NCBI RefSeq assembly: GCF_003860135.1
Contig: NZ_RQYN01000010.1
Span: forward strand, 1 to 64,000
Length of the DNA stretch: 64,000 nt
Direction: 5' to 3'
Source of the DNA: Tannerella forsythia
Lineage (GTDB): Bacteria; Bacteroidota; Bacteroidia; Bacteroidales; Tannerellaceae
Part shown: positions 1-64,000 of the stretch, one piece after another
Position numbering within the stretch: position 1 is the first letter of the stretch
Layout: every line of letters starts with the position of its first letter
The notes under the pieces: model-generated
Databases searched by the model: none
What the model saw: the letters and a program-made list of their open reading frames with translations, nothing else
Told to the model about the DNA's origin: nothing
Position numbers and translations under genes: made by a program

Positions 1-166
1 AGAATATCCAATAATTATTCCATTTATTTTATTGACAAACAGTTTAATGAATATATTTTAAGGAGCAACTATATATACCTTCGGATAAAAATCGAGCACC
101 CAACGGTTCTATAGATAATTAAGCTGCTCAAAGGCACAATTGTCTCACTTTTAAAATTCTCTTTTG

Positions 167-259
167 GCGATGTGTCATAACGGGCGAAGAGCTTCGTTGC
201 ATGCGGAATGTGAGCTCGGTCACATACGTTAGTATGCTCCCTCGCTCTCATCCTTAGCG
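167..259. repeat. Dispersed repeat, copy 1 (partner at 12201-12290)
   Basis: By eye this stretch matches 12201-12290 in the same orientation over about 90 bases with many substitutions. Shared words include GATGTGT, GGGCGA, CTTCGTTGC and GCTCTCAT. Both copies lie in gene-free DNA, so this is probably a decayed dispersed repeat. I do not recognise the family. Confidence 0.5.
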
Positions 260-292
260 TCCCCCAATTTTACCTATTCTTACACACCTAAA

Positions 293-329
293 GAGGGTGT
301 GCCCAAACATTGCGTTTTGATACACCCTC
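293..329 (-). terminator. Stem-loop downstream of the 361-1086 gene
   Basis: GAGGGTGT (293-300) pairs perfectly with ACACCCTC (322-329) around a 21-base loop. An alternative smaller hairpin (CACACC/GGTGTG) overlaps its left arm. It lies about 30 bases past the stop of the minus-strand gene, so it is a plausible terminator, although the U tract is poor. Confidence 0.4.
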
Positions 330-360
330 GATCTGAAATCAACCATTATCTATTAATCCA

Positions 361-1086
361 TTACTTTAACTTTTTTAATTTTTTCTCTAAGTCACAATAG
401 GCTGCTGCTTCAAGAAGTAGGTGCACATCTTTAGCTCTAATCTGTTGATCCTGAGTGCTACTCCAAAGACCTGCTAACCCATAACAATCAAATGCGTCGC
501 AACAAAAAGTGCTACAACACTCCAAAGCATTATAACTTACGCCATCATCATATCTTCCTTTACCAAAAGGAACAGTCCCTGATATATAAACATCAGGGTT
601 TGTTCGTTTCTCGATGTGTTTTTGAATCAAATCTGATTTATAAGTCAGAACCGCATAGCAAAACTCAACTTCAGCTTCATTATATCCCAATGCCATTAAT
701 TCACTCATATTCCCATCCAATAAACTTTCCATATCCCAATCCCAATCATTGAAATGGGCACATTCTGATTGATACATCCCAAAATCCAAAGGAACACCAA
801 TCGGATACTTCCATTGCTTCTCCCAATAATCCAATAATTTCTTACAGCCAATTCTATTTCGCTCAACTATAGGGAAAAATTTTTTTGTCCAGTTATCATC
901 GTTTAACAAAATGGCATTACACATGGACAATTTATATAACGGCAAAGAAGATTCACAACATCCAATATCATCCAAAAGATGTTTGTCAAATCCACCTGAT
1001 TCCATTAAAGCGATTGCCTTTTCTGCCTGATTTTGCATCACCAATGCAACCACCTTGTCTAATTTCGACGACAAATCGTAACACAT
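361..1086 (-). CDS. Cys-rich hypothetical protein (241 aa), downstream of a HipB-like regulator
   Basis: I do not recognise this family. The protein is soluble-looking, with no signal peptide or membrane segment. It is rich in acidic and aromatic residues and has a Cys cluster near residues 190-200 (CC..FCCDAFDC). The middle (about 130-170) reads like alternating helices. It starts 6 bases after the stop of the HipB-like gene on the same strand, so the two are probably co-transcribed. The size and the context would suit an immunity or toxin-antitoxin partner, but no motif supports that. It does not resemble HipA, which is longer and has a kinase fold. Confidence 0.65.
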   Translation of the reverse strand: MCYDLSSKLDKVVALVMQNQAEKAIALMESGGFDKHLLDDIGCCESSLPLYKLSMCNAILLNDDNWTKKFFPIVERNRIGCKKLLDYWEKQWKYPIGVPLDFGMYQSECAHFNDWDWDMESLLDGNMSELMALGYNEAEVEFCYAVLTYKSDLIQKHIEKRTNPDVYISGTVPFGKGRYDDGVSYNALECCSTFCCDAFDCYGLAGLWSSTQDQQIRAKDVHLLLEAAAYCDLEKKLKKLK

Positions 1087-1092
1087 AATACT

Positions 1093-1314
1093 TTAGCTTT
1101 TCTCATTGATTATTAGTTTTGACGTAGCAACCATTTCATAATGGAAGAACCCAAGAAGCTGATTCACCTTATCGAGGCGCAGCGTTTCCTTTCCTTGTTC
1201 AAGGTCATGAACAAAGCGCAACCCTACACCCGACTTCAACGAACGTTCTTCTTGTGTCAGGGTATACTGCTTTCTCAACATTTTGACCGTAGTAGAGAGA
1301 TGATTCATAATCAT
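1093..1314 (-). CDS. HipB-like XRE-family helix-turn-helix regulator (73 aa)
   Basis: A small DNA-binding protein consisting almost entirely of one Cro/C1-type helix-turn-helix. The signature LTQEE...SGVGLRFVHDLEQGK followed by LRLDKVNQLLGFF is the pattern of HipB antitoxins, which repress their own operon and neutralise the HipA kinase. Met3 (1308) is an equally good start. No hipA follows; the next gene encodes an unrelated 241-residue protein. A -7 element on the minus strand (TAACTTTG, 1338-1345) fits a promoter just upstream. It may act as an orphan regulator or as the antitoxin of a different partner. Confidence 0.8.
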   Translation of the reverse strand: MIMNHLSTTVKMLRKQYTLTQEERSLKSGVGLRFVHDLEQGKETLRLDKVNQLLGFFHYEMVATSKLIINEKS

Positions 1315-1518
1315 TCAAATTTATACCCTTTTTTGGGCAAAGTTAAGATGAAATTCAGACATTATGCCTGTAAAGGTGTAATTTGTATTTGCCTAATAAC
1401 CGTATTATTGCTTATGCGGCTCTACATTTTTTCAAGCAAATAAACGGAGTTGATTACATTTTTTTTCAACGAATCAACTATCTCTCAACAAAAAACACTG
1501 CGCAAACCACAGAAATCT

Positions 1519-2037
1519 TCACGGCTTAATCTCGATGGGGGTTCCTATCGGCACGGTTTGAAACAGTTCTTCGACCTCTTCGTTTGTCAGGGCGATGCAG
1601 CCGGCTGTCCAGTCTTTGAGCAGGTGTATTTTGCCGATCCAGCCCCAGCCGTTCTTCAGTCCGTGTATTTTGATATGTCCGCCGGGAGCTTTCCCGATTT
1701 CTTTCGCGTGTGCGATGTCGTGTTTGTTGGGGTAGGAGATACCCAGATTCTTGTAATAGCCGCTGTGAGGGTTTTTATCGTGGATGATATACTGGCCTTC
1801 GGGGGTACGCTTATCTCCTTCGAACGCTTTATGTCCGACAGGTTGCTGTCCGAGTGAGATCGGATACGTTTTCAGCAAGGTCTCACCGGAGTAGAGACTC
1901 AGTCGCCGTTTGCTTTTTTCGACGACGATTTTATCGACCGTGAGCGATCGGTCGAGGGGCTTATCATGCTTCCCCAAGAACCACAGTCCCGCTGTTCCTG
2001 CGACCATCGTCAACCCTATGATCCATCCGCGCTTCAT
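1519..2037 (-). CDS. L,D-transpeptidase (YkuD domain) with N-terminal membrane anchor
   Basis: A peptidoglycan-modifying enzyme of the YkuD family, which makes 3-3 cross-links or attaches proteins to the wall from the periplasm. Residues 1-22 form a membrane anchor or uncleaved signal. The catalytic domain covers about 35-172. The HG pair (125-126) and the nucleophile region TAGCIAL with Cys147 are both present. The form GCIAL instead of GCIRL is common in small YkuD proteins. At 172 aa it is a minimal single-domain member without LysM or peptidoglycan-binding modules. It is monocistronic, with a -7 element TATCTTTG on the minus strand at 2115-2122. Confidence 0.9.
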   Translation of the reverse strand: MKRGWIIGLTMVAGTAGLWFLGKHDKPLDRSLTVDKIVVEKSKRRLSLYSGETLLKTYPISLGQQPVGHKAFEGDKRTPEGQYIIHDKNPHSGYYKNLGISYPNKHDIAHAKEIGKAPGGHIKIHGLKNGWGWIGKIHLLKDWTAGCIALTNEEVEELFQTVPIGTPIEIKP

Positions 2038-2377
2038 ATTTCACTCTTATATAACCGACAGAAAATGCCCTGCGCTGCCCATGTTGGGGCTGCGTAGCGG
2101 CGATTCATGAACTGCAAAGATAAATATTGGGAATGAATTGGAGCTCGTCAAGCTCTTTCAACTTTTAGGATCATAAGAAAGAGTTTCTTATCCAGTCGGA
2201 TGTGAAGCACGAAGCGGTAGGATCGCCGTGTTCTTCGTTACGCGACAAGCCTCGTCGGGCGTCGTGGGTAGAACTGTCTCTAAAAAACAAATAAACAATT
2301 CACTCAATCATCCTAAGAAATTCAAAATTATCGTGTAGCTTTGCATCACGTTAAGGACACCTTAAAAACAAGTAGAA
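2038..2377. other. Divergent intergenic region between the L,D-transpeptidase and the MuiA-like gene
   Basis: No gene is seen. The region carries the minus-strand -7 box at 2115-2122 (reads TATCTTTG) for the transpeptidase and the plus-strand -7 box TAGCTTTG at 2336-2343 for the next gene. The middle (about 2190-2275) is G+C-richer and has no clear structure. Confidence 0.5.
2336..2343 (+). promoter_or_regulatory. -7 element TAGCTTTG for the MuiA-like gene
   Basis: It matches the Bacteroidetes TAnnTTTG consensus and lies 35 bases before the start codon. No good -33 TTTG is seen at the usual distance. Confidence 0.55.
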
Positions 2378-3991
2378 ATGAGAACAGCAGGAATTATTTT
2401 AACCGGAATTTTTATGATGAGCATGATGATGGAAACACAAGCGAATGAACGAAAGACGGTCCGCTCGAAACTGGACGAAGTGACAGTCTTTTTGCGTGGG
2501 GCCGAGCTGAAACATTCGGCCGAAATTGCCTTAACCCAAGGCGAGAACGAAGTATGGATCGAAGGGCTGAGTACCCAGATCGATGCGGGCAGTCTGAACC
2601 TGCGTGCCGGCGAGGGGATCGTGATCTCGGCCTATGAATTCGTACCGAAACATGTATCGGAGCAGATCACCGACCCAACGCTGCGGAAGCTCCGAGACTC
2701 GTTGGTGCTGTATCAAAAGAACGTACAGCAGATCAATATCGAGATCAACGTACACCGGCAGATGCTGGAGATGCTGGAAAAGGGAATGAGCCAGAAGATG
2801 GCTTCGCAGGAGAAAGGCATGACGCTCGACGAGCTGGCCAAAAGCATGGAGTACTTCAAAAATAAACACATCGAAATCGAGACGCTGCTGATCAAGCGCG
2901 AAGAAGAAAAGAAGCGCCTCGAAGCGGACATCGCGCGTATCACGGGCCAACTGAAGGTTAGCGGACATGAGACGGGCGCGCTGAAGCTGAGCCTCACCGC
3001 ACCGTCGGCCATGAAGAGCCGGCTGGCAGTGAGCTATTGCACCTTCGCGGCGGGCTGGTCGCCTTATTACCACCTGCATGTGGAATCGATCGAACACCCG
3101 GTGCAGATCGTCTCGAAAGCGCGGGTACACCAGACGACAGGCGTCGACTGGAAACGTGTGAAGTTGACCCTCTCGACGGGAGCACCCGGCAAAGGACAAG
3201 TAGCCCCGCTCTTCAACACATGGTTCCTGCAAGAATGGAACCCAAGACCGATGCTGCGCAGTCAGCCTTCCGCACGAAACGTCTACGACAGTAAAGAAAG
3301 CCAAAAGATGGTGGTAGAAGAAGTCGCCGTAGCTATGGCTGAAGCGACGGTCGACGACTATCTGACGGTGGACGAAAACGCGCTGGTCACGACGTATGCA
3401 ATCGACCTGCCCTACACCATCCCCGGTAACGGCAAGGAACAGAACATCGACCTTCGGGTGCAGCAGGCCAACGCGAACTACCGCTTCTACGCGGCACCGA
3501 AATTAGACACGCGCACGTACCTTACGGCCGAACTGACGGAAAGCCAGAAGCTCGATCTGCCGAGTGGCAAGGCGATGATCTCGTACGACGATATGTATCT
3601 GGGCGAAACGTATATCGACGGCTCCGGCACGCTGCAAAACCTGACGCTGACACTTGGCACGGATCAGCGCATTTCCGTGAAACGGGAGAAGATGCAGGAT
3701 TTCAGCAGTACGCGCCTGTTCGGCTCGGACGTGAAGCAAGTGTTCACGTACAAAATCACCGTCAAGAATAACCAAAAGAAAGAAATCAAGCTGACGCTCA
3801 AAGATCAGTATCCGATCTCGACACAAAAGAACATCGAAGTCGAGCTGCTGAAAGAAACGACCCCGCCGACCACGAACAAAACGGAAACGGGCGTGATCAC
3901 GTGGGAAGATACGTTTCAACCGGGCGAGACGAAGAGCTATCAGATCAGTTACAGCGTGAAGTACCCGAAAGGGATGCAGCTGAATTTGTGA
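2378..3991 (+). CDS. MuiA-like protein (DUF4140/DUF4139), exported
   Basis: A mucoidy inhibitor A family protein; the biochemical role is unknown. An N-terminal signal peptide (about 1-22, ending QANE) is followed by a short beta domain (about 28-95, DUF4140-like, with VTVFLRGAEL). Then come a coiled-coil arm (about 100-200, rich in Glu/Lys/Leu) and a C-terminal beta domain (about 210-537, DUF4139-like). The last contains LSTGAPG and ends in PGETKSYQISYSV, typical of the family. The length of 537 is normal. It is a single-gene unit and converges with folK, leaving only 22 bases between them. Confidence 0.88.
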   Translation: MRTAGIILTGIFMMSMMMETQANERKTVRSKLDEVTVFLRGAELKHSAEIALTQGENEVWIEGLSTQIDAGSLNLRAGEGIVISAYEFVPKHVSEQITDPTLRKLRDSLVLYQKNVQQINIEINVHRQMLEMLEKGMSQKMASQEKGMTLDELAKSMEYFKNKHIEIETLLIKREEEKKRLEADIARITGQLKVSGHETGALKLSLTAPSAMKSRLAVSYCTFAAGWSPYYHLHVESIEHPVQIVSKARVHQTTGVDWKRVKLTLSTGAPGKGQVAPLFNTWFLQEWNPRPMLRSQPSARNVYDSKESQKMVVEEVAVAMAEATVDDYLTVDENALVTTYAIDLPYTIPGNGKEQNIDLRVQQANANYRFYAAPKLDTRTYLTAELTESQKLDLPSGKAMISYDDMYLGETYIDGSGTLQNLTLTLGTDQRISVKREKMQDFSSTRLFGSDVKQVFTYKITVKNNQKKEIKLTLKDQYPISTQKNIEVELLKETTPPTTNKTETGVITWEDTFQPGETKSYQISYSVKYPKGMQLNL

Positions 3992-4013
3992 TCGCGACCA
4001 TGTCGAAGCTCCG

Positions 4014-4496
4014 TCACAGCGCGTGAAGCAGCTCTTCGACTGTGCGATGCAATACCGGATGGCGGAGTGCCGGTGCTACCTCGGCCAGTGGCTCGAGCAC
4101 AAACCGCCGCCGGTGCATCAGCGGATGAGGAATCGTCAGTTCAGGTGTCTCACACACCCAATCGTCGTACAGCAGGATATCGATATCGATTGGGCGGTCG
4201 TGGTAAGTACGGTTTTCGCTTTTGACCGTGCGACCCAATTCCCCCTCGATCTGCTGCGTAAGCGAAAGCAGCTCAACAGGCGAAAGTGTAGTTTGCAGGT
4301 GTGCCACGGCGTTGAGGAACATATTCTCCGAATCGAAGCCCCACGGTTCGGTCTCGTAAAAAGCAGAAAGGGAAGGAATATCTCCCGCCCTTTCGGCCAA
4401 CAGCGCCAAGGCTGTAATCATATTTTTTCGCTTATTCCCCTGATTGGAGCCTAAGCTCAGATAAACATGGCTTGTTCGCCCGTCGCCCGTCGTCAT
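4014..4496 (-). CDS. folK: 2-amino-4-hydroxy-6-hydroxymethyldihydropteridine diphosphokinase
   Basis: HPPK transfers pyrophosphate from ATP to 6-hydroxymethyl-dihydropterin in folate synthesis. The sequence has the N-terminal LSLGSNQGN motif, ETEPWGF, and the signature [12 protein letters not shown] that binds magnesium and ATP. It ends with the usual [19 protein letters not shown] stretch. I place the start at 4496 ([16 protein letters not shown]), because that ATG overlaps the queA stop in an ATGA arrangement typical of translational coupling. The longer open frame would run into queA. Length 160 aa is normal. It is the last gene of the ftsX-to-folK operon. Confidence 0.95.
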
Positions 4497-5542
4497 AAAA
4501 TCAACATGGCATCGCCGTAAGCGCAAAAACGGTATTTCTCCTTGATGGCCGTCTGATAGGCCTCCATCGTCAGGTCGTACCCTCCGAACGAGGCCGTCAT
4601 CATCAGCAACGTGGAGAGCGGCATGTGGAAGTTCGTAATCATCGCGTTGGCGATGCTGAATTCGTATGGCAGGAAGATAAACTTATTCGTCCATCCGTCA
4701 TACTCTTTCAGGTTACGGTCTGTCCCGACCGCCGTTTCGATGGCGCGCATCACCGACGTGCCCACGGCGCATACCTTGCGTCCGTCGCCTTTGGCCTTGT
4801 TGACGGCCTGAACCACCTCGCTGTTGATAATCATCTGCTCGGAGTCTACTTTGTGCTTCGACAAATCTTCGACATCAATATCACGATATGTTCCCAAGCC
4901 GGAATGTACGGTCAGGTAAACGAAACTGCAATCTTTGATTTCAAGTCGCTTCATCAGCTCGCGACTGAAGTGCAGTCCGGCAGCGGGAGCTACGACAGCG
5001 CCCTCTTCCGTCGCGTAGATGGTCTGGTAACGCTCTACATCATCAGGCTCGGCCGGCCGATTCATATATTTGGGCAGTGGCGTTTCGCCCAAAGCAAACA
5101 GCGCTTTGATAAATTCTTCGTGCGTGCCGTCGTAGAGAAAACGCAATGTCCGTCCGCGCGACGTCGTATTGTCGATCACTTCGGCGACCATCGAGTCGTT
5201 CTTGCCGAAGTAAAGCTTGTTTCCGATGCGAATCTTACGTGCCGGATCGACCAGTACGTCCCACAAACGCATGCTCTCGTTCAGCTCCCGCAACAGAAAG
5301 ACTTCGATCTTGGCTCCGGTCTTTTCCTTATTTCCGTACAGACGAGCCGGAAACACCCGCGTATTGTTCATTACGAATACATCGCCGGCGCCGAAATATT
5401 TAATAAGGTCTTTGAAGACTTTATGTTCGATCTTGCCGGTATCGCGATGTAAGACCATCAGGCGAGATTCGTCACGGTGCGGTGCCGGATAGGCCGCAAT
5501 CAGTTCCGTCGGCAAATTGAATTTGAAGTTTGAGAGTTTCAT
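4493..5542 (-). CDS. queA: S-adenosylmethionine:tRNA ribosyltransferase-isomerase
   Basis: QueA converts preQ1 at the wobble position of GUN-anticodon tRNAs to epoxyqueuosine, using the ribosyl part of SAM. The start at 5542 ([19 protein letters not shown]) matches the family N-terminus; the upstream in-frame extension is not conserved. Visible family features are [12 protein letters not shown], the [13 protein letters not shown] stretch, and [13 protein letters not shown] near the middle. The ending region [14 protein letters not shown] is also typical. Length 349 aa is standard. It sits between truB and folK, so two tRNA-modification genes are adjacent. Confidence 0.95.
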
Positions 5543-5558
5543 TATGATTATTTTAGTT

Positions 5559-6278
5559 TTAATTCGATGATTCAACCGGATGAGACGACTCCGCCAGCAC
5601 ACGATCCAGAAAAGCCTCCATCTCTTCGGGACGAATACATCGGTCGAGGGTCACCTCACCGATGCGCGTGCGTTGCAGGGCAATCAGGTGCGCTCCGGAA
5701 CGGAGAGCAGCCCCGATGTCGCGCGCCAACGCACGGATATACGTACCTTTGCTGCATACCACCCGTATCTTGATGACCGGAAGCGCGTATTCCAGCAGCT
5801 CCAACTCGTCAATAACAAGCGTCTTTGCTTTCAAAGCAACTTCCTCGCCTCTGCGTGCCAGTTCGTAAGCGCGCTTGCCTCCCACCTTGCACGCCGAAAA
5901 AACAGGCGGAACCTGCCGGATCGTGCCCACGAACGTGGCTAATGTCTGCTCGACCAGCTCGCGCGTGATATGCTCGGTCGGATAAGTACAATCGATTTCC
6001 TTCTCTAAATCGAAAGACGGAGTAGTCGCTCCCAGATGCAGCGTGGCAACATATTCCTTCGTCTGATACTGAAACTCGTCGATACGCTTCGTCGCCTTAC
6101 CCGTGCAGACAATCAAGACACCTGTCGCCTTGGGATCTAACGTCCCGGCATGTCCTACTTTGATCTTTTTGACCTTCAGCCGGCGGGAAAGCAGATAGCG
6201 GAACTTGTTCACCAGATCGAACGACGTCCAGTCCAACGGCTTGTCAAAATAGACGATTTCACCCGAAAGAAAATCCAT
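5559..6278 (-). CDS. truB: tRNA pseudouridine-55 synthase
   Basis: TruB makes pseudouridine 55 in the T-loop of most elongator tRNAs. The catalytic motif [16 protein letters not shown] (Asp is the nucleophile) lies near residues 43-58. [19 protein letters not shown] and [15 protein letters not shown] are the other family blocks. At 239 aa it is a short form without a large C-terminal PUA domain, as is common in Bacteroidetes. It lies 11 bases after uppP and 16 bases before queA on the same strand, so it is part of one operon. Confidence 0.95.
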
Positions 6279-6289
6279 TGCCGCCTCGT

Positions 6290-7102
6290 TTAGTTAAAGA
6301 ATGAATAGATGATGGCCAGCGTTCCGATAGCCATACAATAGTAAGCAAAATAGATCAGTTTGCCTCGCTTGACGATACCGATCATCCATTTGCACGCAAC
6401 AGCCCCCGCAACGAATGCCGCCGCAAAACCGCACAACATCGCTACGGGTGACATGGTCGCATAAGCCGACGCTTCATCCCCCTTCAAAAGTTTTAAGGCA
6501 TCAAGGAGAGCTTCGCCCAAAACTGGAATCAACACCATCAAAAACGAAAACTTGGCAACCTGTTCTTTCTTGTTTCCCAGCATAATGCCCGTTGCAATCG
6601 TTGTGCCCGATCGAGAAAGGCCCGGCATAACGGCGCAAGCCTGCGCCACTCCGATCAGCAGAGCATCGCGAAACGAGATTCGTTCTTTCCGCACGTTAGG
6701 CTTGGTAAAATACGATACCATCAGCAACACTGCCGTAAGCAGCAACATACACCCTACGATAAACAGTCCCTGCCCGAATACGGCCTCGACCTGATCTTTA
6801 AAAAACAGCCCGATAATGCCGACCGGTAGGGCCGAGAGTAAAAGCTTGGCGACGGTTAACGTCTCTTCGTTGCGCCGAAACGCGAAAAACCCTTTGAAAA
6901 GGTCTTTGATTTCTCCCCACAACACGACGATGGTGCTACATACCGTAGCCACATGAAGCAAAGTGGTAAAGGCAAGAATCTCTTCACCGCTCTTCATCCC
7001 GAACAGCGTGCCCGCAATAGTCAGGTGCCCACTGCTGCTGACCGGCAAAAACTCCGTCAGCCCCTGAATGATTCCGAGAATAACCGCTTCGATCCAGCTC
7101 AT
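6290..7102 (-). CDS. uppP: Undecaprenyl-diphosphatase
   Basis: An integral membrane phosphatase (BacA/UppP) that recycles undecaprenyl pyrophosphate to the monophosphate carrier for peptidoglycan and other glycans. The two signatures are clear: [14 protein letters not shown] near residues 14-27 and [14 protein letters not shown] near 160. Seven to eight hydrophobic segments are seen and the length (270 aa) is normal. Its ATG overlaps the stop of the upstream DUF3098 gene by 4 bases, indicating coupling. Loss or low activity gives bacitracin sensitivity in other bacteria. Confidence 0.96.
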
Positions 7103-7353
7103 TCTCCGAGGGGTTCTTCCTTACGTTCCGCCGTTTTCTTATCCCCCTTCAAGATACCGAAAACCATGAGTATAAACCCGGCCATCGTCACGATCGGGGC
7201 AATAACAATGCGTTGTTTGCTGAAAATCTCGGGATTGAAAGAGATACCGTCTTTCGAGCCACCGCCGCTCATCAGAGCGAAACCAACGATAATCAATAAA
7301 ACGGAGACTCCGATCCAGATAAAATTGCTCTTCCCAAATGCAAAATCTTTCAT
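7099..7353 (-). CDS. DUF3098 small membrane protein
   Basis: A protein of 84 aa with two hydrophobic helices (about 11-28 and 49-68) joined by a short loop containing [16 protein letters not shown]. This layout and the position between ftsX and uppP match the Bacteroidetes DUF3098 family, whose role is unknown. The location suggests a link to envelope assembly or division (inference). Its stop overlaps the uppP start, and it lies 26 bases after ftsX. Confidence 0.85.
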
Positions 7354-7379
7354 ATTCTTTCTAAATATATCTTTTATGT

Positions 7380-8258
7380 TTAAATATAATACATTTTCCC
7401 TCTGGCCATATACAAATAGCGGTTTACGGCAAAATAGGCCGCCAACACCGACAACAGGACACCCAGCACGAGCACCGCACCATAAACGACAAGCAGTCCT
7501 TCACTACGCAGTATTTGTTCCAGCCCGGCAAGTTCGCCCTGCAAATAATACAACGTACCCATCAGCATCATTATTGCCAGTACACCGGCAATCAGTCCGC
7601 TGACGATGTTGTAGCGGATAAACGGCCGACGGATAAACGCAGGCGTAGCCCCGACAAGACGCATGGTGTACACCAGAAAGCGCTTCGAGTAAATCAATAG
7701 TCGGATGGTATTGCTGATCAGCACGAACGAAATCAGAATCAAAATCGTTATCAGCGTAAACAATACCAGACCGATGCGCCGGATGTTGTTGTTCACCACC
7801 TGCATAATGTCCTTCTGATACAGCAATTCCGACACATTCGTATATGAAGTAAGCTTCTTTTCAATCTGTTGCAAACTGTCCGGATTAGCGTAAGCGGATT
7901 TCAACTTCACCTCGATCGAAGCCTGAAACGGATTGAAGCCGAGGAACGTCTGCGGATCTTCTCCTAATTCAGCGACCATCTCCTTGGCCGCCTCTTCCTT
8001 CGAGATGTATTTCGCGCACTTGATGAATGGCTGGGCATTCAACCGCTTTTCCATTTGCCGGATATCCGCCTCTTTGATCTCCTCTTTAAGGATGATGGAA
8101 AACGCAATGTTTTCCTTCATATAAACCGACAATTCTTTGCTCATCAGCCCGAAAATAAAGAAAAGACCCATCATATACAATGCGAGTGCAATGCTTATGA
8201 CGGAAATCAGGCGGGAGTTGAAAAACGAAATCGGCGCTTTCTTCTTGCTTGCTGTCAT
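7380..8258 (-). CDS. ftsX: FtsX-family permease of the FtsEX complex
   Basis: FtsX is the membrane half of the FtsEX ABC-type complex, which activates peptidoglycan hydrolases at the septum. The protein has an N-terminal helix (about 20-45), a periplasmic domain (about 46-150, with FIKCAKYISKEEAAKEM) and three C-terminal membrane helices. RLVGATPAFIRRPF in the cytoplasmic loop is the FtsX/MacB core. I start at 8258 (MTASKKKAPISFFNSRL), which fits the short N-termini of relatives. Met codons at 8285 and 8315 are alternatives. ftsE is not adjacent. This gene heads the operon running to folK. Confidence 0.9.
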   Translation of the reverse strand: MTASKKKAPISFFNSRLISVISIALALYMMGLFFIFGLMSKELSVYMKENIAFSIILKEEIKEADIRQMEKRLNAQPFIKCAKYISKEEAAKEMVAELGEDPQTFLGFNPFQASIEVKLKSAYANPDSLQQIEKKLTSYTNVSELLYQKDIMQVVNNNIRRIGLVLFTLITILILISFVLISNTIRLLIYSKRFLVYTMRLVGATPAFIRRPFIRYNIVSGLIAGVLAIMMLMGTLYYLQGELAGLEQILRSEGLLVVYGAVLVLGVLLSVLAAYFAVNRYLYMARGKMYYI

Positions 8259-8520
8259 GCTCCTGTACGTTATTTCTGCAACCATTGGGAGGCGATCAGG
8301 ATATGACCTACCCAATTTTAGTGCAAAAGAACGATTTATTTGCGGAACGACACAACGTGTTAGTATTATTTAACGTGAACATCCTAAGCTTTTCGCGGTT
8401 GCCGACACCTCAGAATGGCCTGCTCCGTCTTTATCGCGGGCGATTGGTCAAAGCACTCCCCTGATGCTTCTGTCCGCTCTTCCATACCGGCTCTCTGACG
8501 ATACCGTTCGTATGGCATCA

Positions 8521-8558
8521 AAAAAAGCCGCCTCCTCATCTTGAGGGGCGACTTTTTC
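8521..8558 (-). terminator. Rho-independent terminator of korAB
   Basis: On the minus strand this reads as a G+C-rich stem (GTCGCCCCTC / GAGGAGGCGGC around AAGAT) followed by a run of seven T. It starts 23 bases past the korB stop. Confidence 0.75.
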
Positions 8559-8581
8559 CTGTTTTATCTAAACACAACGGC

Positions 8582-9595
8582 TTACTTGACTTCCCACGTC
8601 TCGCCGGTCATCAACATCTCGTGCAATGTTCGGGTTGATTTCTTCGCTTGTACTTCGGCAAGCTGCTGATGTACGGACTCATCGTATACCGGTGCTTCCA
8701 CATCGCGAATGATACCGAGCGCTACAGGCATCTCGTCTCCCATCATAGCAAGCATCATGTGCAACGTGTTATCTCTTTCGTGCGCATCGTGAACAAGGAC
8801 ATCGTCGATCGTATAGCCATCTTCACCAAGCGTCACCGCCTTCAATTTCAAGCCATCGAGCACAAGCCCCTTCTGATTGTCTTTGCCGAAGAGCATCTTT
8901 TCGCCGTGGCGCAGGAAAATCGTCTTCTCGGCACGTACCTCACGGTCTGAAACCTGCCGATGAATACCGTGGTTAAAGATGACGCAATTGACAAGCACCT
9001 CCGTAACGGATGTTCCTTTATGACGAGCGGCAGCCGCAAGAGTATCCGTCAGGTTCGACAAGTCCACATCGAGTGCCCGGGCGAAGAAATGACCGCGGGC
9101 CCCCAAGGTCAGTTCGGCGGGGATGAACGGATCTTCCACCGTTCCGTACGGCGAACTTTTTGACACGAATCCACGATCGGAAGTCGGAGAATACTGCCCC
9201 TTCGTCAAACCGTAGATTTTATTGTTCATCAGCACGATATTCAGATCGACATTGCGTCGTACGGCATGGATAAAGTGATTTCCTCCGATGGCCAGACAGT
9301 CGCCGTCGCCGGTAACGAGCCATACGCTTAAATCGGGACGCGCGGTTTTCACACCTGTCGCAATGGCGGCACCACGTCCGTGAATGGTATGGAAACCATA
9401 CGCATTCATATAGTATGGCAATCGCGAGGAGCAGCCGATACCGGAGATCACAGCCGTCTGATGAGGCGGTATCCCCACTTCGGCCATTGCCTTATGCAGA
9501 CAGTTCAACGTGGCATGATCACCGCATCCGGGGCACCAGCGCACGTACTGGTCACTTTTATAATCTTTGGGAGTATATTTCAAATCTGTATTCAT
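8582..9595 (-). CDS. korB: 2-oxoacid:ferredoxin oxidoreductase, beta subunit
   Basis: The thiamine-diphosphate subunit of a two-subunit 2-oxoacid:ferredoxin oxidoreductase, probably 2-oxoglutarate to succinyl-CoA with reduction of ferredoxin, as in anaerobic Bacteroidales. WCPGCGDH at residues 21-28 and the ThDP/Mg motif GDGDCLAIGGNH near 115 are visible. IYGLTKGQYSPTS follows. Length 337 aa matches KorB. It starts 2 bases after korA. Preference for 2-oxoglutarate over pyruvate or branched acids is inferred from overall similarity and subunit layout. Confidence 0.93.
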   Translation of the reverse strand: MNTDLKYTPKDYKSDQYVRWCPGCGDHATLNCLHKAMAEVGIPPHQTAVISGIGCSSRLPYYMNAYGFHTIHGRGAAIATGVKTARPDLSVWLVTGDGDCLAIGGNHFIHAVRRNVDLNIVLMNNKIYGLTKGQYSPTSDRGFVSKSSPYGTVEDPFIPAELTLGARGHFFARALDVDLSNLTDTLAAAARHKGTSVTEVLVNCVIFNHGIHRQVSDREVRAEKTIFLRHGEKMLFGKDNQKGLVLDGLKLKAVTLGEDGYTIDDVLVHDAHERDNTLHMMLAMMGDEMPVALGIIRDVEAPVYDESVHQQLAEVQAKKSTRTLHEMLMTGETWEVK

Positions 9596-9597
9596 AA

Positions 9598-11457
9598 TTA
9601 TTTGCCCTCCATAATTTTCGTAAATTCTTCAACTAAGCGGGATACGACAAAGGGTTGTCCTTTGATACGGTTAAACTTGTGTGGATTGAAGTCTTTGACC
9701 TTGCTCCGCAGATAGCTGGCAAACTGTCCGTTATTCTGTTCGGCTACCACAACGTTGGGATACTGTTCCAGGATTTGCTCCGTATTTTTAGGCAACGGGT
9801 TGATGAAACGGAAATGAGCCAATCCGACCTTATGGCCGTTCTGACGCAGAATGTCCATCGCCTCATGCAGATGACCGAACGTTCCTCCCCAACCCACAAT
9901 CAGCAGATCGGCATCCTGGTCGCCCAACACTTCGACTTCGGGAATATAATCTGCAATTTTATCGATTTTCCCCTGACGTGTCTGTACCATCTTCTGGTGG
10001 TTCTTCGGATCGGTCGAGATAGAGCTGGTATCGTAATCTTTCTCTAATCCCCCGATACGATGGGTAAAGCCCTCGGTGCCGGGTACCGCCCAATAGCGAA
10101 CGAGGCTTTCTTTATCGCGCCGATAAGCCTTCCACGGCTCCTCACTCTTGTAATTCTCCACGTAGTTCGGCTTGATCGCCGGATAATCGTTCAGATAATC
10201 CGGAATACGCCAGGCTGAAGAACCGTTGGCAATAAACGCATCAGTCAGCAGAATGACCGGACTCATGTGTTCTACAGCCAACTTACCGGCCCAATAGGCC
10301 ATATCGAAGCAATCGGTAGGAGTCGAGGCAGCCAGTACAACGACAGGGCTTTCCCCGTTTCGTCCGTAAAGCGCCTGCATCAAGTCGGCCTGCTCGCTCT
10401 TGGTTGGCATACCGGTCGACGGGCCTCCGCGCTGCACGTCGATCACCACCAACGGCAACTCGGCAATCATGGCCAATCCGATGGCTTCGCTTTTGAGTGC
10501 CAGTCCGGGGCCGGAAGTCGACGTTACCCCCAAGCAGCCGGCGAAGCTGGCGCCGATCGCCGTACAAATTCCGGCAATCTCGTCTTCAGCCTGTACCGTA
10601 ATGACACCAAGGTTTTTATGCTTGGAAAGTTCGTGCAAAATATCGGTTGCGGGAGTGATCGGATAACTGCCAAGGAACAGCCGGAGGTTACCTTTTTCGG
10701 CTGCGGCGATCAATCCGTACGAAGTAGCATTGTTACCGTTCACATCCATATAGACGCCGGGCTTCTGCTTCGATCCTTCGATTCGATAAGTCGAAACGGA
10801 GGCATGAATGTTGTTCCCGTAGTTGTAGCCGTCGGTCAGAGCCTTGATATTGGCTTTGGCGATGTCCGGTTTTTTAGCGAACTTCGTCTGAAGCATGGTC
10901 ATGGCATGATCTAACGGACGGTCGAACAGCCAACAGACGAGTCCGAGCGTAAACATGTTCTTGCAGCGCAAGGCCGACTTGTTATCCAGCCCGAATTCGG
11001 CCAGTCCGTCGCGCACCATGGTCGAGATCGGTGCGGAAACGACCTGCACATTCGTTAGACCAAGCTCCTGAATGGGATCTTCGGTTTTAAACTCGGCCTT
11101 CTCAAGGTCTCTCGTCGTGAACGAGTCGGAGTCGATGATTACGATCGAACCCGGTCTGAGGTTCTTCACGTTCACTTTAAGCGCCGCCGGATTCATCGCT
11201 ACCAATACATCGGCCTTATCACCGGGGGTGTACACTTTCTTCGTTCCCAGATGTACCTGAAAACCGGAAATGCCGCTCAGCGAGCCTTGCGGCGCACGCA
11301 CTTCGGCCGGATAGTCGGGAAACGTGGAAATATCGTTCCCGAAGACGGCCGACAGATTGGAGAAGATCGTGCCGGTAAGTTGCATACCATCACCACTATC
11401 TCCCGAAAAACGGATCACCACATGATCCAGTGTCGTTACTTTGGTTGGTTCTGTCAT
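9598..11457 (-). CDS. korA: 2-oxoacid:acceptor oxidoreductase, fused gamma-alpha subunit
   Basis: Partner of KorB. Residues about 1-190 form the gamma domain (FSGDSGDGMQLTGTIFSNL near the start). Residues about 200-619 form the alpha domain, with GSYPITPATDILHELSKHK and a transketolase-like core. GVTSTSGPGLALKSEAIGLA follows, and GTFGHLHEAMD lies near the C-terminus. The gamma-alpha fusion of about 620 aa is typical of anaerobic bacterial and archaeal KorA. The reaction feeds low-potential electrons to ferredoxin and supplies succinyl-CoA or, in reverse, 2-oxoglutarate. It lies 58 bases downstream of aroK on the same strand. Confidence 0.94.
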   Translation of the reverse strand: MTEPTKVTTLDHVVIRFSGDSGDGMQLTGTIFSNLSAVFGNDISTFPDYPAEVRAPQGSLSGISGFQVHLGTKKVYTPGDKADVLVAMNPAALKVNVKNLRPGSIVIIDSDSFTTRDLEKAEFKTEDPIQELGLTNVQVVSAPISTMVRDGLAEFGLDNKSALRCKNMFTLGLVCWLFDRPLDHAMTMLQTKFAKKPDIAKANIKALTDGYNYGNNIHASVSTYRIEGSKQKPGVYMDVNGNNATSYGLIAAAEKGNLRLFLGSYPITPATDILHELSKHKNLGVITVQAEDEIAGICTAIGASFAGCLGVTSTSGPGLALKSEAIGLAMIAELPLVVIDVQRGGPSTGMPTKSEQADLMQALYGRNGESPVVVLAASTPTDCFDMAYWAGKLAVEHMSPVILLTDAFIANGSSAWRIPDYLNDYPAIKPNYVENYKSEEPWKAYRRDKESLVRYWAVPGTEGFTHRIGGLEKDYDTSSISTDPKNHQKMVQTRQGKIDKIADYIPEVEVLGDQDADLLIVGWGGTFGHLHEAMDILRQNGHKVGLAHFRFINPLPKNTEQILEQYPNVVVAEQNNGQFASYLRSKVKDFNPHKFNRIKGQPFVVSRLVEEFTKIMEGK

Positions 11458-11515
11458 GACAATTTAAATATTGTTCAATATTTTCAGAAAAAGTATAATT
11501 ATATGGATATATATT

Positions 11516-12052
11516 TTACGAATAGCGTGTGTCAATCATTTCTTGAAGTTTCGAAGCCAGTGTTGTGACGTGATTCTCGGTAACCAGTACTTCTACATCG
11601 AATGTAATGTGTGCCTGTTCGTAAAAAGGAGCGCGCTCCGTCAAGGATACTTTGACGAAATGCGTCAAGCCCGCTCCCGAAAGCCCTTTCAATAAGGGAC
11701 GGTTCGGCCTGCAATGTTCGAGACGATCGGACAGACCTTGAGGAGAAGCCTTTAAATAGACGGTCGTCCCGATGGAATTCATGTATGCCATGTTGTCAAA
11801 AAAACACGGAGTGCCTCCTCCGGTAGAAATAACCACGTTTTCAAAATCAGCCACTTCATGCAAGGCCTTTTTCTCGATTTGCCGAAACGCCTCTTCTCCC
11901 TTTTCTTCAAAAATCTGTCGGACCGTTTTACGATACCGGCCCTCCATAAAGTGATCGAGGTCAATAAACGACAAGCCGCTTTGCTTCGAAAGCTCTTTGC
12001 CCATCGTTGTCTTACCGGCTCCCATGTAGCCAATCAGAAAAATGCGTCTCAT
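11516..12052 (-). CDS. aroK: Shikimate kinase
   Basis: Phosphorylates shikimate at O3 in aromatic amino acid synthesis. The P-loop GYMGAGKTTMGKELS is near residues 8-22, FIDLDHFME binds shikimate, and VISTGGGTPCF forms the third conserved block. Length 178 aa is normal. It precedes korA by 58 bases without an obvious terminator, so co-transcription is possible. A -7 element TACCTTTG lies on the minus strand at 12073-12080. Confidence 0.95.
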   Translation of the reverse strand: MRRIFLIGYMGAGKTTMGKELSKQSGLSFIDLDHFMEGRYRKTVRQIFEEKGEEAFRQIEKKALHEVADFENVVISTGGGTPCFFDNMAYMNSIGTTVYLKASPQGLSDRLEHCRPNRPLLKGLSGAGLTHFVKVSLTERAPFYEQAHITFDVEVLVTENHVTTLASKLQEMIDTRYS

Positions 12053-12200
12053 GCTACTGACTTTTTCGGGGGCAAAGGTAGAAAATAAATCATAAAAGAA
12101 GCCTGCTCTGTAAATAATCTTCAGGGCAACCTGTTAAATTCGGTCATAACGGTCTGTTTGAACAGAACAAAACAGACTAAATAAAGCCCGGAGAAATAAA

Positions 12201-12290
12201 ACGATGTGTGATGATGGGCGACCCCCTTCGTTGCTTGTGGAATGTGGCCTGGTTACATGTGTCGGTATGTTTCCTTGCTCTCATTCTTAA
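12201..12290. repeat. Dispersed repeat, copy 2 (partner at 167-259)
   Basis: It matches 167-259 in the same orientation with scattered differences and one or two single-base gaps. It ends where the possible coding remnant begins. Confidence 0.5.
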
Positions 12291-12475
12291 CATATTGAGG
12301 TGTATCGAAAGAATCTCTCTCTGGTTTTGCAATCTAAAGTAAGCAGGGATATTCCCGATGCCGGCAAAATCAGTTCGTTCTCTCTGATTTTACCGGATAA
12401 TCCGTTTTTCCGGATCACACTTTCTATCGTTTCTTCTTCGTGGGGTTTGACGAACATACTGTTGGATAAACCCAA
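12287..12475 (-). pseudogene. Possible C-terminal remnant of a glycoside hydrolase (62 codons)
   Basis: A 62-codon open frame whose end (NELILPASGISLLTLDCK) resembles the C-terminal beta-sandwich of arabinofuranosidase-like hydrolases, where LPAxSxxxLTL is common. There is no upstream body of the enzyme: the frame stops in repeat DNA. It may equally be a chance frame. Confidence 0.25.
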
Positions 12476-12920
12476 ATTACGCGATACACTGTTCGGCGTT
12501 TGCCATTATTTAATGTTAATTGTCAATGGTTAATTGTCATACCGGGTACATGATTCGGCGTGTACCATGCATAACCATTGACAATTAATCATTAATAACT
12601 ATTATGTCAGGCTTACAGCCCTCCGACGAAATGCGATGCCTTTTTCCCCAACGCTTCGCATTGGGCTGAATTATTACGCCCTTTCAGGGCTGTTTCAGCA
12701 ATCAACAGTCAGTATTCAGCAATCAGGACATGACAGAACAGCCAACAAATCAACAAATCAACAACTAAACACCTCAACAATTTAAGAACTCACCGCCTCT
12801 GCGGGGGTTACGAGGGCTGAAAGCCCGAATTATTTCAGCCCCATCCCGCAAGGGTGGGGTATATTGACATCCGGACCTTGTTCAGAGGGCTGAAGGCCTG
12901 AATTAAATTCATGCTTATTT
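12471..12920. repeat. Modular REP-like composite repeat, copy A
   Basis: The segment contains three blocks that recur in reverse orientation at 49226-49571. The first is a unit around CGCGATACACTGTTCGGCG. The second is CCAACGCTTCGCATTGGGC with GCCCTTTCAGGGC. The third is a block from GGGCTGAAAGCCCGAATTA through CATCCGGACCTTGTTC to TTAAATTCATGCTT. Each block contains internal palindromes such as GGGCTGAAAGCCC. The order of the blocks relative to the 71-bp element differs from the other copy. No transposase is nearby. Confidence 0.85.
12517..12587 (+). repeat. 71-bp element with 15-bp terminal inverted repeats, copy A
   Basis: Left arm TAATTGTCAATGGTT (12517-12531) is the exact reverse complement of the right arm (12573-12587). 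The core contains a second palindrome, GGTACA...TGTACC. The reverse complement differs from 49353-49423 at only two positions that I can see. Confidence 0.9.
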
Positions 12921-13030
12921 TTTCTATTGCAGAATCTGGGATGAATAGTAAAAAGAGGCATTCATCCCGGAATCATAAAGGCATGACATGGTAAATTTCA
13001 AACAGGAAACTCAACCCGAAAGTATAAATT

Positions 13031-13094
13031 TTCCAATGGAAATTTGTTTTATTGGAAACATGTATTTATCTTTGCGCCATTATTTCCATTGGAA
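13031..13094. promoter_or_regulatory. Twin TTCCANTGGAA operators around the CoA-disulfide reductase promoter
   Basis: TTCCAATGGAA (13031-13041) and TTCCATTGGAA (13084-13094) are 11-bp palindromes starting 53 bases apart, about five helical turns. They bracket a promoter with -33 TTTG (13043-13046), a 20-base spacer and -7 TATCTTTG (13067-13074). A half-site TTGGAA lies between (13052-13057). The MarR-type regulator at the end of the operon is a candidate ligand (inference). Confidence 0.75.
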
Positions 13095-13132
13095 TATAAT
13101 AAACATATCATAAAATAGAATATTGATTCAAG

Positions 13133-15577
13133 ATGAAATACATGATTATAGGCGGAGTTGCGGGAGGAGCGACCGCGGCGGCAAGGATTCGACGCGCGGA
13201 TGAATTTGCGGAGATCGTACTGCTTGAAAAAGGAAAATACATCTCGTACGCCAATTGCGGACTACCTTATTATATTGGCGGCACAATCGGGGAGCGCGAA
13301 AAACTGTTTGTGCAAAAGCCCGAATCATTCGGTCGCCGGTTTAAGATCGACGTAAGGGTTGAAAACGAGGCCGTCGCGATTGATCCGTCGAAACAGACAG
13401 TGACCATACGGCGTGCAGATGGTTCTTCCTACACGGAAACGTATGACAAGCTATTGCTTTCTCCCGGTGCATCAGCCATCCGTCCGCCGTTGAAAGGGAT
13501 CGACAGCAAAGGGATTTTTACGCTTCGGAATGTGGAGGATACCGACCGGATCAAGGCGTACATCACTTCGCACAAGGTAGAAAACGCGGTGATTGTCGGG
13601 GCCGGATTTATCGGTCTGGAGATGGCCGAGAACTTGCATCAAACAGGAGCGCACGTATCCGTTGTCGAGATGGGTAACCAAGTGATGGCGCCCGTCGACT
13701 TTTCGATAGCTTCGCATGTTCATCAGCATCTGTTGCAAAAAGGAGTATCGCTTTTCTTGGAGCAGAGCGTCGAAGGTTTTGAACGCAAGGGAGACAAGAT
13801 CGAAGTTCTCCTTAAGAGTGGTAAAACGCTTACGACCGATATCGTAATACTCTCCATCGGCGTCCGTCCCCGTACCGAATTGGCGAAGAAGGCCGGAATA
13901 GCTCTCGGCGAGACCGGAGGCATACGCGTAGATGAATACCTCGAAACGTCGGTAAAAAACATCTATGCCGTAGGAGATGCCATCGAATATCCACATCCCC
14001 TGACCGGCAAACCTTACCTGAACTTTCTCGCCAATCCGGCCAATCGGCAAGGACGTATCGTGGCGGACAATATGGTTTTCGGAAATACAACGAAATATGA
14101 AGGTGCGATGGGCACGTCGATTGCGAAAGTTTTCGATCTGACGGTTGCTTCGACCGGTCTGGCCGGCAAACGTCTCAAACAGTTGGAGATGGATTATGCC
14201 GGATCCACGACGCATTCCGTTTCCCACGCAAGTTATTATCCCGACGCGTTGCCTTTGACCGTCAAGCTCACGTTTCACCCTGAAACGGGCGAACTCTACG
14301 GTGCGCAGGCGGTCGGATATGAAGGAGTGGATAAACGCATCGACCAGATTGCGCTACTGATCAAAAACGGCGGCACGATTTACGATTTGATGAAAGTCGA
14401 ACACGCGTACGCCCCGCCCTTCTCGTCGGCTAAAGATCCGATAGCCATCGCAGGCTACGTGGCGAACAATATCGTCAGCAGAACGATGCCGGTCGTTTCA
14501 TGGCGAGATGTCGTACGAGCTGACCGTGACAAGGTGTTCCTGCTCGATGCGCGTACTCCGGCAGAATATGCGTTCGGAACGATCGAAGGGGCTGTAAATA
14601 TCCCGCTCGACGATTTGCGCGACCGTCTCGACGAAATCCCCAAAGACAAAGAGATTTATACGTTCTGCGCGGTCGGTCTTCGCGGCTATCTGGCGCAACA
14701 AATCCTGCGGGCACATGGCTTCGCACGAGTAAAGAATCTTTCGGGAGGATACAAAACTTATTCCACCTGCATCGCGCCCTTGTCCAATCAGCCGATGCCG
14801 ACACCTTCGAAGACGAACATCAATACAGAGACTCAGGTGAAGAATGAAACGAAGGTCGTTCGGGTCGATGCCTGCGGGCTGCAATGTCCGGGACCGGTGA
14901 TGAAACTTAAACAGGCCATCGATTCGATCGGCGAAGGCGAGCGCATTGAAATGGTAGCCACCGATCCCGGGTTTGCCCGCGATGCTCAGGCATGGTGTAA
15001 TACGACGGGGCAACGTCTGATTTCGATGGCAGACGAGAAAGGCAAATATACGGTTGTCATCGAGAAAGGTGCATCACAAGCTTGCCGGACGGTGACGTCG
15101 TGCGATGGCAAGTCGAAGACCCTGATCATGTTCAGCGACGACTTGGACAAGGCGCTGGCCACGTTCGTACTGGCCGGAGGCGCGGCCGCCACAGGGCATA
15201 AAACAACGATATTCTTTACGTTCTGGGGACTGAATGTCATCAAAAAAGTATCGAAGCCGAAGGTCAAAAAAGATATTTTCGGACGTATGTTCGGGATGAT
15301 GCTGCCGTCCAGCTCCCTGAAGCTCCATCTCTCCAAGATGAGTATGTTCGGGATTGGCGACAAGATGATGCGCCATATCATGAAGCGGAAAGGCATCGAC
15401 TCGCTCGAAACGTTGCGTCAGCAAGCGATCGATCTTGGAGTAGAGTTTATCGCTTGCCAGATGTCGATGGATGTGATGGGCGTGAAACGCGAAGAGCTGC
15501 TCGACGAAGTCACCGTGGGCGGAGTAGCCACCTACATGGAACGCGCGGAAGAAGCCAACGTCAACTTATTCATATAA
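13133..15577 (+). CDS. Four-domain CoA-disulfide reductase (FAD/NAD - rhodanese - TusA - DsrE-like)
   Basis: A cytosolic multidomain sulfur/redox enzyme. Residues 1 to about 450 form an FAD/NAD(P)H disulfide reductase: GGVAGGATAAARIRR at the FAD site, Cys42 in YANCGLPYYIGG as in CoA-disulfide reductases, and YAVGDAIEYP. About 460-550 is a rhodanese domain with loop Cys512-AVGLR. About 575-650 is a TusA domain with Cys581 and Cys585 in CGLQCPGPVMK. The rest, 655-814, is a DsrE/peroxiredoxin-like domain with Cys775. All catalytic Cys are present. It probably reduces CoA or other persulfides and passes sulfane sulfur between its own domains. It is the first gene of an operon with DUF6132, thioredoxin and MarR. 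Confidence 0.93.
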   Translation: MKYMIIGGVAGGATAAARIRRADEFAEIVLLEKGKYISYANCGLPYYIGGTIGEREKLFVQKPESFGRRFKIDVRVENEAVAIDPSKQTVTIRRADGSSYTETYDKLLLSPGASAIRPPLKGIDSKGIFTLRNVEDTDRIKAYITSHKVENAVIVGAGFIGLEMAENLHQTGAHVSVVEMGNQVMAPVDFSIASHVHQHLLQKGVSLFLEQSVEGFERKGDKIEVLLKSGKTLTTDIVILSIGVRPRTELAKKAGIALGETGGIRVDEYLETSVKNIYAVGDAIEYPHPLTGKPYLNFLANPANRQGRIVADNMVFGNTTKYEGAMGTSIAKVFDLTVASTGLAGKRLKQLEMDYAGSTTHSVSHASYYPDALPLTVKLTFHPETGELYGAQAVGYEGVDKRIDQIALLIKNGGTIYDLMKVEHAYAPPFSSAKDPIAIAGYVANNIVSRTMPVVSWRDVVRADRDKVFLLDARTPAEYAFGTIEGAVNIPLDDLRDRLDEIPKDKEIYTFCAVGLRGYLAQQILRAHGFARVKNLSGGYKTYSTCIAPLSNQPMPTPSKTNINTETQVKNETKVVRVDACGLQCPGPVMKLKQAIDSIGEGERIEMVATDPGFARDAQAWCNTTGQRLISMADEKGKYTVVIEKGASQACRTVTSCDGKSKTLIMFSDDLDKALATFVLAGGAAATGHKTTIFFTFWGLNVIKKVSKPKVKKDIFGRMFGMMLPSSSLKLHLSKMSMFGIGDKMMRHIMKRKGIDSLETLRQQAIDLGVEFIACQMSMDVMGVKREELLDEVTVGGVATYMERAEEANVNLFI

Positions 15578-15593
15578 ATATATAATAACAGCA

Positions 15594-15794
15594 ATGGAAA
15601 CAAAATCATTAAAAAAACACGGGCTTACCCTGCTCGGCACCTTGTTGGGAGGTGTGGGAGGATTCCTGTATTGGAAATTCGTAGGCTGTGCAAGTGGCAC
15701 TTGCCCCATCACGGCGTCGCCTATTGGCAGTGTCATTTGGGGTGCTGTCACAGGCGGCCTGTTACTCAGTATGTTTAACAAACCATCTAAATAA
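15594..15794 (+). CDS. DUF6132-like small membrane protein with CxxxxC motif
   Basis: A 66-residue protein with two hydrophobic segments (about 11-28 and 43-58). The connecting stretch GCASGTCPITASPIGS holds two Cys, a pattern seen in small membrane proteins accompanying rhodanese or thioredoxin genes. It starts 16 bases after the CoA-disulfide reductase and 8 bases before the thioredoxin gene. The Cys pair is likely to take part in thiol or sulfur exchange at the membrane (inference). Confidence 0.8.
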   Translation: METKSLKKHGLTLLGTLLGGVGGFLYWKFVGCASGTCPITASPIGSVIWGAVTGGLLLSMFNKPSK

Positions 15795-15802
15795 TCACTC
15801 CA

Positions 15803-16261
15803 ATGAATAAATTATTTTTAATTTTATTTGCCTCGGTGGCGATGATCGCCTGCGGCAACAAAGAAGCAAAACATAATCATTCTGAAAACGAAGAAAAAAT
15901 GAAAACAGTAGAATTAACAAAAGCAGAATTTTTAACGAAAGTAGCGAACTATGAGACGAACCCGTCGGAATGGAAATATCTGGGCGATAAGCCGGCTTTG
16001 ATCGATTTTTATGCTTCCTGGTGCGGTCCGTGCAAAATGATTGCTCCGATTCTCGAAGAGTTGGCTGCCGAATATGGCGACAGCATCGTGATTTACAAGA
16101 TCGACACGGAGAAAGAGCAAGAGCTGGCCGCAGCCTTCGGCATCCGTTCCATCCCGTCGTTACTGTTCGTTCCGATGAACGAGCAACCTCAGATGAGCAT
16201 GGGCGCCATGGGCAAAGCCGAATTGAAGAAAGCCATCGACGAGATCCTGCTGAAAAAGTAA
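15803..16261 (+). CDS. Thioredoxin-fold lipoprotein
   Basis: Signal peptide with lipobox MIAC gives a lipidated Cys17; a His/Glu-rich linker (18-35) follows and then a complete thioredoxin domain. WCGPCK at 73-78 is the redox motif, and the cis-Pro region SIPSLLF is intact. The protein should be anchored in an envelope membrane facing the periplasm and handle disulfides or persulfides there. It is the third gene in the operon, beginning 8 bases after DUF6132. Many Bacteroidales have such a thioredoxin beside a CoA-disulfide reductase. Confidence 0.92.
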   Translation: MNKLFLILFASVAMIACGNKEAKHNHSENEEKMKTVELTKAEFLTKVANYETNPSEWKYLGDKPALIDFYASWCGPCKMIAPILEELAAEYGDSIVIYKIDTEKEQELAAAFGIRSIPSLLFVPMNEQPQMSMGAMGKAELKKAIDEILLKK

Positions 16262-16266
16262 GTGCG

Positions 16267-16632
16267 ATGCCGGAGAACATGGACAAATTATGTAAAATCA
16301 GGGATGTGCAGCGAAGCATCATCGCCTTCGAGCAGCGCTTCGTGAAACGCTACGGGATCTGCCTCAACGAAGGGATGCTTCTTTGCTCCCTTCATAAGTC
16401 GGGGCGTTTATCGTCGGGTGAACTGGGCGAGTTGTTGGGACTGACTCCCTCGAACACGTCGAAAGTCATCGCCTCGGTCGAGGAGAAAGGATTGATTACC
16501 CGCATCCTCGGGACGACGGATAAACGACAGATGTACTTTGTCCTGACGGAAAAAGGACACGAAAGAATCGCTTCGATCTGTTGCGAAGAAATCGAGATTC
16601 CGAAGTCTCTGAACGAAATCATTACTTCGTAA
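16267..16632 (+). CDS. MarR-family transcriptional regulator
   Basis: A winged-helix regulator of 121 aa. Residues 40-100 contain LSSGELGELLGLTPSNTSKVIASVEEKGLITR, the MarR recognition helix region, followed by the wing DKRQMYFVLTEKGHERI. The start at 16267 (MPENMDK) is 5 bases after the thioredoxin stop; Met at 16279 is an alternative. As last gene of the sulfur/redox operon it is likely its own regulator. Two Cys near the end (SICCEE) could serve as a thiol sensor, which is an inference from position only. A terminator follows at 16677. Confidence 0.88.
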   Translation: MPENMDKLCKIRDVQRSIIAFEQRFVKRYGICLNEGMLLCSLHKSGRLSSGELGELLGLTPSNTSKVIASVEEKGLITRILGTTDKRQMYFVLTEKGHERIASICCEEIEIPKSLNEIITS

Positions 16633-16676
16633 AAGACGAGAAAAGCAACAGACCTTATTCGCATCCGCATTCCATG

Positions 16677-16724
16677 GCCTTTGCTCCGGTGCTCCAATTA
16701 TGGAGACCGGCGTAAAGGCTTTTT
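16677..16724 (+). terminator. Rho-independent terminator after the redox operon
   Basis: GCCTTT...CCGGTGCTCC pairs with GGAGACCGG...AAAGGC around AATTAT and is followed by TTTTT. It is 45 bases past the MarR stop. Confidence 0.8.
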
Positions 16725-16825
16725 CTATTGGGAGAATCGATAACACGTCACCTCGCGGAAGAAACCGAAACGCTCGGTTTGAAAGGAAATCCTGCCCCAA
16801 AAACGACCGAATAATCCGAAAAAAA

Positions 16826-16856
16826 TTGTACGTCGGAGATAAAGTGTTTACTTTTG
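16826..16856 (+). promoter_or_regulatory. Promoter of the ROK regulator
   Basis: -33 TTG at 16826-16828, a 20-base spacer, and -7 TACTTTTG at 16849-16856. The predicted transcript start lies just before the chosen ATG at 16874 and excludes the longer open frame from 16700. Confidence 0.65.
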
Positions 16857-16873
16857 CGCGACAATCGAAAGAT

Positions 16874-18082
16874 ATGGGAGCAAAGTTTTTGATTACTGCC
16901 GAGAGTAACAATCGGACCGAGATGCTGAAGAAGAAAATCATTCAGTATTATATTGCGAATGGCGATACCACAATCGCCGAACTGTGCAGAGAAGTAGATC
17001 TGAGCGTACCGACTGTCACCAAACTTATCGGCGAACTGCAGGAAGACGGCTATATTCTGGACTTTGGCAAGCAAGACACGAGCGGTGGACGTAAGCCGAA
17101 CATCTACGGACTGAATCCCGATTCCGGTTACTTTATCGGAGTCGATGTGATGCGCGATCGCGTGCATTTGGCAGCCGTCGATTTCAAGGGCGGACGCCTC
17201 AGGATGAACGAAAACGTTCCCTATAAACTCGAAAATACACGCGAAGCGTTAGATGTTCTGTGCGAGATCATCGCCCAATTTATCAATGTGCTGCCCATCC
17301 CTCGTTCCAAAATATTGGCCATCGGCGTAAACATTTCGGGGCGCGTCAATCCCATGTCGGGCTACAGTTACAGCATTTTTTATTTCGAAGAAAAGCCGCT
17401 CGCCGAACTGTTCGAAGAAATACTCGGCATTAAAACGTACGTCGAGAACGATTCGCGAGCGATGACATACGGCGAATACATGCAGGGCGTCGTACAGGGC
17501 GAGAAGAACGTCCTCTTCCTCAACCTGACGTGGGGACTGGGGCTCGGCATCATCGTCGACGGACGCCTCTATTACGGAAAATCGGGCTTCTCCGGCGAGT
17601 TCGGACACTTCTGCCTTTTCGATAACGAGATTCTCTGCCATTGCGGCAAAAAAGGATGTCTCGAAACCGAGGCTTCGGGGGCAGCGCTCTACCGGCACCT
17701 TGTGGCACGCCATAAGGAAGGTAGCAGCACCATTTTGGCACCACGCCTCGAAAGCGGCGAACCCGTCTCGCTGGCCGATCTGATCGAGGCCATCCGGAAA
17801 GAAGATGTTCTTTGTATCGACATCCTCGAACAGATCGCGTTGAATCTCGGAAAAAGCATCGCCGGACTGATCAATATTTTCAATCCCGAGCTTGTCGTAC
17901 TTGGGGGCGCACTCGCCGCAACCGGCGACTATATCCGCCTGCCCATCCGAAGCGCCATCAAGAAATACTCCCTGAATCTTGTCAGTCAGGACACGGAGAT
18001 TAAGCTCTCCCGTCTTCAAGAGCGTGCCGGCGTGATCGGCGCCTGCCTCCTCTCGCGCAGTAAGATGCTTGGGCTGATTTGA
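16874..18082 (+). CDS. ROK-family transcriptional regulator (NagC/Mlc type)
   Basis: A sugar-responsive repressor. An N-terminal winged helix (about 15-80; TIAELCREVDLSVPTVTKLIGELQ) is followed by a ROK sugar-kinase-like domain (about 90-402). The latter has GFSGEFGHFCLFDNE and the zinc-binding CHCGKKGCLE. The start at 16874 gives 402 aa, the usual size. An upstream in-frame extension overlaps the promoter and is not credible. It has a short gap to the next, convergent gene. No sugar operon is adjacent, so its target is not evident here. Confidence 0.9.
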   Translation: MGAKFLITAESNNRTEMLKKKIIQYYIANGDTTIAELCREVDLSVPTVTKLIGELQEDGYILDFGKQDTSGGRKPNIYGLNPDSGYFIGVDVMRDRVHLAAVDFKGGRLRMNENVPYKLENTREALDVLCEIIAQFINVLPIPRSKILAIGVNISGRVNPMSGYSYSIFYFEEKPLAELFEEILGIKTYVENDSRAMTYGEYMQGVVQGEKNVLFLNLTWGLGLGIIVDGRLYYGKSGFSGEFGHFCLFDNEILCHCGKKGCLETEASGAALYRHLVARHKEGSSTILAPRLESGEPVSLADLIEAIRKEDVLCIDILEQIALNLGKSIAGLINIFNPELVVLGGALAATGDYIRLPIRSAIKKYSLNLVSQDTEIKLSRLQERAGVIGACLLSRSKMLGLI

Positions 18083-18113
18083 ACGAGAGACAAACGCACG
18101 ATTTTGTTTTACT

Positions 18114-18175
18114 CGAAAGCCTGAACGTTGACTCTTAAGTGATCAAACGAGACACGAAAAGAGTCAACCAAAGGC
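18114..18175. terminator. Long hairpin between convergent genes
   Basis: GTTGACTCTT (18127-18136) and AAGAGTCAAC (18159-18168) form a perfect 10-bp inverted repeat with a 22-base loop. AGCCT and AGGCT extend the stem outside. It lies between the ROK gene and the oppositely oriented DUF4419 gene and could end both transcripts. Confidence 0.5.
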
Positions 18176-18211
18176 TGTACGCAAACCTCTCTGAAAATCA
18201 ATCGTCTTTTT

Positions 18212-19876
18212 CTATTCACGCGCATGATTGATTCGATTTCCCCTAACGTATATATTCGTTTCGGGCAGGAATGTCACCCATTTCTTCAGATTTTCGGGTG
18301 AGGGTTCATTGACGAATATCAAATGATCGATTTTTTTCCCCTTTAAAGTCTCCGGACATATAGGTTTCTCTCCTTTATATTCCGCATCCCATATCTCAAG
18401 AATCCAGATTTCCTTTAATTTAAGCACTTCTTCCGGTATCTTATTCCCTGAAATGCAGACCCATCCGTTTTTCCCTTGATGATACTCTTCGCGATTTATT
18501 TTTAGCTCCGTATCAGGAAACCAACGGAGTATTTTTTCCGTTTCTTCATCGGTTATCTTTCCGTCTATCTGAAGTCTGCCGATTCTTATTTCCTTCAGCC
18601 ATTCCGGTATCGAGACTTGATTTCTAAAACGAAGATGTAACGAATAGATTTCGTTAAACTTCTTCAAATGTTCCGGAACTTCTTCGATCTCTATTTTTAT
18701 TCCCTCCTCTCCGGGAATATTTTGCGAGACCATTTTTTTGTGAAGCCCTTCGTTATTCACGTCCTTCTTCTTAATCATCCAACTGATTCTGGGGGTAAGA
18801 GCAAAGGTCTCCGCGTTTTGTTCCAGTCCGATAAAGCCGGCCCATAGCTCCAGCATTGTTTCCTCCGAATGAGTGCCGTATCTTCGGATGTATTTCAGAT
18901 CGACTTTCACCATTTCTTCAGGTAATTTATCTCCTCCGATAAGTTTATTCAAATTATTCCGTTTACCGTATTTATCATATAGAAAAAATTTCACGATCCA
19001 ACCATCAATCACATCCGGCAAACCATATTTTTTCTGAGAATGACACTTAAACATGTTTCTCCAGAATACAGTATCCACCTTTCCTTGCGAAGCCTTGACA
19101 AATTCTTCCAAAACAGGCTCCAATTCGTCGGTCCACCAAGCCAAATCATACTTCTTGAGATGCTTCGTTTTGGTAAGTATTTTCTGCCAGTCTTCCGTTG
19201 TCCCCTGCAACGTTATTTCGGGAATACCGCAGACGATATAAAGAACCACAAACTCAAAATAAGGCTCCGTCGCTTCCATAATCGTAATTTCGGAAGCTAC
19301 TTTTTCAACGGCTGTTGTCGTAGAAAAATCGGCAGTCAACGTATGTATCAATTCTTCTCCCGTATAAGTCGCGATCAGAGACGTAAACTGTGGAAAAAGC
19401 GCTTCCCAGTCAATAGAATCTTTCAATAAATCCTTTTCGGCCAGCACTTTCAAGGTAGATTTATCCGAGAAATCGACGAATTTTTCGCGTAATGTCTCCG
19501 GATTTGCATTTACATGTCTTGCAAATCCCTGACTTATCAACAGCCAGACCATATCGGGCGATAGCACAAAAGGACGATGATGGGCATACGCATGATACAT
19601 TCCCTGAAAAAATGAATGATAACCGAAATTCACCAGACTGTCCGGTGCCTTACTTTTTGCTAAGATCGAATCTTGAAAATCGATTCCTTTTTGTTCAATC
19701 TCCCACTGAGAAAAACCTGCATCTTTTAAGATTAGACTTTTATATATATCCTCATACGATTGCACAGACAAAAGTTCTCGCGGCTTTGACAATTCTTCGA
19801 CACTAAAAGTTATTCCATGCTGAGCATATACCTGCATTGAAATGCTAATCAAAATAATTTTAAATAATAGCTTCAT
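18212..19876 (-). CDS. DUF4419-family exported protein (554 aa)
   Basis: A signal peptide (1-18, ending QVYA) precedes a DUF4419-like domain over about 60-400. Diagnostic blocks are HAYAHHRPFVLSPDMVWLLI near residue 95 and YTGEELIHTLTADFSTTTAVE. The C-terminal part (about 400-554) is a separate region with LKEIRIGRLQIDGKITDEE-like segments. The family is scattered over bacteria and eukaryotes with no known function. It is monocistronic, 91 bases from the next gene on the same strand. A signal peptide suggests a periplasmic or secreted form. Confidence 0.8.
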   Translation of the reverse strand: MKLLFKIILISISMQVYAQHGITFSVEELSKPRELLSVQSYEDIYKSLILKDAGFSQWEIEQKGIDFQDSILAKSKAPDSLVNFGYHSFFQGMYHAYAHHRPFVLSPDMVWLLISQGFARHVNANPETLREKFVDFSDKSTLKVLAEKDLLKDSIDWEALFPQFTSLIATYTGEELIHTLTADFSTTTAVEKVASEITIMEATEPYFEFVVLYIVCGIPEITLQGTTEDWQKILTKTKHLKKYDLAWWTDELEPVLEEFVKASQGKVDTVFWRNMFKCHSQKKYGLPDVIDGWIVKFFLYDKYGKRNNLNKLIGGDKLPEEMVKVDLKYIRRYGTHSEETMLELWAGFIGLEQNAETFALTPRISWMIKKKDVNNEGLHKKMVSQNIPGEEGIKIEIEEVPEHLKKFNEIYSLHLRFRNQVSIPEWLKEIRIGRLQIDGKITDEETEKILRWFPDTELKINREEYHQGKNGWVCISGNKIPEEVLKLKEIWILEIWDAEYKGEKPICPETLKGKKIDHLIFVNEPSPENLKKWVTFLPETNIYVRGNRINHARE

Positions 19877-19967
19877 TTTTTATACGATTAAAGAGTTTAA
19901 CAGATCAGAACGTATGCCCGGATAAAAGCAAAACGGACTTTTTTACTTTTTAAGGGAAGGCGTTGTC

Positions 19968-20873
19968 TTACTTATCAAGTTTTCTAAGCCTATAAGGTTC
20001 TCCGGGAGCCAGAAGAACGACTCTTTCGGGGTTCTTTACCCTTGCTTTCAGCTTCTCCGGATCGCCGTTAAAAGGAGTAAAATCGGGTGCGTCGACCGAA
20101 CCCCAATGGTGGAGCAACAAAGGGGTATCGGGATAAGCATTAGCCAGACGAATCGCGCCTTCGAACGTAAAGTGCCATTCACTATCCGAAAAATCGAATA
20201 ATATCGCATCCGGTACGGGCATTTGCAAATGTTCGGGCATCAAGCGAGAATCGCCTGTGGCCCATATGGATCCGTCGGGCGTCTCGATCCGGAAGCCTGC
20301 GCAGTCTGCCTGTTTCCAGAATCTGCCGTTTCTGGCTTCGGGATAATCATTTTGCCACGCATGATCGGCAGGGGTTAAGGAAACACGGATGTTTTTCACC
20401 GAAAAAGTGTCGCCGATCAGATGTCCCTGAGAAGGTAAGCCTTGATTTTTCATAATTGAATCGACATATTCGGTTGAATGATAAACGTCCGTAACATTTT
20501 TTAAATCGGTGCAAGTCGGAACACTGTAATGATCGTTATCGCTGTGTGTGATCAAGACGGCATCCAAATGAGGTACCGTATGTGTTTCAATCGGCATATC
20601 GATCAATAAAGGCATATCGAAATCTTTAAGAACCGGATCGATCATCATCGTAGTGCCATGACTGTTAATCAGGAAACCGGACATGCCTAACCAACGGATG
20701 ATCGTTTCGTTCGTTTTATCAAACGCTTCCTTTCCGAAGAACTGAGTAGGAGGAGCTTTTGCCTGATACTTTTTTTCTATTTCATGCTGCTTATCGAAAC
20801 TCTGCTCCTTCGATGCCATTTTGTACGAGAGAGCTGTCAGCATAACAACCATAAGTAAAACTGTTTTTTTCAT
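19968..20873 (-). CDS. Exported MBL-fold metallo-hydrolase (UlaG-like)
   Basis: A metallo-beta-lactamase fold hydrolase. A signal peptide (about 1-20) is followed by a metal site: HSDNDHY (variant of HxHxDH), PADHAWQND, WATGDSRL and LHHWGS. The first His of the canonical HxHxDH is intact but the second position is Asn-Asp, as in UlaG/NAPE-PLD-like members. The substrate is unknown; relatives act on lactones or phospholipids. Length 301 aa is usual. It lies downstream of rmuC on the same strand, with a 47-base gap. Confidence 0.85.
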   Translation of the reverse strand: MKKTVLLMVVMLTALSYKMASKEQSFDKQHEIEKKYQAKAPPTQFFGKEAFDKTNETIIRWLGMSGFLINSHGTTMMIDPVLKDFDMPLLIDMPIETHTVPHLDAVLITHSDNDHYSVPTCTDLKNVTDVYHSTEYVDSIMKNQGLPSQGHLIGDTFSVKNIRVSLTPADHAWQNDYPEARNGRFWKQADCAGFRIETPDGSIWATGDSRLMPEHLQMPVPDAILFDFSDSEWHFTFEGAIRLANAYPDTPLLLHHWGSVDAPDFTPFNGDPEKLKARVKNPERVVLLAPGEPYRLRKLDK

Positions 20874-20920
20874 CGTATTTATTATTTAATGATATGTTTG
20901 ACTTTTATCTGATCCAAAAA

Positions 20921-22252
20921 TCACGTCTCTTCTTCCGTCTCGATCGCTTCACCCAGTACCGCTACCGACTCCTCCTGCGGAAGTGCCTGTACAGCTCTCA
21001 ACTTACGCTCAATTGCTCGCGATCTTACTCCCGCACGGTCGATTACATTTGTCGCTTCCTGCAACTTTTTCTTCGTCTTTTCCAGAATCGTCCCGAAACG
21101 CCCAAACTCCGTCTTTACAGCGCCCAATATCTCCCACACCTCGCTCGAACGTTTTTCGATGGCCAGCGTTTTGAACCCCATCTGTAAACTGCTCAGAAAC
21201 GCCACCAGATTGGTAGGCCCTACGACCGTAATTTTAAATTCCCGCTGCAAAGATTCGAACAACCCCGTCCGACGTAAAATCTCCGCATACAGACCTTCCG
21301 TAGGCACAAACATGATCGCGAAATCGGTCGTCAGCGGCGGACGAATATACTTATCCCGGATATTCTTCGCATTCTTTTTAATCGAAGTCTCAAACTGTTT
21401 TGCAATCGTTTCCAATTCTTTCGGACTCAAATCCGTCGCACGTTCATACGCCTCGATCAACCGTTGATAATCTTCGTTCGGAAATTTCGAATCGATCGGA
21501 AGCAGCAAACTCTTCTCCTCGTCGTTACGATTCGGGAGCTTGATTACATATTCCACCCTCTCCTGACTACCTTCTTTCACGATTGCGTTCTGCTCATACT
21601 GCTCGGGCGATAAAATCTGCTCAAGAATCATTCCTAACTGTATCTCTCCCAAATTTCCCCGCGTTTTCACATTCGTCAACACCTTTTTCAAATCCCCCAC
21701 TCCCGAAGCGAGCGATTGCATCTCTCCCAATCCTTTATGTACCTCTTCCAATCGTTCGCTAATCAACTTAAACGACTCGTTAAACCGTTTCTCGACTGTT
21801 TCCTGCAGTTTCTCTTCCACCGTTCTGCGCATCTCTTCCAGTTTTCGGCTGTTATCTTCGCGAATGCTGTTCAGCTTCCCTTCTACCGTGTCCCGTATTT
21901 CTTTCAACTTCCCCTCGACGTCCTGTTTCATCCTCTCCTGCCGAGTGATCAGCGTCTCGAACTTTTCTTTCTGAAACGAATTGAAATCCTTCGCATGATG
22001 CATAAAACTGTCCTCGAACGATTTCAAAGAAAGCCGCTGTTCCGCCCGATTTTCTTTTGCCGCCCGCAGATTTTCTTCCCTGCTTCGGCCGAATTCATCG
22101 CGAATCAGCGGATCCATTCGCGAAAGATCGGCGTCCATCTTGATTAGTCTTTCCTCCAGTTCCTCGTCACGAATGTTCTCGCCCTTCCTCAACGTAAGGA
22201 AGATGTTGATCAGCGCGAGCACAATCAATAAGATTATTAAAACCGTAATCAT
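20921..22252 (-). CDS. rmuC: DNA recombination protein RmuC
   Basis: RmuC limits recombination at inverted repeats and has a nuclease-like fold. The N-terminus is a membrane anchor (about 2-22, ILLIVLALINIFLTL), followed by a long coiled coil (about 25-180). The conserved RmuC domain (about 185-400) shows RGNLGEIQLGMILEQIL, PIDSKFPNEDYQRL, and FVPTEGLYAEILRR. Length 443 aa is normal. A -7 box TATCTTTG lies on the minus strand at 22317-22324. It is interesting that this gene lies next to a direct-repeat array. Confidence 0.93.
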   Translation of the reverse strand: MITVLIILLIVLALINIFLTLRKGENIRDEELEERLIKMDADLSRMDPLIRDEFGRSREENLRAAKENRAEQRLSLKSFEDSFMHHAKDFNSFQKEKFETLITRQERMKQDVEGKLKEIRDTVEGKLNSIREDNSRKLEEMRRTVEEKLQETVEKRFNESFKLISERLEEVHKGLGEMQSLASGVGDLKKVLTNVKTRGNLGEIQLGMILEQILSPEQYEQNAIVKEGSQERVEYVIKLPNRNDEEKSLLLPIDSKFPNEDYQRLIEAYERATDLSPKELETIAKQFETSIKKNAKNIRDKYIRPPLTTDFAIMFVPTEGLYAEILRRTGLFESLQREFKITVVGPTNLVAFLSSLQMGFKTLAIEKRSSEVWEILGAVKTEFGRFGTILEKTKKKLQEATNVIDRAGVRSRAIERKLRAVQALPQEESVAVLGEAIETEEET

Positions 22253-22910
22253 TCTTGGTGTTTTTTTCTATTACACTATGTATTTTCAATCCATCATGAC
22301 GAGTTCTCGAATTGTACAAAGATAAACACCTTTCGCGAATATTCATAACAGCCTGTTCGGAGAAATATTTTAATAGTCCGGAGAAAATATGACCATCTGT
22401 GTTGATAGAAGAAGCATCGTCATGATTAAAACAAGTGCCGTTATTTATAATACGAGCACGGTTGTTAATGAAACAAGCGTCGTCGTTAACAAAACAGTCG
22501 TCCGCGTTATATATTCTTCACAATGCGTTGGTAAAACTGTCGACCGCGTTAACAAAACAGCCGTCCGCGTTATATATTCTTCACAATGCGTTTATAAAAC
22601 TGTCGACCGCGTTAACAAAACAGTCGTCCGCGTTATATATTCTTCACAATGCGTTTATAAAACTGTCGACCGCATTAACAAAACAGTCGTCCGCGTTATA
22701 TATTCTTCACAATGCGTTTATAAAACAGTCGACCGCGTTAACAAAACAGCCGACTGCGTTATATATTCTTAACTATGTAATAAAGAAACAAGCCCCCTCA
22801 AGCAGATAAGCTCAAGAAGTTTGCCCGGAAATGGCTATGAGATGGACAGAAGCCTGATGCCATGTGCCGGCAGATATTACCGCATTGATCTCATGCTGCA
22901 CGGTAAAATC
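22253..22910. other. Intergenic region with rmuC promoter and 21-bp-periodic array
   Basis: The rmuC -7 box (22317-22324, minus) is followed by the array at 22399-22770. The remainder (22771-22910) shows nothing recognisable. Confidence 0.6.
22399..22770. repeat. Tandem array of 21-bp units in 63-bp higher-order repeats
   Basis: From 22486 on, three 21-bp units recur in fixed order: TTAACAAAACAGTCGTCCGC(G), TTATATATTCTTCACAATGC(G) and TTTATAAAACTGTCGACCGC(G). The 63-bp block starts at 22486, 22549, 22612, 22675 and, in part, 22738. To the left (22399-22485) units of 21 or 24 bp are more divergent but keep the period and end in CG. Two plus-strand frames stay open across it as seven-residue repeats, a direct result of the 21-bp period. 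No spacer-repeat alternation of CRISPR type is seen. Confidence 0.9.
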
Positions 22911-23444
22911 CTAAAACCAACGGTAATCCGTATTTTTTAGAGGGTCTTCTTTTTTTAACTCCTTTGCACTTTTATCCTTATTCTTTTCCCACCAGTCTGC
23001 GTAAGCCTTTGCAACCTCACGATGGGAAACATCCGTGCGCACGAATTTTAATTCCGCATCATTCCGCAAAGCCAACAGCGGATTCTGCGATGGAAAACCA
23101 CCTAACAGACCGTCCCGATTAATCGTCTCGGTTCGAATCCCTTCTATCGTCCACAACATATAGATTCCCAACTTGCATTCAGAGAGTTCGAGAGAAGAAA
23201 TCGGATTTCTGGGAAAATGAGTAATCATCTCTTTCTCATTCCTGTACCGAAGCAAGGCGGGAATATCCTTATGGGTAAATTGCGGAAGTTTCATGGAGGC
23301 CTCATACGTTTTTGTCCTCAGTTGCTGGACAAAAGCCTCTACTGCCGGATTATCAATCTCCTCGGCCTCCTCTTTACAACAGCCGGCAAACCCGACTAAA
23401 AAAAGCAGTAAAAATAAGATTTTCAATGTTTTCATGATTTGCAT
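22911..23444 (-). CDS. Lipoprotein resembling DUF4943
   Basis: A 177-residue protein with a lipoprotein signal (lipobox FAGC, Cys at about 22). The mature region has VEAFVQQLRTKTYEASMKLPQFT, PRNPISSLELSECKLGIYMLWTIEGIR and a C-terminal YADWWEKNKDK. These match my recollection of the DUF4943 lipoproteins of Bacteroidetes; the family name should be treated as tentative. The function is unknown. It is monocistronic, with the repeat array downstream. Confidence 0.75.
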   Translation of the reverse strand: MQIMKTLKILFLLLFLVGFAGCCKEEAEEIDNPAVEAFVQQLRTKTYEASMKLPQFTHKDIPALLRYRNEKEMITHFPRNPISSLELSECKLGIYMLWTIEGIRTETINRDGLLGGFPSQNPLLALRNDAELKFVRTDVSHREVAKAYADWWEKNKDKSAKELKKEDPLKNTDYRWF

Positions 23445-23567
23445 TCTATAAATATATTCGTATCTGTTATCTGATGTCGTGTTCTTATAATAAGCATATC
23501 GGAACGAACAAGTCCACTCTTAATCGAATACATACTCCTTCATAGCCATCTTCTGCCAGCCCATAAC

Positions 23568-23981
23568 TCAACAGGATTGCCCGGACTTGCATGCCGCACA
23601 CAAACCTTTTACGTTTACATAGGCTTCATCGATCGAAAAGTCTGTATTTTTAGGGAGTAGGTGATGAATTTCGGGCAACGAAATATCCATAATACACCCG
23701 CATGCCTTACAACGAAAATGTCCATGCGCTTCCATGATACTGTCGAACCGGGCATTTTTTTCATCAATATCAATCTGCGTGGCCGTTCCTTGTTGAACAA
23801 AAAGTTTCAGGGTATTATATACGGTTGTTTTGGATAATGTCGGAATGTGCGGCAACAACTCCGTATAGATCTCATCGACTGTCGGGTGCGTCTGGTGTTT
23901 AAACAGAAATTCCATAATGGCTATGCGCTGAACAGATGGCTTGATGCCATGTGCCAGCAGATATTGTTGCGTTGATCTCAT
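23568..23981 (-). CDS. Fur-family regulator, PerR-like
   Basis: A metal-dependent repressor of 137 aa. An N-terminal winged helix (about 12-80; PTLSKTTVYNTLKLFVQQG) and a dimer domain with two CxxC pairs (91-94 and 128-131) for structural zinc are visible. The residue at position 99 (CGCIMD) is Asp, as in peroxide-sensing PerR, whereas iron-sensing Fur usually has Glu there. His32, His86 and His88 are available as ligands. The start at 23981 lies about 26 bases after the predicted transcript start of a strong promoter; longer frames begin upstream of it. Its neighbour is trxA, consistent with oxidative stress control. Confidence 0.88.
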   Translation of the reverse strand: MRSTQQYLLAHGIKPSVQRIAIMEFLFKHQTHPTVDEIYTELLPHIPTLSKTTVYNTLKLFVQQGTATQIDIDEKNARFDSIMEAHGHFRCKACGCIMDISLPEIHHLLPKNTDFSIDEAYVNVKGLCAACKSGQSC

Positions 23982-24013
23982 GCTGCGCGGCTTATCTAAG
24001 TTTGTAATGGACA

Positions 24014-24045
24014 CAAAGGTAGGGTAAAAAAACAATCTGGTCAAA
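24014..24045 (-). promoter_or_regulatory. Promoter of the PerR-like gene
   Basis: Read on the minus strand: -33 TTTG (24042-24045), 20-base spacer, -7 TACCTTTG (24014-24021). It fixes the start codon downstream, at 23981. Confidence 0.75.
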
Positions 24046-24078
24046 TATATCCGGATAATTTTCAATGAAACGGAACTC

Positions 24079-24116
24079 AGTCCGGGCAAACGCTCATGAA
24101 TAGCGTAGCCCGGACT
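24079..24116 (-). terminator. Strong hairpin downstream of trxA
   Basis: AGTCCGGGC (24079-24087) pairs perfectly with GCCCGGACT (24108-24116), with an inner ACGCT/AGCGT stem. It lies 19 bases past the trxA stop and upstream of the PerR promoter. No long U tract follows on the minus strand. Confidence 0.55.
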
Positions 24117-24134
24117 CGTGATCAAAAAAACTGA

Positions 24135-24449
24135 TCAGAGCAGTTTGTCAATCTTCTCGGCCAGTGCGCCCTTCTGCGTGGCGCCTACCTGCTTGTCGAC
24201 CAGTTGGCCGTCCTTGAAGAGTAAAATCGTAGGAATGTTGCGGATTCCGTATTCGGAAACCACATCGTCATTCTCGTCGACGTTTACTTTTCCGATGGTC
24301 ACGCGGCCTTCGTATTCGGCAGCCAACTCATCGATGATGGGACTTACCATCCGGCAGGGACCACACCACTCTGCCCAAAAATCCAATACTACAGGTTTCC
24401 CTGCATTCAATACTTCCTTGTAATTCGCATCTGTTACTGTTAATGCCAT
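24135..24449 (-). CDS. trxA: Thioredoxin
   Basis: A cytoplasmic disulfide reductase of 104 aa. VVLDFWAEWCGPCRM carries the active site Cys29 and Cys32; the cis-Pro motif NIPTILLF is present. No signal peptide is seen, unlike the lipoprotein thioredoxin at 15803. It follows dnaE by 29 bases on the same strand, an order common in Bacteroidales. Confidence 0.96.
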   Translation of the reverse strand: MALTVTDANYKEVLNAGKPVVLDFWAEWCGPCRMVSPIIDELAAEYEGRVTIGKVNVDENDDVVSEYGIRNIPTILLFKDGQLVDKQVGATQKGALAEKIDKLL

Positions 24450-24478
24450 AACTCTATTGTTTTTAATTGGTTGAAAAA

Positions 24479-27400
24479 TTATTTATTGATCGTAAAATCC
24501 AAATGATCCGAATCGTTGATAAAATTCAGCAATTCTTGCGTTACGTTCAGCCTGATGTCGCGCGACGAGAAATTCAGTGCCACATGGTCGCTTCCGGTGA
24601 CGTTGAAAAACAACTGCGTCTTGCCCGGATTGCTTTTCATCAAGGCGGACAATTCGCTGATCACCTCCTCATTCAAATCAGCGATCGGGATCGATATACT
24701 GATGGAGTGAATCAACGAATCTTTCACGTCCTGCAACAGTTGAATCGAGTTGATTTTAAAATCAAGCTCGGCTTCTTTCCATCTTCGCGGCTGAACCACC
24801 GCTTTTATATAAAGATAAAGCCCTTCCTTGCCGTACTTGCTGAAATTAATATAATTGTCGCCGAAAAGCGGCATCTCTCCGCTGCCCGACATATCTTCGA
24901 TCTTGAGGATACCGTAAGGCTTTCCGTTCTTCGTGATTCCTTCACGATAGCCCGTCACGATACCGCCAAGTAAAAGTTCCTTGTTCTGAAAATCTTCCCA
25001 TTCTCGGCTGTCCACATCTTTCATCGTCATGTTGCAGACGTGATTCAGGATGATGCGGTATTCGTCGAGCGGATGCGCGGACAAGTAAATGCCGATAAGC
25101 TCTTTCTCCCGATTGAGTCGTTCCAGCACACTCCACGACTCGCATTTCGGAATTTCGGGACGTGCAATCTGTATCGCATGATCATCCCCGAACAGCGAGG
25201 CGGACGACATTTGTTTATCCGTCTGGTATTTTGTTCCGTAGCGCATAATAACATCAATAAAAGTCTCACCCTTCTCGTTCGGCATTCCGAACGGTTCACG
25301 TGCCACGTTTAACGCGTCGAATGCCCCGGCCAGTGCAAGACTTTCGAAAGCTTTCTTGTTGCATGCGCTCAAATTGACGCGTTCGACGAAATCGTAAATA
25401 TCCTTGTAAGGCCCACGTTTGTCACGCTCCTCGATAATGGCCTGCACCGCACTTTCTCCCACTCCTTTAACGGCCACCAGCCCGAATCGGATGTCTCCCT
25501 TCGTATTCACCCCGAACTTACGGTGCGACTCGTTGATGTCCGGCCCCAATACCTGAATTTTCATGGCCTTGCATTCGTCCATCGCTTTCGTAATTTCCTT
25601 GATGTTCGAAAGGTTACGACTCAACACGGCGGCCATAAACTCCGACGGATAATGAGCTTTCAGATACGCCGTCTGATAAGCCACCCACGAATAGCACGTA
25701 GCATGACTCTTATTGAACGCGTAAGAGGCAAACTTCTCCCAGTCGGCCCAAATCTTCTCAAGCGTTTTTACATTATGCCCGTTTTTTTGTCCGCCGTCAA
25801 AGAATTTACTTTTCAGCTCATTCATCTTGTCAATCTGCTTTTTCCCCATGGCTTTACGCAACGTATCGCTTTGTCCTCGGGTGAAGCCGGCGAGCAACCT
25901 CGAAAGCAACATGACTTGCTCCTGATAAACGGTAATGCCGTACGTATTTTTCAGATAACGCTCCATTTCGGGAATGTCGTAGGTGATCTCTTCCCGGCCA
26001 TGCTTACGCGCAATAAACGCGGGAATATAATCCATGGGTCCGGGACGATAGAGCGCATTCATCGCGATCAGGTCTTCGAACTCGGTCGGCTGCAATTCCT
26101 TCAGATACTTTTGCATGCCGGCAGACTCGAACTGGAACGTCGCGACGGTCTTTCCCTGACAGAACAATTCGTAAGTTTGCTTGTCATCGATCGGAATTTT
26201 ATCAATATCGATGGCTTTGCCGGTCGTCTGTTTGACGTTTTCGATCGCTTCTTTAATGATCGACAGGGTTTTCAGACCAAGAAAGTCCATCTTGATGAGC
26301 CCCGTTTCCTCAATAACCGAACCTTCGTACTGTGTAACGAGCAAGGTCTCTTTCGTTTCCTTATCTTCGGCCGTGGCAACGGGCACAATATCGGAAATAT
26401 CCTGCTGTCCGATAATCACACCGCAGGCATGAACACCTGTATTCCGTACATTGCCTTCCAGTTTCTGAGCGTACTTCAACGTATCGCGCAGGATCGGATT
26501 CATGCTGTTGGCCGCATCCTTCAACTCGGGTACGGCCTCAATGGCATTCTTCAGCGTAAGCTTCTTATCCGGAATCTTGTCGGGTACGAGTTTAGCCAGA
26601 CGATTCGACTCCTTCAGGGGCAGTTGTTGGACTCGCGCCACATCTTTCAGCGCCAGTTTGGTCGCCATCGTACCGTAGGTGATGATATGCGCCACACGCT
26701 GCTGACCATATTTTTCCGTCACCCATTTCAGGACTTCGCCCCGCCCGTCGTCATCAAAATCAATGTCGATATCGGGCATGGAAATACGATCGGGATTGAG
26801 GAAACGCTCGAACAGTAAATCGTATCGGATCGGGTCGATATCGGTAATCCCCAAACAGTATGCGACGACCGATCCGGCAGCCGACCCGCGTCCCGGTCCG
26901 ACAGACACCCCCATCTCACGGGCAGCCGTTATGAAATCCTGCACGATCAGGAAATAGCCGGGGAATCCCATCCTTTTAATCGTTTGCAGTTCGAAATCGA
27001 TACGTTCTTTGGCTTCTTCCGGTATATTTTCGCCATAACGGTTCGGGCTTATAGCCCGTTTAAGCGTCAGATGCTCGAGGTAGTCCGCTTCGAGTTTGAT
27101 GCGGATCACCTTCTCGTAACCGCCGAGACGCAAATAATTATCCGTTACTTTGCCATCGGCGTCCGTCTCGTTAAACTCGTCCATCAAATCTTTGGCCGTA
27201 TATTTCTCGCGATACTCTTCCTCTGTGCCAAACGAAGGGTCGATCTCGAAGAAAGGCATCAATGCCGGCGAATCGATGGAATACAACTCCACCTTATCAA
27301 GAATTTCGAGCGTATTGCTCAAGGCTTCGGGGACATCGGCAAAAATCGAGTTCATCTCGGCCGTACTTTTCAGCCACTCCTGCTTGGAGTAGCGCATTCG

Positions 27401-28264
27401 TGCCGGATCATCGATATCTTTGCCGGTACTGAGGCAGATCAGGCGATCGTGCGCTTCGGCATCGTCTTCGTTCACAAAATGCACATCATTCGTCGCGATG
27501 ATTTTGATGCTATGCTTACGTCCCAGTTCAATCAGCGCCTTATTGACTTCCACCTGCTTCGGGAAAGTCTTCTGGTCGGCATTCGCCGCATGCGTTTCGT
27601 GACGTTGCAGCTCCAGATAGTAATCGTCGCCGAAGAGATTTTTGAACCAAAGCACCGAGGCTTCGGCTTCTTCTTTCCGGTCTCGCATAATCAACTGCGG
27701 GATTTCACCTCCGAGGCATGCCGAACAGATGATCAGCCCCTCATGGTACTTTTCAAGCAATTCCTTGTCGATGCGCGGGTTACGATAAAATCCTTCCGTC
27801 CATGAGAGCGAAACCATCTTAATCAAGTTCTTGTACCCTTTCAGATTTTTGGCCAGAACAATCAGATGCCACCCTCCGAGGTCTTCTTTAGCCGTTTTGT
27901 TAAAGCGTCCGTTTCGAGCACAATAGCACTCACAACCTAAGATCGGTTTAAAGATTTCTCTTTTTTTCTCATGTATCTTCTCCGAAAGTTTTTGCATACG
28001 ATCCGTTTCTTCGGCTGTCGGGTTATCTTTATCGTTTAACTTCCGAAGCTCGCTTTCGCAGTCTTTAATCGTAGCAAGATGTTTGCTGTTTTTTTTCTGA
28101 ACTTTATTGTAAAATTCTTTGATGCCAAACATGCTTCCGTGATCGGTAAGCGCCATACCCGGCATACCATCGCTCTGCGCTTTTTCGATCAACGCGTCGA
28201 TGGAAGCCTGTCCGTCGAGCAGTGAATACTGTGAATGTACATGTAAATGGACAAACGGTATCAT
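24479..28264 (-). CDS. dnaE: DNA polymerase III subunit alpha
   Basis: The replicative polymerase. The N-terminal PHP domain starts with HLHVHSQYSLLDGQ and continues through TDHGSMFG. The polymerase core holds GPGRGSAAGSVVAYCLGI and the catalytic PDIDIDFDDDGRG near residues 495-507. The finger and thumb part has RPGPMDYIPAFI and YQEQVMLLSR. A helix-hairpin-helix region and an OB domain (GGIVTGYREGITKNGKPYG) follow. Length 1261 aa is full size. Its promoter on the minus strand has -7 TATCTTTG (28307-28314) and a TTG 20 bases further upstream. trxA is co-directional and close. Confidence 0.97.
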   Translation of the reverse strand: MIPFVHLHVHSQYSLLDGQASIDALIEKAQSDGMPGMALTDHGSMFGIKEFYNKVQKKNSKHLATIKDCESELRKLNDKDNPTAEETDRMQKLSEKIHEKKREIFKPILGCECYCARNGRFNKTAKEDLGGWHLIVLAKNLKGYKNLIKMVSLSWTEGFYRNPRIDKELLEKYHEGLIICSACLGGEIPQLIMRDRKEEAEASVLWFKNLFGDDYYLELQRHETHAANADQKTFPKQVEVNKALIELGRKHSIKIIATNDVHFVNEDDAEAHDRLICLSTGKDIDDPARMRYSKQEWLKSTAEMNSIFADVPEALSNTLEILDKVELYSIDSPALMPFFEIDPSFGTEEEYREKYTAKDLMDEFNETDADGKVTDNYLRLGGYEKVIRIKLEADYLEHLTLKRAISPNRYGENIPEEAKERIDFELQTIKRMGFPGYFLIVQDFITAAREMGVSVGPGRGSAAGSVVAYCLGITDIDPIRYDLLFERFLNPDRISMPDIDIDFDDDGRGEVLKWVTEKYGQQRVAHIITYGTMATKLALKDVARVQQLPLKESNRLAKLVPDKIPDKKLTLKNAIEAVPELKDAANSMNPILRDTLKYAQKLEGNVRNTGVHACGVIIGQQDISDIVPVATAEDKETKETLLVTQYEGSVIEETGLIKMDFLGLKTLSIIKEAIENVKQTTGKAIDIDKIPIDDKQTYELFCQGKTVATFQFESAGMQKYLKELQPTEFEDLIAMNALYRPGPMDYIPAFIARKHGREEITYDIPEMERYLKNTYGITVYQEQVMLLSRLLAGFTRGQSDTLRKAMGKKQIDKMNELKSKFFDGGQKNGHNVKTLEKIWADWEKFASYAFNKSHATCYSWVAYQTAYLKAHYPSEFMAAVLSRNLSNIKEITKAMDECKAMKIQVLGPDINESHRKFGVNTKGDIRFGLVAVKGVGESAVQAIIEERDKRGPYKDIYDFVERVNLSACNKKAFESLALAGAFDALNVAREPFGMPNEKGETFIDVIMRYGTKYQTDKQMSSASLFGDDHAIQIARPEIPKCESWSVLERLNREKELIGIYLSAHPLDEYRIILNHVCNMTMKDVDSREWEDFQNKELLLGGIVTGYREGITKNGKPYGILKIEDMSGSGEMPLFGDNYINFSKYGKEGLYLYIKAVVQPRRWKEAELDFKINSIQLLQDVKDSLIHSISISIPIADLNEEVISELSALMKSNPGKTQLFFNVTGSDHVALNFSSRDIRLNVTQELLNFINDSDHLDFTINK

Positions 28265-28306
28265 AAATTTTACACTCTATGCAATTATTGATGATTAAAT
28301 TCGATT

Positions 28307-28337
28307 CAAAGATAAGAGATGTTTCGGAAGTCGGCAA
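28307..28337 (-). promoter_or_regulatory. Promoter of dnaE
   Basis: On the minus strand: -33 TTG (28335-28337), 20-base spacer, -7 TATCTTTG (28307-28314), 42 bases before the dnaE ATG. Confidence 0.65.
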
Positions 28338-28396
28338 GAAATTTCATCATTACTCGTTTTTTTTAGTAATAAATAGGTCGGGTCTCGAAAAAATAG

Positions 28397-28404
28397 TACT
28401 TTTG
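28397..28404 (+). promoter_or_regulatory. -7 element TACTTTTG of the outer-membrane barrel gene
   Basis: TAnnTTTG match 22 bases before the ATG at 28427. The -33 is unclear. Confidence 0.5.
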
Positions 28405-28426
28405 TTTGCAAATCAGATGAAAGAAG

Positions 28427-29026
28427 ATGAAAAAAGGAGGATTAATACTGATGATGTGCCTGCTTTCGTGGGCGATGGAAGCCAAGATTACATGGGGTGC
28501 CCGAGCGGGTTTATCATACAGCTCATTGACGCAGATTGTCGACGACCAAGTCACGTATGGCGGCCGGTTGGGATTCAGCGTAGCCGGGTTGGCCGACATC
28601 CCGCTTTCACGCAAATTTTCCATCTGTCCGGAACTTGCATTCGTCAATCAGGGCGGCTCATACGGCTATATCTTTTTGGTCAACGATAACAGAAAACAAG
28701 GGCAACATACATGCAACTATTACTCGCTTCAGTTACCCGTTAATTTAGTGTATAAGATCAATCTCGGCAGTTGGCAGATGGGTATTCAAGCCGGCCCGTT
28801 CTTCTCCGTTTCCACACGAGAGCGGGAGCGTCACGAATGGAAAACCCGCGATTTCAGACCGTTCGACATTGGTGCAGGAACAGGACTCTATGTCGAGCAC
28901 CGGCGCGTTTTCTTCTCCGTATATGCCCAAACGGGATTTATCAATAAACTACGGGAAAAGCAACCGTCTGAATCGCAGATTTATCAAAACGACGTGACTT
29001 TTTCGTTCGGCTACCGGTTTCGATGA
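28427..29026 (+). CDS. Outer-membrane beta-barrel protein (PorT-like)
   Basis: A signal peptide (about 1-19, ending AMEA) precedes about 180 residues of alternating hydrophobic and polar strands with aromatic girdles. The protein ends in VTFSFGYRFR, with a terminal aromatic strand typical of barrels inserted by BAM. It begins its mature part with TWGARAGLSYSSL, the usual first strand of the Bacteroidetes PorT/OMP_b-brl_2 group. About eight strands are likely. The ligand or role is unknown. It is followed by the interrupted gene at 29123. Confidence 0.8.
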   Translation: MKKGGLILMMCLLSWAMEAKITWGARAGLSYSSLTQIVDDQVTYGGRLGFSVAGLADIPLSRKFSICPELAFVNQGGSYGYIFLVNDNRKQGQHTCNYYSLQLPVNLVYKINLGSWQMGIQAGPFFSVSTRERERHEWKTRDFRPFDIGAGTGLYVEHRRVFFSVYAQTGFINKLREKQPSESQIYQNDVTFSFGYRFR

Positions 29027-29122
29027 CTTCGACCTCGAAGCATCAAGTCAGAGCCGATCTGAAGATGATCGTACCGGACAGCATGATTACAATAAAAAGA
29101 CAATAACATAAATAGACAAATC

Positions 29123-30223
29123 ATGAAAAAGTTATCCTCTTTATCCGTGATGTTATTATGTTGGGTGTAATTGACCCTGGCGCAAAACGCCGGTCGTTTT
29201 CCGTCTTTCGATCGTGTCGAAGATATATGCTATTGCGCCGTGCAATTTCTACATCCTCGTCAGGTTGTTAAAAACAGCAACAATTACGAGATATTGTTGG
29301 TGCTACGCCACCCAATGACACTTGAGGAGCTTGCTGCCACCGGTATCCCACACAGCGAGAACCAAATCCTGCTCTTACAGTCGCAACGCCTGATCGAGCG
29401 CGATGGCAACACGTACCGGACAACGATCCCCATTCTCGACAGTTTGCAAACAAGCGCCTTACGAGCCGATTCATACGAGACCGGAAAAATACTTGTCCCC
29501 GAAATCGTCGACGACTGTCGAAATCTGGTCGAGCACCTTTCGTCCGAAGGGATGCCCCATCATGCATTCAGCCTCCTTTTCTCTTACGTCCTCGACGGAA
29601 AAATCTGGAAAGTGATGGAAAAAGAAAACATGGTGACCGGACGCAACAAAGAGAGTCACGAATCGTGGGAGGGCAATTATTGGATACTGTACAACAAGCG
29701 AAAAACCTTGCAATGCGGAACAAATACAATGAACGCGCGCGGAAAGTATTCGCTCAAAATCAATTGGTCGGACGACCTGATTCGTATGGCAAGCCCTCTT
29801 TTCAGCTCGAAGAACCTGAACGCTTTTTTGAAAGAAATCGATGCAAACGATAAGGTTTCCGAACCTTCGGCATTCTCATTTTTTACCGAAATCGGAGTGA
29901 TCCGTCCGGATGGTTCCATCAACATCCCGATTATTGAAGATTCCGAAGCAAACAGCATTCATGTTTTTGCCGAGACGATTAGCGACAAACTTACAGAAGC
30001 GCTCCAAACAAAGATCGATATCGAAGCCATCACTCACAAATACGGCTTTTCCGATACGCATGAAGCAATGGTTATTTTCTACCACGAAGTCATGTGGGAC
30101 ATCCTTGGCGAGTTGGTGGAACGAGGTGTTGTACATCGACCGGCCGTCTTTGCTTCCCCTCAAACAGCCAAGCTGTCCGATGTGCGCGATCTATGCTTCC
30201 TACTTCGCGAAAATAACGAATAG
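29123..30223 (+). pseudogene. Exported hypothetical protein interrupted by a stop codon in its signal peptide
   Basis: An ATG at 29123 opens MKKLSSLSVMLLCWV, then TAA (29168-29170), then in the same frame LTLAQNAGRFPSF and 350 further codons without a stop. The pieces together make a convincing signal peptide with cleavage after ALAQ-like LAQ, so the stop is a nonsense mutation in an exported protein. Translation from TTG at 29171 would give a protein without a signal. The body has no family I recognise; it looks alpha-helical with segments such as HHAFSLLFSYVLDGKIWKVME. The coding body shows no other damage, so the mutation is recent, a sequencing error, or is bypassed. Confidence 0.75.
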
Positions 30224-30288
30224 CACTTCGCTACAACAGAAAAATCACTACATTTGTCGCGTAAGACGATATAAAAACTGAAGATATA

Positions 30289-30750
30289 ATGAAAAAGAAA
30301 TTAACGATAGCACTCGTAGCACACGATAACCGTAAGGTCGATATGATCGACTGGGCCGTCTTCAACGCCGACTTTCTGGCTGCACACAACCTCGTTTGCA
30401 CCGGCACGACCGGCACGCTGATTCGCGACGCCTTCGAAAAGCGGGGCATCGAATACAGCAACATCCGCTGTATGCACTCAGGCCCGATGGGGGGAGATAC
30501 CGAAATTGCCGCCATGGTGGTACGCAAGGAGATCAATCTCGCCGTATTCCTGATCGACGACCTCAACCCGCAGCCGCACGAGGCCGACATCCAGATGCTC
30601 CTGCGACAGTGCCGCGTTCACAACGTACCCATCGCGTGCAACCGTTACAGCGCTGACTTGATGATTACCAGCAGCCTTTGGGACGACGACGCGTATGAGC
30701 CGATGGAACCGAAATATGCTCCGTTTAACCGAGAGAACTATCCGGTATAA
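30289..30750 (+). CDS. mgsA: Methylglyoxal synthase
   Basis: Converts dihydroxyacetone phosphate to methylglyoxal and phosphate, a bypass of lower glycolysis when phosphate is short. Conserved blocks are AHDNRKVDMIDW (9-20), TGTTGTLIRDAF, SGPMGGDTEIAAMV with the catalytic Asp, and NRYSADLMI. Length 153 aa is standard. It is monocistronic and converges with the TPR gene, with 12 bases between the two stops. Confidence 0.96.
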   Translation: MKKKLTIALVAHDNRKVDMIDWAVFNADFLAAHNLVCTGTTGTLIRDAFEKRGIEYSNIRCMHSGPMGGDTEIAAMVVRKEINLAVFLIDDLNPQPHEADIQMLLRQCRVHNVPIACNRYSADLMITSSLWDDDAYEPMEPKYAPFNRENYPV

Positions 30751-30762
30751 AGCGGGATATCG

Positions 30763-31593
30763 CTAAAAAGTCATTTTGATGAATTCGTCGATTGCGGCTT
30801 TGTCATAACCCAGTTCGAGCGCTTTTTTGAAATCGATTGCAGCCGATTCTTTCTCAAATTGCGCGAGTTTAATCTTGCCGCGCAAGACGTATAAGTGTGC
30901 CGGTACGTCTTTCGCTTCGGCAAAGATTTTGTTCAAGTCGGCCATGGCGCGTGTGTTTTTTTTCATCAGAAAATATAGCTCGGCACGTTCTACGTAATAG
31001 GGGAGAGGAGTTCGCGATTTCTCAATCAGGTAGTTGAGAATGGCTTCACTGTCTTCGTAATTACCACGTGCCTTATCAAGTACGGCAAACCCGAAACGGC
31101 CTTGCTCCGACTCTTTGTCGATCGACATGATCTTCTCGAAATCTTCGTCGGCCAACATATAATCCTTCATTTCTATATATAACATCCCGCGGCGGTAATA
31201 CGCATCGAGATCGAGTGGATCGAGAAGCAGCAACGCCAGATAATCGCTCAGCGCCTTTTCTGTCTCACCCATTTCGACATAAAGCTCCGCACGGTTCGAA
31301 AGAATTAACTTGTTCTTCGGTTGCAGAGTGAGCGCAGCCGCATACGACACGAGCGCCTCATCCATTTTGCCTTGCTGTCGCTGAATCGTTCCCAGATTCG
31401 AGAGCAGGGCGAAGTTGTTCTTATTGGCCGGTTCGGCATGCATGGCTGCCTTCAACGCCTCCTCAGCTGCCGGCAAATCGCCCTGATCCGCGTACTCGTA
31501 ACTTCTGCGAATCATTTCTTCATACGTCTGCGCCTGCAACGTCCCTGCTATGAGTAGCAGTCCGAACACCATGCTCCATCTTTTTATTTTCAT
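30763..31593 (-). CDS. Exported tetratricopeptide-repeat protein
   Basis: A signal peptide (1-21, ending TLQA) is followed by six to seven TPR units over the remaining 255 residues. Examples are GDLPAAEEALKAAMHAEPAN, MDEALVSYAAALTLQPKN and YMLADEDFEKIMSIDKES. TPR proteins act as scaffolds; the partner is unknown. A -7 box TAGCTTTG on the minus strand is at 31619-31626. Confidence 0.85.
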   Translation of the reverse strand: MKIKRWSMVFGLLLIAGTLQAQTYEEMIRRSYEYADQGDLPAAEEALKAAMHAEPANKNNFALLSNLGTIQRQQGKMDEALVSYAAALTLQPKNKLILSNRAELYVEMGETEKALSDYLALLLLDPLDLDAYYRRGMLYIEMKDYMLADEDFEKIMSIDKESEQGRFGFAVLDKARGNYEDSEAILNYLIEKSRTPLPYYVERAELYFLMKKNTRAMADLNKIFAEAKDVPAHLYVLRGKIKLAQFEKESAAIDFKKALELGYDKAAIDEFIKMTF

Positions 31594-31726
31594 ACCTGTT
31601 ATCTCCGTTTTATCGTCGCAAAGCTACAACAACGTGACGTAATTTCGTGTTAAACGCTCGTTATAAATTATCAACCGAAAAGCCTGATTTTTCTGTCGGA
31701 AGAGGCGGAGGTATAAAAAAAATGCG

Positions 31727-31734
31727 TATCTTTG
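31727..31734 (+). promoter_or_regulatory. -7 element TATCTTTG of rpsP
   Basis: TAnnTTTG match 45 bases upstream of the rpsP ATG; this excludes the longer open frame starting at 31647. Confidence 0.6.
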
Positions 31735-31778
31735 CCGCTCAATTTTTTACGAACAAAGTTTTATTTAATTATTCAAAC

Positions 31779-32372
31779 ATGGCAACAAGAATTAGATTGC
31801 AAAGATTCGGTCGTAAAAGCTACGCCTTTTATCAGATCGTTATTGCAGACAGCAGGGCTCCACGAGATGGAAAGTTTATTGAAAGGATCGGTTCTTATAA
31901 TCCGAACACAAATCCTGCCACAATAGATTTGAATTTCGATAGAGCTTTGTATTGGTTACAGACAGGCGCGCAACCGACCGACACGGCGCGTATGATTCTT
32001 TCGCGCGAAGGCGTGTGCATGAAAAAGCACTTGCTCGACGGGGTAAAGAAAGGTGCATTCGACGAGGCTAAAGCTGAGGAAAAGTTCCAGTCGTGGCTGA
32101 CGGAGAAGAAACTCTCTTTACAGAAAGTGAAAGATGCGGAACGAGAAAAATCGAAAGCCGTAGTGAAAGCCCGTCTGGATGCGGAGAAAGAAGTGAACAA
32201 GGCAAAAGCGGAAGTGGTAGCGAAGAAAAAGGCTGAGTTGGCTGCCGCCGCCGAGGCAAAGGCTAAAGAAGAAGCTGCGGAAGAAGCAACAGCGGAAGAA
32301 ACCGTAGTTACCGCACCGGCTGAAGAAGCTTCCGAAGCACCTCAGGCTGAAGAAGCACCGAAAGCCGAGTAA
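31779..32372 (+). CDS. rpsP: 30S ribosomal protein S16 with long acidic/Ala/Lys tail
   Basis: S16 binds 16S rRNA in the small-subunit body. The core covers residues 1 to about 80: [39 protein letters not shown] and LDGVKKG. The C-terminal 100 residues are a Lys/Ala/Glu-rich tail, first a charged helix ([19 protein letters not shown]) and then an AEEA-rich stretch. Such tails are common in Bacteroidetes. The start at 31779 is the family Met. A bona fide terminator follows. Confidence 0.96.
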
Positions 32373-32396
32373 ATCCGTTTCGCACAGAAAATAAGA

Positions 32397-32431
32397 AGAG
32401 GACATTTTATTTAAAATGCCCTCTTTTTTTT
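32397..32431 (+). terminator. Rho-independent terminator of rpsP
   Basis: AGAGGACATTTT pairs with AAAATGCCCTCT (one mismatch, loop ATTT) and is followed by seven or more T. It lies 24 bases past the stop. Confidence 0.85.
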
Positions 32432-32639
32432 GTTTCATTCCGTGCTCTTCTCTTTGCTGTTTTTGTTGAATCTTTACTCCTTCACATTATAAATATTGAG
32501 TTGTTTAGCTTTCATCGTCTATTAGTCAGCATTCACTCATCAGATTGATCACAAGTTTTTTTACGGGTTTTACAAATTGTATTTGCAATTAGCAGTCAGT
32601 CGATAAACAATAAATAAATCAGTTGATTAAATCCTTTCC

Positions 32640-32770
32640 GGGGCATGTAAGGAGTGTAAACCCGAGATATTTCATCTTCATTGCGCAAGGGTAGGGTAAT
32701 CGTTACCTATCATCTGGTTCGGAGGGATGAAATGCCGAGGGGCGTTTAATTGTCAATTACCAAGGCTTAT
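32640..32770. repeat. Degenerate copy of the REP-like composite
   Basis: Compared with 12820-12910 and 49226-49330, words such as GCAAGGGTAGGGTA, GGTTCGGAGGG and TTTAATTGTCAATTACCA recur in order but with many substitutions. This is probably an old copy. Confidence 0.45.
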
Positions 32771-32817
32771 GCAAATCAAATACAATCAGACATGTAGAGG
32801 AGGTGCGCCATTAACTG

Positions 32818-33957
32818 TTAACCTTTTTCAGGACAAGAGAGTGCGTTCTCTACCGGATTGGCATAAATGCCGAGGAAAATGTTGAGTAGCGTGTCTCGGT
32901 CTCCTTCGAGTTGTTGCAACATTGCGTTGCAGCGCTCTTCGAAAGTCTTCTTTGCTTCAAGGGTGTAGCGGTCGGCATAGGTCGATGTGCCGCTGCGCAA
33001 GTCATGCGCGATGTAGTTGTTATCGTAGAGCTTGTAGTGCGTGTAGATTTGCTGATCGATCAACGAAGCAACCCCTTTATAAAATTCGTTGGCATGGCGG
33101 TGATCGAATGGGAGCTGCTCGTATGTGATCGGTTCACCGAGGCTGATATGTACGTGTCCCTTAGGTTGCGTGATGCCGGTGAGGATGCTGTTCAAGTCTT
33201 CATCCGGCTGCTTGACGTATTTTTCACCATCTCGTGAGAGATACAGCTCACGTGTCTTGAGGATATCGCACGGTTCGATCTGATACGAAATAGCCATGGG
33301 CACGATATTCAGTTCTCCGACAGAATGGGCTAAGTCGGACTTGTCACTCATGCAAAACATTTTGATAATCCCTTGATCCGTTGCGTCATGACCGTCTTTC
33401 GTGCGTCCGTTTCGCTGTGCGATCCAGATGGATTCGTCTTTCTGCGTGAGGGTGTAGCGGATATATTCCGAGAGGTGCATCGAGTTCTTCAGGAAGTCAT
33501 GGAGGTTGCTGCTACGTATCACTTTAAACATTTTGTTGGCTCGTCCGATGTTGGTGACGAGCGCTCCCCGCATCAGGTTGCTGCCGAAAGTGATCTCCGT
33601 CGTACGGAAACCGTTGATATGAAGGATATACTGGAGCAGTGACGAGTCGAGCATGATGTCACGGTGGTTGGAGACGAAAAGGTACTGTTTTTGGGGATCG
33701 AGGTGGGCGAAACTGTTTTGTGTCAGTTGGGTGATCGAGCGGCGAACGATTTGTTCGTTCACGTAGTACATCACGTTGATTTGAAATTCGTCGGTTGTCC
33801 GGATGGCTCGTATCATCTCACGCACTTCTTCGATGTCTCTGTCGGGAAAGATATAGCGTGCGAGTAGTTCGAAATGCTCGCTTTCGGCAATGACCTGCAT
33901 CGCTTCCGGTATTTCCGAGGTGCAGAAAGGGCGGATATCGTCGAATTTATGGTGCAT
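32818..33957 (-). CDS. PlsB/PlsC-type acyltransferase
   Basis: A membrane-associated glycerolipid acyltransferase-like protein. The catalytic NHRDIMLDS (Hx4D form) lies near residues 95-103, and the second block TFGSNLMRGAL follows. IWIAQRNGRTKDGHD is the third, anion-binding block with the conserved Arg. HVHISLGEPIT is typical of PlsC-like enzymes. Length 379 aa is longer than PlsC. It overlaps the upstream ligase gene by 11 bases and ends the operon started by the ammonia-lyase. It may transfer an activated acyl or aryl group onto a lipid acceptor (inference). Confidence 0.85.
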   Translation of the reverse strand: MHHKFDDIRPFCTSEIPEAMQVIAESEHFELLARYIFPDRDIEEVREMIRAIRTTDEFQINVMYYVNEQIVRRSITQLTQNSFAHLDPQKQYLFVSNHRDIMLDSSLLQYILHINGFRTTEITFGSNLMRGALVTNIGRANKMFKVIRSSNLHDFLKNSMHLSEYIRYTLTQKDESIWIAQRNGRTKDGHDATDQGIIKMFCMSDKSDLAHSVGELNIVPMAISYQIEPCDILKTRELYLSRDGEKYVKQPDEDLNSILTGITQPKGHVHISLGEPITYEQLPFDHRHANEFYKGVASLIDQQIYTHYKLYDNNYIAHDLRSGTSTYADRYTLEAKKTFEERCNAMLQQLEGDRDTLLNIFLGIYANPVENALSCPEKG

Positions 33958-35266
33958 GATTCGCTGTGTGTTTGCGTTTGTCGATGAATTTTACAGGTTT
34001 GCGGCTCATGTCCGGATAATTGATGCGTCGTATCTCTCCGACTTCGGCGATCTCGATCTCCGGGGCTACCCGTATGCGGGCGCGGAAGCGGTCTTTCAAT
34101 TCTTTTGTCACATCGAACGAAGGCTGTTCACGCAGTCCGATCCGGACGACGATCCGGTCGTTTCCGTACTCGTTATCGCTGACTTCCATCACATAGTTCT
34201 CGACGTAAGGCGTCTGATCCAATACATCGAAGACGGCGGGCGGGTAGAGGGTGGTCCCTTTGTATTTGACCATGTGGTTGCGTCGTCCGATGATGGGGCT
34301 AACACGCATGGTTGTGCGGCCGCAGCGGCACGGCTCACGGTGGAAGCGTGCCAGATCGCCCGTCTTGAAACGCAGCAGCGGCATCCCTTCGACACCCAGT
34401 GTCGTCACCACCAATTCCCCTTCTTCCCCTTCCTCGACAGGCATCCCGTCTTCACCGATCAATTCGCAGATAATCAGTTCGGGGTGATGATGCCCGCCGC
34501 ATCCGCAATGACACTCGGTGAAAGTGGTGGCCATCTCGGTAGAAGCGTATGTCGAATACAGTTCGATGTCCCACTTCTCGCGGATGCTTTGCCCTAACAA
34601 GTTAAGTGAAAAGTCCTGTTCGCGCAGGTTCTCACCGATGCAGACAGCTTTCCGTACACTCGAACGGCGATAATCGATGCCGTGCTTTTCGGCATATTCG
34701 ATGATGCGCAGGATAAATGACGGCACAACGATAATCGTGTCGGGGCAGATGCGTCGGATCGTGTCCCATTGCAGTTCGGGGATACCGTTCCCGACACGAA
34801 CGATACCCGCTCCCAGTTTGCGTATACCGAGGAAATACGCCAGTCCGGCCATAAACCGCTTGTCTATGGTCGTCATCAGCTGGAAGATATCCCCCGGCTT
34901 GGCACCGGCACATTGGAAAGAGATTTGTTCGTTGTAGGCCAGTCGGTCGAGGTCGGCATCCGTCATGGCAAACGTCACCGGATCGCCGAGCGTACCCGAC
35001 GTGGTGATGTAGTCCACGATCTTATGTTGCGGTACGCAGATAAAATCCTTGTTATATGTCTGGAGATCGGATTTGTCTGTAAACGGAATCGTTGTCAGGT
35101 CTTCCAGCGTCCTGATTTTCTTTATATCGATGCGATGTTCATGGAACATCCGTTGGTAGAAAGCCGAATGATCGGAGAGATAGGCTAAAGCGACTGTCAG
35201 CTTCGTTTCCTGAAACTGTTTGATGACTGAGGCCGGTTGCGTCTCTATGCTGGGCTTGATATTCAT
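33947..35266 (-). CDS. PaaK-like acyl-/aryl-CoA ligase (AMP-forming)
   Basis: An adenylating enzyme of the phenylacetate-CoA ligase/coenzyme F390 synthetase group. It shows TTSGTLGDPVTFAMTD (the Ser/Thr/Gly-rich P-loop), STYASTEMATTFTECHCGCGGHHHPE and GELVVTTLGVEGMPLLRFKTGD. A Cys-rich patch CRCG near the end may bind zinc. Length 439 aa fits the family. Between a MIO-type ammonia-lyase and an acyltransferase it probably activates the aryl acid made by the lyase. Overlap with the next gene is 11 bases; the gap to the upstream 123-aa gene is 12 bases. Confidence 0.87.
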   Translation of the reverse strand: MNIKPSIETQPASVIKQFQETKLTVALAYLSDHSAFYQRMFHEHRIDIKKIRTLEDLTTIPFTDKSDLQTYNKDFICVPQHKIVDYITTSGTLGDPVTFAMTDADLDRLAYNEQISFQCAGAKPGDIFQLMTTIDKRFMAGLAYFLGIRKLGAGIVRVGNGIPELQWDTIRRICPDTIIVVPSFILRIIEYAEKHGIDYRRSSVRKAVCIGENLREQDFSLNLLGQSIREKWDIELYSTYASTEMATTFTECHCGCGGHHHPELIICELIGEDGMPVEEGEEGELVVTTLGVEGMPLLRFKTGDLARFHREPCRCGRTTMRVSPIIGRRNHMVKYKGTTLYPPAVFDVLDQTPYVENYVMEVSDNEYGNDRIVVRIGLREQPSFDVTKELKDRFRARIRVAPEIEIAEVGEIRRINYPDMSRKPVKFIDKRKHTANHAP

Positions 35267-35278
35267 GCGTTTGACGGG

Positions 35279-35650
35279 TTATGCGAATAGAGCCATGACT
35301 TCGTCTTTCGATAGTTGGCGGTAAGTTGCCCGGCCGTTCCCTCCCGTTGCTTCGGGGAAGGTCACTTCAAAATACTCCTCGTCGTAGAACGAGAGCTTCG
35401 ACTGCGTATCGGGGTTACATTCCAGATAACAGATGTCGTTTAAGTCGAGATTTTTGCGTTCGCATATCTGACGAGCTAAGGCATATCCCGCATACGTAAC
35501 CGAAGTGCCGGGGTTGTCCTGATATAGCTCGGTGACGATGACCGTCTTTTTCCCTCCCTTATCGAGAATTTTGAGACCACATTTCGACAACATATCCCAC
35601 TGCCCGTTAAATTCGAATATTTCGTCGTAATATTTTTCGGGAACTTTCAT
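35279..35650 (-). CDS. Hypothetical protein of the ammonia-lyase operon (123 aa)
   Basis: I do not recognise a family. It is small and soluble with mixed alpha/beta look and an acidic pI. Blocks include KKTVIVTELYQDNPGTSVTYAGYALARQIC and CYLECNPDTQSKLSFYDEEYFEVTF. No signal peptide. Its ATG overlaps the stop of the ammonia-lyase gene (4 bases), and the ligase gene follows 12 bases later, so it is translated as part of the pathway. It could be an accessory or product-release protein (inference from location). Confidence 0.75.
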   Translation of the reverse strand: MKVPEKYYDEIFEFNGQWDMLSKCGLKILDKGGKKTVIVTELYQDNPGTSVTYAGYALARQICERKNLDLNDICYLECNPDTQSKLSFYDEEYFEVTFPEATGGNGRATYRQLSKDEVMALFA

Positions 35651-37200
35651 GCCTTATCTTTTTCTTCTGAAGATTTTAAATACGTTACCATCGTTTCGAT
35701 CTCCCGGTATTTCGGGGTATCGTCCGTAAATACGGGAAAGAACGAGCGGATTTCGTCGTAAACGGCGCGCGTTTTTTCCGCCATCCGCGGTTGCAGTTTC
35801 AGGTAGTCGATGGCTTGCACAAGCGCCATGAAATGGATTGCCATCACTTGATAACCGTTTTCAATAACCGTTTTTGCCATCAAGGCAGAATTGGTGCCCA
35901 TGCTGACGATATCCTGATTATCGTTGTTGTTCGGGATGCTGTGTACATACATCGGATTAGAGAGCGTTTGGCATTCGGCCGTTGTCGACGTGGCCGTGAA
36001 CTGCGCGGCTTGCAAACCGTAGTTCAGCCCCAGCACGCCGAGATTCACGAACGGTGGCAGAATGTCGTCGTTAATTCGATTATGAAACAGATAGTTGAGC
36101 TGTCGTTCCGCCAGCATCGTCATTTTGGTCACGGCAATCTTCAGCTTGTCCATTTCGAACGAAATATAATCGCCGTGGAAGTTGCCGCCGTGATAGACGT
36201 ATTGTGTCTCCGGGTCTACGATCGGATTGTCACAAGCCGAGTTCAGCTCGTCAACGAGCACCTTTTCTGTGTGTACGATCGTATCCCATACCGGACCTAA
36301 TATTTGTGGTACACAACGCAGCGAATAGTAGGCCTGTACCTTGTGTCTGAATACTTTTTCGGTATGTCGTTGAAACATTTCAATCTCACGTTTACGCATC
36401 GCTTGGCTTCCCGCCGCCCACCGGCACATCGCGCGGGCGATTTCCTGCTGTCCTTCGTGTCGTTTAGTCGCATTCAGCGCGGGCGACATCAGGTCATCGT
36501 ATGATGATGCAATCTCGTTCATCATCACCGAGGCGGCGATCGACCAGCTCAGTAGTCGCTTGGCATAAATCAGGTTCACCAGTCCGATGCCTGTCATGAC
36601 CGAGGTGCCGTTCGTGGCCGACAACCCTTCCCGAATGTAGATATTGAGGGGAGCGAGTTTTTCTTTCTGCATCACTTCGGCCGTTGGCCGGTGCTTGCCT
36701 TCGTAGAAAACTTCACCTTCGCCGATCAGGGTCAGGGCAATATGTGCCAACTGTACGAGGTCGCCACTTGCTCCTACGCTCCCGTGTTCGGGAATGAACG
36801 GGCAGATGTCGCGGTTGATAAACTCGGTCAGCAGTCGGACGAGGTCGGTATGTACGCCGGAATGGCCTTGTAAAAAGGTCGATAACCTTGCGATCATGGC
36901 TGCTTTCACGTAGATCGGAGCCAATGGTTCGCCGGCTCCCGTCGAGTGACTGCGGATGATATTATATTGCAGTTGTTTCAGGAAATTATCGTCCACGCGA
37001 TATTGCGCCATCGGACCGAAACCGGTATTGATGCCGTAAATCACTTTATCGGTCGAAAAATCACATAAAAAAGTAAAGCAACGTTCTACTTTCTGCAACG
37101 ATTCTGCGGATAGTTTTAGATGGCTCTGCTCCAACAGCAGCCTCTCCACGTCGTGTATTGAAAAACCCTTCTCCGATTGATACGTAACGGTTTTTTCCAT
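35647..37200 (-). CDS. MIO-type aromatic amino acid ammonia-lyase (HAL/PAL/TAL family)
   Basis: Eliminates ammonia from an aromatic amino acid to give an aryl acrylic acid. The MIO prosthetic group forms from Ala-Ser-Gly in GSVGASGDLVQLAH. YGINTGFGPMAQ, LQYNIIRSHSTGAGEP and NDNQDIVSMGTNS are the other active-site blocks. The SH pair in the third block recalls histidine ammonia-lyase. By hand alignment, however, Gln replaces the Glu that HutH has in its NQED block, and no hut genes are nearby. The substrate (His, Tyr or Phe) is therefore open. I start at 37200 (MEKTVTYQSE); upstream Met 37206 also works, while longer frames run into the tRNA. About 517 aa, normal size. First protein gene of the operon. 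Confidence 0.88.
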   Translation of the reverse strand: MEKTVTYQSEKGFSIHDVERLLLEQSHLKLSAESLQKVERCFTFLCDFSTDKVIYGINTGFGPMAQYRVDDNFLKQLQYNIIRSHSTGAGEPLAPIYVKAAMIARLSTFLQGHSGVHTDLVRLLTEFINRDICPFIPEHGSVGASGDLVQLAHIALTLIGEGEVFYEGKHRPTAEVMQKEKLAPLNIYIREGLSATNGTSVMTGIGLVNLIYAKRLLSWSIAASVMMNEIASSYDDLMSPALNATKRHEGQQEIARAMCRWAAGSQAMRKREIEMFQRHTEKVFRHKVQAYYSLRCVPQILGPVWDTIVHTEKVLVDELNSACDNPIVDPETQYVYHGGNFHGDYISFEMDKLKIAVTKMTMLAERQLNYLFHNRINDDILPPFVNLGVLGLNYGLQAAQFTATSTTAECQTLSNPMYVHSIPNNNDNQDIVSMGTNSALMAKTVIENGYQVMAIHFMALVQAIDYLKLQPRMAEKTRAVYDEIRSFFPVFTDDTPKYREIETMVTYLKSSEEKDKA

Positions 37201-37248
37201 CTCCATACATTCTCTAAAAAAGCATTTTGCACAAATGCATCCAACGCG

Positions 37249-37322
37249 TGGTCCCACTTGGGCTTGAACCAAGGACTCCCTGATTATGAGTCAGGTGCTC
37301 TAACCAACTGAGCTATGGGACC
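37249..37322 (-). tRNA. tRNA with anticodon CAT (Met, or Ile2)
   Basis: On the minus strand the acceptor arms are GGTCCCA and TGGGACC with discriminator A. The D arm GCTCAGTTGGTTAGAGC, the anticodon stem-loop CCTGACTCATAATCAGG and the T arm with GGTTCAA complete the cloverleaf. The anticodon is CAT. CCA is not encoded. The type (elongator Met or lysidine-modified Ile) cannot be decided by eye. It lies 48 bases upstream of the ammonia-lyase start on the same strand. Confidence 0.93.
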
Positions 37323-37354
37323 GATTCTTGGAAACGATGTTCAAAAATCGCGAG

Positions 37355-37386
37355 CAAAGGTAAGCGTTTTAATCGAAATCCGCAAA
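37355..37386 (-). promoter_or_regulatory. Promoter of the tRNA and ammonia-lyase operon
   Basis: Minus strand: -33 TTTG (37383-37386), 20-base spacer, -7 TACCTTTG (37355-37362), about 33 bases upstream of the tRNA. No second promoter or terminator is seen between the tRNA and the lyase gene. Confidence 0.75.
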
Positions 37387-37554
37387 TCTGTTTTTAAAGA
37401 CAGTGAAAAGTGAAAAACGTAGTCAAAAGTAGTCAAAGTAGTTAAAGCAGTAAAGAATAACCATTCACAATTAAATGAGGACTTTTCGTTTTTCATTCTT
37501 CGTTTTTCATTTTTCCATAACAATTAAATTACGGTGAAACCTGATCATTGACAG

Positions 37555-37700
37555 CTGTAAAAGCCCTGAAAGGGCGTGTTAATTCAGCCCAATGCGAAGC
37601 GTTGGGGGGGGAAGAATGTATTTCAATAAAGGGCTGTAAATCTGATATATATAATTTAATAGTCAATGGTTATGCATGGTACATCTCAAATCGTATATCG
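37555..37700. repeat. Partial REP-like composite, copy C
   Basis: AAGCCCTGAAAGGGCG, then TTAATTCAGCCCAATGCGAA, GCGTTGGGG and AGGGCTGTAAATCTGATAT match the 49430-49530 module in the same orientation. It is followed by TAATAGTCAATGGTTATGCA and TGGTACA, the left half of the 71-bp element. Then GTATATCGCCTAATTTGGG resembles the terminal unit. The right half of the 71-bp element is missing. Confidence 0.8.
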
Positions 37701-37806
37701 CCTAATTTGGGCTTCATATTTTCTGTAGAAAAACGAGTGTTGGATGGGTGCAAATTGATGCCGGCTACAAGACAATATGTGGCTGTTGCGTAGCCTCTCC
37801 AAATTG

Positions 37807-37894
37807 TCTGCTAAGACAATTTAAACTCTCTGCTAAGACCATTTAAATTCCCCTATAAGACAATTTAAATGGTCTTATAGGAGAATTTTGCCCT
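37807..37894. repeat. Tandem array of 22-bp units
   Basis: Four consecutive 22-bp units: TCTGCTAAGACAATTTAAAC(TC), TCTGCTAAGACCATTTAAAT(TC), CCCTATAAGACAATTTAAAT(GG), and a divergent TCTTATAGGAGAATTTTGCC(CT). Within it, CCTATAAGAC (37852-37861) and GTCTTATAGG (37872-37881) form a perfect inverted repeat with a 10-base loop. Stops in the units mean it is not coding in the frame tested. Confidence 0.75.
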
Positions 37895-38007
37895 TTTAAA
37901 TTCATTGTTTATAAACGGATTGTAATCCTCGTATTGAGAGAGTCAATCATCGGTTTTTTGGTGCGTAAAGATACGGTCGATTTGCGTCCGACGAGCGGAT
38001 GGCTTTA

Positions 38008-38038
38008 TTTGCGATTCCAACTTTTTCATGTACATTTG
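38008..38038 (+). promoter_or_regulatory. Promoter of parC
   Basis: -33 TTTG (38008-38011), 19-base spacer, -7 TACATTTG (38031-38038). This favours the ATG at 38067 over the one at 38049. Confidence 0.7.
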
Positions 38039-38066
38039 CAGGGCGTGAATGATAGAGGCTAAGCAC

Positions 38067-40790
38067 ATGGCAGAAGAGAATCAGACTGAACGAGAACGAG
38101 ACGAAGAAATGCAGCCCGACGAAGAAGTCCGGGCAAATGAAAACGCATATTCTGACGATGAAATATCTAAAACATCGGAGTCGGATGAGATCGTAGAAGA
38201 AGGAGACGTATTGCCTTCACGCTCCGGCTACACTGTACAGGGAGGAGGCGACGCGGTCCATCATCTGCCGGGTATGTATCAGAGCTGGTTTCTCGATTAT
38301 GCCTCGTATGTGATTCTTGAACGTGCCGTACCGCATATCAACGATGGATTGAAACCGGTTCAGCGGCGTATCCTGCATGCGATGAAGCGGATCGATGACG
38401 GCCGTTATAACAAAGTGGCCAACGTGGTAGGGCAAACGATGCAATTTCACCCGCACGGCGATGCGTCGATCGGCGATGCTTTGGTGCAGCTGGGACAAAA
38501 AGACCTGCTGATTGACTGCCAAGGAAACTGGGGGAATATCCTGACGGGCGACAGCGCCGCCGCACCGCGATACATCGAAGCGCGCCTCTCGAAATTCGCT
38601 CTCGAGACGGTGTTCAACCCTAAAACAACTCTTTGGAAACTCTCATACGACGGTCGTAATAAAGAGCCGGTTAGCTTACCGATCAAATTTCCGCTGTTGC
38701 TTGCTCAGGGAGCCGAAGGTATTGCCGTCGGACTGTCGTCTAAAATTCTACCGCATAACTTTAACGAGCTGATCGACGCTTCAATTGCACATCTGCGAGG
38801 TGAGGAGTTCAAATTGTATCCCGATTTTCAGACGGGTGGGTTGATCGATGTCTCGAAATATAACGACGGTGGTCGCGGAGGTATGGTCAAAGTGCGTGCG
38901 AAGATCGGCAAGCTCGACAATAAAACGCTCGTCATTACGGAAATCCCGTTCGGTCACACGACCGGGTCGCTGATCGACTCGATCATCAAGGCGAACGATA
39001 AAGGCAAAATTAAAATCCGCAAAGTGGATGACAATACCGCCAAAGATGTCGAGATTCTGATTCATTTGGCGCCGAGCGTATCATCCGATAAGACGATCGA
39101 TGCGCTTTATGCCTTTACCGACTGCGAAAAAAGCATTTATCTGAACTGCTGTGTCGTCGAAGACAACAAGCCGCGCTTCATGTCGGTCAGCGATGTGTTG
39201 CGTCACTCGGCCGATCAGACACTGAGCTTGTTGCGCAGTGAACTGGAGATTCAGAAAAGTGAATTGCTCGAATCGCTCTTTTACGCTTCGCTGGAGCAGA
39301 TTTTTATCGAAGAGCGCATCTATAAAGATACGGAGTTTGAGAACGCGAAGGATATGGATAAGGCCGTGGCGCATATCGACCGACGACTGGAGCCTTTCAA
39401 ACCCGATCTGATCCGTGACATCACCCGCGACGATATCCTTCGACTGATGGAGATCAAAATGGGACGCATCTTGAAGTTTAACGCCGACAAAAACGAAAAA
39501 CTGATCGCCCAGTTGAAGAAAGACATCGCGCAGGTTGAAAAACATCTGGCCAATATGGTCGGCTATACGGTGGCGTGGTTTTCGTTATTGAAAGAGAAAT
39601 ACGGTGCTGCTTATCCGCGACGTACGGAAATCCGCAGTTTCGACACCATCGAGGCCACGAAAGTGGTTGAAGCCAACGAGAAACTGTACATCGACCGTAA
39701 CGAAGGATTTATCGGTACGAGCTTGAAAAAGGACGAGTTTGTCTGCAATTGTTCCGACATCGACGATATCATTCTGTTCTACCGCGATGGCACATATAAG
39801 GTTATACGCGTGAGCGATAAAATCTTTGTCGGCAAGGGCGTTATTTACGTCAATGTTTTCAAACGGAACGACAGTCGTACGATTTACAATGTCATCTACC
39901 GTGACGGAAAAATAGGGCGAAACTTTATCAAGCGATTTGCCGTTACGGGGGTTACGCGCGATAAAGAATATACCGTAACGAGAGGTGTCGAAGGCTCGCG
40001 TATCCTCTATTTCAGTGCTAATCCGAATGGAGAGGCCGAGACGGTAAAAGTGATTCTTAAACCCAAGTTGCGTCAGAAGACACTCGTTTTCGAGAAAGAT
40101 TTCAGCGAGATTTTAATCAAAGGCCGTGCCTCGATGGGAAATCTTTTGACGAAAGCCGAGATACATAAAATTACGTTGAAGCAGAAAGGTAGTTCTACAC
40201 TTGGCGGACGTCAGGTATGGTTCGATCGTGATGTGTTACGCCTCAACTACGATGGCCGTGGCGAAGAACTGGGAGAATTCCAGAGCGATGACCAGATTCT
40301 GGTCGTGCTCCGCAGTGGAGAATTTTATACCACCGACTTCGACCTGAGTAATCATTATGAAGAAAATATCCTCCTGATCGAACGGTATGACAGTCGTAAG
40401 ATATGGACGGCCGTGCTCTACGATGCCGACCAAAAATACGTTTATCTCAAACGTTTCCAGCTCGATGCCGGTGGGAAGCGACAAAATCTGATGGGAGAGA
40501 ACCCGGAGCACCGCCTCTTCCTGCTTACCGACGAGGCGTATCCTCGCATCGAAGTGCTGTTCGGGGGACACGATAGCTTCCGTGAGCCGCTGACAGTCGA
40601 TGCCGAACAGTTTATCGGCGTCAAGAGTGTCAAAGCGAGAGGGAAACGTATCAGCACCTATCAGATAGAGACTGTTAATGAGCTGGAACCGGTGCGTTTT
40701 GCTCCTAAAGAAGAAGAGAACAGGCCGGCAACCATACACGATGAAGAACCGGAAGAACGTGAGGAACAGATGAACCTCTTTGATGTATAG
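38067..40790 (+). CDS. parC: DNA topoisomerase IV subunit A (GyrA/ParC family)
   Basis: The DNA-cleaving subunit of a type IIA topoisomerase. After an acidic low-complexity N-terminus (about 60 residues) comes YASYVILERAVPHINDGLKP with the winged-helix segment. The catalytic tyrosine is in SAAAPRYIEARLS. A C-terminal beta-pinwheel region (about 520-850) lacks the GyrA box QRRGGKG, so ParC/topo IV is favoured over GyrA. An acidic tail (EEPEEREEQMNLFDV) ends the protein. About 907 aa. parE is not in this window. Confidence 0.88.
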   Translation: MAEENQTERERDEEMQPDEEVRANENAYSDDEISKTSESDEIVEEGDVLPSRSGYTVQGGGDAVHHLPGMYQSWFLDYASYVILERAVPHINDGLKPVQRRILHAMKRIDDGRYNKVANVVGQTMQFHPHGDASIGDALVQLGQKDLLIDCQGNWGNILTGDSAAAPRYIEARLSKFALETVFNPKTTLWKLSYDGRNKEPVSLPIKFPLLLAQGAEGIAVGLSSKILPHNFNELIDASIAHLRGEEFKLYPDFQTGGLIDVSKYNDGGRGGMVKVRAKIGKLDNKTLVITEIPFGHTTGSLIDSIIKANDKGKIKIRKVDDNTAKDVEILIHLAPSVSSDKTIDALYAFTDCEKSIYLNCCVVEDNKPRFMSVSDVLRHSADQTLSLLRSELEIQKSELLESLFYASLEQIFIEERIYKDTEFENAKDMDKAVAHIDRRLEPFKPDLIRDITRDDILRLMEIKMGRILKFNADKNEKLIAQLKKDIAQVEKHLANMVGYTVAWFSLLKEKYGAAYPRRTEIRSFDTIEATKVVEANEKLYIDRNEGFIGTSLKKDEFVCNCSDIDDIILFYRDGTYKVIRVSDKIFVGKGVIYVNVFKRNDSRTIYNVIYRDGKIGRNFIKRFAVTGVTRDKEYTVTRGVEGSRILYFSANPNGEAETVKVILKPKLRQKTLVFEKDFSEILIKGRASMGNLLTKAEIHKITLKQKGSSTLGGRQVWFDRDVLRLNYDGRGEELGEFQSDDQILVVLRSGEFYTTDFDLSNHYEENILLIERYDSRKIWTAVLYDADQKYVYLKRFQLDAGGKRQNLMGENPEHRLFLLTDEAYPRIEVLFGGHDSFREPLTVDAEQFIGVKSVKARGKRISTYQIETVNELEPVRFAPKEEENRPATIHDEEPEEREEQMNLFDV

Positions 40791-40810
40791 AAGAATAGAA
40801 AGATAAATGT

Positions 40811-41644
40811 ATGAGAAAAACCGTTTGTTTCCTTTTTTTTTCGGTATTCGTTCTTTCGTTGTGTGCACAAGCGGATGAGCCGCCCCGTTCTGTGAATGAG
40901 GCGACACTGATCGGTTGCGGACGATATAAGATCAAGAACACCTACCTCTCGGCCATTAAATACGATGGTTGGGGGATCAACGTGCTGAATGAACGGATGA
41001 AGCTGATACGTCCGCGTATCTCCCGGCAGCAGACGCTTCTCCTCGATTTGTCGACTGTGGGTCATCCTGCGGGAACCAGTCGCGCTTATGCGGGCTTCAT
41101 CGATTATGCTTACGGCTTGCATTATCATTTCCGTCCCGCTCCGAGACTGAAAATTCTGGCGGGAGGCTCGGCCGGCGCTATGTTCGGTTTTGTCTATAAC
41201 ATGCAAAACGGCAACAACCTGGCAGCGTTACACGTGGATCTGGATATGAGTCTCTCGGCAGCAGCCATTTATACTTTTCGTCTGCGTCATTATCCGTTGA
41301 CGGCACGTTACCAGACCGATATTCCGATAGCGGGAGCGCTTTTTTCGCCGCATTACGGACAGTCGTATTACGAAATATTCGGTGTCGGTAATTCGGACGG
41401 TGTTGTTCAATTCTTTTCTCTGCACAATAAGTGGGCTCTCCGTAACTATCTGACAGTCGATTTGCCTGTCGGCAATTGGACGGTTCGTTTGGGCTATCTG
41501 AATGATCTTTATCATACGAAAGTGAATGGCATTCACGCCAATTATGTGTCGCACAGTTTTATGGTCGGGATGGTGAAGGAACTGATCTCGCTGGGCGGTA
41601 AGCGTCTTCGAAAAACGCATTTGTATCAAAGTGCATATTATTGA
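40811..41644 (+). CDS. DUF3316 exported protein
   Basis: A 277-residue exported protein with a signal peptide (about 1-20, ending CAQA). The rest alternates hydrophobic and polar residues with many Tyr/Phe, as in a periplasmic-facing or outer-membrane barrel protein; it includes YGLHYHFRPAPRLKILAGGSAGAMFG. The N-terminal RSVNEATLIGCGRYKIKNTYLS matches my recollection of Bacteroidetes DUF3316 proteins. No function is known. It lies 20 bases after parC and 3 bases before the S41 protease gene. Confidence 0.78.
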   Translation: MRKTVCFLFFSVFVLSLCAQADEPPRSVNEATLIGCGRYKIKNTYLSAIKYDGWGINVLNERMKLIRPRISRQQTLLLDLSTVGHPAGTSRAYAGFIDYAYGLHYHFRPAPRLKILAGGSAGAMFGFVYNMQNGNNLAALHVDLDMSLSAAAIYTFRLRHYPLTARYQTDIPIAGALFSPHYGQSYYEIFGVGNSDGVVQFFSLHNKWALRNYLTVDLPVGNWTVRLGYLNDLYHTKVNGIHANYVSHSFMVGMVKELISLGGKRLRKTHLYQSAYY

Positions 41645-41647
41645 GGG

Positions 41648-42664
41648 ATGAAACATTATTTAAAAGGTCTGTTACTCTTTGTGGGGGTGTTGTTTTCATC
41701 GTGTGAGAAGGCGGATGATTATACGATGGATGCGCGTGCCAATTTCGAAGCGCTCTGGACCATCATGGATGAACATTACTGTTTCTTCGGATATAAAGAT
41801 GTGAATTGGGATGAGGTCTATCAAAAGTATAGCCCTCAGGTAACGGATACGATGGATCGATACAAGCTGTTCGATTTGTTGGGAAATATGCTGGCCGAAC
41901 TGAAGGACGGGCATACGAATCTCGTATCGCCGTTTAATGTTGCCCGTTACTGGTCGTGGTACGAAGATTATCCTTCCAACTTTAATCGGGAAATACAAAA
42001 GAACTACCTCGGAACCCGTTATTCGATTGCCGGGGGGATGAAGTACCTGCAATTACCGGAAACGAAAATCGGCTATATTTACTACGGAAGTTTCTCGAAC
42101 AGTGTCGGGGAGAAAAATCTGGACGAAGTTCTTTTTGCTTTCCGGAAATGCCAAGGATTGATCATTGATGTGCGTGATAACGGTGGCGGCTCACTGACGA
42201 ATTCAGACCGCATAGCCTCGCGCTTTCTGAAAAAGAAAATCGTTGCCGGATATATCCTCCATAAGACGGGACCTGCGCATGACGCTTTTTCCGAACCATA
42301 CCCGATCGAGCTGGAGCCCTCGAACCGCCTTCGTTGGATGCGCCCGGTCGTGGTGCTGACCAACCGCCACAGTTACAGTGCGACGAACGACTTTGTGAAT
42401 AAAATGCGGCTTCTTGATCAGGTGACTATTATGGGGGACCGGACAGGAGGAGGGAGCGGACTCCCCTTTAACTCTGAGCTTCCTAACGGATGGACGGTGC
42501 GCTTTTCAGCCTCTCCCATGCTCGATGCCGAGAAACAACATACCGAAAACGGTATCGACCCGGATATCAAAGTAGACATGAAGAGTGAAGACATGAAGAA
42601 AGGGAAAGACACCATCATCGAAGAAGCGATTCGCTACATTACTTCAAAGACGAAACAAAATTGA
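41648..42664 (+). CDS. S41-family peptidase lipoprotein
   Basis: A tail-specific protease-type enzyme. The lipobox FSSC gives a lipidated Cys19. The catalytic part is about 150-338: GLIIDVRDNGGGS, then NRHSYSATNDF with the Ser nucleophile and GDRTGGGSGLPF. An N-terminal three-helix part (30-110) contains ELKDGHTNL. No PDZ domain is evident, unlike CtpA. It is probably anchored in the envelope and cleaves unknown substrates. It begins 3 bases after the DUF3316 gene, so the two are co-expressed and possibly linked in function. Confidence 0.9.
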   Translation: MKHYLKGLLLFVGVLFSSCEKADDYTMDARANFEALWTIMDEHYCFFGYKDVNWDEVYQKYSPQVTDTMDRYKLFDLLGNMLAELKDGHTNLVSPFNVARYWSWYEDYPSNFNREIQKNYLGTRYSIAGGMKYLQLPETKIGYIYYGSFSNSVGEKNLDEVLFAFRKCQGLIIDVRDNGGGSLTNSDRIASRFLKKKIVAGYILHKTGPAHDAFSEPYPIELEPSNRLRWMRPVVVLTNRHSYSATNDFVNKMRLLDQVTIMGDRTGGGSGLPFNSELPNGWTVRFSASPMLDAEKQHTENGIDPDIKVDMKSEDMKKGKDTIIEEAIRYITSKTKQN

Positions 42665-42864
42665 GTCATGTATAAATTTTCAGGCTGTTGTGTGGTTTCA
42701 TGTCAGGATACTTTCTGAGAAAGCGTTCTATGTAGATCTGACCGAGAGGGGAATAGTGTGGTTTGTTGATTTTTACATATTATTTATAAGCGGTTTGAGA
42801 GGGCTTTGGCGGAGTTCTTTCGATAAGGCAGAGCAACGGCGAAGTGAAAATAAAAAAAAATCCA

Positions 42865-42872
42865 TACCTTTG
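42865..42872 (+). promoter_or_regulatory. -7 element TACCTTTG of the parAB operon
   Basis: TAnnTTTG match 70 bases before the parA ATG. The -33 is indistinct. Confidence 0.55.
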
Positions 42873-42941
42873 CAAGTTACAATAGCAGGGATAAAATACG
42901 GAAACAAATACGCGCGATTGTAATAAAAACAAAAGAACACT

Positions 42942-43706
42942 ATGGGAAAAATTATCGCATTAGCAAATCAGAAAGGCGGTGTTGGGAAGACCACCACGAC
43001 CATCAATTTGTCTGCATCGTTAGCGGCTTTAGAGAAAAAGGTGCTGGTAATCGATGCCGACCCGCAGGCTAACGCCTCCTCGGGATTAGGTATTGATATC
43101 AAAAATCTGGACTGTTCTCTTTACGAATGTCTTATCAATGGTGAGGAACCGCAGAAGGCAATCGTAAAGACCGAATTGGAAGGATTGGATGTGTTTCCGT
43201 CACATATCGATTTGGTAGGGGCAGAAATCGAAATGCTGAATATGGAGCAGCGAGAGCAAATTTTAAAGCGGATCATTCAGCCATTAAAAAATGCGTATGA
43301 CTACATTTTGATCGACTGTTCTCCGTCGTTGGGACTGATTACGGTGAATGCGCTTACGGCTGCCGACTCGGTTATTATCCCTGTTCAGTGTGAATATTTT
43401 GCGCTGGAAGGAATCAGTAAATTGCTGAACACGATTAAGATTATCAAGTCGAAATTAAATCCGGCGTTGGAAATTGAAGGTTTTCTGATTACCATGTATG
43501 ATTCGCGTCTGAGAGTGGCTAACCAGATTTATGAAGAGGTGAAACGCCCCTTTCAGGATTTGGTGTTCAAAACGGTTATTCAGCGAAATGTCAAATTAGT
43601 GGAAGCATCGAGTTTCGGAAGCCCCATTTTGCTTTATGATGCGGACTCGAAAGGGACTGCCAATCACATGCAACTGGCACAGGAAATCATTGAGAAAAAT
43701 AAATAA
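42942..43706 (+). CDS. parA: Chromosome partitioning ATPase ParA
   Basis: A Walker-type ATPase (Soj) that moves ParB-parS complexes. The deviant Walker A motif KGGVGKTTTTINLSA is at residues 10-24 and DADPQANASSG follows. DYILIDCSPSLGLITVNAL is the Walker B region. No DNA-binding N-terminal extension, so it is the short chromosomal type. Length 254 aa. parB starts 3 bases after its stop. Confidence 0.96.
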   Translation: MGKIIALANQKGGVGKTTTTINLSASLAALEKKVLVIDADPQANASSGLGIDIKNLDCSLYECLINGEEPQKAIVKTELEGLDVFPSHIDLVGAEIEMLNMEQREQILKRIIQPLKNAYDYILIDCSPSLGLITVNALTAADSVIIPVQCEYFALEGISKLLNTIKIIKSKLNPALEIEGFLITMYDSRLRVANQIYEEVKRPFQDLVFKTVIQRNVKLVEASSFGSPILLYDADSKGTANHMQLAQEIIEKNK

Positions 43707-43709
43707 CAG

Positions 43710-44615
43710 ATGGCAAAACCGAATAAAAACAGATTAGGACGCGGGTTAGAGGCGCTTCTTACGCCGCCCGACGAAGTGACGACAAGCGGCTCTTCCTCGA
43801 TCAACGAGATCGAGCTGGCACAGATTGAACCCAATCCGGACCAGCCCCGTTCGATCTTCGAAGAAGATACGCTCAACGAGCTTGCTCAATCAATTCGCAC
43901 TTACGGGGTTATTCAACCCATTATCCTGAAAGATACGGGCGCGGGCAAATACCTGATCATTGCCGGTGAACGTCGTTATCGCGCGGCTGTTAAAGCCGGA
44001 CTCGAAAAAATACCGGCTTATATTAAAACATCTGCCGATGAAAACATCGCGGAGATAGCCCTGATCGAAAACATACAACGGGAAGACTTGAACGCGATCG
44101 AAACGGCTCTGGCTTATCAGAAGCTGATTGATTCGAATGGTTTCACACAAGCAGAGCTGAGCGAACGTGTCGGGAAAAAACGGACAACGATTGCCAACTA
44201 TCTGCGTCTCTTGAAACTTCCGGCAGAGATACAAGTCGGGTTGAAAGATCGACGGATTGATATGGGGCACGCACGTGCCATGATTTCGATCGATGATCCC
44301 GAAGTCCAACTGGCCCTTTATGAGCAGATCATCACGCAAGGATTATCCGTCCGAAATGTAGAAGAGCTGGCGCGCAATGCTTTGGCCGGAGAAGAAGTGA
44401 AACCTCAGGAGGAGGCGCCCTCGCCACAACCTTCCCGCAAAATTCTGCCGGAAGAATTTAAAATTCTCAAGGAGCATCTGTCATCGTTCTTTCAAACGAA
44501 GGTAAAGCTGACATACAACGAAGAAAGCGGAAAAGGAAAGATCACGATACCGTTTCAGTCGGAAGGAGAATTGGAAAGTATCATGGGACTTTTAGACCGT
44601 ATGAAAGAAGGATAA
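43710..44615 (+). CDS. parB: Chromosome partitioning protein ParB
   Basis: A parS-binding CTPase clamp. The CTP-binding arginine motif GERRYRA is at residues 88-94, with IQPIILKD before it and ENIQREDLNAIE after it. The helix-turn-helix includes FTQAELSERVGKKRTTIANYL. A linker and C-terminal dimer domain end the protein (301 aa). No obvious parS palindrome (GTTTCACGTGAAAC-like) was noticed nearby. Confidence 0.96.
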   Translation: MAKPNKNRLGRGLEALLTPPDEVTTSGSSSINEIELAQIEPNPDQPRSIFEEDTLNELAQSIRTYGVIQPIILKDTGAGKYLIIAGERRYRAAVKAGLEKIPAYIKTSADENIAEIALIENIQREDLNAIETALAYQKLIDSNGFTQAELSERVGKKRTTIANYLRLLKLPAEIQVGLKDRRIDMGHARAMISIDDPEVQLALYEQIITQGLSVRNVEELARNALAGEEVKPQEEAPSPQPSRKILPEEFKILKEHLSSFFQTKVKLTYNEESGKGKITIPFQSEGELESIMGLLDRMKEG

Positions 44616-44634
44616 ATCAAGAGAGAGGTATCTC

Positions 44635-45333
44635 ATGAAGGATCGGTGTCGGAAAATAATCGGTGTTGGGTTGTGTGTCGTGGGCTGGATGGGCTTCTCT
44701 ACGGAAGGAAAAGCGCAGGAAGTGATTACGGCGGCAGAAGATACGATCCGTATACCGGCCAATGTAGCTATGGAGCCATGGCAGGGGATAGACACCGTGC
44801 GCATGAGCCGTACGCCTGTTTCGTTCAAGCCCAATCCGAAAAAAGCGGTTGTTTATTCGGCCATTTTTCCCGGATTGGGGCAGATTTATAACCGGAAATA
44901 TTGGAAATTACCTCTTGTGTACGGAGGATTCATGGGATTCGTTTATGCCGTGACGTGGAATAACAAAAACTATCGGGACTATTCGGAAGCTTATCTGCAT
45001 ATCGTCACGGATGACCCGGTGAAACCCGATACGTGGCATTCGAGTTGGAAGAATTTTGTGCCGGCAGGCCGGGACCCGAAAGATTATATCTCGAATGCGA
45101 ACTTCAGAAGTAATCTGAAAAGCGGAAAAGACTATTACCGTCGTTATCGCGATCTGAGTATTATTCTCACCGTTGCGTGGTATTTTCTTTGTATTGCAGA
45201 TTCTTACGTTGATGCACAGCTGTTCGACTTCGATATATCGAGCGATCTGTCTTTGCATCTCGAGCCTGTTGTGGTACCTCGCACAAGTTACAGTCCGCAA
45301 CTATACGGACTCAATTGTAGTATAAAATTTTAA
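44635..45333 (+). CDS. DUF5683 membrane protein
   Basis: An exported protein of 232 aa with a signal or anchor (about 8-28, ending GKAQ). The core is KPNPKKAVVYSAIFPGLGQIYNRKYWKLPLVYGGFMG, with one or two membrane segments, and a second hydrophobic segment SIILTVAWYFLCIADSYVDA. This pattern and the place between parB and mltD match the DUF5683 family of Bacteroidetes, role unknown. It is 19 bases after parB. Confidence 0.85.
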   Translation: MKDRCRKIIGVGLCVVGWMGFSTEGKAQEVITAAEDTIRIPANVAMEPWQGIDTVRMSRTPVSFKPNPKKAVVYSAIFPGLGQIYNRKYWKLPLVYGGFMGFVYAVTWNNKNYRDYSEAYLHIVTDDPVKPDTWHSSWKNFVPAGRDPKDYISNANFRSNLKSGKDYYRRYRDLSIILTVAWYFLCIADSYVDAQLFDFDISSDLSLHLEPVVVPRTSYSPQLYGLNCSIKF

Positions 45334-45337
45334 TGAT

Positions 45338-46933
45338 ATGAAGAAGATTCTTTTTGCCCTATGGATATGCAGTCTGATGGTGTCGGCTGTTTCGGCCCAA
45401 GGCGATCGCAGCGGTTCCCGTCCGGACATGACAAGCTACTCCGTTTTGTCGGCCGACTCGGCCTATGAAGCGATCGGACTGATACCTGAAGTAATGGACG
45501 AAAATGTGAAAACCTTGCTTCAAGGCTGGCACGCCCAGTATTTCTCACAGACGGAGAAGCATTGTCTGGACGACCATGAAAACGTTTATTTTGCCGATGA
45601 AATTTACCGCGACCGGTTAGCCCGTATTCCCAGTATTATTCCGCTCGATTATAATCCGATCGTACGTAATTGTATCAGCCTGTATGCCGACCGTCGTCGC
45701 GACCTGGTACGGTACATGATGGGGATGGCGGATTTGTATTTCCCGATTTTCGAACAAATCTTAGATCAATATGATTTACCGCTCGAATTGAAATATCTGG
45801 CTGTTGTCGAGAGCGCACTCAATCCGCGGGCTTTGTCGAGGGTCGGAGCTGCCGGCCTCTGGCAGTTTATGCTTCCTACCGGAAAACTCTACGGATTGGA
45901 GATCAATAGTCTGATTGACGAACGATTAGACCCGTATGCATCCACTCATGCGGCTTGTCGTTACTTTAAAGATATGTATGCGACCTTCGGCGACTGGCAT
46001 TTGGTGCTGGCCTCGTACAATTGCGGCCCCGGTAATGTAAACAAAGCGATCCGGCGCGCCGGGGGACGAACGAATTTTTGGGATATTTTTCCCTATTTAC
46101 CGAAGGAAACACGCTCATACGTGCCTCTTTTTATTGCCGCAACGTATATTATGACGTATCATTGCGAGCATAATCTCTGTCCGATGCAGACGAGCCTGTC
46201 GGTTGCTTCGGACACGGTCATGGTCCGAAAAATGCTACATCTGCAACAGGTCTCCGATCTTCTGAAAGTAGACATGGAACTTCTGAGGACTTTTAACCCG
46301 CAGTATAAACGCGAGATTATTCCGGGCAACATCAGGCCTTCCGTACTTAAACTGCCCGTGCAGGCCACGTATGCTTATATTGATCATCAGGATACGATCA
46401 ATCTTCATCGGGCGGAAGAGCTTTTGGGAAACAGCATGCCCGAAGGTGAACTGTCTGCCGCGGCAAAGGGCGTTACGAACTCAACGAAGGAGACGATCAA
46501 GCACACCGTGGCATCCGGTGAGAATCTTTATATCATTGCGAATCGATACGGGGTTACGGCCCAAAATATTCGCAAATGGAACCGGTTGAAGTCAAACCGG
46601 GTGCCGCGTGGAAAGCGGCTGGTGATTCACGTCGATAACGGAGGTATCAGTTATGGAGCGAGCACACAGCAAGAAAGCGGTAGTTTGGCGGCAATCGCGG
46701 CGACGGTTTCTCAGACGACCCCATCGTCCTCATCAACCGTCAAATCTCAAAGTCAGAAAAAGTCAACGAATAGTCGGAAAGGATATGTGTCGTATAAGGT
46801 AAGATCGGGAGATTCCCTGATGAAGATTGCCCGGAAATATCCGGGAGTTACGGTTGCGAAAATCCAGTCGGCTAACCGGTTGAAGAGTTCAACCATTCAT
46901 GCCGGTCAGATATTGAAGATACCGGTAGGGTGA
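45338..46933 (+). CDS. mltD: Membrane-bound lytic murein transglycosylase with LysM repeats
   Basis: A periplasmic wall hydrolase. After a signal peptide (about 1-20, VSAQ) comes an SLT domain with the catalytic Glu in LAVVESALNPRALSRVGAAG, then QFMLPTGKLYGL and ASYNCGPGNV. The C-terminal part carries LysM-type modules: HTVASGENLYIIANRYGVTA, YKVRSGDSLMKIARKYPGVT, and possibly an earlier one. Length 531 aa. It starts 4 bases after the DUF5683 gene and ends 14 bases before the rel ATG. Confidence 0.92.
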   Translation: MKKILFALWICSLMVSAVSAQGDRSGSRPDMTSYSVLSADSAYEAIGLIPEVMDENVKTLLQGWHAQYFSQTEKHCLDDHENVYFADEIYRDRLARIPSIIPLDYNPIVRNCISLYADRRRDLVRYMMGMADLYFPIFEQILDQYDLPLELKYLAVVESALNPRALSRVGAAGLWQFMLPTGKLYGLEINSLIDERLDPYASTHAACRYFKDMYATFGDWHLVLASYNCGPGNVNKAIRRAGGRTNFWDIFPYLPKETRSYVPLFIAATYIMTYHCEHNLCPMQTSLSVASDTVMVRKMLHLQQVSDLLKVDMELLRTFNPQYKREIIPGNIRPSVLKLPVQATYAYIDHQDTINLHRAEELLGNSMPEGELSAAAKGVTNSTKETIKHTVASGENLYIIANRYGVTAQNIRKWNRLKSNRVPRGKRLVIHVDNGGISYGASTQQESGSLAAIAATVSQTTPSSSSTVKSQSQKKSTNSRKGYVSYKVRSGDSLMKIARKYPGVTVAKIQSANRLKSSTIHAGQILKIPVG

Positions 46934-46947
46934 TAGAGGAAAAAAAC

Positions 46948-49203
46948 ATGAATACACAAGAAGAGCTGCTCGCTACGGAAGAGCAAATGGTGCAGGAGGA
47001 ATTCAACCGTTTGCTGGATGATTATTTTCATACGAATCACCGACGGAAGATTGAACGTATCACCAAAGCGTTTCATTTTGCCCGTCAGGCGCATAAAGGA
47101 GTAAGGCGTCGTTCGGGAGAGCCTTATATCATGCATCCTTTGGCAGTGGCCCGTATCGTATGTAATGAGATGGGGCTCGGCTCTACTTCCATCTGTTGCG
47201 CTTTGTTGCACGATGTAGTGGAAGACACGGAATATACGGTCGAGGATATTCGTGACATGTTCGATGATAAGATTGCTCAGATCGTAGACGGACTGACGAA
47301 GATCAGTGGAGTTATTTTTGATGAGCAGGCATCGGCGCAAGCCGAAAACTTCCGCAAGTTGTTGCTGACCATGAGCAGTGATATTCGCGTGATCCTCATT
47401 AAGATGGCAGACCGTCTGCACAATATGCGTACGCTTACTTCCATGTTGCCGGCCAAGCAGTATAAGATTGCGGGCGAAACGTTGTATTTGTATGCTCCGT
47501 TGGCACACAGGCTCGGATTATTTGCCATCAAAACGGAGTTTGAAGACCTTAGTTTCAAGTATGAACATCCGCAGGAATACGAGAACATCAATCAGAAGTT
47601 GAAAGCTACCGAGGCTGCCCGTCAGCGGCTGTTCGAAAAGTTTGCCAAGCCCGTAGACCAGAAGCTACAGAATATGGGTTTGACGTATGAGATGCGTGCT
47701 CGTGTCAAATCGGCGTATTCGATTTGGAATAAGATGACGGCCAAGAATATTCCGTTTGAAGATGTGTACGATCTTTTTGCCGTTCGCATCATCTTCGAGC
47801 CGAAAGAAGGCGTGGATGAAAAGAATCTTTGTTGGGATATTTACTCGGCCATTACCGATATTTATCGCATCCGTCCCGATCGTCTTCGAGACTGGGTGAG
47901 TCGTCCGAAATCGAACGGTTATCAGGCGCTTCATCTCACGGTGATGGGGCCTGACGGGCAATGGATCGAAATACAGATTCGCAGTCGGCGGATGGATGAC
48001 ATTGCCGAGAAAGGTTTTGCGGCTCACTGGAAATATAAAGAGAAAAACATCGAAGAAGATACGGAGCTGGATAAATGGCTGGCTACGATTACCGAAATAT
48101 TGGAAAGCCCGAATCCGAATTCGCTCGATTTTCTGGATACGGTCAAGATGAATCTTTTCTCGTCCGAGATTTTTGTTTTTACGCCCAAAGGCGACATCAA
48201 GACCCTTCCTCAGGGAGCCACGGCGCTTGATTTTGCATATACCCTGCATACGAATATCGGGAATAACTGCATCGGTGCCAAAGTGAATCACCGGCTTGTT
48301 CCGTTGAGCCATCCGTTATCGAATGGAGATCAGGTTGAAATTCTGACTTCCCGATCGCAACGACCGCTTCCGGAATGGTTGAATTATGTCGTTACGGCCA
48401 AGGCGCGGACCAAAATCGAGGCTTATCTCAAGCGCGTACGCAGAGAGACGGTGAAGGAAGGAGAACAGAAGTTGTTGGAGGCTTTCAAGAAAGCCGGTAT
48501 GGAACCCACCACTTCACGGATGGATAAGATGGCGATTTATTACGGATTTTCGTCGCGTGAGGATTTCTGTTATGCGATTGAAAAAGGCGATGTGCTTCTC
48601 TCGGATAATCTGAAAAAAGTGATTCAGGAGAAGACGGACAATGTGCTTTTTAAATATCTCAAACAGGCGCTTCGGGTAGGGAAGAAGAAAGAAATACAGA
48701 TAACCGTTTTACCGGAGAATCATAAAAAGAAACTTTCGCAGTACGACCGGAAAAAACCTTATGTGCTCAGCGAAAATAAATTCGATCGAAATTATGTCGT
48801 TGCCAGTTGCTGTAAACCCATTCCGGGCGATGAAGCATTGGGTTTTATCAATGACGACGGCAATGTGGTCGTGCATAAAATATCCTGTCCCATCGCCACA
48901 CGCCTGAAAAGCAGTTTCGGCGAACGGATTCTTTCCATCGTATGGAGCAATCATATCAATACTTCGTTCGAAGCCACCCTCGAAATCAAAGGAATCGATT
49001 CTCTGGGCGTTTTAAACACGATTACGAAAACGATTTCGGAAGATTTCAACGTCTATATTCAGAAACTATCTATCGAAGCCAAAGACGGAGTATTTGAAGG
49101 AAAAATTAAAATGATGGTACACAATGTAGAAGATATTCAGAAAATGTGTGTCATCCTTTCCAAAATTAAAAACGTGAAATCAATCGCCCGAATTGCGGAT
49201 TAA
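46948..49203 (+). CDS. rel: Bifunctional (p)ppGpp synthetase/hydrolase (RelA/SpoT family)
   Basis: Makes and degrades the alarmone (p)ppGpp. The hydrolase (HD) domain has CCALLHDVVEDTEYTVEDI with the intact HD..ED motif. The synthetase domain has RVKSAYSIWNKM and DWVSRPKSNGYQALH. The TGS domain runs from VFTPKGDIKTLPQGATALDF, and an ACT domain closes the protein. Both activities look intact. The start at 46948 (MNTQEELLATEEQ) is preferred over a GTG-begun extension overlapping mltD. 751 aa. It ends the parAB-DUF5683-mltD-rel operon. Confidence 0.95.
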   Translation: MNTQEELLATEEQMVQEEFNRLLDDYFHTNHRRKIERITKAFHFARQAHKGVRRRSGEPYIMHPLAVARIVCNEMGLGSTSICCALLHDVVEDTEYTVEDIRDMFDDKIAQIVDGLTKISGVIFDEQASAQAENFRKLLLTMSSDIRVILIKMADRLHNMRTLTSMLPAKQYKIAGETLYLYAPLAHRLGLFAIKTEFEDLSFKYEHPQEYENINQKLKATEAARQRLFEKFAKPVDQKLQNMGLTYEMRARVKSAYSIWNKMTAKNIPFEDVYDLFAVRIIFEPKEGVDEKNLCWDIYSAITDIYRIRPDRLRDWVSRPKSNGYQALHLTVMGPDGQWIEIQIRSRRMDDIAEKGFAAHWKYKEKNIEEDTELDKWLATITEILESPNPNSLDFLDTVKMNLFSSEIFVFTPKGDIKTLPQGATALDFAYTLHTNIGNNCIGAKVNHRLVPLSHPLSNGDQVEILTSRSQRPLPEWLNYVVTAKARTKIEAYLKRVRRETVKEGEQKLLEAFKKAGMEPTTSRMDKMAIYYGFSSREDFCYAIEKGDVLLSDNLKKVIQEKTDNVLFKYLKQALRVGKKKEIQITVLPENHKKKLSQYDRKKPYVLSENKFDRNYVVASCCKPIPGDEALGFINDDGNVVVHKISCPIATRLKSSFGERILSIVWSNHINTSFEATLEIKGIDSLGVLNTITKTISEDFNVYIQKLSIEAKDGVFEGKIKMMVHNVEDIQKMCVILSKIKNVKSIARIAD

Positions 49204-49225
49204 ACCCGGATTCCGCGATAGAACA

Positions 49226-49571
49226 AATAAGCATGAATTTAATTCAGGCCTTCAGCCCTCCGAACAAGGTCCGGATGTTGATACCCCACCCTTACGGGAT
49301 GGGGCTGAAATAATTCGGGCTTTCAGCCCTTAGTTAAATAATTGTCAATGGTTAATTGTCAATGGTTATGCATGGTACACGCCGAACCATGTACCCGGTA
49401 TAACAATTAACCATTGACAATTAACAATTAAACAAAAGCCCTGAAAGGGCGCCTTAATTCAGCCCAATGCAAAGCGTTGGGGAAAAAGACATCGCATCCC
49501 GGCAGAGGGCTGTAAGCCTGATATAATAGTTATTAATGGTAAACGCCGAACAGTGTATCGCGTAATTTGGA
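49226..49571. repeat. Modular REP-like composite repeat, copy B
   Basis: The reverse complement of copy A's modules: AAGCATGAATTTAATTCAGG..., then CCGGATG, GGGGCTGAAATAATTCGGGC, GCCCTGAAAGGGCGCC, CCCAATGCAAAGCGTTGGGG, and CGAACAGTGTATCGCGTAAT at the right end. In copy A the 71-bp element sits between the terminal unit and the CCAACGC module. Here it sits between the CCAACGC and CATCCGG modules. Confidence 0.85.
49353..49423 (-). repeat. 71-bp element with 15-bp terminal inverted repeats, copy B
   Basis: TAATTGTCAATGGTT (49353-49367) and AACCATTGACAATTA (49409-49423) are exact inverted repeats. The interior matches the reverse complement of 12517-12587 except at two positions. Confidence 0.9.
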
Positions 49572-49647
49572 TTAAAAACGGGGATAAAAAAGAAATGAAA
49601 TCGAAAAGCTTTTAAGAAATCGGGCTAAACCATTGGCTTTTTATGCC

Positions 49648-50026
49648 AAACGTTTGACCGTATCGACGATATGTTTAACCTTGGAGGCTTTTCATTTCAC
49701 CTCAAAGCTCTTCCGTTATACCTTTTTGACCTTCCGTTATACCTGATTGACGTTCCGTTTCACCTTTTTAAGGTTCCGTTTCACTTCCGGAGGTGTTCCG
49801 TTTCGTCTCCGAGGTGATCTGTTTCTCCAAATTCGTCTTCCGTTTCACCTTTTTGATGTTCCGTTTCACCTCCCGAGGTCTTCCATATCCTTTCCGGGGT
49901 GTTCCGTATCGTCATTTGGGTGTTCCGTATCGTCATTTTGGTATTCCGTATCGTCATTTTAGTGTTCCGTTTCATCTCCGAGGTGATCTGTTTCACCTTT
50001 TTGGTCTTCCGTTTCACCTCAGAGAG
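49648..50026. repeat. Long tandem array of 21-bp units (about 18 copies)
   Basis: Unit starts fall at 49648, 49669, 49690, 49711, 49732, 49753, 49774 and so on to 50007, nearly all 21 apart; two units (49774 and 49859) carry one extra base. The consensus is TTCCGTTTCACCTTTTTGA with variable ends. Three central units (49902, 49923, 49944) are near-identical TTCCGTATCGTCATTT. The left units are most divergent. On the minus strand it reads as heptapeptides (TKMTIRN, then xxxxETE-like) for 78 codons. The single-base insertions break any fixed frame. Confidence 0.9.
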
Positions 50027-50095
50027 AGATTGGCCGGATTGGGAAAAGCCTTCCGACGTTTGACGCGATCGGGTTTGCGTACCGAAAACAGCGCC

Positions 50096-51091
50096 TTACA
50101 CCGGGCTTGTCGTTGCCTGAGCATTCAGCACCAAATACGTCATATAGGCCAGAAAGCAGAGTACCATGACGATGCCTTCCCAACGCGTGATGATCTGCTT
50201 CTTGAAGAACCTTCCGAAGATGAACAGCAGCACGCAGGAGCCGAGCATAACGGCATAGTCGAGAAGCGTAATGCCTTGTACACGCAATGGGTAAATGGAG
50301 GAGCTGACGCCCAGTACCAGAAAGATATTGAACAGGTTCGAACCGACTACGTTCCCGATCGCCATCTGCGGGTTCTTCTTCCATGCCGCCACGACCGAGG
50401 TGGCTAATTCCGGCAACGACGTGCCTCCGGCCACCAGCGTCAGTCCGATGACCGACTCACTTACGCCGAGGCTTCGGGCAATCTGCGAAGAACCGTCGAC
50501 AAAGAACTGTCCGCCGTAAATCAACCCGGCCAATCCGGCTACGATAAACAGGGCGGATTTCCAGATCGGCATATCTTTTACCGTTTCCGTCTCGTCTCCT
50601 TCCGTGTGATTACGGGCAATCGCAAACGTATAGCCGAAAAATATCAGAAAGAAACCGATCAGAATCACGCCGTCGGAACGGGTGAGGATATTTTCGGTCG
50701 CACCATCGATTAAGATGTCGTTGGCCGATACCAGCAGCACGACCGATGCTAAAATACATAAGGGAACTTCTTTCGTAATCGTGCTTTTAAGCACTCCCAA
50801 CGGAACGATCGCTGCCGTACATCCTACAATCAGGAGCGTGTTGAAAATATTACTGCCCACCACATTGCCCATGGCCAGATCGGGGCTTCCTTTCAAGGCG
50901 GAGACGACGCTTACCGCCAATTCCGGGGCCGAAGTACCGAAGGCCACAATCGTGAGACCGATCACTAAGTTCGAGATGCGGAATCGTTTGGCTACGGCGG
51001 CCGCTCCATCGGTCAAAGCATTGGCGCCGACTAAAATTAAAACCAAACCGGCAATAACCATTCCTACTGCCAAAATGTCATTGTTTATCAT
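50096..51091 (-). CDS. Calcium/sodium antiporter (CaCA family, YrbG-like)
   Basis: A cation/proton-or-sodium exchanger with ten membrane segments. The two alpha repeats are evident: GTSAPELAVSVVSALKGS with GNVVGSNIFN in the first half, and GTSLPELATSVVAAWKKN with GNVVGSNLFN in the second. Acidic Glu in each repeat binds the cation. Length 331 aa is typical. It is the last gene of the M23-MerR-CaCA run, 11 bases after the MerR gene. Confidence 0.92.
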   Translation of the reverse strand: MINNDILAVGMVIAGLVLILVGANALTDGAAAVAKRFRISNLVIGLTIVAFGTSAPELAVSVVSALKGSPDLAMGNVVGSNIFNTLLIVGCTAAIVPLGVLKSTITKEVPLCILASVVLLVSANDILIDGATENILTRSDGVILIGFFLIFFGYTFAIARNHTEGDETETVKDMPIWKSALFIVAGLAGLIYGGQFFVDGSSQIARSLGVSESVIGLTLVAGGTSLPELATSVVAAWKKNPQMAIGNVVGSNLFNIFLVLGVSSSIYPLRVQGITLLDYAVMLGSCVLLFIFGRFFKKQIITRWEGIVMVLCFLAYMTYLVLNAQATTSPV

Positions 51092-51102
51092 TTGTTCTTT
51101 GT

Positions 51103-51486
51103 TTATGGTTCGTAATTGTTCTTCTTGTTTTCTTGTTCTTTTTCTGCTTCGTTCAGCGCCTCGATCATGGAAACCAAAGCGGCGCGCACTCCTTTGAGTC
51201 TGTCCGATATTTCGAGCAGACGAACCGTCGCTTCTTTATTGTCTTTCAGCCTGCGACGCGCGCCGGATAAGGTCATGCCGCGTTCTTTCACCAGATGATA
51301 AATCAACCGGATTTGTTCGATGTCTTCCTGACGATAGTAGCGAGTTCCTTTTTTCGTTTTTCGGGGCGAGATTTCGTCGAATTCTTTTTCCCAGAATCGC
51401 AGGGTGGATTCATTCAAACCAAACAAGTGTGCTACTTCTCCGATCGAGAAATATAACTTTTCGACTTTCTCTTGTTTCAGAGCCAT
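51103..51486 (-). CDS. MerR-family transcriptional regulator
   Basis: A winged-helix regulator of 127 aa: YFSIGEVAHLFGLNESTLRFWEKEFDEISP, then KKGTRYYRQEDIEQIRLIYHL. It lacks the C-terminal Cys cluster of metal sensors and ends in a Lys/Glu/Asn coiled tail. Bacteroidetes often have this gene beside the M23 peptidase. It lies 9 bases after that gene on the same strand. Confidence 0.9.
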   Translation of the reverse strand: MALKQEKVEKLYFSIGEVAHLFGLNESTLRFWEKEFDEISPRKTKKGTRYYRQEDIEQIRLIYHLVKERGMTLSGARRRLKDNKEATVRLLEISDRLKGVRAALVSMIEALNEAEKEQENKKNNYEP

Positions 51487-51495
51487 GAAAGAGCT

Positions 51496-52479
51496 TTAAT
51501 CCATTACCTGACCGTGATTCTCCGATATCTGGAGCATTTGGTCATATTCTTCGGGGGTCAGATCCTGGAAATAATATTTGGCAGGATTATCGGGCTTGTT
51601 ATTGACCAACACTTCGTAATGCAGGTGAGGCCCGGTCGATTTGCCCGTACTTCCGACCGTGCCGATCGTCTCGCCGCGAGTCACTTTCTGCCCTACGCGC
51701 ACGAAGTACTTCTCCATGTGACCATACAACGTCTTGTAACCGTAACCGTGATCGATGATTACACAATTGCCGTACCCTTGTCGCCAGCCCACGAAAGAGA
51801 CCTGACCGTTTCCGGTGGCATAAATATCGGTGCCGGTAGGGGCGGAAAAGTCCATGCCCGAATGAAAACGGAGCGTACGGTAAATCGGATCGATGCGCAT
51901 CCCGTATCCCGAAGCCGTTCTTTTGAGGTCTTTATTCGATACCGGTTGAATCGCCGGAACGCAACGACTGCGTTCTTCCAGATTTTTACCCATGGCAATC
52001 AATTCTTCCAACGAATTGGATTCGATATAAAGCTGCTTCTTCAGCATATCCAGCTTCTTCGTCGTTTCAATCACCAGTTCGGAGTTCGAAAGACTCGTCA
52101 GATACTCGTACCGGTTCGTACCGCCGAATCCTGATTTACGAACCGATTCGGGAATCGAGTGGGCCTGAAAAATCGCGCGGTACAAGTTCTCGTCTCGCTG
52201 CTGAATGTCATCCAACACTTTCAAGGCCTCGCTGAGTTGCAAATCGAGTACCTCATACTGTGTTTGCAGTAGTTTGTTCTCTTTCTGCAACAAAGATTCC
52301 ATGGGGGATGAGAACGTATTGATGAAAATAAAAAAGACCACGGCGCCGAAAAAAAGCCCGACACTCAGATGCCTGATTACGGCAAACAGACGTTGCTTGG
52401 CGGTTGGATATACGCGCTCATAATTCAACGTGTCCGGATTATATAAATAGTATATTTTCTTCGACTTAAACAGTCCCAT
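51496..52479 (-). CDS. M23-family peptidase, membrane-anchored
   Basis: A LytM-type zinc peptidase acting on cell-wall peptides. The N-terminal membrane helix (about 35-55) is followed by a coiled coil (60-105) and a LytM domain (about 190-310). HSGMDFSAPTGTDIYA holds the first metal His and Asp; HLHYEVLVN (HxH) the last two. No catalytic residues are missing. Length 327 aa. Its promoter is interleaved with that of alaS. Confidence 0.93.
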   Translation of the reverse strand: MGLFKSKKIYYLYNPDTLNYERVYPTAKQRLFAVIRHLSVGLFFGAVVFFIFINTFSSPMESLLQKENKLLQTQYEVLDLQLSEALKVLDDIQQRDENLYRAIFQAHSIPESVRKSGFGGTNRYEYLTSLSNSELVIETTKKLDMLKKQLYIESNSLEELIAMGKNLEERSRCVPAIQPVSNKDLKRTASGYGMRIDPIYRTLRFHSGMDFSAPTGTDIYATGNGQVSFVGWRQGYGNCVIIDHGYGYKTLYGHMEKYFVRVGQKVTRGETIGTVGSTGKSTGPHLHYEVLVNNKPDNPAKYYFQDLTPEEYDQMLQISENHGQVMD

Positions 52480-52504
52480 TCGTAAAGTCTTTCTTTAAAT
52501 CAGG

Positions 52505-52538
52505 TTGCAAATATAAGATTTTACTCTAATTTTGCAAA
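52505..52538. promoter_or_regulatory. Interleaved divergent promoters of alaS and the M23 peptidase
   Basis: Plus strand: TTG (52505-52507), 19 bases, TAATTTTG (52527-52534) for alaS. Minus strand: TTTG (52535-52538), 19 bases, TATATTTG (52508-52515) for the peptidase. Each -33 abuts the other's -7. Confidence 0.7.
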
Positions 52539-52578
52539 ATATTTGAAAGGTTTTAACAAGCATTCCTCTTTTATTAAT

Positions 52579-55209
52579 ATGCTAACAGCAAAGGAAATTC
52601 GTGAATCGTTTCTGTCTTTTTTTGCGTCAAAAGGACACCATATCGTACCCTCGGCTCCCATGGTTATCAAAGGTGACCCGACCCTGATGTTTACCAATGC
52701 CGGGATGAATCAATTCAAAGACATTATCCTCGGCAATGTGCCGATTAAATATCCGCGTGTGGCGGATTCGCAAAAATGTTTGCGCGTCAGCGGGAAACAT
52801 AATGACTTGGAAGAAGTGGGACACGATACGTACCACCATACCATGTTCGAGATGCTCGGCAACTGGTCGTTCGGCGACTATTTCAAAAAAGAAATCATCG
52901 GTTGGGCATGGGAATATCTCGTCGATTGTCTGCATCTCAATCCGGAACAACTCTACGTGACGATTTTCGAGGGCAGTCCGTCCGAAAATATCGATCGTGA
53001 CAATGAAGCGGCACAATACTGGGAACAGTTTTTGCCTCACGATCATATCTTGGAAGGCAACAAACACGATAACTTCTGGGAAATGGGCGATACCGGTCCG
53101 TGTGGCCCCTGCTCCGAAATCCATGTCGATCTGCGTCCCGAGAGCGAACGCCGGACGGTGCCCGGGGCCACGCTCGTCAACCAAGACCATCCGCTCGTCA
53201 TCGAGATATGGAACCTCGTGTTCATGCAATATAACCGCAAAGCCGACGGCACACTCGAATCGCTTCCGAACCATGTGATCGACACGGGGATGGGCTTTGA
53301 GCGGCTTTGCATGGCCTTGCAGGGAAAGACCTCGAACTACGATACCGACGTCTTCCAGCCCATCATCCGTGCCATTGCCGATATGACGTCGACACCTTAT
53401 GGTACCGATAAGCAAAAAGACGTTGCGATGCGCGTCATCGCCGACCATATCCGTACCATCGCCTTCTCGATTACCGACGGACAGTTGCCTTCGAACGCCA
53501 AGGCCGGCTATGTCATCCGTCGCATCCTGCGTCGCGCGGTGCGTTACGGATATACGTTCCTCGACCGACGCGAAGCATTCATGTATAAGCTCCTTCCGGC
53601 TCTGATCGACACCATGGGGACGGCATACCCCGAGCTGGTTGCTCAGCAGGAACTGATCGGCAAAGTGATGCGCGAAGAAGAAAATGCGTTCTTGCGTACC
53701 CTTGAGACCGGTATCAGGATGCTGGATAAAAAAATAGAAGAAGCAAAAGCTGCCGGACAGAGCATGCTGGACGGCGTGAATGCGTTTGTGCTTTACGATA
53801 CGTACGGCTTCCCGCTCGACCTCACGGAGCTGATCTTGCGCGAACATCAGATGACCGTCGATATCGAGGCTTTTGATGCGGAGATGCAGAAGCAAAAAGA
53901 GCGGGCACGCAATGCCGCGACGATCGAAACCGGCGACTGGGTCGTGCTTCGCGATGGTGAAACCGATTTTGTCGGTTATGATCATTTCGAGTGCGATGCG
54001 GAGATTCTGCGTTACCGGAAAGTCAAGCAAAAAAATAAAGAACTGTATCAGATCGTACTCGATAAGACCCCTTTCTATGCCGAGATGGGTGGACAGGTAG
54101 GCGACTGCGGTTGGCTGATCGCTCCGGACGGCGAGAAGACGGAGATCATCGACACCAAGCGTGAAAATAACTTACCCGTTCATCTGACCCGAAAGTTGCC
54201 GAACGAAGTGTCCGGTACGTTCACCGCTCAAATCAACAAGGAGATGCGTATCCGTTGCGAATGTAATCACTCGGCTACGCACTTACTGCACGAAGCGTTG
54301 CGTGAAGTGCTGGGTACGCATGTCGAACAGAAAGGTTCGTACGTGTCGCCCGAATCGTTGCGTTTCGACTTCTCCCACTTTCAGAAGCTGACAGATGAAG
54401 AAATCCGCAAGGTCGAGATGGCGGTCAACCGCAAGATACGTGAAGATTTTCCGCTGCAAGAATATCGTGATATCCCGATCGCGGAGGCTAAAGCGATGGG
54501 CGCGATGGCGCTCTTCGGCGAGAAATATGGCGACGAAGTGCGTGTAGTCCGCTATGGATCGTCTGTCGAGCTGTGTGGCGGTACGCATATCCCGAAGACC
54601 GGGATGATCGGTTCGATGTATATCGTGAACGAGAGTTCGATCGCGGCCGGAGTGCGTCGTATCGAAGCGGTAACGGCCGAGAGCGCCGAGAAACAGTTCT
54701 ACCTTGCGCAGGATGCCATCCGCGAGTTGCGTGCCATGTTCAATAATGTGCCGAACCTTGCCATGACGATCCGCAAATCGATCGAGGAGAACAGCGAACT
54801 GAAGAAGCAGTTGGGCGAATATATCAAAGAAAAAGCGGTGCTGATCAAACAACGAATCTTGTCTCGTGCCATCGAAAGGAATGGGGTCAAGCTGTTTGTC
54901 TTCAACGGCGAAGGGAACCTCGATATCTTCAAAGACATTGCTTTCCAGATCAAAGGAGAAAGCCGGAAGGACGAACGGGTCTGTTTCGTTGCGGGCATCG
55001 AGGATCACGATAAATGCGGACTGATTGTCGCACTCAGCGATGCGCTCGTGGCCGACGGATGGGATGCTTCACGACTCGTTAAAAGCGGCGCCAAGCACAT
55101 TCAGGGCGGCGGCGGCGGACAGCCGCATTTCGCCACGGCCGGCGGCAAAAAGAAAGACGGTCTGAACGCCGCCATAGAAACCATCCTTGAAGAAGCCGGG
55201 TTGAAATAA
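52579..55209 (+). CDS. alaS: Alanyl-tRNA synthetase
   Basis: Charges tRNA-Ala. The aminoacylation domain starts with [20 protein letters not shown]. The editing domain has [18 protein letters not shown] and [10 protein letters not shown] with the zinc-binding His and Cys. The C-terminal DHHA1-type region ends with [19 protein letters not shown]. The start at 52579 gives 876 aa, the usual size, and follows the promoter. aroB begins 3 bases after its stop. Confidence 0.97.
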
Positions 55210-55212
55210 ACG

Positions 55213-56268
55213 ATGGTGCTTATCACAAAAGATATTGTCGGGGAGTTGACGTCGTATCTTGCGTCGCATCAACACGACCGGACGTATATCCTGACCGATA
55301 CGAATACACGAGATACTTGTCTGCCGCTTTTGGAGCCCGTACAGAAGCTCAGGCAGGCGGAGGTCATTACGATCGAGCCCGGAGATACGCATAAGGACAT
55401 CGAACAGGTTGCCCGAATTTGGACGATCCTCTCGCGAAGCGGCGCATCCCGCCATTCTCTGCTGATTAATCTCGGCGGAGGGATGGTGACCGATCTGGGC
55501 GGGTTTGCAGGAGCTACGTTCAAACGCGGGCTGCATACGCTTAATATCCCTACGACGCTCATGGCCGCGGTCGATGCGGCCGTAGGCGGGAAAACGGGCA
55601 TTAACTTCGACGGACTGAAGAACGAGATCGGGGCATTCTACCCGCCTGATGCCGTGCTGATCGATACGGTCTTCCTGCATTCGCTCGACCGTGACAATCT
55701 CCTCTCCGGCTTTGCCGAGATGCTCAAACACGGGCTGATCAGCGACGAAAATCATCTGAACAGCCTCCTCGCGTTCGAGATCGAGGGGAGAAAGATCGAC
55801 ATAGAACCACTGCACGCGCTGGTCGAGACTTCAGTGGCTGTCAAAGAACGCATTGTTCACGAAGACCCGAAAGAACTGGGCATCCGCAAAGCGCTTAATT
55901 TCGGCCATACCATCGGCCATGCACTCGAGAGTTTGTTCTTTGCCAAGCATCACCCGATCCTCCATGGTCATGCGGTGGCCGCCGGCATGATTTGCGAACT
56001 GTATCTCTCGCATAAACAGTGCGCGATGTCTGTCGAAGTCTTACGGCGGACGGTGAATCTGATCCGTAGCGGATACCCCTCGCTCGCTTTCGACTGCCAC
56101 GATTACGAAGCCTTGTACGAGCGCATGACCCACGATAAGAAGAACGAAGGAGGACGTATCCGTTTTGTGCTCTTGGGAGGGGTCGGCGATATCCGTATCG
56201 ATCAGGAAGTGGACAAGAAGCGCGTCTTCGAATCGCTCGACTTCTACCGCGAGACGGTAGGGCGGTAG
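55213..56268 (+). CDS. aroB: 3-dehydroquinate synthase
   Basis: Second step of the shikimate pathway, forming 3-dehydroquinate from DAHP with NAD and a divalent metal. The NAD part shows GGGMVTDLGGFAGATFKRG and TTLMAAVDAAVGGKTGINF; the metal ligands include Glu in GFAEMLKHG, His in NFGHTIGHALE and His in HPILHGHAVAAGM. Length 351 aa is typical. Coupled to alaS with a 3-base gap, while aroK is at 11516 in another operon. Confidence 0.95.
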   Translation: MVLITKDIVGELTSYLASHQHDRTYILTDTNTRDTCLPLLEPVQKLRQAEVITIEPGDTHKDIEQVARIWTILSRSGASRHSLLINLGGGMVTDLGGFAGATFKRGLHTLNIPTTLMAAVDAAVGGKTGINFDGLKNEIGAFYPPDAVLIDTVFLHSLDRDNLLSGFAEMLKHGLISDENHLNSLLAFEIEGRKIDIEPLHALVETSVAVKERIVHEDPKELGIRKALNFGHTIGHALESLFFAKHHPILHGHAVAAGMICELYLSHKQCAMSVEVLRRTVNLIRSGYPSLAFDCHDYEALYERMTHDKKNEGGRIRFVLLGGVGDIRIDQEVDKKRVFESLDFYRETVGR

Positions 56269-56272
56269 AGGG

Positions 56273-57811
56273 TTAGAAGCTCAAGGTCAGTGCTGAGGTG
56301 AAAGTATTTCGAGCGCCTTTCAGATAAGGAGAGTTTCCGAGCAAGTATAGGATGTTGTAATCGAATGATAGGTACAGTAGGCTTGTTCCGAACTGTTTGC
56401 CGATTACGGCGTGCAAATTCGTGTAACCACGATCCGTATGATAATAATGAGATAACGGAACAGCCACATCGGTTGTAAAGATGTTTATTTGAGAGTCCGG
56501 ATAAGTCAATGTGGAGCGCGGGACTTCCAGCCCTTGACGAAGATGATATGAGATTCGATAAGAGGAGCGTACGACCCGCTGCTGTCCCCACATGATGCTT
56601 GCTTCCGTGCTGTTTATGCGGAAAAGATGTTCGGACGACCCGTCGGCTCGTCTTTCCGACAAACGGTTGAGGGTTATCCCGTAACAATCTGTTCGTCGGG
56701 GATTGTGTTTTACATTCATCCAAGTCCTTAATCCGAGATCGGTATGATTGTATACATAGTTTTTTTGTCCTTGGAGGATGTTGTTCAATTTGTCGAAGCC
56801 TTTTGCCTGATACAGAAAGAAGAAGGATCCCCATTTTATCTTGCCGCAGGGTGACCATGTGCTCCCCAATGCTAAAGATGTTTTATGTACCGTATACGTT
56901 GAAAGCAGACTGCGGTCGACATTCGTGGTACGGCTACGGCGTATGCTGTCTTGTTGGCGGTCGTAGGCCAAGCGTCCCCATACAGTCATCGTGTTGCTTA
57001 ACCGGCTCTCCAGCTGCACGCCGATGTGCTGGGCGTAGAGATTCGCTTCTAAGTCTCTGTTCTGAAACTTTTGTGTCTTCCGATTGATTCCGAAGCCCAT
57101 AAATTCATAAGCCATTTTATCGAGGCGTATCGGGCGATCGTTATCTGTATTTCGATAGGCAATGTTGTTGTCGCGTGTACCATAGCCCCACCCGCCTTCG
57201 ACGGTCAGAGAGAGTTTGGGAAGTCTTAATCCGGCATATAAATAGTAATGTGAGCGAAAACTTTCGGCCGACGGACGCGGATCGTTTGAACGGGTGCCTT
57301 TGAAATAATGTATGGATGCGGAGGCTCCAACCACAAATGATAGGAAGAGATCGATATTAAAATTCCCGTTGATATCGTATATTTCCGTTTCCCAGTTTCC
57401 TTTTTGTGGTGATGCAAAATAATAGGGCATACCATCACGAGGCTTTTCACTCAAGAGCCATTGTACGCTGTCGGAAAAGGTACGATGATAAGCGAACTCC
57501 CCGTATACCTGCCATCGTTCGGCAGAGTATAGCCCGATGGATGTCAATGAAACGTCGCGAAATTGTTCAGGCATCTGCACCTTTATCAGTTCACCCGATG
57601 CATATTGATAGGCTAAAGTTGTATGACCGAAGGAGGATCGTGGAAGCAATCTTACACTCATCGGTGTTTCCATCGTTCTTCTGTACACCTCATTCCGCAA
57701 CGAATGGGTCATCACGGAATGCGTGATACTGTCGACAGCCTCTGCCTCCACGTTCGATGGGCAGAGGCAGAGCGCTGTGAACAGGATGATATAAGCAGTG
57801 TATCTAAACAT
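56273..57811 (-). CDS. DUF6850-type outer-membrane beta-barrel protein
   Basis: A large exported protein with a signal peptide (about 1-23, ending VEAEA) and many aromatic beta strands (WQVYGEFAYHRTF, SLTVEGGWGYGTR), ending in TFTSALTLSF. This and the order after a TonB-dependent receptor and a DUF4876 lipoprotein match the DUF6850 barrel family. The start at 57811 (MFRYTAYIILF) follows the DUF4876 gene by 4 bases. 512 aa. It is probably an outer-membrane partner in the uptake system. Confidence 0.82.
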   Translation of the reverse strand: MFRYTAYIILFTALCLCPSNVEAEAVDSITHSVMTHSLRNEVYRRTMETPMSVRLLPRSSFGHTTLAYQYASGELIKVQMPEQFRDVSLTSIGLYSAERWQVYGEFAYHRTFSDSVQWLLSEKPRDGMPYYFASPQKGNWETEIYDINGNFNIDLFLSFVVGASASIHYFKGTRSNDPRPSAESFRSHYYLYAGLRLPKLSLTVEGGWGYGTRDNNIAYRNTDNDRPIRLDKMAYEFMGFGINRKTQKFQNRDLEANLYAQHIGVQLESRLSNTMTVWGRLAYDRQQDSIRRSRTTNVDRSLLSTYTVHKTSLALGSTWSPCGKIKWGSFFFLYQAKGFDKLNNILQGQKNYVYNHTDLGLRTWMNVKHNPRRTDCYGITLNRLSERRADGSSEHLFRINSTEASIMWGQQRVVRSSYRISYHLRQGLEVPRSTLTYPDSQINIFTTDVAVPLSHYYHTDRGYTNLHAVIGKQFGTSLLYLSFDYNILYLLGNSPYLKGARNTFTSALTLSF

Positions 57812-57815
57812 GTTT

Positions 57816-59165
57816 TTATTTGGCCGGGGCAAATGCACGCGGCTCGGCTTTGATGGTCAGAAAATCAATCCCCGAATTGTTGATGTCTTGAAGCACACGG
57901 CGATTCCCGTCCATACGACTGATCTTCCGTGTCAGAGCCAAAGACGTATACTCTCCTTCCTTCACATATGCGTATCCGGCATCGTCTTTCTTTTGTATCG
58001 CCTTGGGAGAGACATACCCTGTCGATGTCGGAGAAATCACTTCAACCGCATCGATCAGATTAGCGTTGGGGATTTGGATAAACTGGCTTTTCGAGCCCTT
58101 TTTGGGATCTATCGCAGGATAGACGAATATGGGAAGTTGTGAAGGTGAGGGATGACGGAACAGCACGTAACCCTCCTTTCCATTACTCGATAAACGCATT
58201 GAGGTGTTGTTACCCTTGTGAATCAGAATTAAATCCGGCACATTCGGATTGGTAAGTGCTTTGGTACGCTCGTAGGCACCTTCGAAATCGGCTTTACTCA
58301 GGTCTACTGTCAGTTCGGGTGAGGCTACTTCTACGACGGTACCTCTCATATTCGTGTATTTCGATTTGAAGTTTGTCGCAAAGCGTGCGATGACCAGACT
58401 TTCACCCGGTTTTACCGGATGTTCTTTTCCATTGCCGGGTATCATGAACAGCATGCTTGCATAGTAATAGTCGCTGTTAGCCTTCTCTCCCAGCGTCATG
58501 CCTTCGGCTTTACTCCAGTCGTAACGACCGTCTTCAGTATAATAGTAGCGTTTGTCTTGTGTTGGATGGCCGTTGCCGTAGCGGTTCATCGTGGTGATGG
58601 CAATACATAAGCTGTCGGCATACAGTGTTTTGTTCGAGTTATTGTATATTTCAAAGAACTGATCGTAATCACCGGCGGCTTTTTTGCTGTCGGATCCGCC
58701 ATAGTACAGCGTCTTGAATACGAAGTTTTCGGTTGTTGAAGTGCTCAGCACCAGATCGATTTCTTTTATCTTTCCGGGTTCTAACTGCATGCCCGACTGG
58801 GATGCGGAGAAAAGCACTGTGTTTTTATTCGCATCCTGCCCGGTTATGTTTTTATAATTTTCGTTCGACATGGAGTAGGTTGCTGTAATATCATAGATAT
58901 CAACAGGCAGTTGCTTAAATTCTACCGGCAGGCCTTTCTCCGAGGTGGCGGTAGATTCTTTTCCTGTACTTACATTACGTAAAACAATCGTTACTTTACC
59001 GAGCGGAGCCTTCGCATATTCGGGTGCGAGTGACACATTCACTTTCATCGCTGCAGATTTCACTTCCGGTGTATCTTCCGTTCGGTCGCACGAAGTCATA
59101 AAAGATGCGGCAAGGAGCATAACGATCCATACGATACCGCCATTCATTAATCTAATTGTTTTCAT
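57816..59165 (-). CDS. DUF4876 lipoprotein
   Basis: A lipoprotein signal (lipobox FMTSC, Cys26) is followed by a beta-rich mature part. About 38-140 forms an Ig- or CNA-like domain (VNVSLAPEYAKAPLGKVTIVLRNV). About 150-449 carries LYYGGSDSKKAAGDYDQFFEIYNNSNKTLYADSLCI and KGSKSQFIQIPNANLIDAVEVIS. It fits the DUF4876 family. It is probably exposed at the surface or in the periplasm and works with the receptor. It starts 18 bases after the receptor stop. Confidence 0.85.
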   Translation of the reverse strand: MKTIRLMNGGIVWIVMLLAASFMTSCDRTEDTPEVKSAAMKVNVSLAPEYAKAPLGKVTIVLRNVSTGKESTATSEKGLPVEFKQLPVDIYDITATYSMSNENYKNITGQDANKNTVLFSASQSGMQLEPGKIKEIDLVLSTSTTENFVFKTLYYGGSDSKKAAGDYDQFFEIYNNSNKTLYADSLCIAITTMNRYGNGHPTQDKRYYYTEDGRYDWSKAEGMTLGEKANSDYYYASMLFMIPGNGKEHPVKPGESLVIARFATNFKSKYTNMRGTVVEVASPELTVDLSKADFEGAYERTKALTNPNVPDLILIHKGNNTSMRLSSNGKEGYVLFRHPSPSQLPIFVYPAIDPKKGSKSQFIQIPNANLIDAVEVISPTSTGYVSPKAIQKKDDAGYAYVKEGEYTSLALTRKISRMDGNRRVLQDINNSGIDFLTIKAEPRAFAPAK

Positions 59166-59183
59166 TGTGAGTTTTGTTTATAT

Positions 59184-61964
59184 TTAAATTTTATAAGAAA
59201 TATCCATGCTGATAGTAGGGGCTTGGTTAAAGTATCTTCTGATACCGTCCATTTCCGTATATGGGCGATAATTGAATATATTATAAATATAGCAGGACAG
59301 CCTGAGCTTTGATCCTAGCTCTTTGGATACGCGCAGATGGCAATTCGGAATCAGAATAGGCTGGCGAATGCTTAAGGGTTCACTGTATGATAATCTTAAG
59401 TATGCCCATTTGGGGTCTTGCGCCTCGTTACCTTCAAAACGAACCATGTTAAAATTCCGGTCATAGTAACCTACCGGATAGATGCTGTAGCCAAAGCGGT
59501 GGTAGTGACGAAGCCAGAAGTTTTGAAGACGGACATTCAGAATAAGTCCTATCACGGAGATATGTTTCGTTAGGCTTACCGTGGAGACCAGTTCATGGGT
59601 ACTGTTTTTGATCGGGCCATAAATGCCTGCCACAGCTTCTTGCTCCATATCGACCTTCCCACTCGAACGATCGCCTTTCGAATAATAATAACTGTAGTTG
59701 TAGACAAGCGAATAGTTGCATGACAGTCCCAATGGTTTGATCTCGTCGATATTGCCGACAAGTTCTATTCCGCAGTTGCTGCTATAGAGACGATTTTCCG
59801 GTTTGTAGTATGAGTCAATGTATAATTTACGTTCTCCGTCAGGAGTATACAGAGGCCTGCCGTTAGGTGCATCACCGGTCTTTTTATAATATTGCACATA
59901 CATGGTATCAATAACCGTCAACGAACTGATGCCGTCCTGGTCGATCTTCAGATATCCTGTCAGCGAGGTGTTGAATCCTTTGGTACGATATGTTACTCCG
60001 GATTCGAAGCTGTGGGTATAAGGCGAACGCAGGTTCCGGTTGGTCGGGTCGATCACTTTGGTCTGGTAAAGATAGAGCCGTTTCTGATATTCGTCGTGAT
60101 AATGAGAAAATACGAGACGGTCGAAATAGACATTCTCCGGATATAAATAGGCAGTTGGGGGAATTTTATAGCTGATGCCGTAAGCTCCGTTGAAGCTTAA
60201 GTTGTTTCCGATAAAGTAAGTGCTACTTACGCGCGGGCTGATTACGAAGCGATTTCTTTGTGTCTCCAGACGTAAACCGCCTGTAACGGAAAGATGATGT
60301 TCTCCCAAAGGTAGTGTCATTTTATCCTGTAGATAGGCGCCGTATTGAAGGAGTCTGATACGGTTTTTGTAGTCATACGATCGGTCGCCTCGCCCCCCGA
60401 TTCCTCCGTCGTGGAAAGGATGTTCCGGGTCAAAGATTTTGCCTTTTCCCAGATTCGCTTCATACTTTCCAAATAATCCGAAACTTACGAGATGAGTACC
60501 TTCTTTCCACCTCATGGATTTGCGTCCTTCGATATTCGCGTACCCGAGCAGAGGGATACCCTCTATTTCTAGTTTGGATACATAGCGAGGCGGAGCAATA
60601 TCCGTTTCATGAAGACCGGAGGTATAGTCGTCCGTTATAATTCTGCGTTCAAAGTTCTGGATGTATTCTTCGTGCATGTCATACTGACGACTGAGAGAGA
60701 AAGAGGCATTATAATCGATTCTGTCGAGGAAGGTGCTCGGAGGCTGAAGGGTTCCTCGGATGGCGAGTTTGACCGCACTTTGTTCTGTCTTGGTGCGGTT
60801 CAGTACCTCGTCGGGATCATTTTTCAGCCCGTCGATATTCTGCGATAAGTCTATGGATAAGGTATTGTCCCATTTCAATGGGGCATTCAGGGTCTTTGTC
60901 CATGTGGTATTAAGCGCTAGTCGTGAATTGGTTTTCAGTCGGTCGCGTTTATCCTTTGTGCTGCTTTGATAATCGACATGGAAGTGTAGCAAGCCGTATT
61001 TATTACCGAGTGAAAGACCTTTTCCGGCGGAAGCATTCAAGATGTCATATTGTACTTTTACCGATCCGTAGAGAGGGGTAATACCTGCACGACGGTTAAT
61101 GATTACGGCGCCATGGCTCAGGTCGCCGTATTTTACGGGAGCCACCCCCGAGATAATCTCGATGCTTTCAACCGACGAGGCCGGCAGTAGGCGAAGGTCA
61201 TTTCCGTTGGCTACATGTTCGTTATTATCCGTATTGAAGCGGCGATCGAACATTTTAATTCCGCCCCATTTGCCGTAACTGTCGAGCTGCATGTTCACAT
61301 TATTGGAGATTGGCGTGCCGTCTACGATAAAGGCGATGCCGAAGGCGGCGTTTCGTGTGAAATCATTAATTTTCGATCGGTTGTATATGTCAAGCGGATT
61401 TTCGGTAGCTCCGGACAGTGCCGAACGAAGGGTCAGAAAGCTTGTTTGATGGGGATCGATGTTCAAGATTGCCTTGCCCGGTAAAGCTTGCATCACGTCG
61501 GCCAGACTGTATGCCTGTATATTATCGATACTATTGCGGTTGATGACGATCGAAGAGTTCGACTGCCTCGATTCCCTGACCGCATTAACTTGGACGTCCG
61601 GAAGGTACAGGTTCTCTTCGTTCAAGATGAACGTCAACGTTTTTCCCGAAGCGATTTGTTCGGCCGTCAGACTTTGGTTGAGGGTTACTTTGCCTATATA
61701 TGATATTCTGATGTTCGTACCTTGACCTTTCAAAAGGATACTGCTGAGTGAGAGCATACCTCCTTCGTCTGTCAGATAATACTGGTCGAGACGCTCTACA
61801 AATACGGATGCATAAGGCAATGGCTTACCATCCTTATCATTTATCTTGAGAATAATACATCCGTTAGTTGGTGTTCCGGAAATAAGATCGAATGAACATA
61901 ACAGCAACAAAAGCCCTGTAATCATCCAATAGCGTCTACTTCCACTTTGTTGAAATATATTCAT
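59184..61964 (-). CDS. TonB-dependent outer-membrane receptor
   Basis: An active transporter of the outer membrane. A signal peptide (about 1-32) is followed by a carboxypeptidase-like regulatory domain (about 35-120; LKINDKDGKPLPYASVFVER). The plug domain has YSLADVMQALPGKAILNIDP and the barrel runs to the end (PTISMDISYKI). At 926 aa it has the SusC-like N-terminus but no SusD partner. The start at 61964 is chosen because the longer frame lies in the leader and close to the -7 box. The DUF4876 and DUF6850 genes follow. The substrate is not evident. Confidence 0.9.
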   Translation of the reverse strand: MNIFQQSGSRRYWMITGLLLLLCSFDLISGTPTNGCIILKINDKDGKPLPYASVFVERLDQYYLTDEGGMLSLSSILLKGQGTNIRISYIGKVTLNQSLTAEQIASGKTLTFILNEENLYLPDVQVNAVRESRQSNSSIVINRNSIDNIQAYSLADVMQALPGKAILNIDPHQTSFLTLRSALSGATENPLDIYNRSKINDFTRNAAFGIAFIVDGTPISNNVNMQLDSYGKWGGIKMFDRRFNTDNNEHVANGNDLRLLPASSVESIEIISGVAPVKYGDLSHGAVIINRRAGITPLYGSVKVQYDILNASAGKGLSLGNKYGLLHFHVDYQSSTKDKRDRLKTNSRLALNTTWTKTLNAPLKWDNTLSIDLSQNIDGLKNDPDEVLNRTKTEQSAVKLAIRGTLQPPSTFLDRIDYNASFSLSRQYDMHEEYIQNFERRIITDDYTSGLHETDIAPPRYVSKLEIEGIPLLGYANIEGRKSMRWKEGTHLVSFGLFGKYEANLGKGKIFDPEHPFHDGGIGGRGDRSYDYKNRIRLLQYGAYLQDKMTLPLGEHHLSVTGGLRLETQRNRFVISPRVSSTYFIGNNLSFNGAYGISYKIPPTAYLYPENVYFDRLVFSHYHDEYQKRLYLYQTKVIDPTNRNLRSPYTHSFESGVTYRTKGFNTSLTGYLKIDQDGISSLTVIDTMYVQYYKKTGDAPNGRPLYTPDGERKLYIDSYYKPENRLYSSNCGIELVGNIDEIKPLGLSCNYSLVYNYSYYYSKGDRSSGKVDMEQEAVAGIYGPIKNSTHELVSTVSLTKHISVIGLILNVRLQNFWLRHYHRFGYSIYPVGYYDRNFNMVRFEGNEAQDPKWAYLRLSYSEPLSIRQPILIPNCHLRVSKELGSKLRLSCYIYNIFNYRPYTEMDGIRRYFNQAPTISMDISYKI

Positions 61965-62041
61965 GAAACAATTTTTTCTTCTAAAGAACTTAATCAGGCA
62001 AATAAAAATTGGCACAAAATTAAATGCCCGCCTTGCAGTGT

Positions 62042-62094
62042 AAAATCCCCAATATTGGGGATTTTTTTAAGCTGTATATCCCTAATATTGGGTA
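62042..62094. promoter_or_regulatory. Two palindromic operators upstream of the receptor operon
   Basis: A perfect 24-base palindrome (62042-62065) has the half AATCCCCAATATTGGGGATT. A second, imperfect one (CCCTAATATTGGG, 62080-62092) has its centre 33 bases away, about three helical turns. They lie where the -33 region of the receptor promoter would be. The binding protein is unknown. Confidence 0.8.
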
Positions 62095-62363
62095 GGCGGG
62101 TTTTGCTTTACTCGTGTTTCTGGAGACTGAAAAACTTGATTTGCGCCTGTAATGATAAAGATATTATGATCATTCTAAATCAGGAAATCGTGTCAGCCGT
62201 TAAAATTGTGATTGCTTAATGGTTGTTTCTGGTAAGAAGGAATTGAATAGCATATCTAAAGGCATGTTGTGTTCAAATATCCTCTTAACGATTGTGATGT
62301 TATGAAATGAATTAAAAGTTTTGCTTTTTGCTTAATTTCGGAGTTTTCAGGAATGAGAAATTG

Positions 62364-62371
62364 TATATTTG
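62364..62371 (+). promoter_or_regulatory. -7 element TATATTTG of lgt
   Basis: TAnnTTTG match 21 bases before the ATG at 62393, which rules out the Met at 62369. Confidence 0.6.
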
Positions 62372-62392
62372 CACTCTGTTGTTAGGAATGTG

Positions 62393-63226
62393 ATGGGTGT
62401 GTACTTGTTTATTCAGTGGGACGTAGATCCCGAAATCGTGAATCTTTTCGGGATGATCTCCATCCGATATTACAGCCTGTTGTTCGTATCGGGATTAATG
62501 CTCAGTTACCGGATCGTTCAAAGGATGTACAAAAGAGAGGGGCTCCCTTCGGAACATTTATGGCATTTGGCCACGTATATTTTTATCGGAACGGTAGCGG
62601 GCGCGAGATTAGGCCATTGTTTATTCTATGAACCGGGCTATTATTTGTCTCATCCCTTAGAGATGCTGTTGCCTGTACAGTGGATTGACGGTTCTCTTCG
62701 CTTTACCGGCTACCACGGATTGGCCAGTCACGGTGGTGCCATTGGGGTATTGTTGGCCATTATGGCTTACGCGAGAAAATATAAAGAAACAATTTGGGCA
62801 GTCTTGGATAAAATAGGTGTGGTTGCCCCCTTAGCAGGAGCATTTATTCGTTTGGGCAATTTGATGAATTCCGAAATCATCGGTCATCCAACGACTGTGC
62901 CGTGGGCCTTCGTTTTCCGGCGTGTCGATGTGCTACCGAGGCATCCGGCACAACTATACGAGGCCATTGCTTATCTCATTATTTTCGTTATCGTCTATGG
63001 ATTGTATCGAAGGAAGAACACAAAGGCCGACGGCTTTCTATTTGGACTGATGCTTGTTCTTCTGTTTATGGCTCGCTTCCTGATCGAATTTCTGAAGGAG
63101 CATCAAGTCTCGTTCGAAGAAGGGTTGCCGTTTGATATGGGACAAATGCTTAGTCTCCCATTTATCTTTTGCGGCATATTTCTTATGTTTCTGAAGAGAA
63201 GCAGTAACTTGTCTCGGGGAAGATAA
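62393..63226 (+). CDS. lgt: Prolipoprotein diacylglyceryl transferase
   Basis: Adds the diacylglyceryl group to the lipobox Cys of prolipoproteins. Seven membrane segments, the Lgt signature GRLGNLMNSEIIG-like IRLGNLMNSEIIG near residue 155, and HPAQLYEAIAYLI with the conserved His and Glu. YHGLASHGGAIGVL is another family block. Length 277 aa. It is required for the lipoproteins seen elsewhere in this window. A hairpin follows at 63270. Confidence 0.95.
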   Translation: MGVYLFIQWDVDPEIVNLFGMISIRYYSLLFVSGLMLSYRIVQRMYKREGLPSEHLWHLATYIFIGTVAGARLGHCLFYEPGYYLSHPLEMLLPVQWIDGSLRFTGYHGLASHGGAIGVLLAIMAYARKYKETIWAVLDKIGVVAPLAGAFIRLGNLMNSEIIGHPTTVPWAFVFRRVDVLPRHPAQLYEAIAYLIIFVIVYGLYRRKNTKADGFLFGLMLVLLFMARFLIEFLKEHQVSFEEGLPFDMGQMLSLPFIFCGIFLMFLKRSSNLSRGR

Positions 63227-63269
63227 AGCACTTTTACTATAAGTGAATCTCATTAGTCGTATAAACTGA

Positions 63270-63317
63270 TACGGTACTTGGGCTGTTATATCATAATAAC
63301 TAGCCCCGCGTACCGTA
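63270..63317. terminator. Hairpin between lgt and the DUF6249-like gene
   Basis: TACGGTAC (63270-63277) pairs with GTACCGTA (63310-63317) and GGGCT with AGCCC inside, around a 17-base loop. It lies between convergent genes and may end both. Confidence 0.5.
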
Positions 63318-63332
63318 CCTGAAACAACCTTT

Positions 63333-63722
63333 TCAGTCCTTTTGGGGAGGGAAAAACTTGCGTTCGAGGGGGTAGGAAACCAACAACCCGATTCCTCCGA
63401 AGAGCAGCACGCATGCCGTAAATGACATTTCAAACAGTTTACGATCAGGCCACTGGTTCATGTCGTATCCGGCGTTGACAAGCATCGTTTGGACCATGAC
63501 GCCGATCAACAAACCGACTCCGACTCCGATCAACAGGCAACCGACACGTAACGCCGTAAACGAACGTTTGAGTACATCCTTATCCGGCAGTTCCAGATCT
63601 CCTACTACATTCATTTTTTCGATCATCAACAGCCGTTCTTTCCGCCGGGCGTACAATCCGATCAACTTATACGTATAATAAAACACGATCCATACAATAA
63701 AAATAGGCACTAAATCAGACAT
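63333..63722 (-). CDS. DUF6249-like membrane protein
   Basis: A 129-residue protein with three hydrophobic segments (about 4-22, 60-82 and 100-118). The cytoplasmic part has ARRKERLLMIEKMN. It resembles the small membrane proteins (DUF6249) often found next to ECF sigma factor genes in Bacteroidales, and here too the neighbour is an ECF sigma factor, divergently placed. It may be a partner or target of that factor (inference). Confidence 0.75.
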   Translation of the reverse strand: MSDLVPIFIVWIVFYYTYKLIGLYARRKERLLMIEKMNVVGDLELPDKDVLKRSFTALRVGCLLIGVGVGLLIGVMVQTMLVNAGYDMNQWPDRKLFEMSFTACVLLFGGIGLLVSYPLERKFFPPQKD

Positions 63723-63807
63723 ATTGTTAAAATTTAAATGATAAATAATTCGTTTGCCCTTTTTGACGTGGGTCCCGAAAAAAGGTTACACTCTGCCCGA
63801 TTTTTTT

Positions 63808-63815
63808 TATTTTTG
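63808..63815 (+). promoter_or_regulatory. -7 element TATTTTTG of the ECF sigma factor gene
   Basis: TAnnTTTG match 28 bases before the ATG at 63844. Confidence 0.5.
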
Positions 63816-63843
63816 CAGCCGGTAACTGTAACCTGCCTCTCCG

Positions 63844-64000
63844 ATGTGCGTCAATAGTGATATGGAACGGTTGAGCGACATGGAATATGTTGAAAGGGTT
63901 CAGGCAGGCGATGCGGAATGTTTCGCTCCGCTGCTGGAACGTTACAGTCAGCCGGTTTTTTCGTTATTGATGCGGATCGTAGGCAATCGCGAAGACGCGG
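63844..64000 (+). CDS. ECF-type RNA polymerase sigma factor, 5' part
   Basis: The first 52 codons only; the window ends inside the gene. The sequence after MCVNSDMERLSDMEYVERV continues QAGDAECFAPLLERYSQPVF and SLLMRIVGNREDA, the region 2 start of sigma-70 group 4 factors (QxGDxxAFxxLxxRY..). It is divergent from the DUF6249-like gene. Confidence 0.88.
   Translation, partial: MCVNSDMERLSDMEYVERVQAGDAECFAPLLERYSQPVFSLLMRIVGNREDA

What the first reader, a model, noticed from the sequence alone, without database searches (positions are those of the whole stretch)
29123..30223. In-frame stop inside an otherwise perfect signal peptide
MKKLSSLSVMLLCWV-stop-LTLAQ continues in the same frame for 350 codons. 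The stop at 29168-29170 is the only lesion. It would block export and probably expression, yet the body shows no decay. It may be a very recent mutation, a phase-variable or strain-specific loss, an assembly error, or a TTG start giving a cytosolic form.
Basis: seen in the sequence. Interest (0 to 1): 0.6.

Follow-up and report, generated by a model that had tools for sequence, protein, structure and literature searches.

The report
Recent stop mutation in signal peptide
A gene for an uncharacterised exported protein in a Tannerella bacterium has a single premature stop codon inside its export signal that is absent from every relative examined, so it is most likely an ordinary, recently broken gene copy.

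Summary
In detail: a TAA at 29168-29170 (codon 16) interrupts an otherwise intact 366-codon frame, inside the signal peptide. The genome is a Tannerella draft close to T. forsythia. Three Tannerella relatives with the gene (two close) and six complete, more distant Bacteroidota homologues have an uninterrupted signal peptide, so the family is exported and the stop is particular to this genome. The body shows no decay: lineage dN/dS is 0.22 against 0.19 in the sister lineage, there is no other lesion, and no family-conserved residue has changed. Across 126 matched gene-like ORFs (about 48,000 codons) the sampled contigs show no comparable lesion except a transposase remnant, so general poor assembly is unlikely. 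The TTG after the stop has the context of a random internal codon; the original ATG has a strong one. No suppressor tRNA was found. Best reading: a recent nonsense mutation that abolishes export and probably expression. Rivals: a single base-call error (no reads available), or weak re-initiation at TTG giving a cytosolic form. The protein belongs to no named family; its N-terminal domain resembles a winged helix. Low interest.

The parts
29123..29167 (+). 5' remnant: ATG start and 15 codons of a type I signal peptide (n- and h-region)
   Evidence: start context at the 78th percentile of presumed real starts and above nearly all internal start-like codons
29168..29170 (+). premature TAA stop (codon 16); a sense codon in the close relatives
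29171..29173 (+). TTG directly after the stop; the only nearby in-frame candidate for re-initiation
   Evidence: context score at the 58th percentile of internal start-like codons
29174..30223 (+). intact body: end of the signal peptide plus mature protein with a winged-helix-like N-terminal domain (model residues about 25-87)
28427..29026 (+). upstream co-directional gene, PF13568 outer-membrane beta-barrel; likely on the same transcript (96-bp gap; the nearest upstream -7-like motif is at 28397, before this gene)
   Evidence: co-transcription is inferred
30289..30750 (+). downstream methylglyoxal-synthase-like gene (PF02142) with its own -7-like motif at 30249

Best explanation
A recent nonsense substitution in this Tannerella lineage put an ochre stop at codon 16 of a gene for a secreted (Sec/SPI-type) protein of unknown function. 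Translation starts at the normal ATG 29123 and ends after a 15-residue peptide made of part of a signal peptide; the 350-codon body is not exported and is probably hardly translated. Shown: the stop, its absence in relatives, conservation of the signal peptide, and lack of decay of the body. Inferred: that the base call is right and that re-initiation is negligible.
For: Close relatives (Tannerella sp. MAG S17M_Sa_42, 94% aa; T. forsythia ATCC 43037, about 90%) and a 34%-identical Tannerella copy have an uninterrupted signal peptide. Six complete, more distant homologues in other Bacteroidota also have signal peptides and no internal stop. Body substitutions on this lineage: 14 synonymous, 11 nonsynonymous, dN/dS 0.22, against 0.19 in the sister lineage. 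Fully neutral evolution since the split is rejected (P about 2e-4); the neutral fraction is estimated at about 4%, upper bound about 34%. 0 of 44 family-conserved columns changed. No other internal lesion among 120 full-length matched gene-like ORFs of the sampled contigs; one partial match is a broken transposase. No TAA-reading tRNA among the detected tRNA genes.
Against: No second genome of the same species and no reads were available, so fixation and the base call itself are unproved. Normal constraint on the body would also fit a body that is still translated (TTG form).
Confidence: 0.77

Rival explanations
1. Base-call or assembly error: the real genome has an intact gene and the stop is an artefact of the draft.
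For: The genome is a 226-contig draft; the lesion is one codon in an otherwise undecayed gene; no reads available.
Against: About 48,000 codons of conserved gene-like ORFs in the sampled contigs show no comparable spurious stop or frameshift; the site is not in a homopolymer or repeat.
Confidence: 0.12
2. TTG at 29171 serves as the start (by direct initiation or termination-coupled re-initiation), giving a cytosolic MTLAQ... form of the protein.
For: TTG follows the stop without a gap, and the body shows normal constraint.
Against: Its upstream context scores -3.1 (8th percentile of presumed real starts, 58th of internal codons) while ATG 29123 scores 6.2. Every complete homologue has an upstream signal peptide, and conserved cysteines (C22 invariant; C20 and C182 nearly so) fit an exported protein. 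No promoter-like -7 motif lies between 28427 and 29171.
Confidence: 0.08
3. The stop is read through (suppressor tRNA or programmed recoding), so that some full-length exported protein is made.
For: The frame continues intact after the stop.
Against: No tRNA with an anticodon for TAA, TAG or TGA was found by ARAGORN at the 44 Rfam tRNA places; ochre stops are in general read through poorly (established knowledge); no relative has a stop here.
Confidence: 0.03

Closest known systems
Recent bacterial pseudogenes formed by a single nonsense substitution
   Same: One stop near the 5' end, intact body, intact copies in relatives, normal dN/dS up to the event.
   Different: Nothing found that sets it apart; it lies in the signal peptide and is followed by a possible TTG start.
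Uncharacterised exported Bacteroidota protein family (T. forsythia ATCC 43037 contig058 152815-153912 and homologues)
   Same: About 90% identical body, same signal-peptide position, same neighbours (beta-barrel gene, mgsA-like gene, TPR gene, dnaE).
   Different: All other members read through codon 16 without a stop.
Winged-helix DNA-binding domains (MarR, ArsR, PadR and related regulators)
   Same: Model residues about 25-87 superpose on winged helices at Z up to about 7 over 50-80 residues.
   Different: No significant Foldseek match (best E about 1.1), no Pfam match, and the family is exported; a resemblance of one subdomain only, so function cannot be inferred.

Membership tests
Nonsense pseudogene (recent) | premature stop in an otherwise homologous gene | tested here: met
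Nonsense pseudogene (recent) | intact orthologues in close relatives | tested here: met
Nonsense pseudogene (recent) | little or no decay of the remaining frame | tested here: met
Nonsense pseudogene (recent) | loss of the protein product | not testable with these tools
   needs proteomics or a reporter
Phase-variable gene | lesion in a slippable tract or an invertible segment | tested here: not met
   substitution outside repeats; only weak inverted repeats nearby
Stop-codon suppression | tRNA able to read the stop | tested here: not met
   none among the tRNA genes found; the draft may be incomplete
Winged-helix transcription regulators | winged-helix fold over a DNA-binding domain | tested here: inconclusive
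   subdomain match with Z up to about 7, within the tool's own noise; no Pfam or significant Foldseek match

The most novel reading that the evidence does not exclude
The stop is maintained, and the TAA-TTG junction turns an exported winged-helix-like protein into a cytosolic, possibly regulatory form in this species by re-initiation.
Probability: 0.05. Interest if true: 0.5.

Novelty: new member of a known kind. Interest (0 to 1): 0.13.

Why it matters
It matters little in itself: it is a clear example of a gene caught soon after a nonsense mutation, and it shows that annotating this frame as a 350-residue cytosolic protein with a TTG start would probably be wrong. It also points to a small uncharacterised exported Bacteroidota family with conserved cysteines and a predicted winged-helix-like domain, without a Pfam or NCBIfam name.

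Tried and rejected
Phase variation was rejected (no slippable tract, only weak inverted repeats). Suppressor tRNA: none found. General assembly decay: no excess of lesions; apparent 'stops' in those scans lay in over-extended starts or in the last codons, and one partial match was a transposase remnant. Pfam, NCBIfam and PDB sequence searches gave no family. A first structure model with 4 sequences was poor (pLDDT 63); with 10 sequences it was good (88), but Foldseek gave no significant match. The TAA counted inside the G703 match is that gene's own terminal stop. A paper on Tannerella pangenomics (PMC13298647) reports pseudogene frequency by oral site; a term search of it showed nothing on this gene.

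Full report
Observation. The frame at 29123-30223 (+) reads MKKLSSLSVMLLCWV, then TAA at 29168-29170, then LTLAQNAGRF... for 350 further codons to a normal stop.

Which organism. The window lies in contig C216 of a 226-contig, 3.3-Mb draft genome. A third Tannerella genome, complete in one contig, holds a 34% identical copy in another neighbourhood. Four of 41 genomes of the genus have the gene, this one included; many of the others are incomplete.

Relatives are intact. Both close relatives, in the same neighbourhood, and the distant Tannerella copy carry one uninterrupted frame with an ATG or GTG start and a signal peptide ending near A-Q, with no stop where the window has one. Profile searches of 395 genomes of the class and 393 of the order found the family in eight more, two of these as a fragment or a marginal match. 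The six complete proteins all begin with a signal peptide (judged by eye).

Age of the lesion. With the MAG as sister and T. forsythia as outgroup, the body has gathered 14 synonymous and 11 nonsynonymous changes on this lineage (dN/dS 0.22), against 15 and 10 (0.19) on the sister lineage. Neutral evolution over the whole branch is rejected (P about 2e-4). The best estimate of the neutral fraction of the branch is 4%, upper bound near 34% (29-41% under other assumed constraints). None of 44 columns conserved in at least 8 of the 9 other sequences has changed. The stop is therefore recent, or the body is still made.

Artefact or real. Comparison of the sampled contigs with 126 matched gene-like ORFs of T. 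forsythia (120 full length, about 48,000 codons) found apparent stops only in over-extended starts or within the last codons, plus one transposase remnant with a frameshift and a stop. The target gene itself did not pass the third-position filter of that scan; its stop appears in the unfiltered scan. The assembly is thus not generally error-prone, but a single wrong base cannot be excluded without reads.

Can the body be translated? A position matrix from 211 ATG-starting long ORFs of this genome scores ATG 29123 at 6.2 (78th percentile of presumed real starts, above nearly all internal start-like codons) and TTG 29171 at -3.1 (8th percentile of presumed real starts, 58th percentile of internal codons). 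The only Bacteroidota -7-like motif upstream in the scanned stretch lies before the beta-barrel gene, at 28397, which suggests a shared transcript. No tRNA that would read TAA was found at the 44 Rfam tRNA places. Re-initiation at a TTG adjoining the stop is possible in principle but has no positive support.

What the protein is. No Pfam or NCBIfam family matches. A ten-sequence AlphaFold2 model is good (pLDDT 88, pTM 0.87). Foldseek against the PDB gives nothing significant; a structural second look places residues about 25-87 on winged-helix domains at Z up to about 7, which that tool regards as within its noise. Conserved cysteines (C22 invariant, C20 and C182 nearly so) would fit disulfides or a metal site outside the cytoplasm (inference). 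The molecular function is unknown.

Verdict. Most likely an ordinary, recent nonsense mutation that removes export and probably expression of an uncharacterised secreted protein.

Noticed in passing
L108 (G000:C195:9170-9244, minus strand): A weak tRNA-like gene (36.7 bits) to which ARAGORN gives no amino acid and a four-base anticodon (agga); it may be a degraded or mobile-element tRNA.
   Followed up: partly
G000:C1:44412-45378 (L048): A transposase-like gene broken by a frameshift and an in-frame stop; its T. forsythia relative is intact.
   Followed up: partly
window 29171-30220 and homologues L110, L114-L118: A small, patchily distributed Bacteroidota family of exported proteins with a winged-helix-like N-terminal domain and conserved ICYC and CGTN motifs, without a Pfam or NCBIfam name.
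   Followed up: partly
window 28427-29026: The upstream beta-barrel gene (PF13568) differs more between these Tannerella genomes (86% aa identity to T. forsythia) than its neighbours dnaE and mgsA.
   Followed up: no
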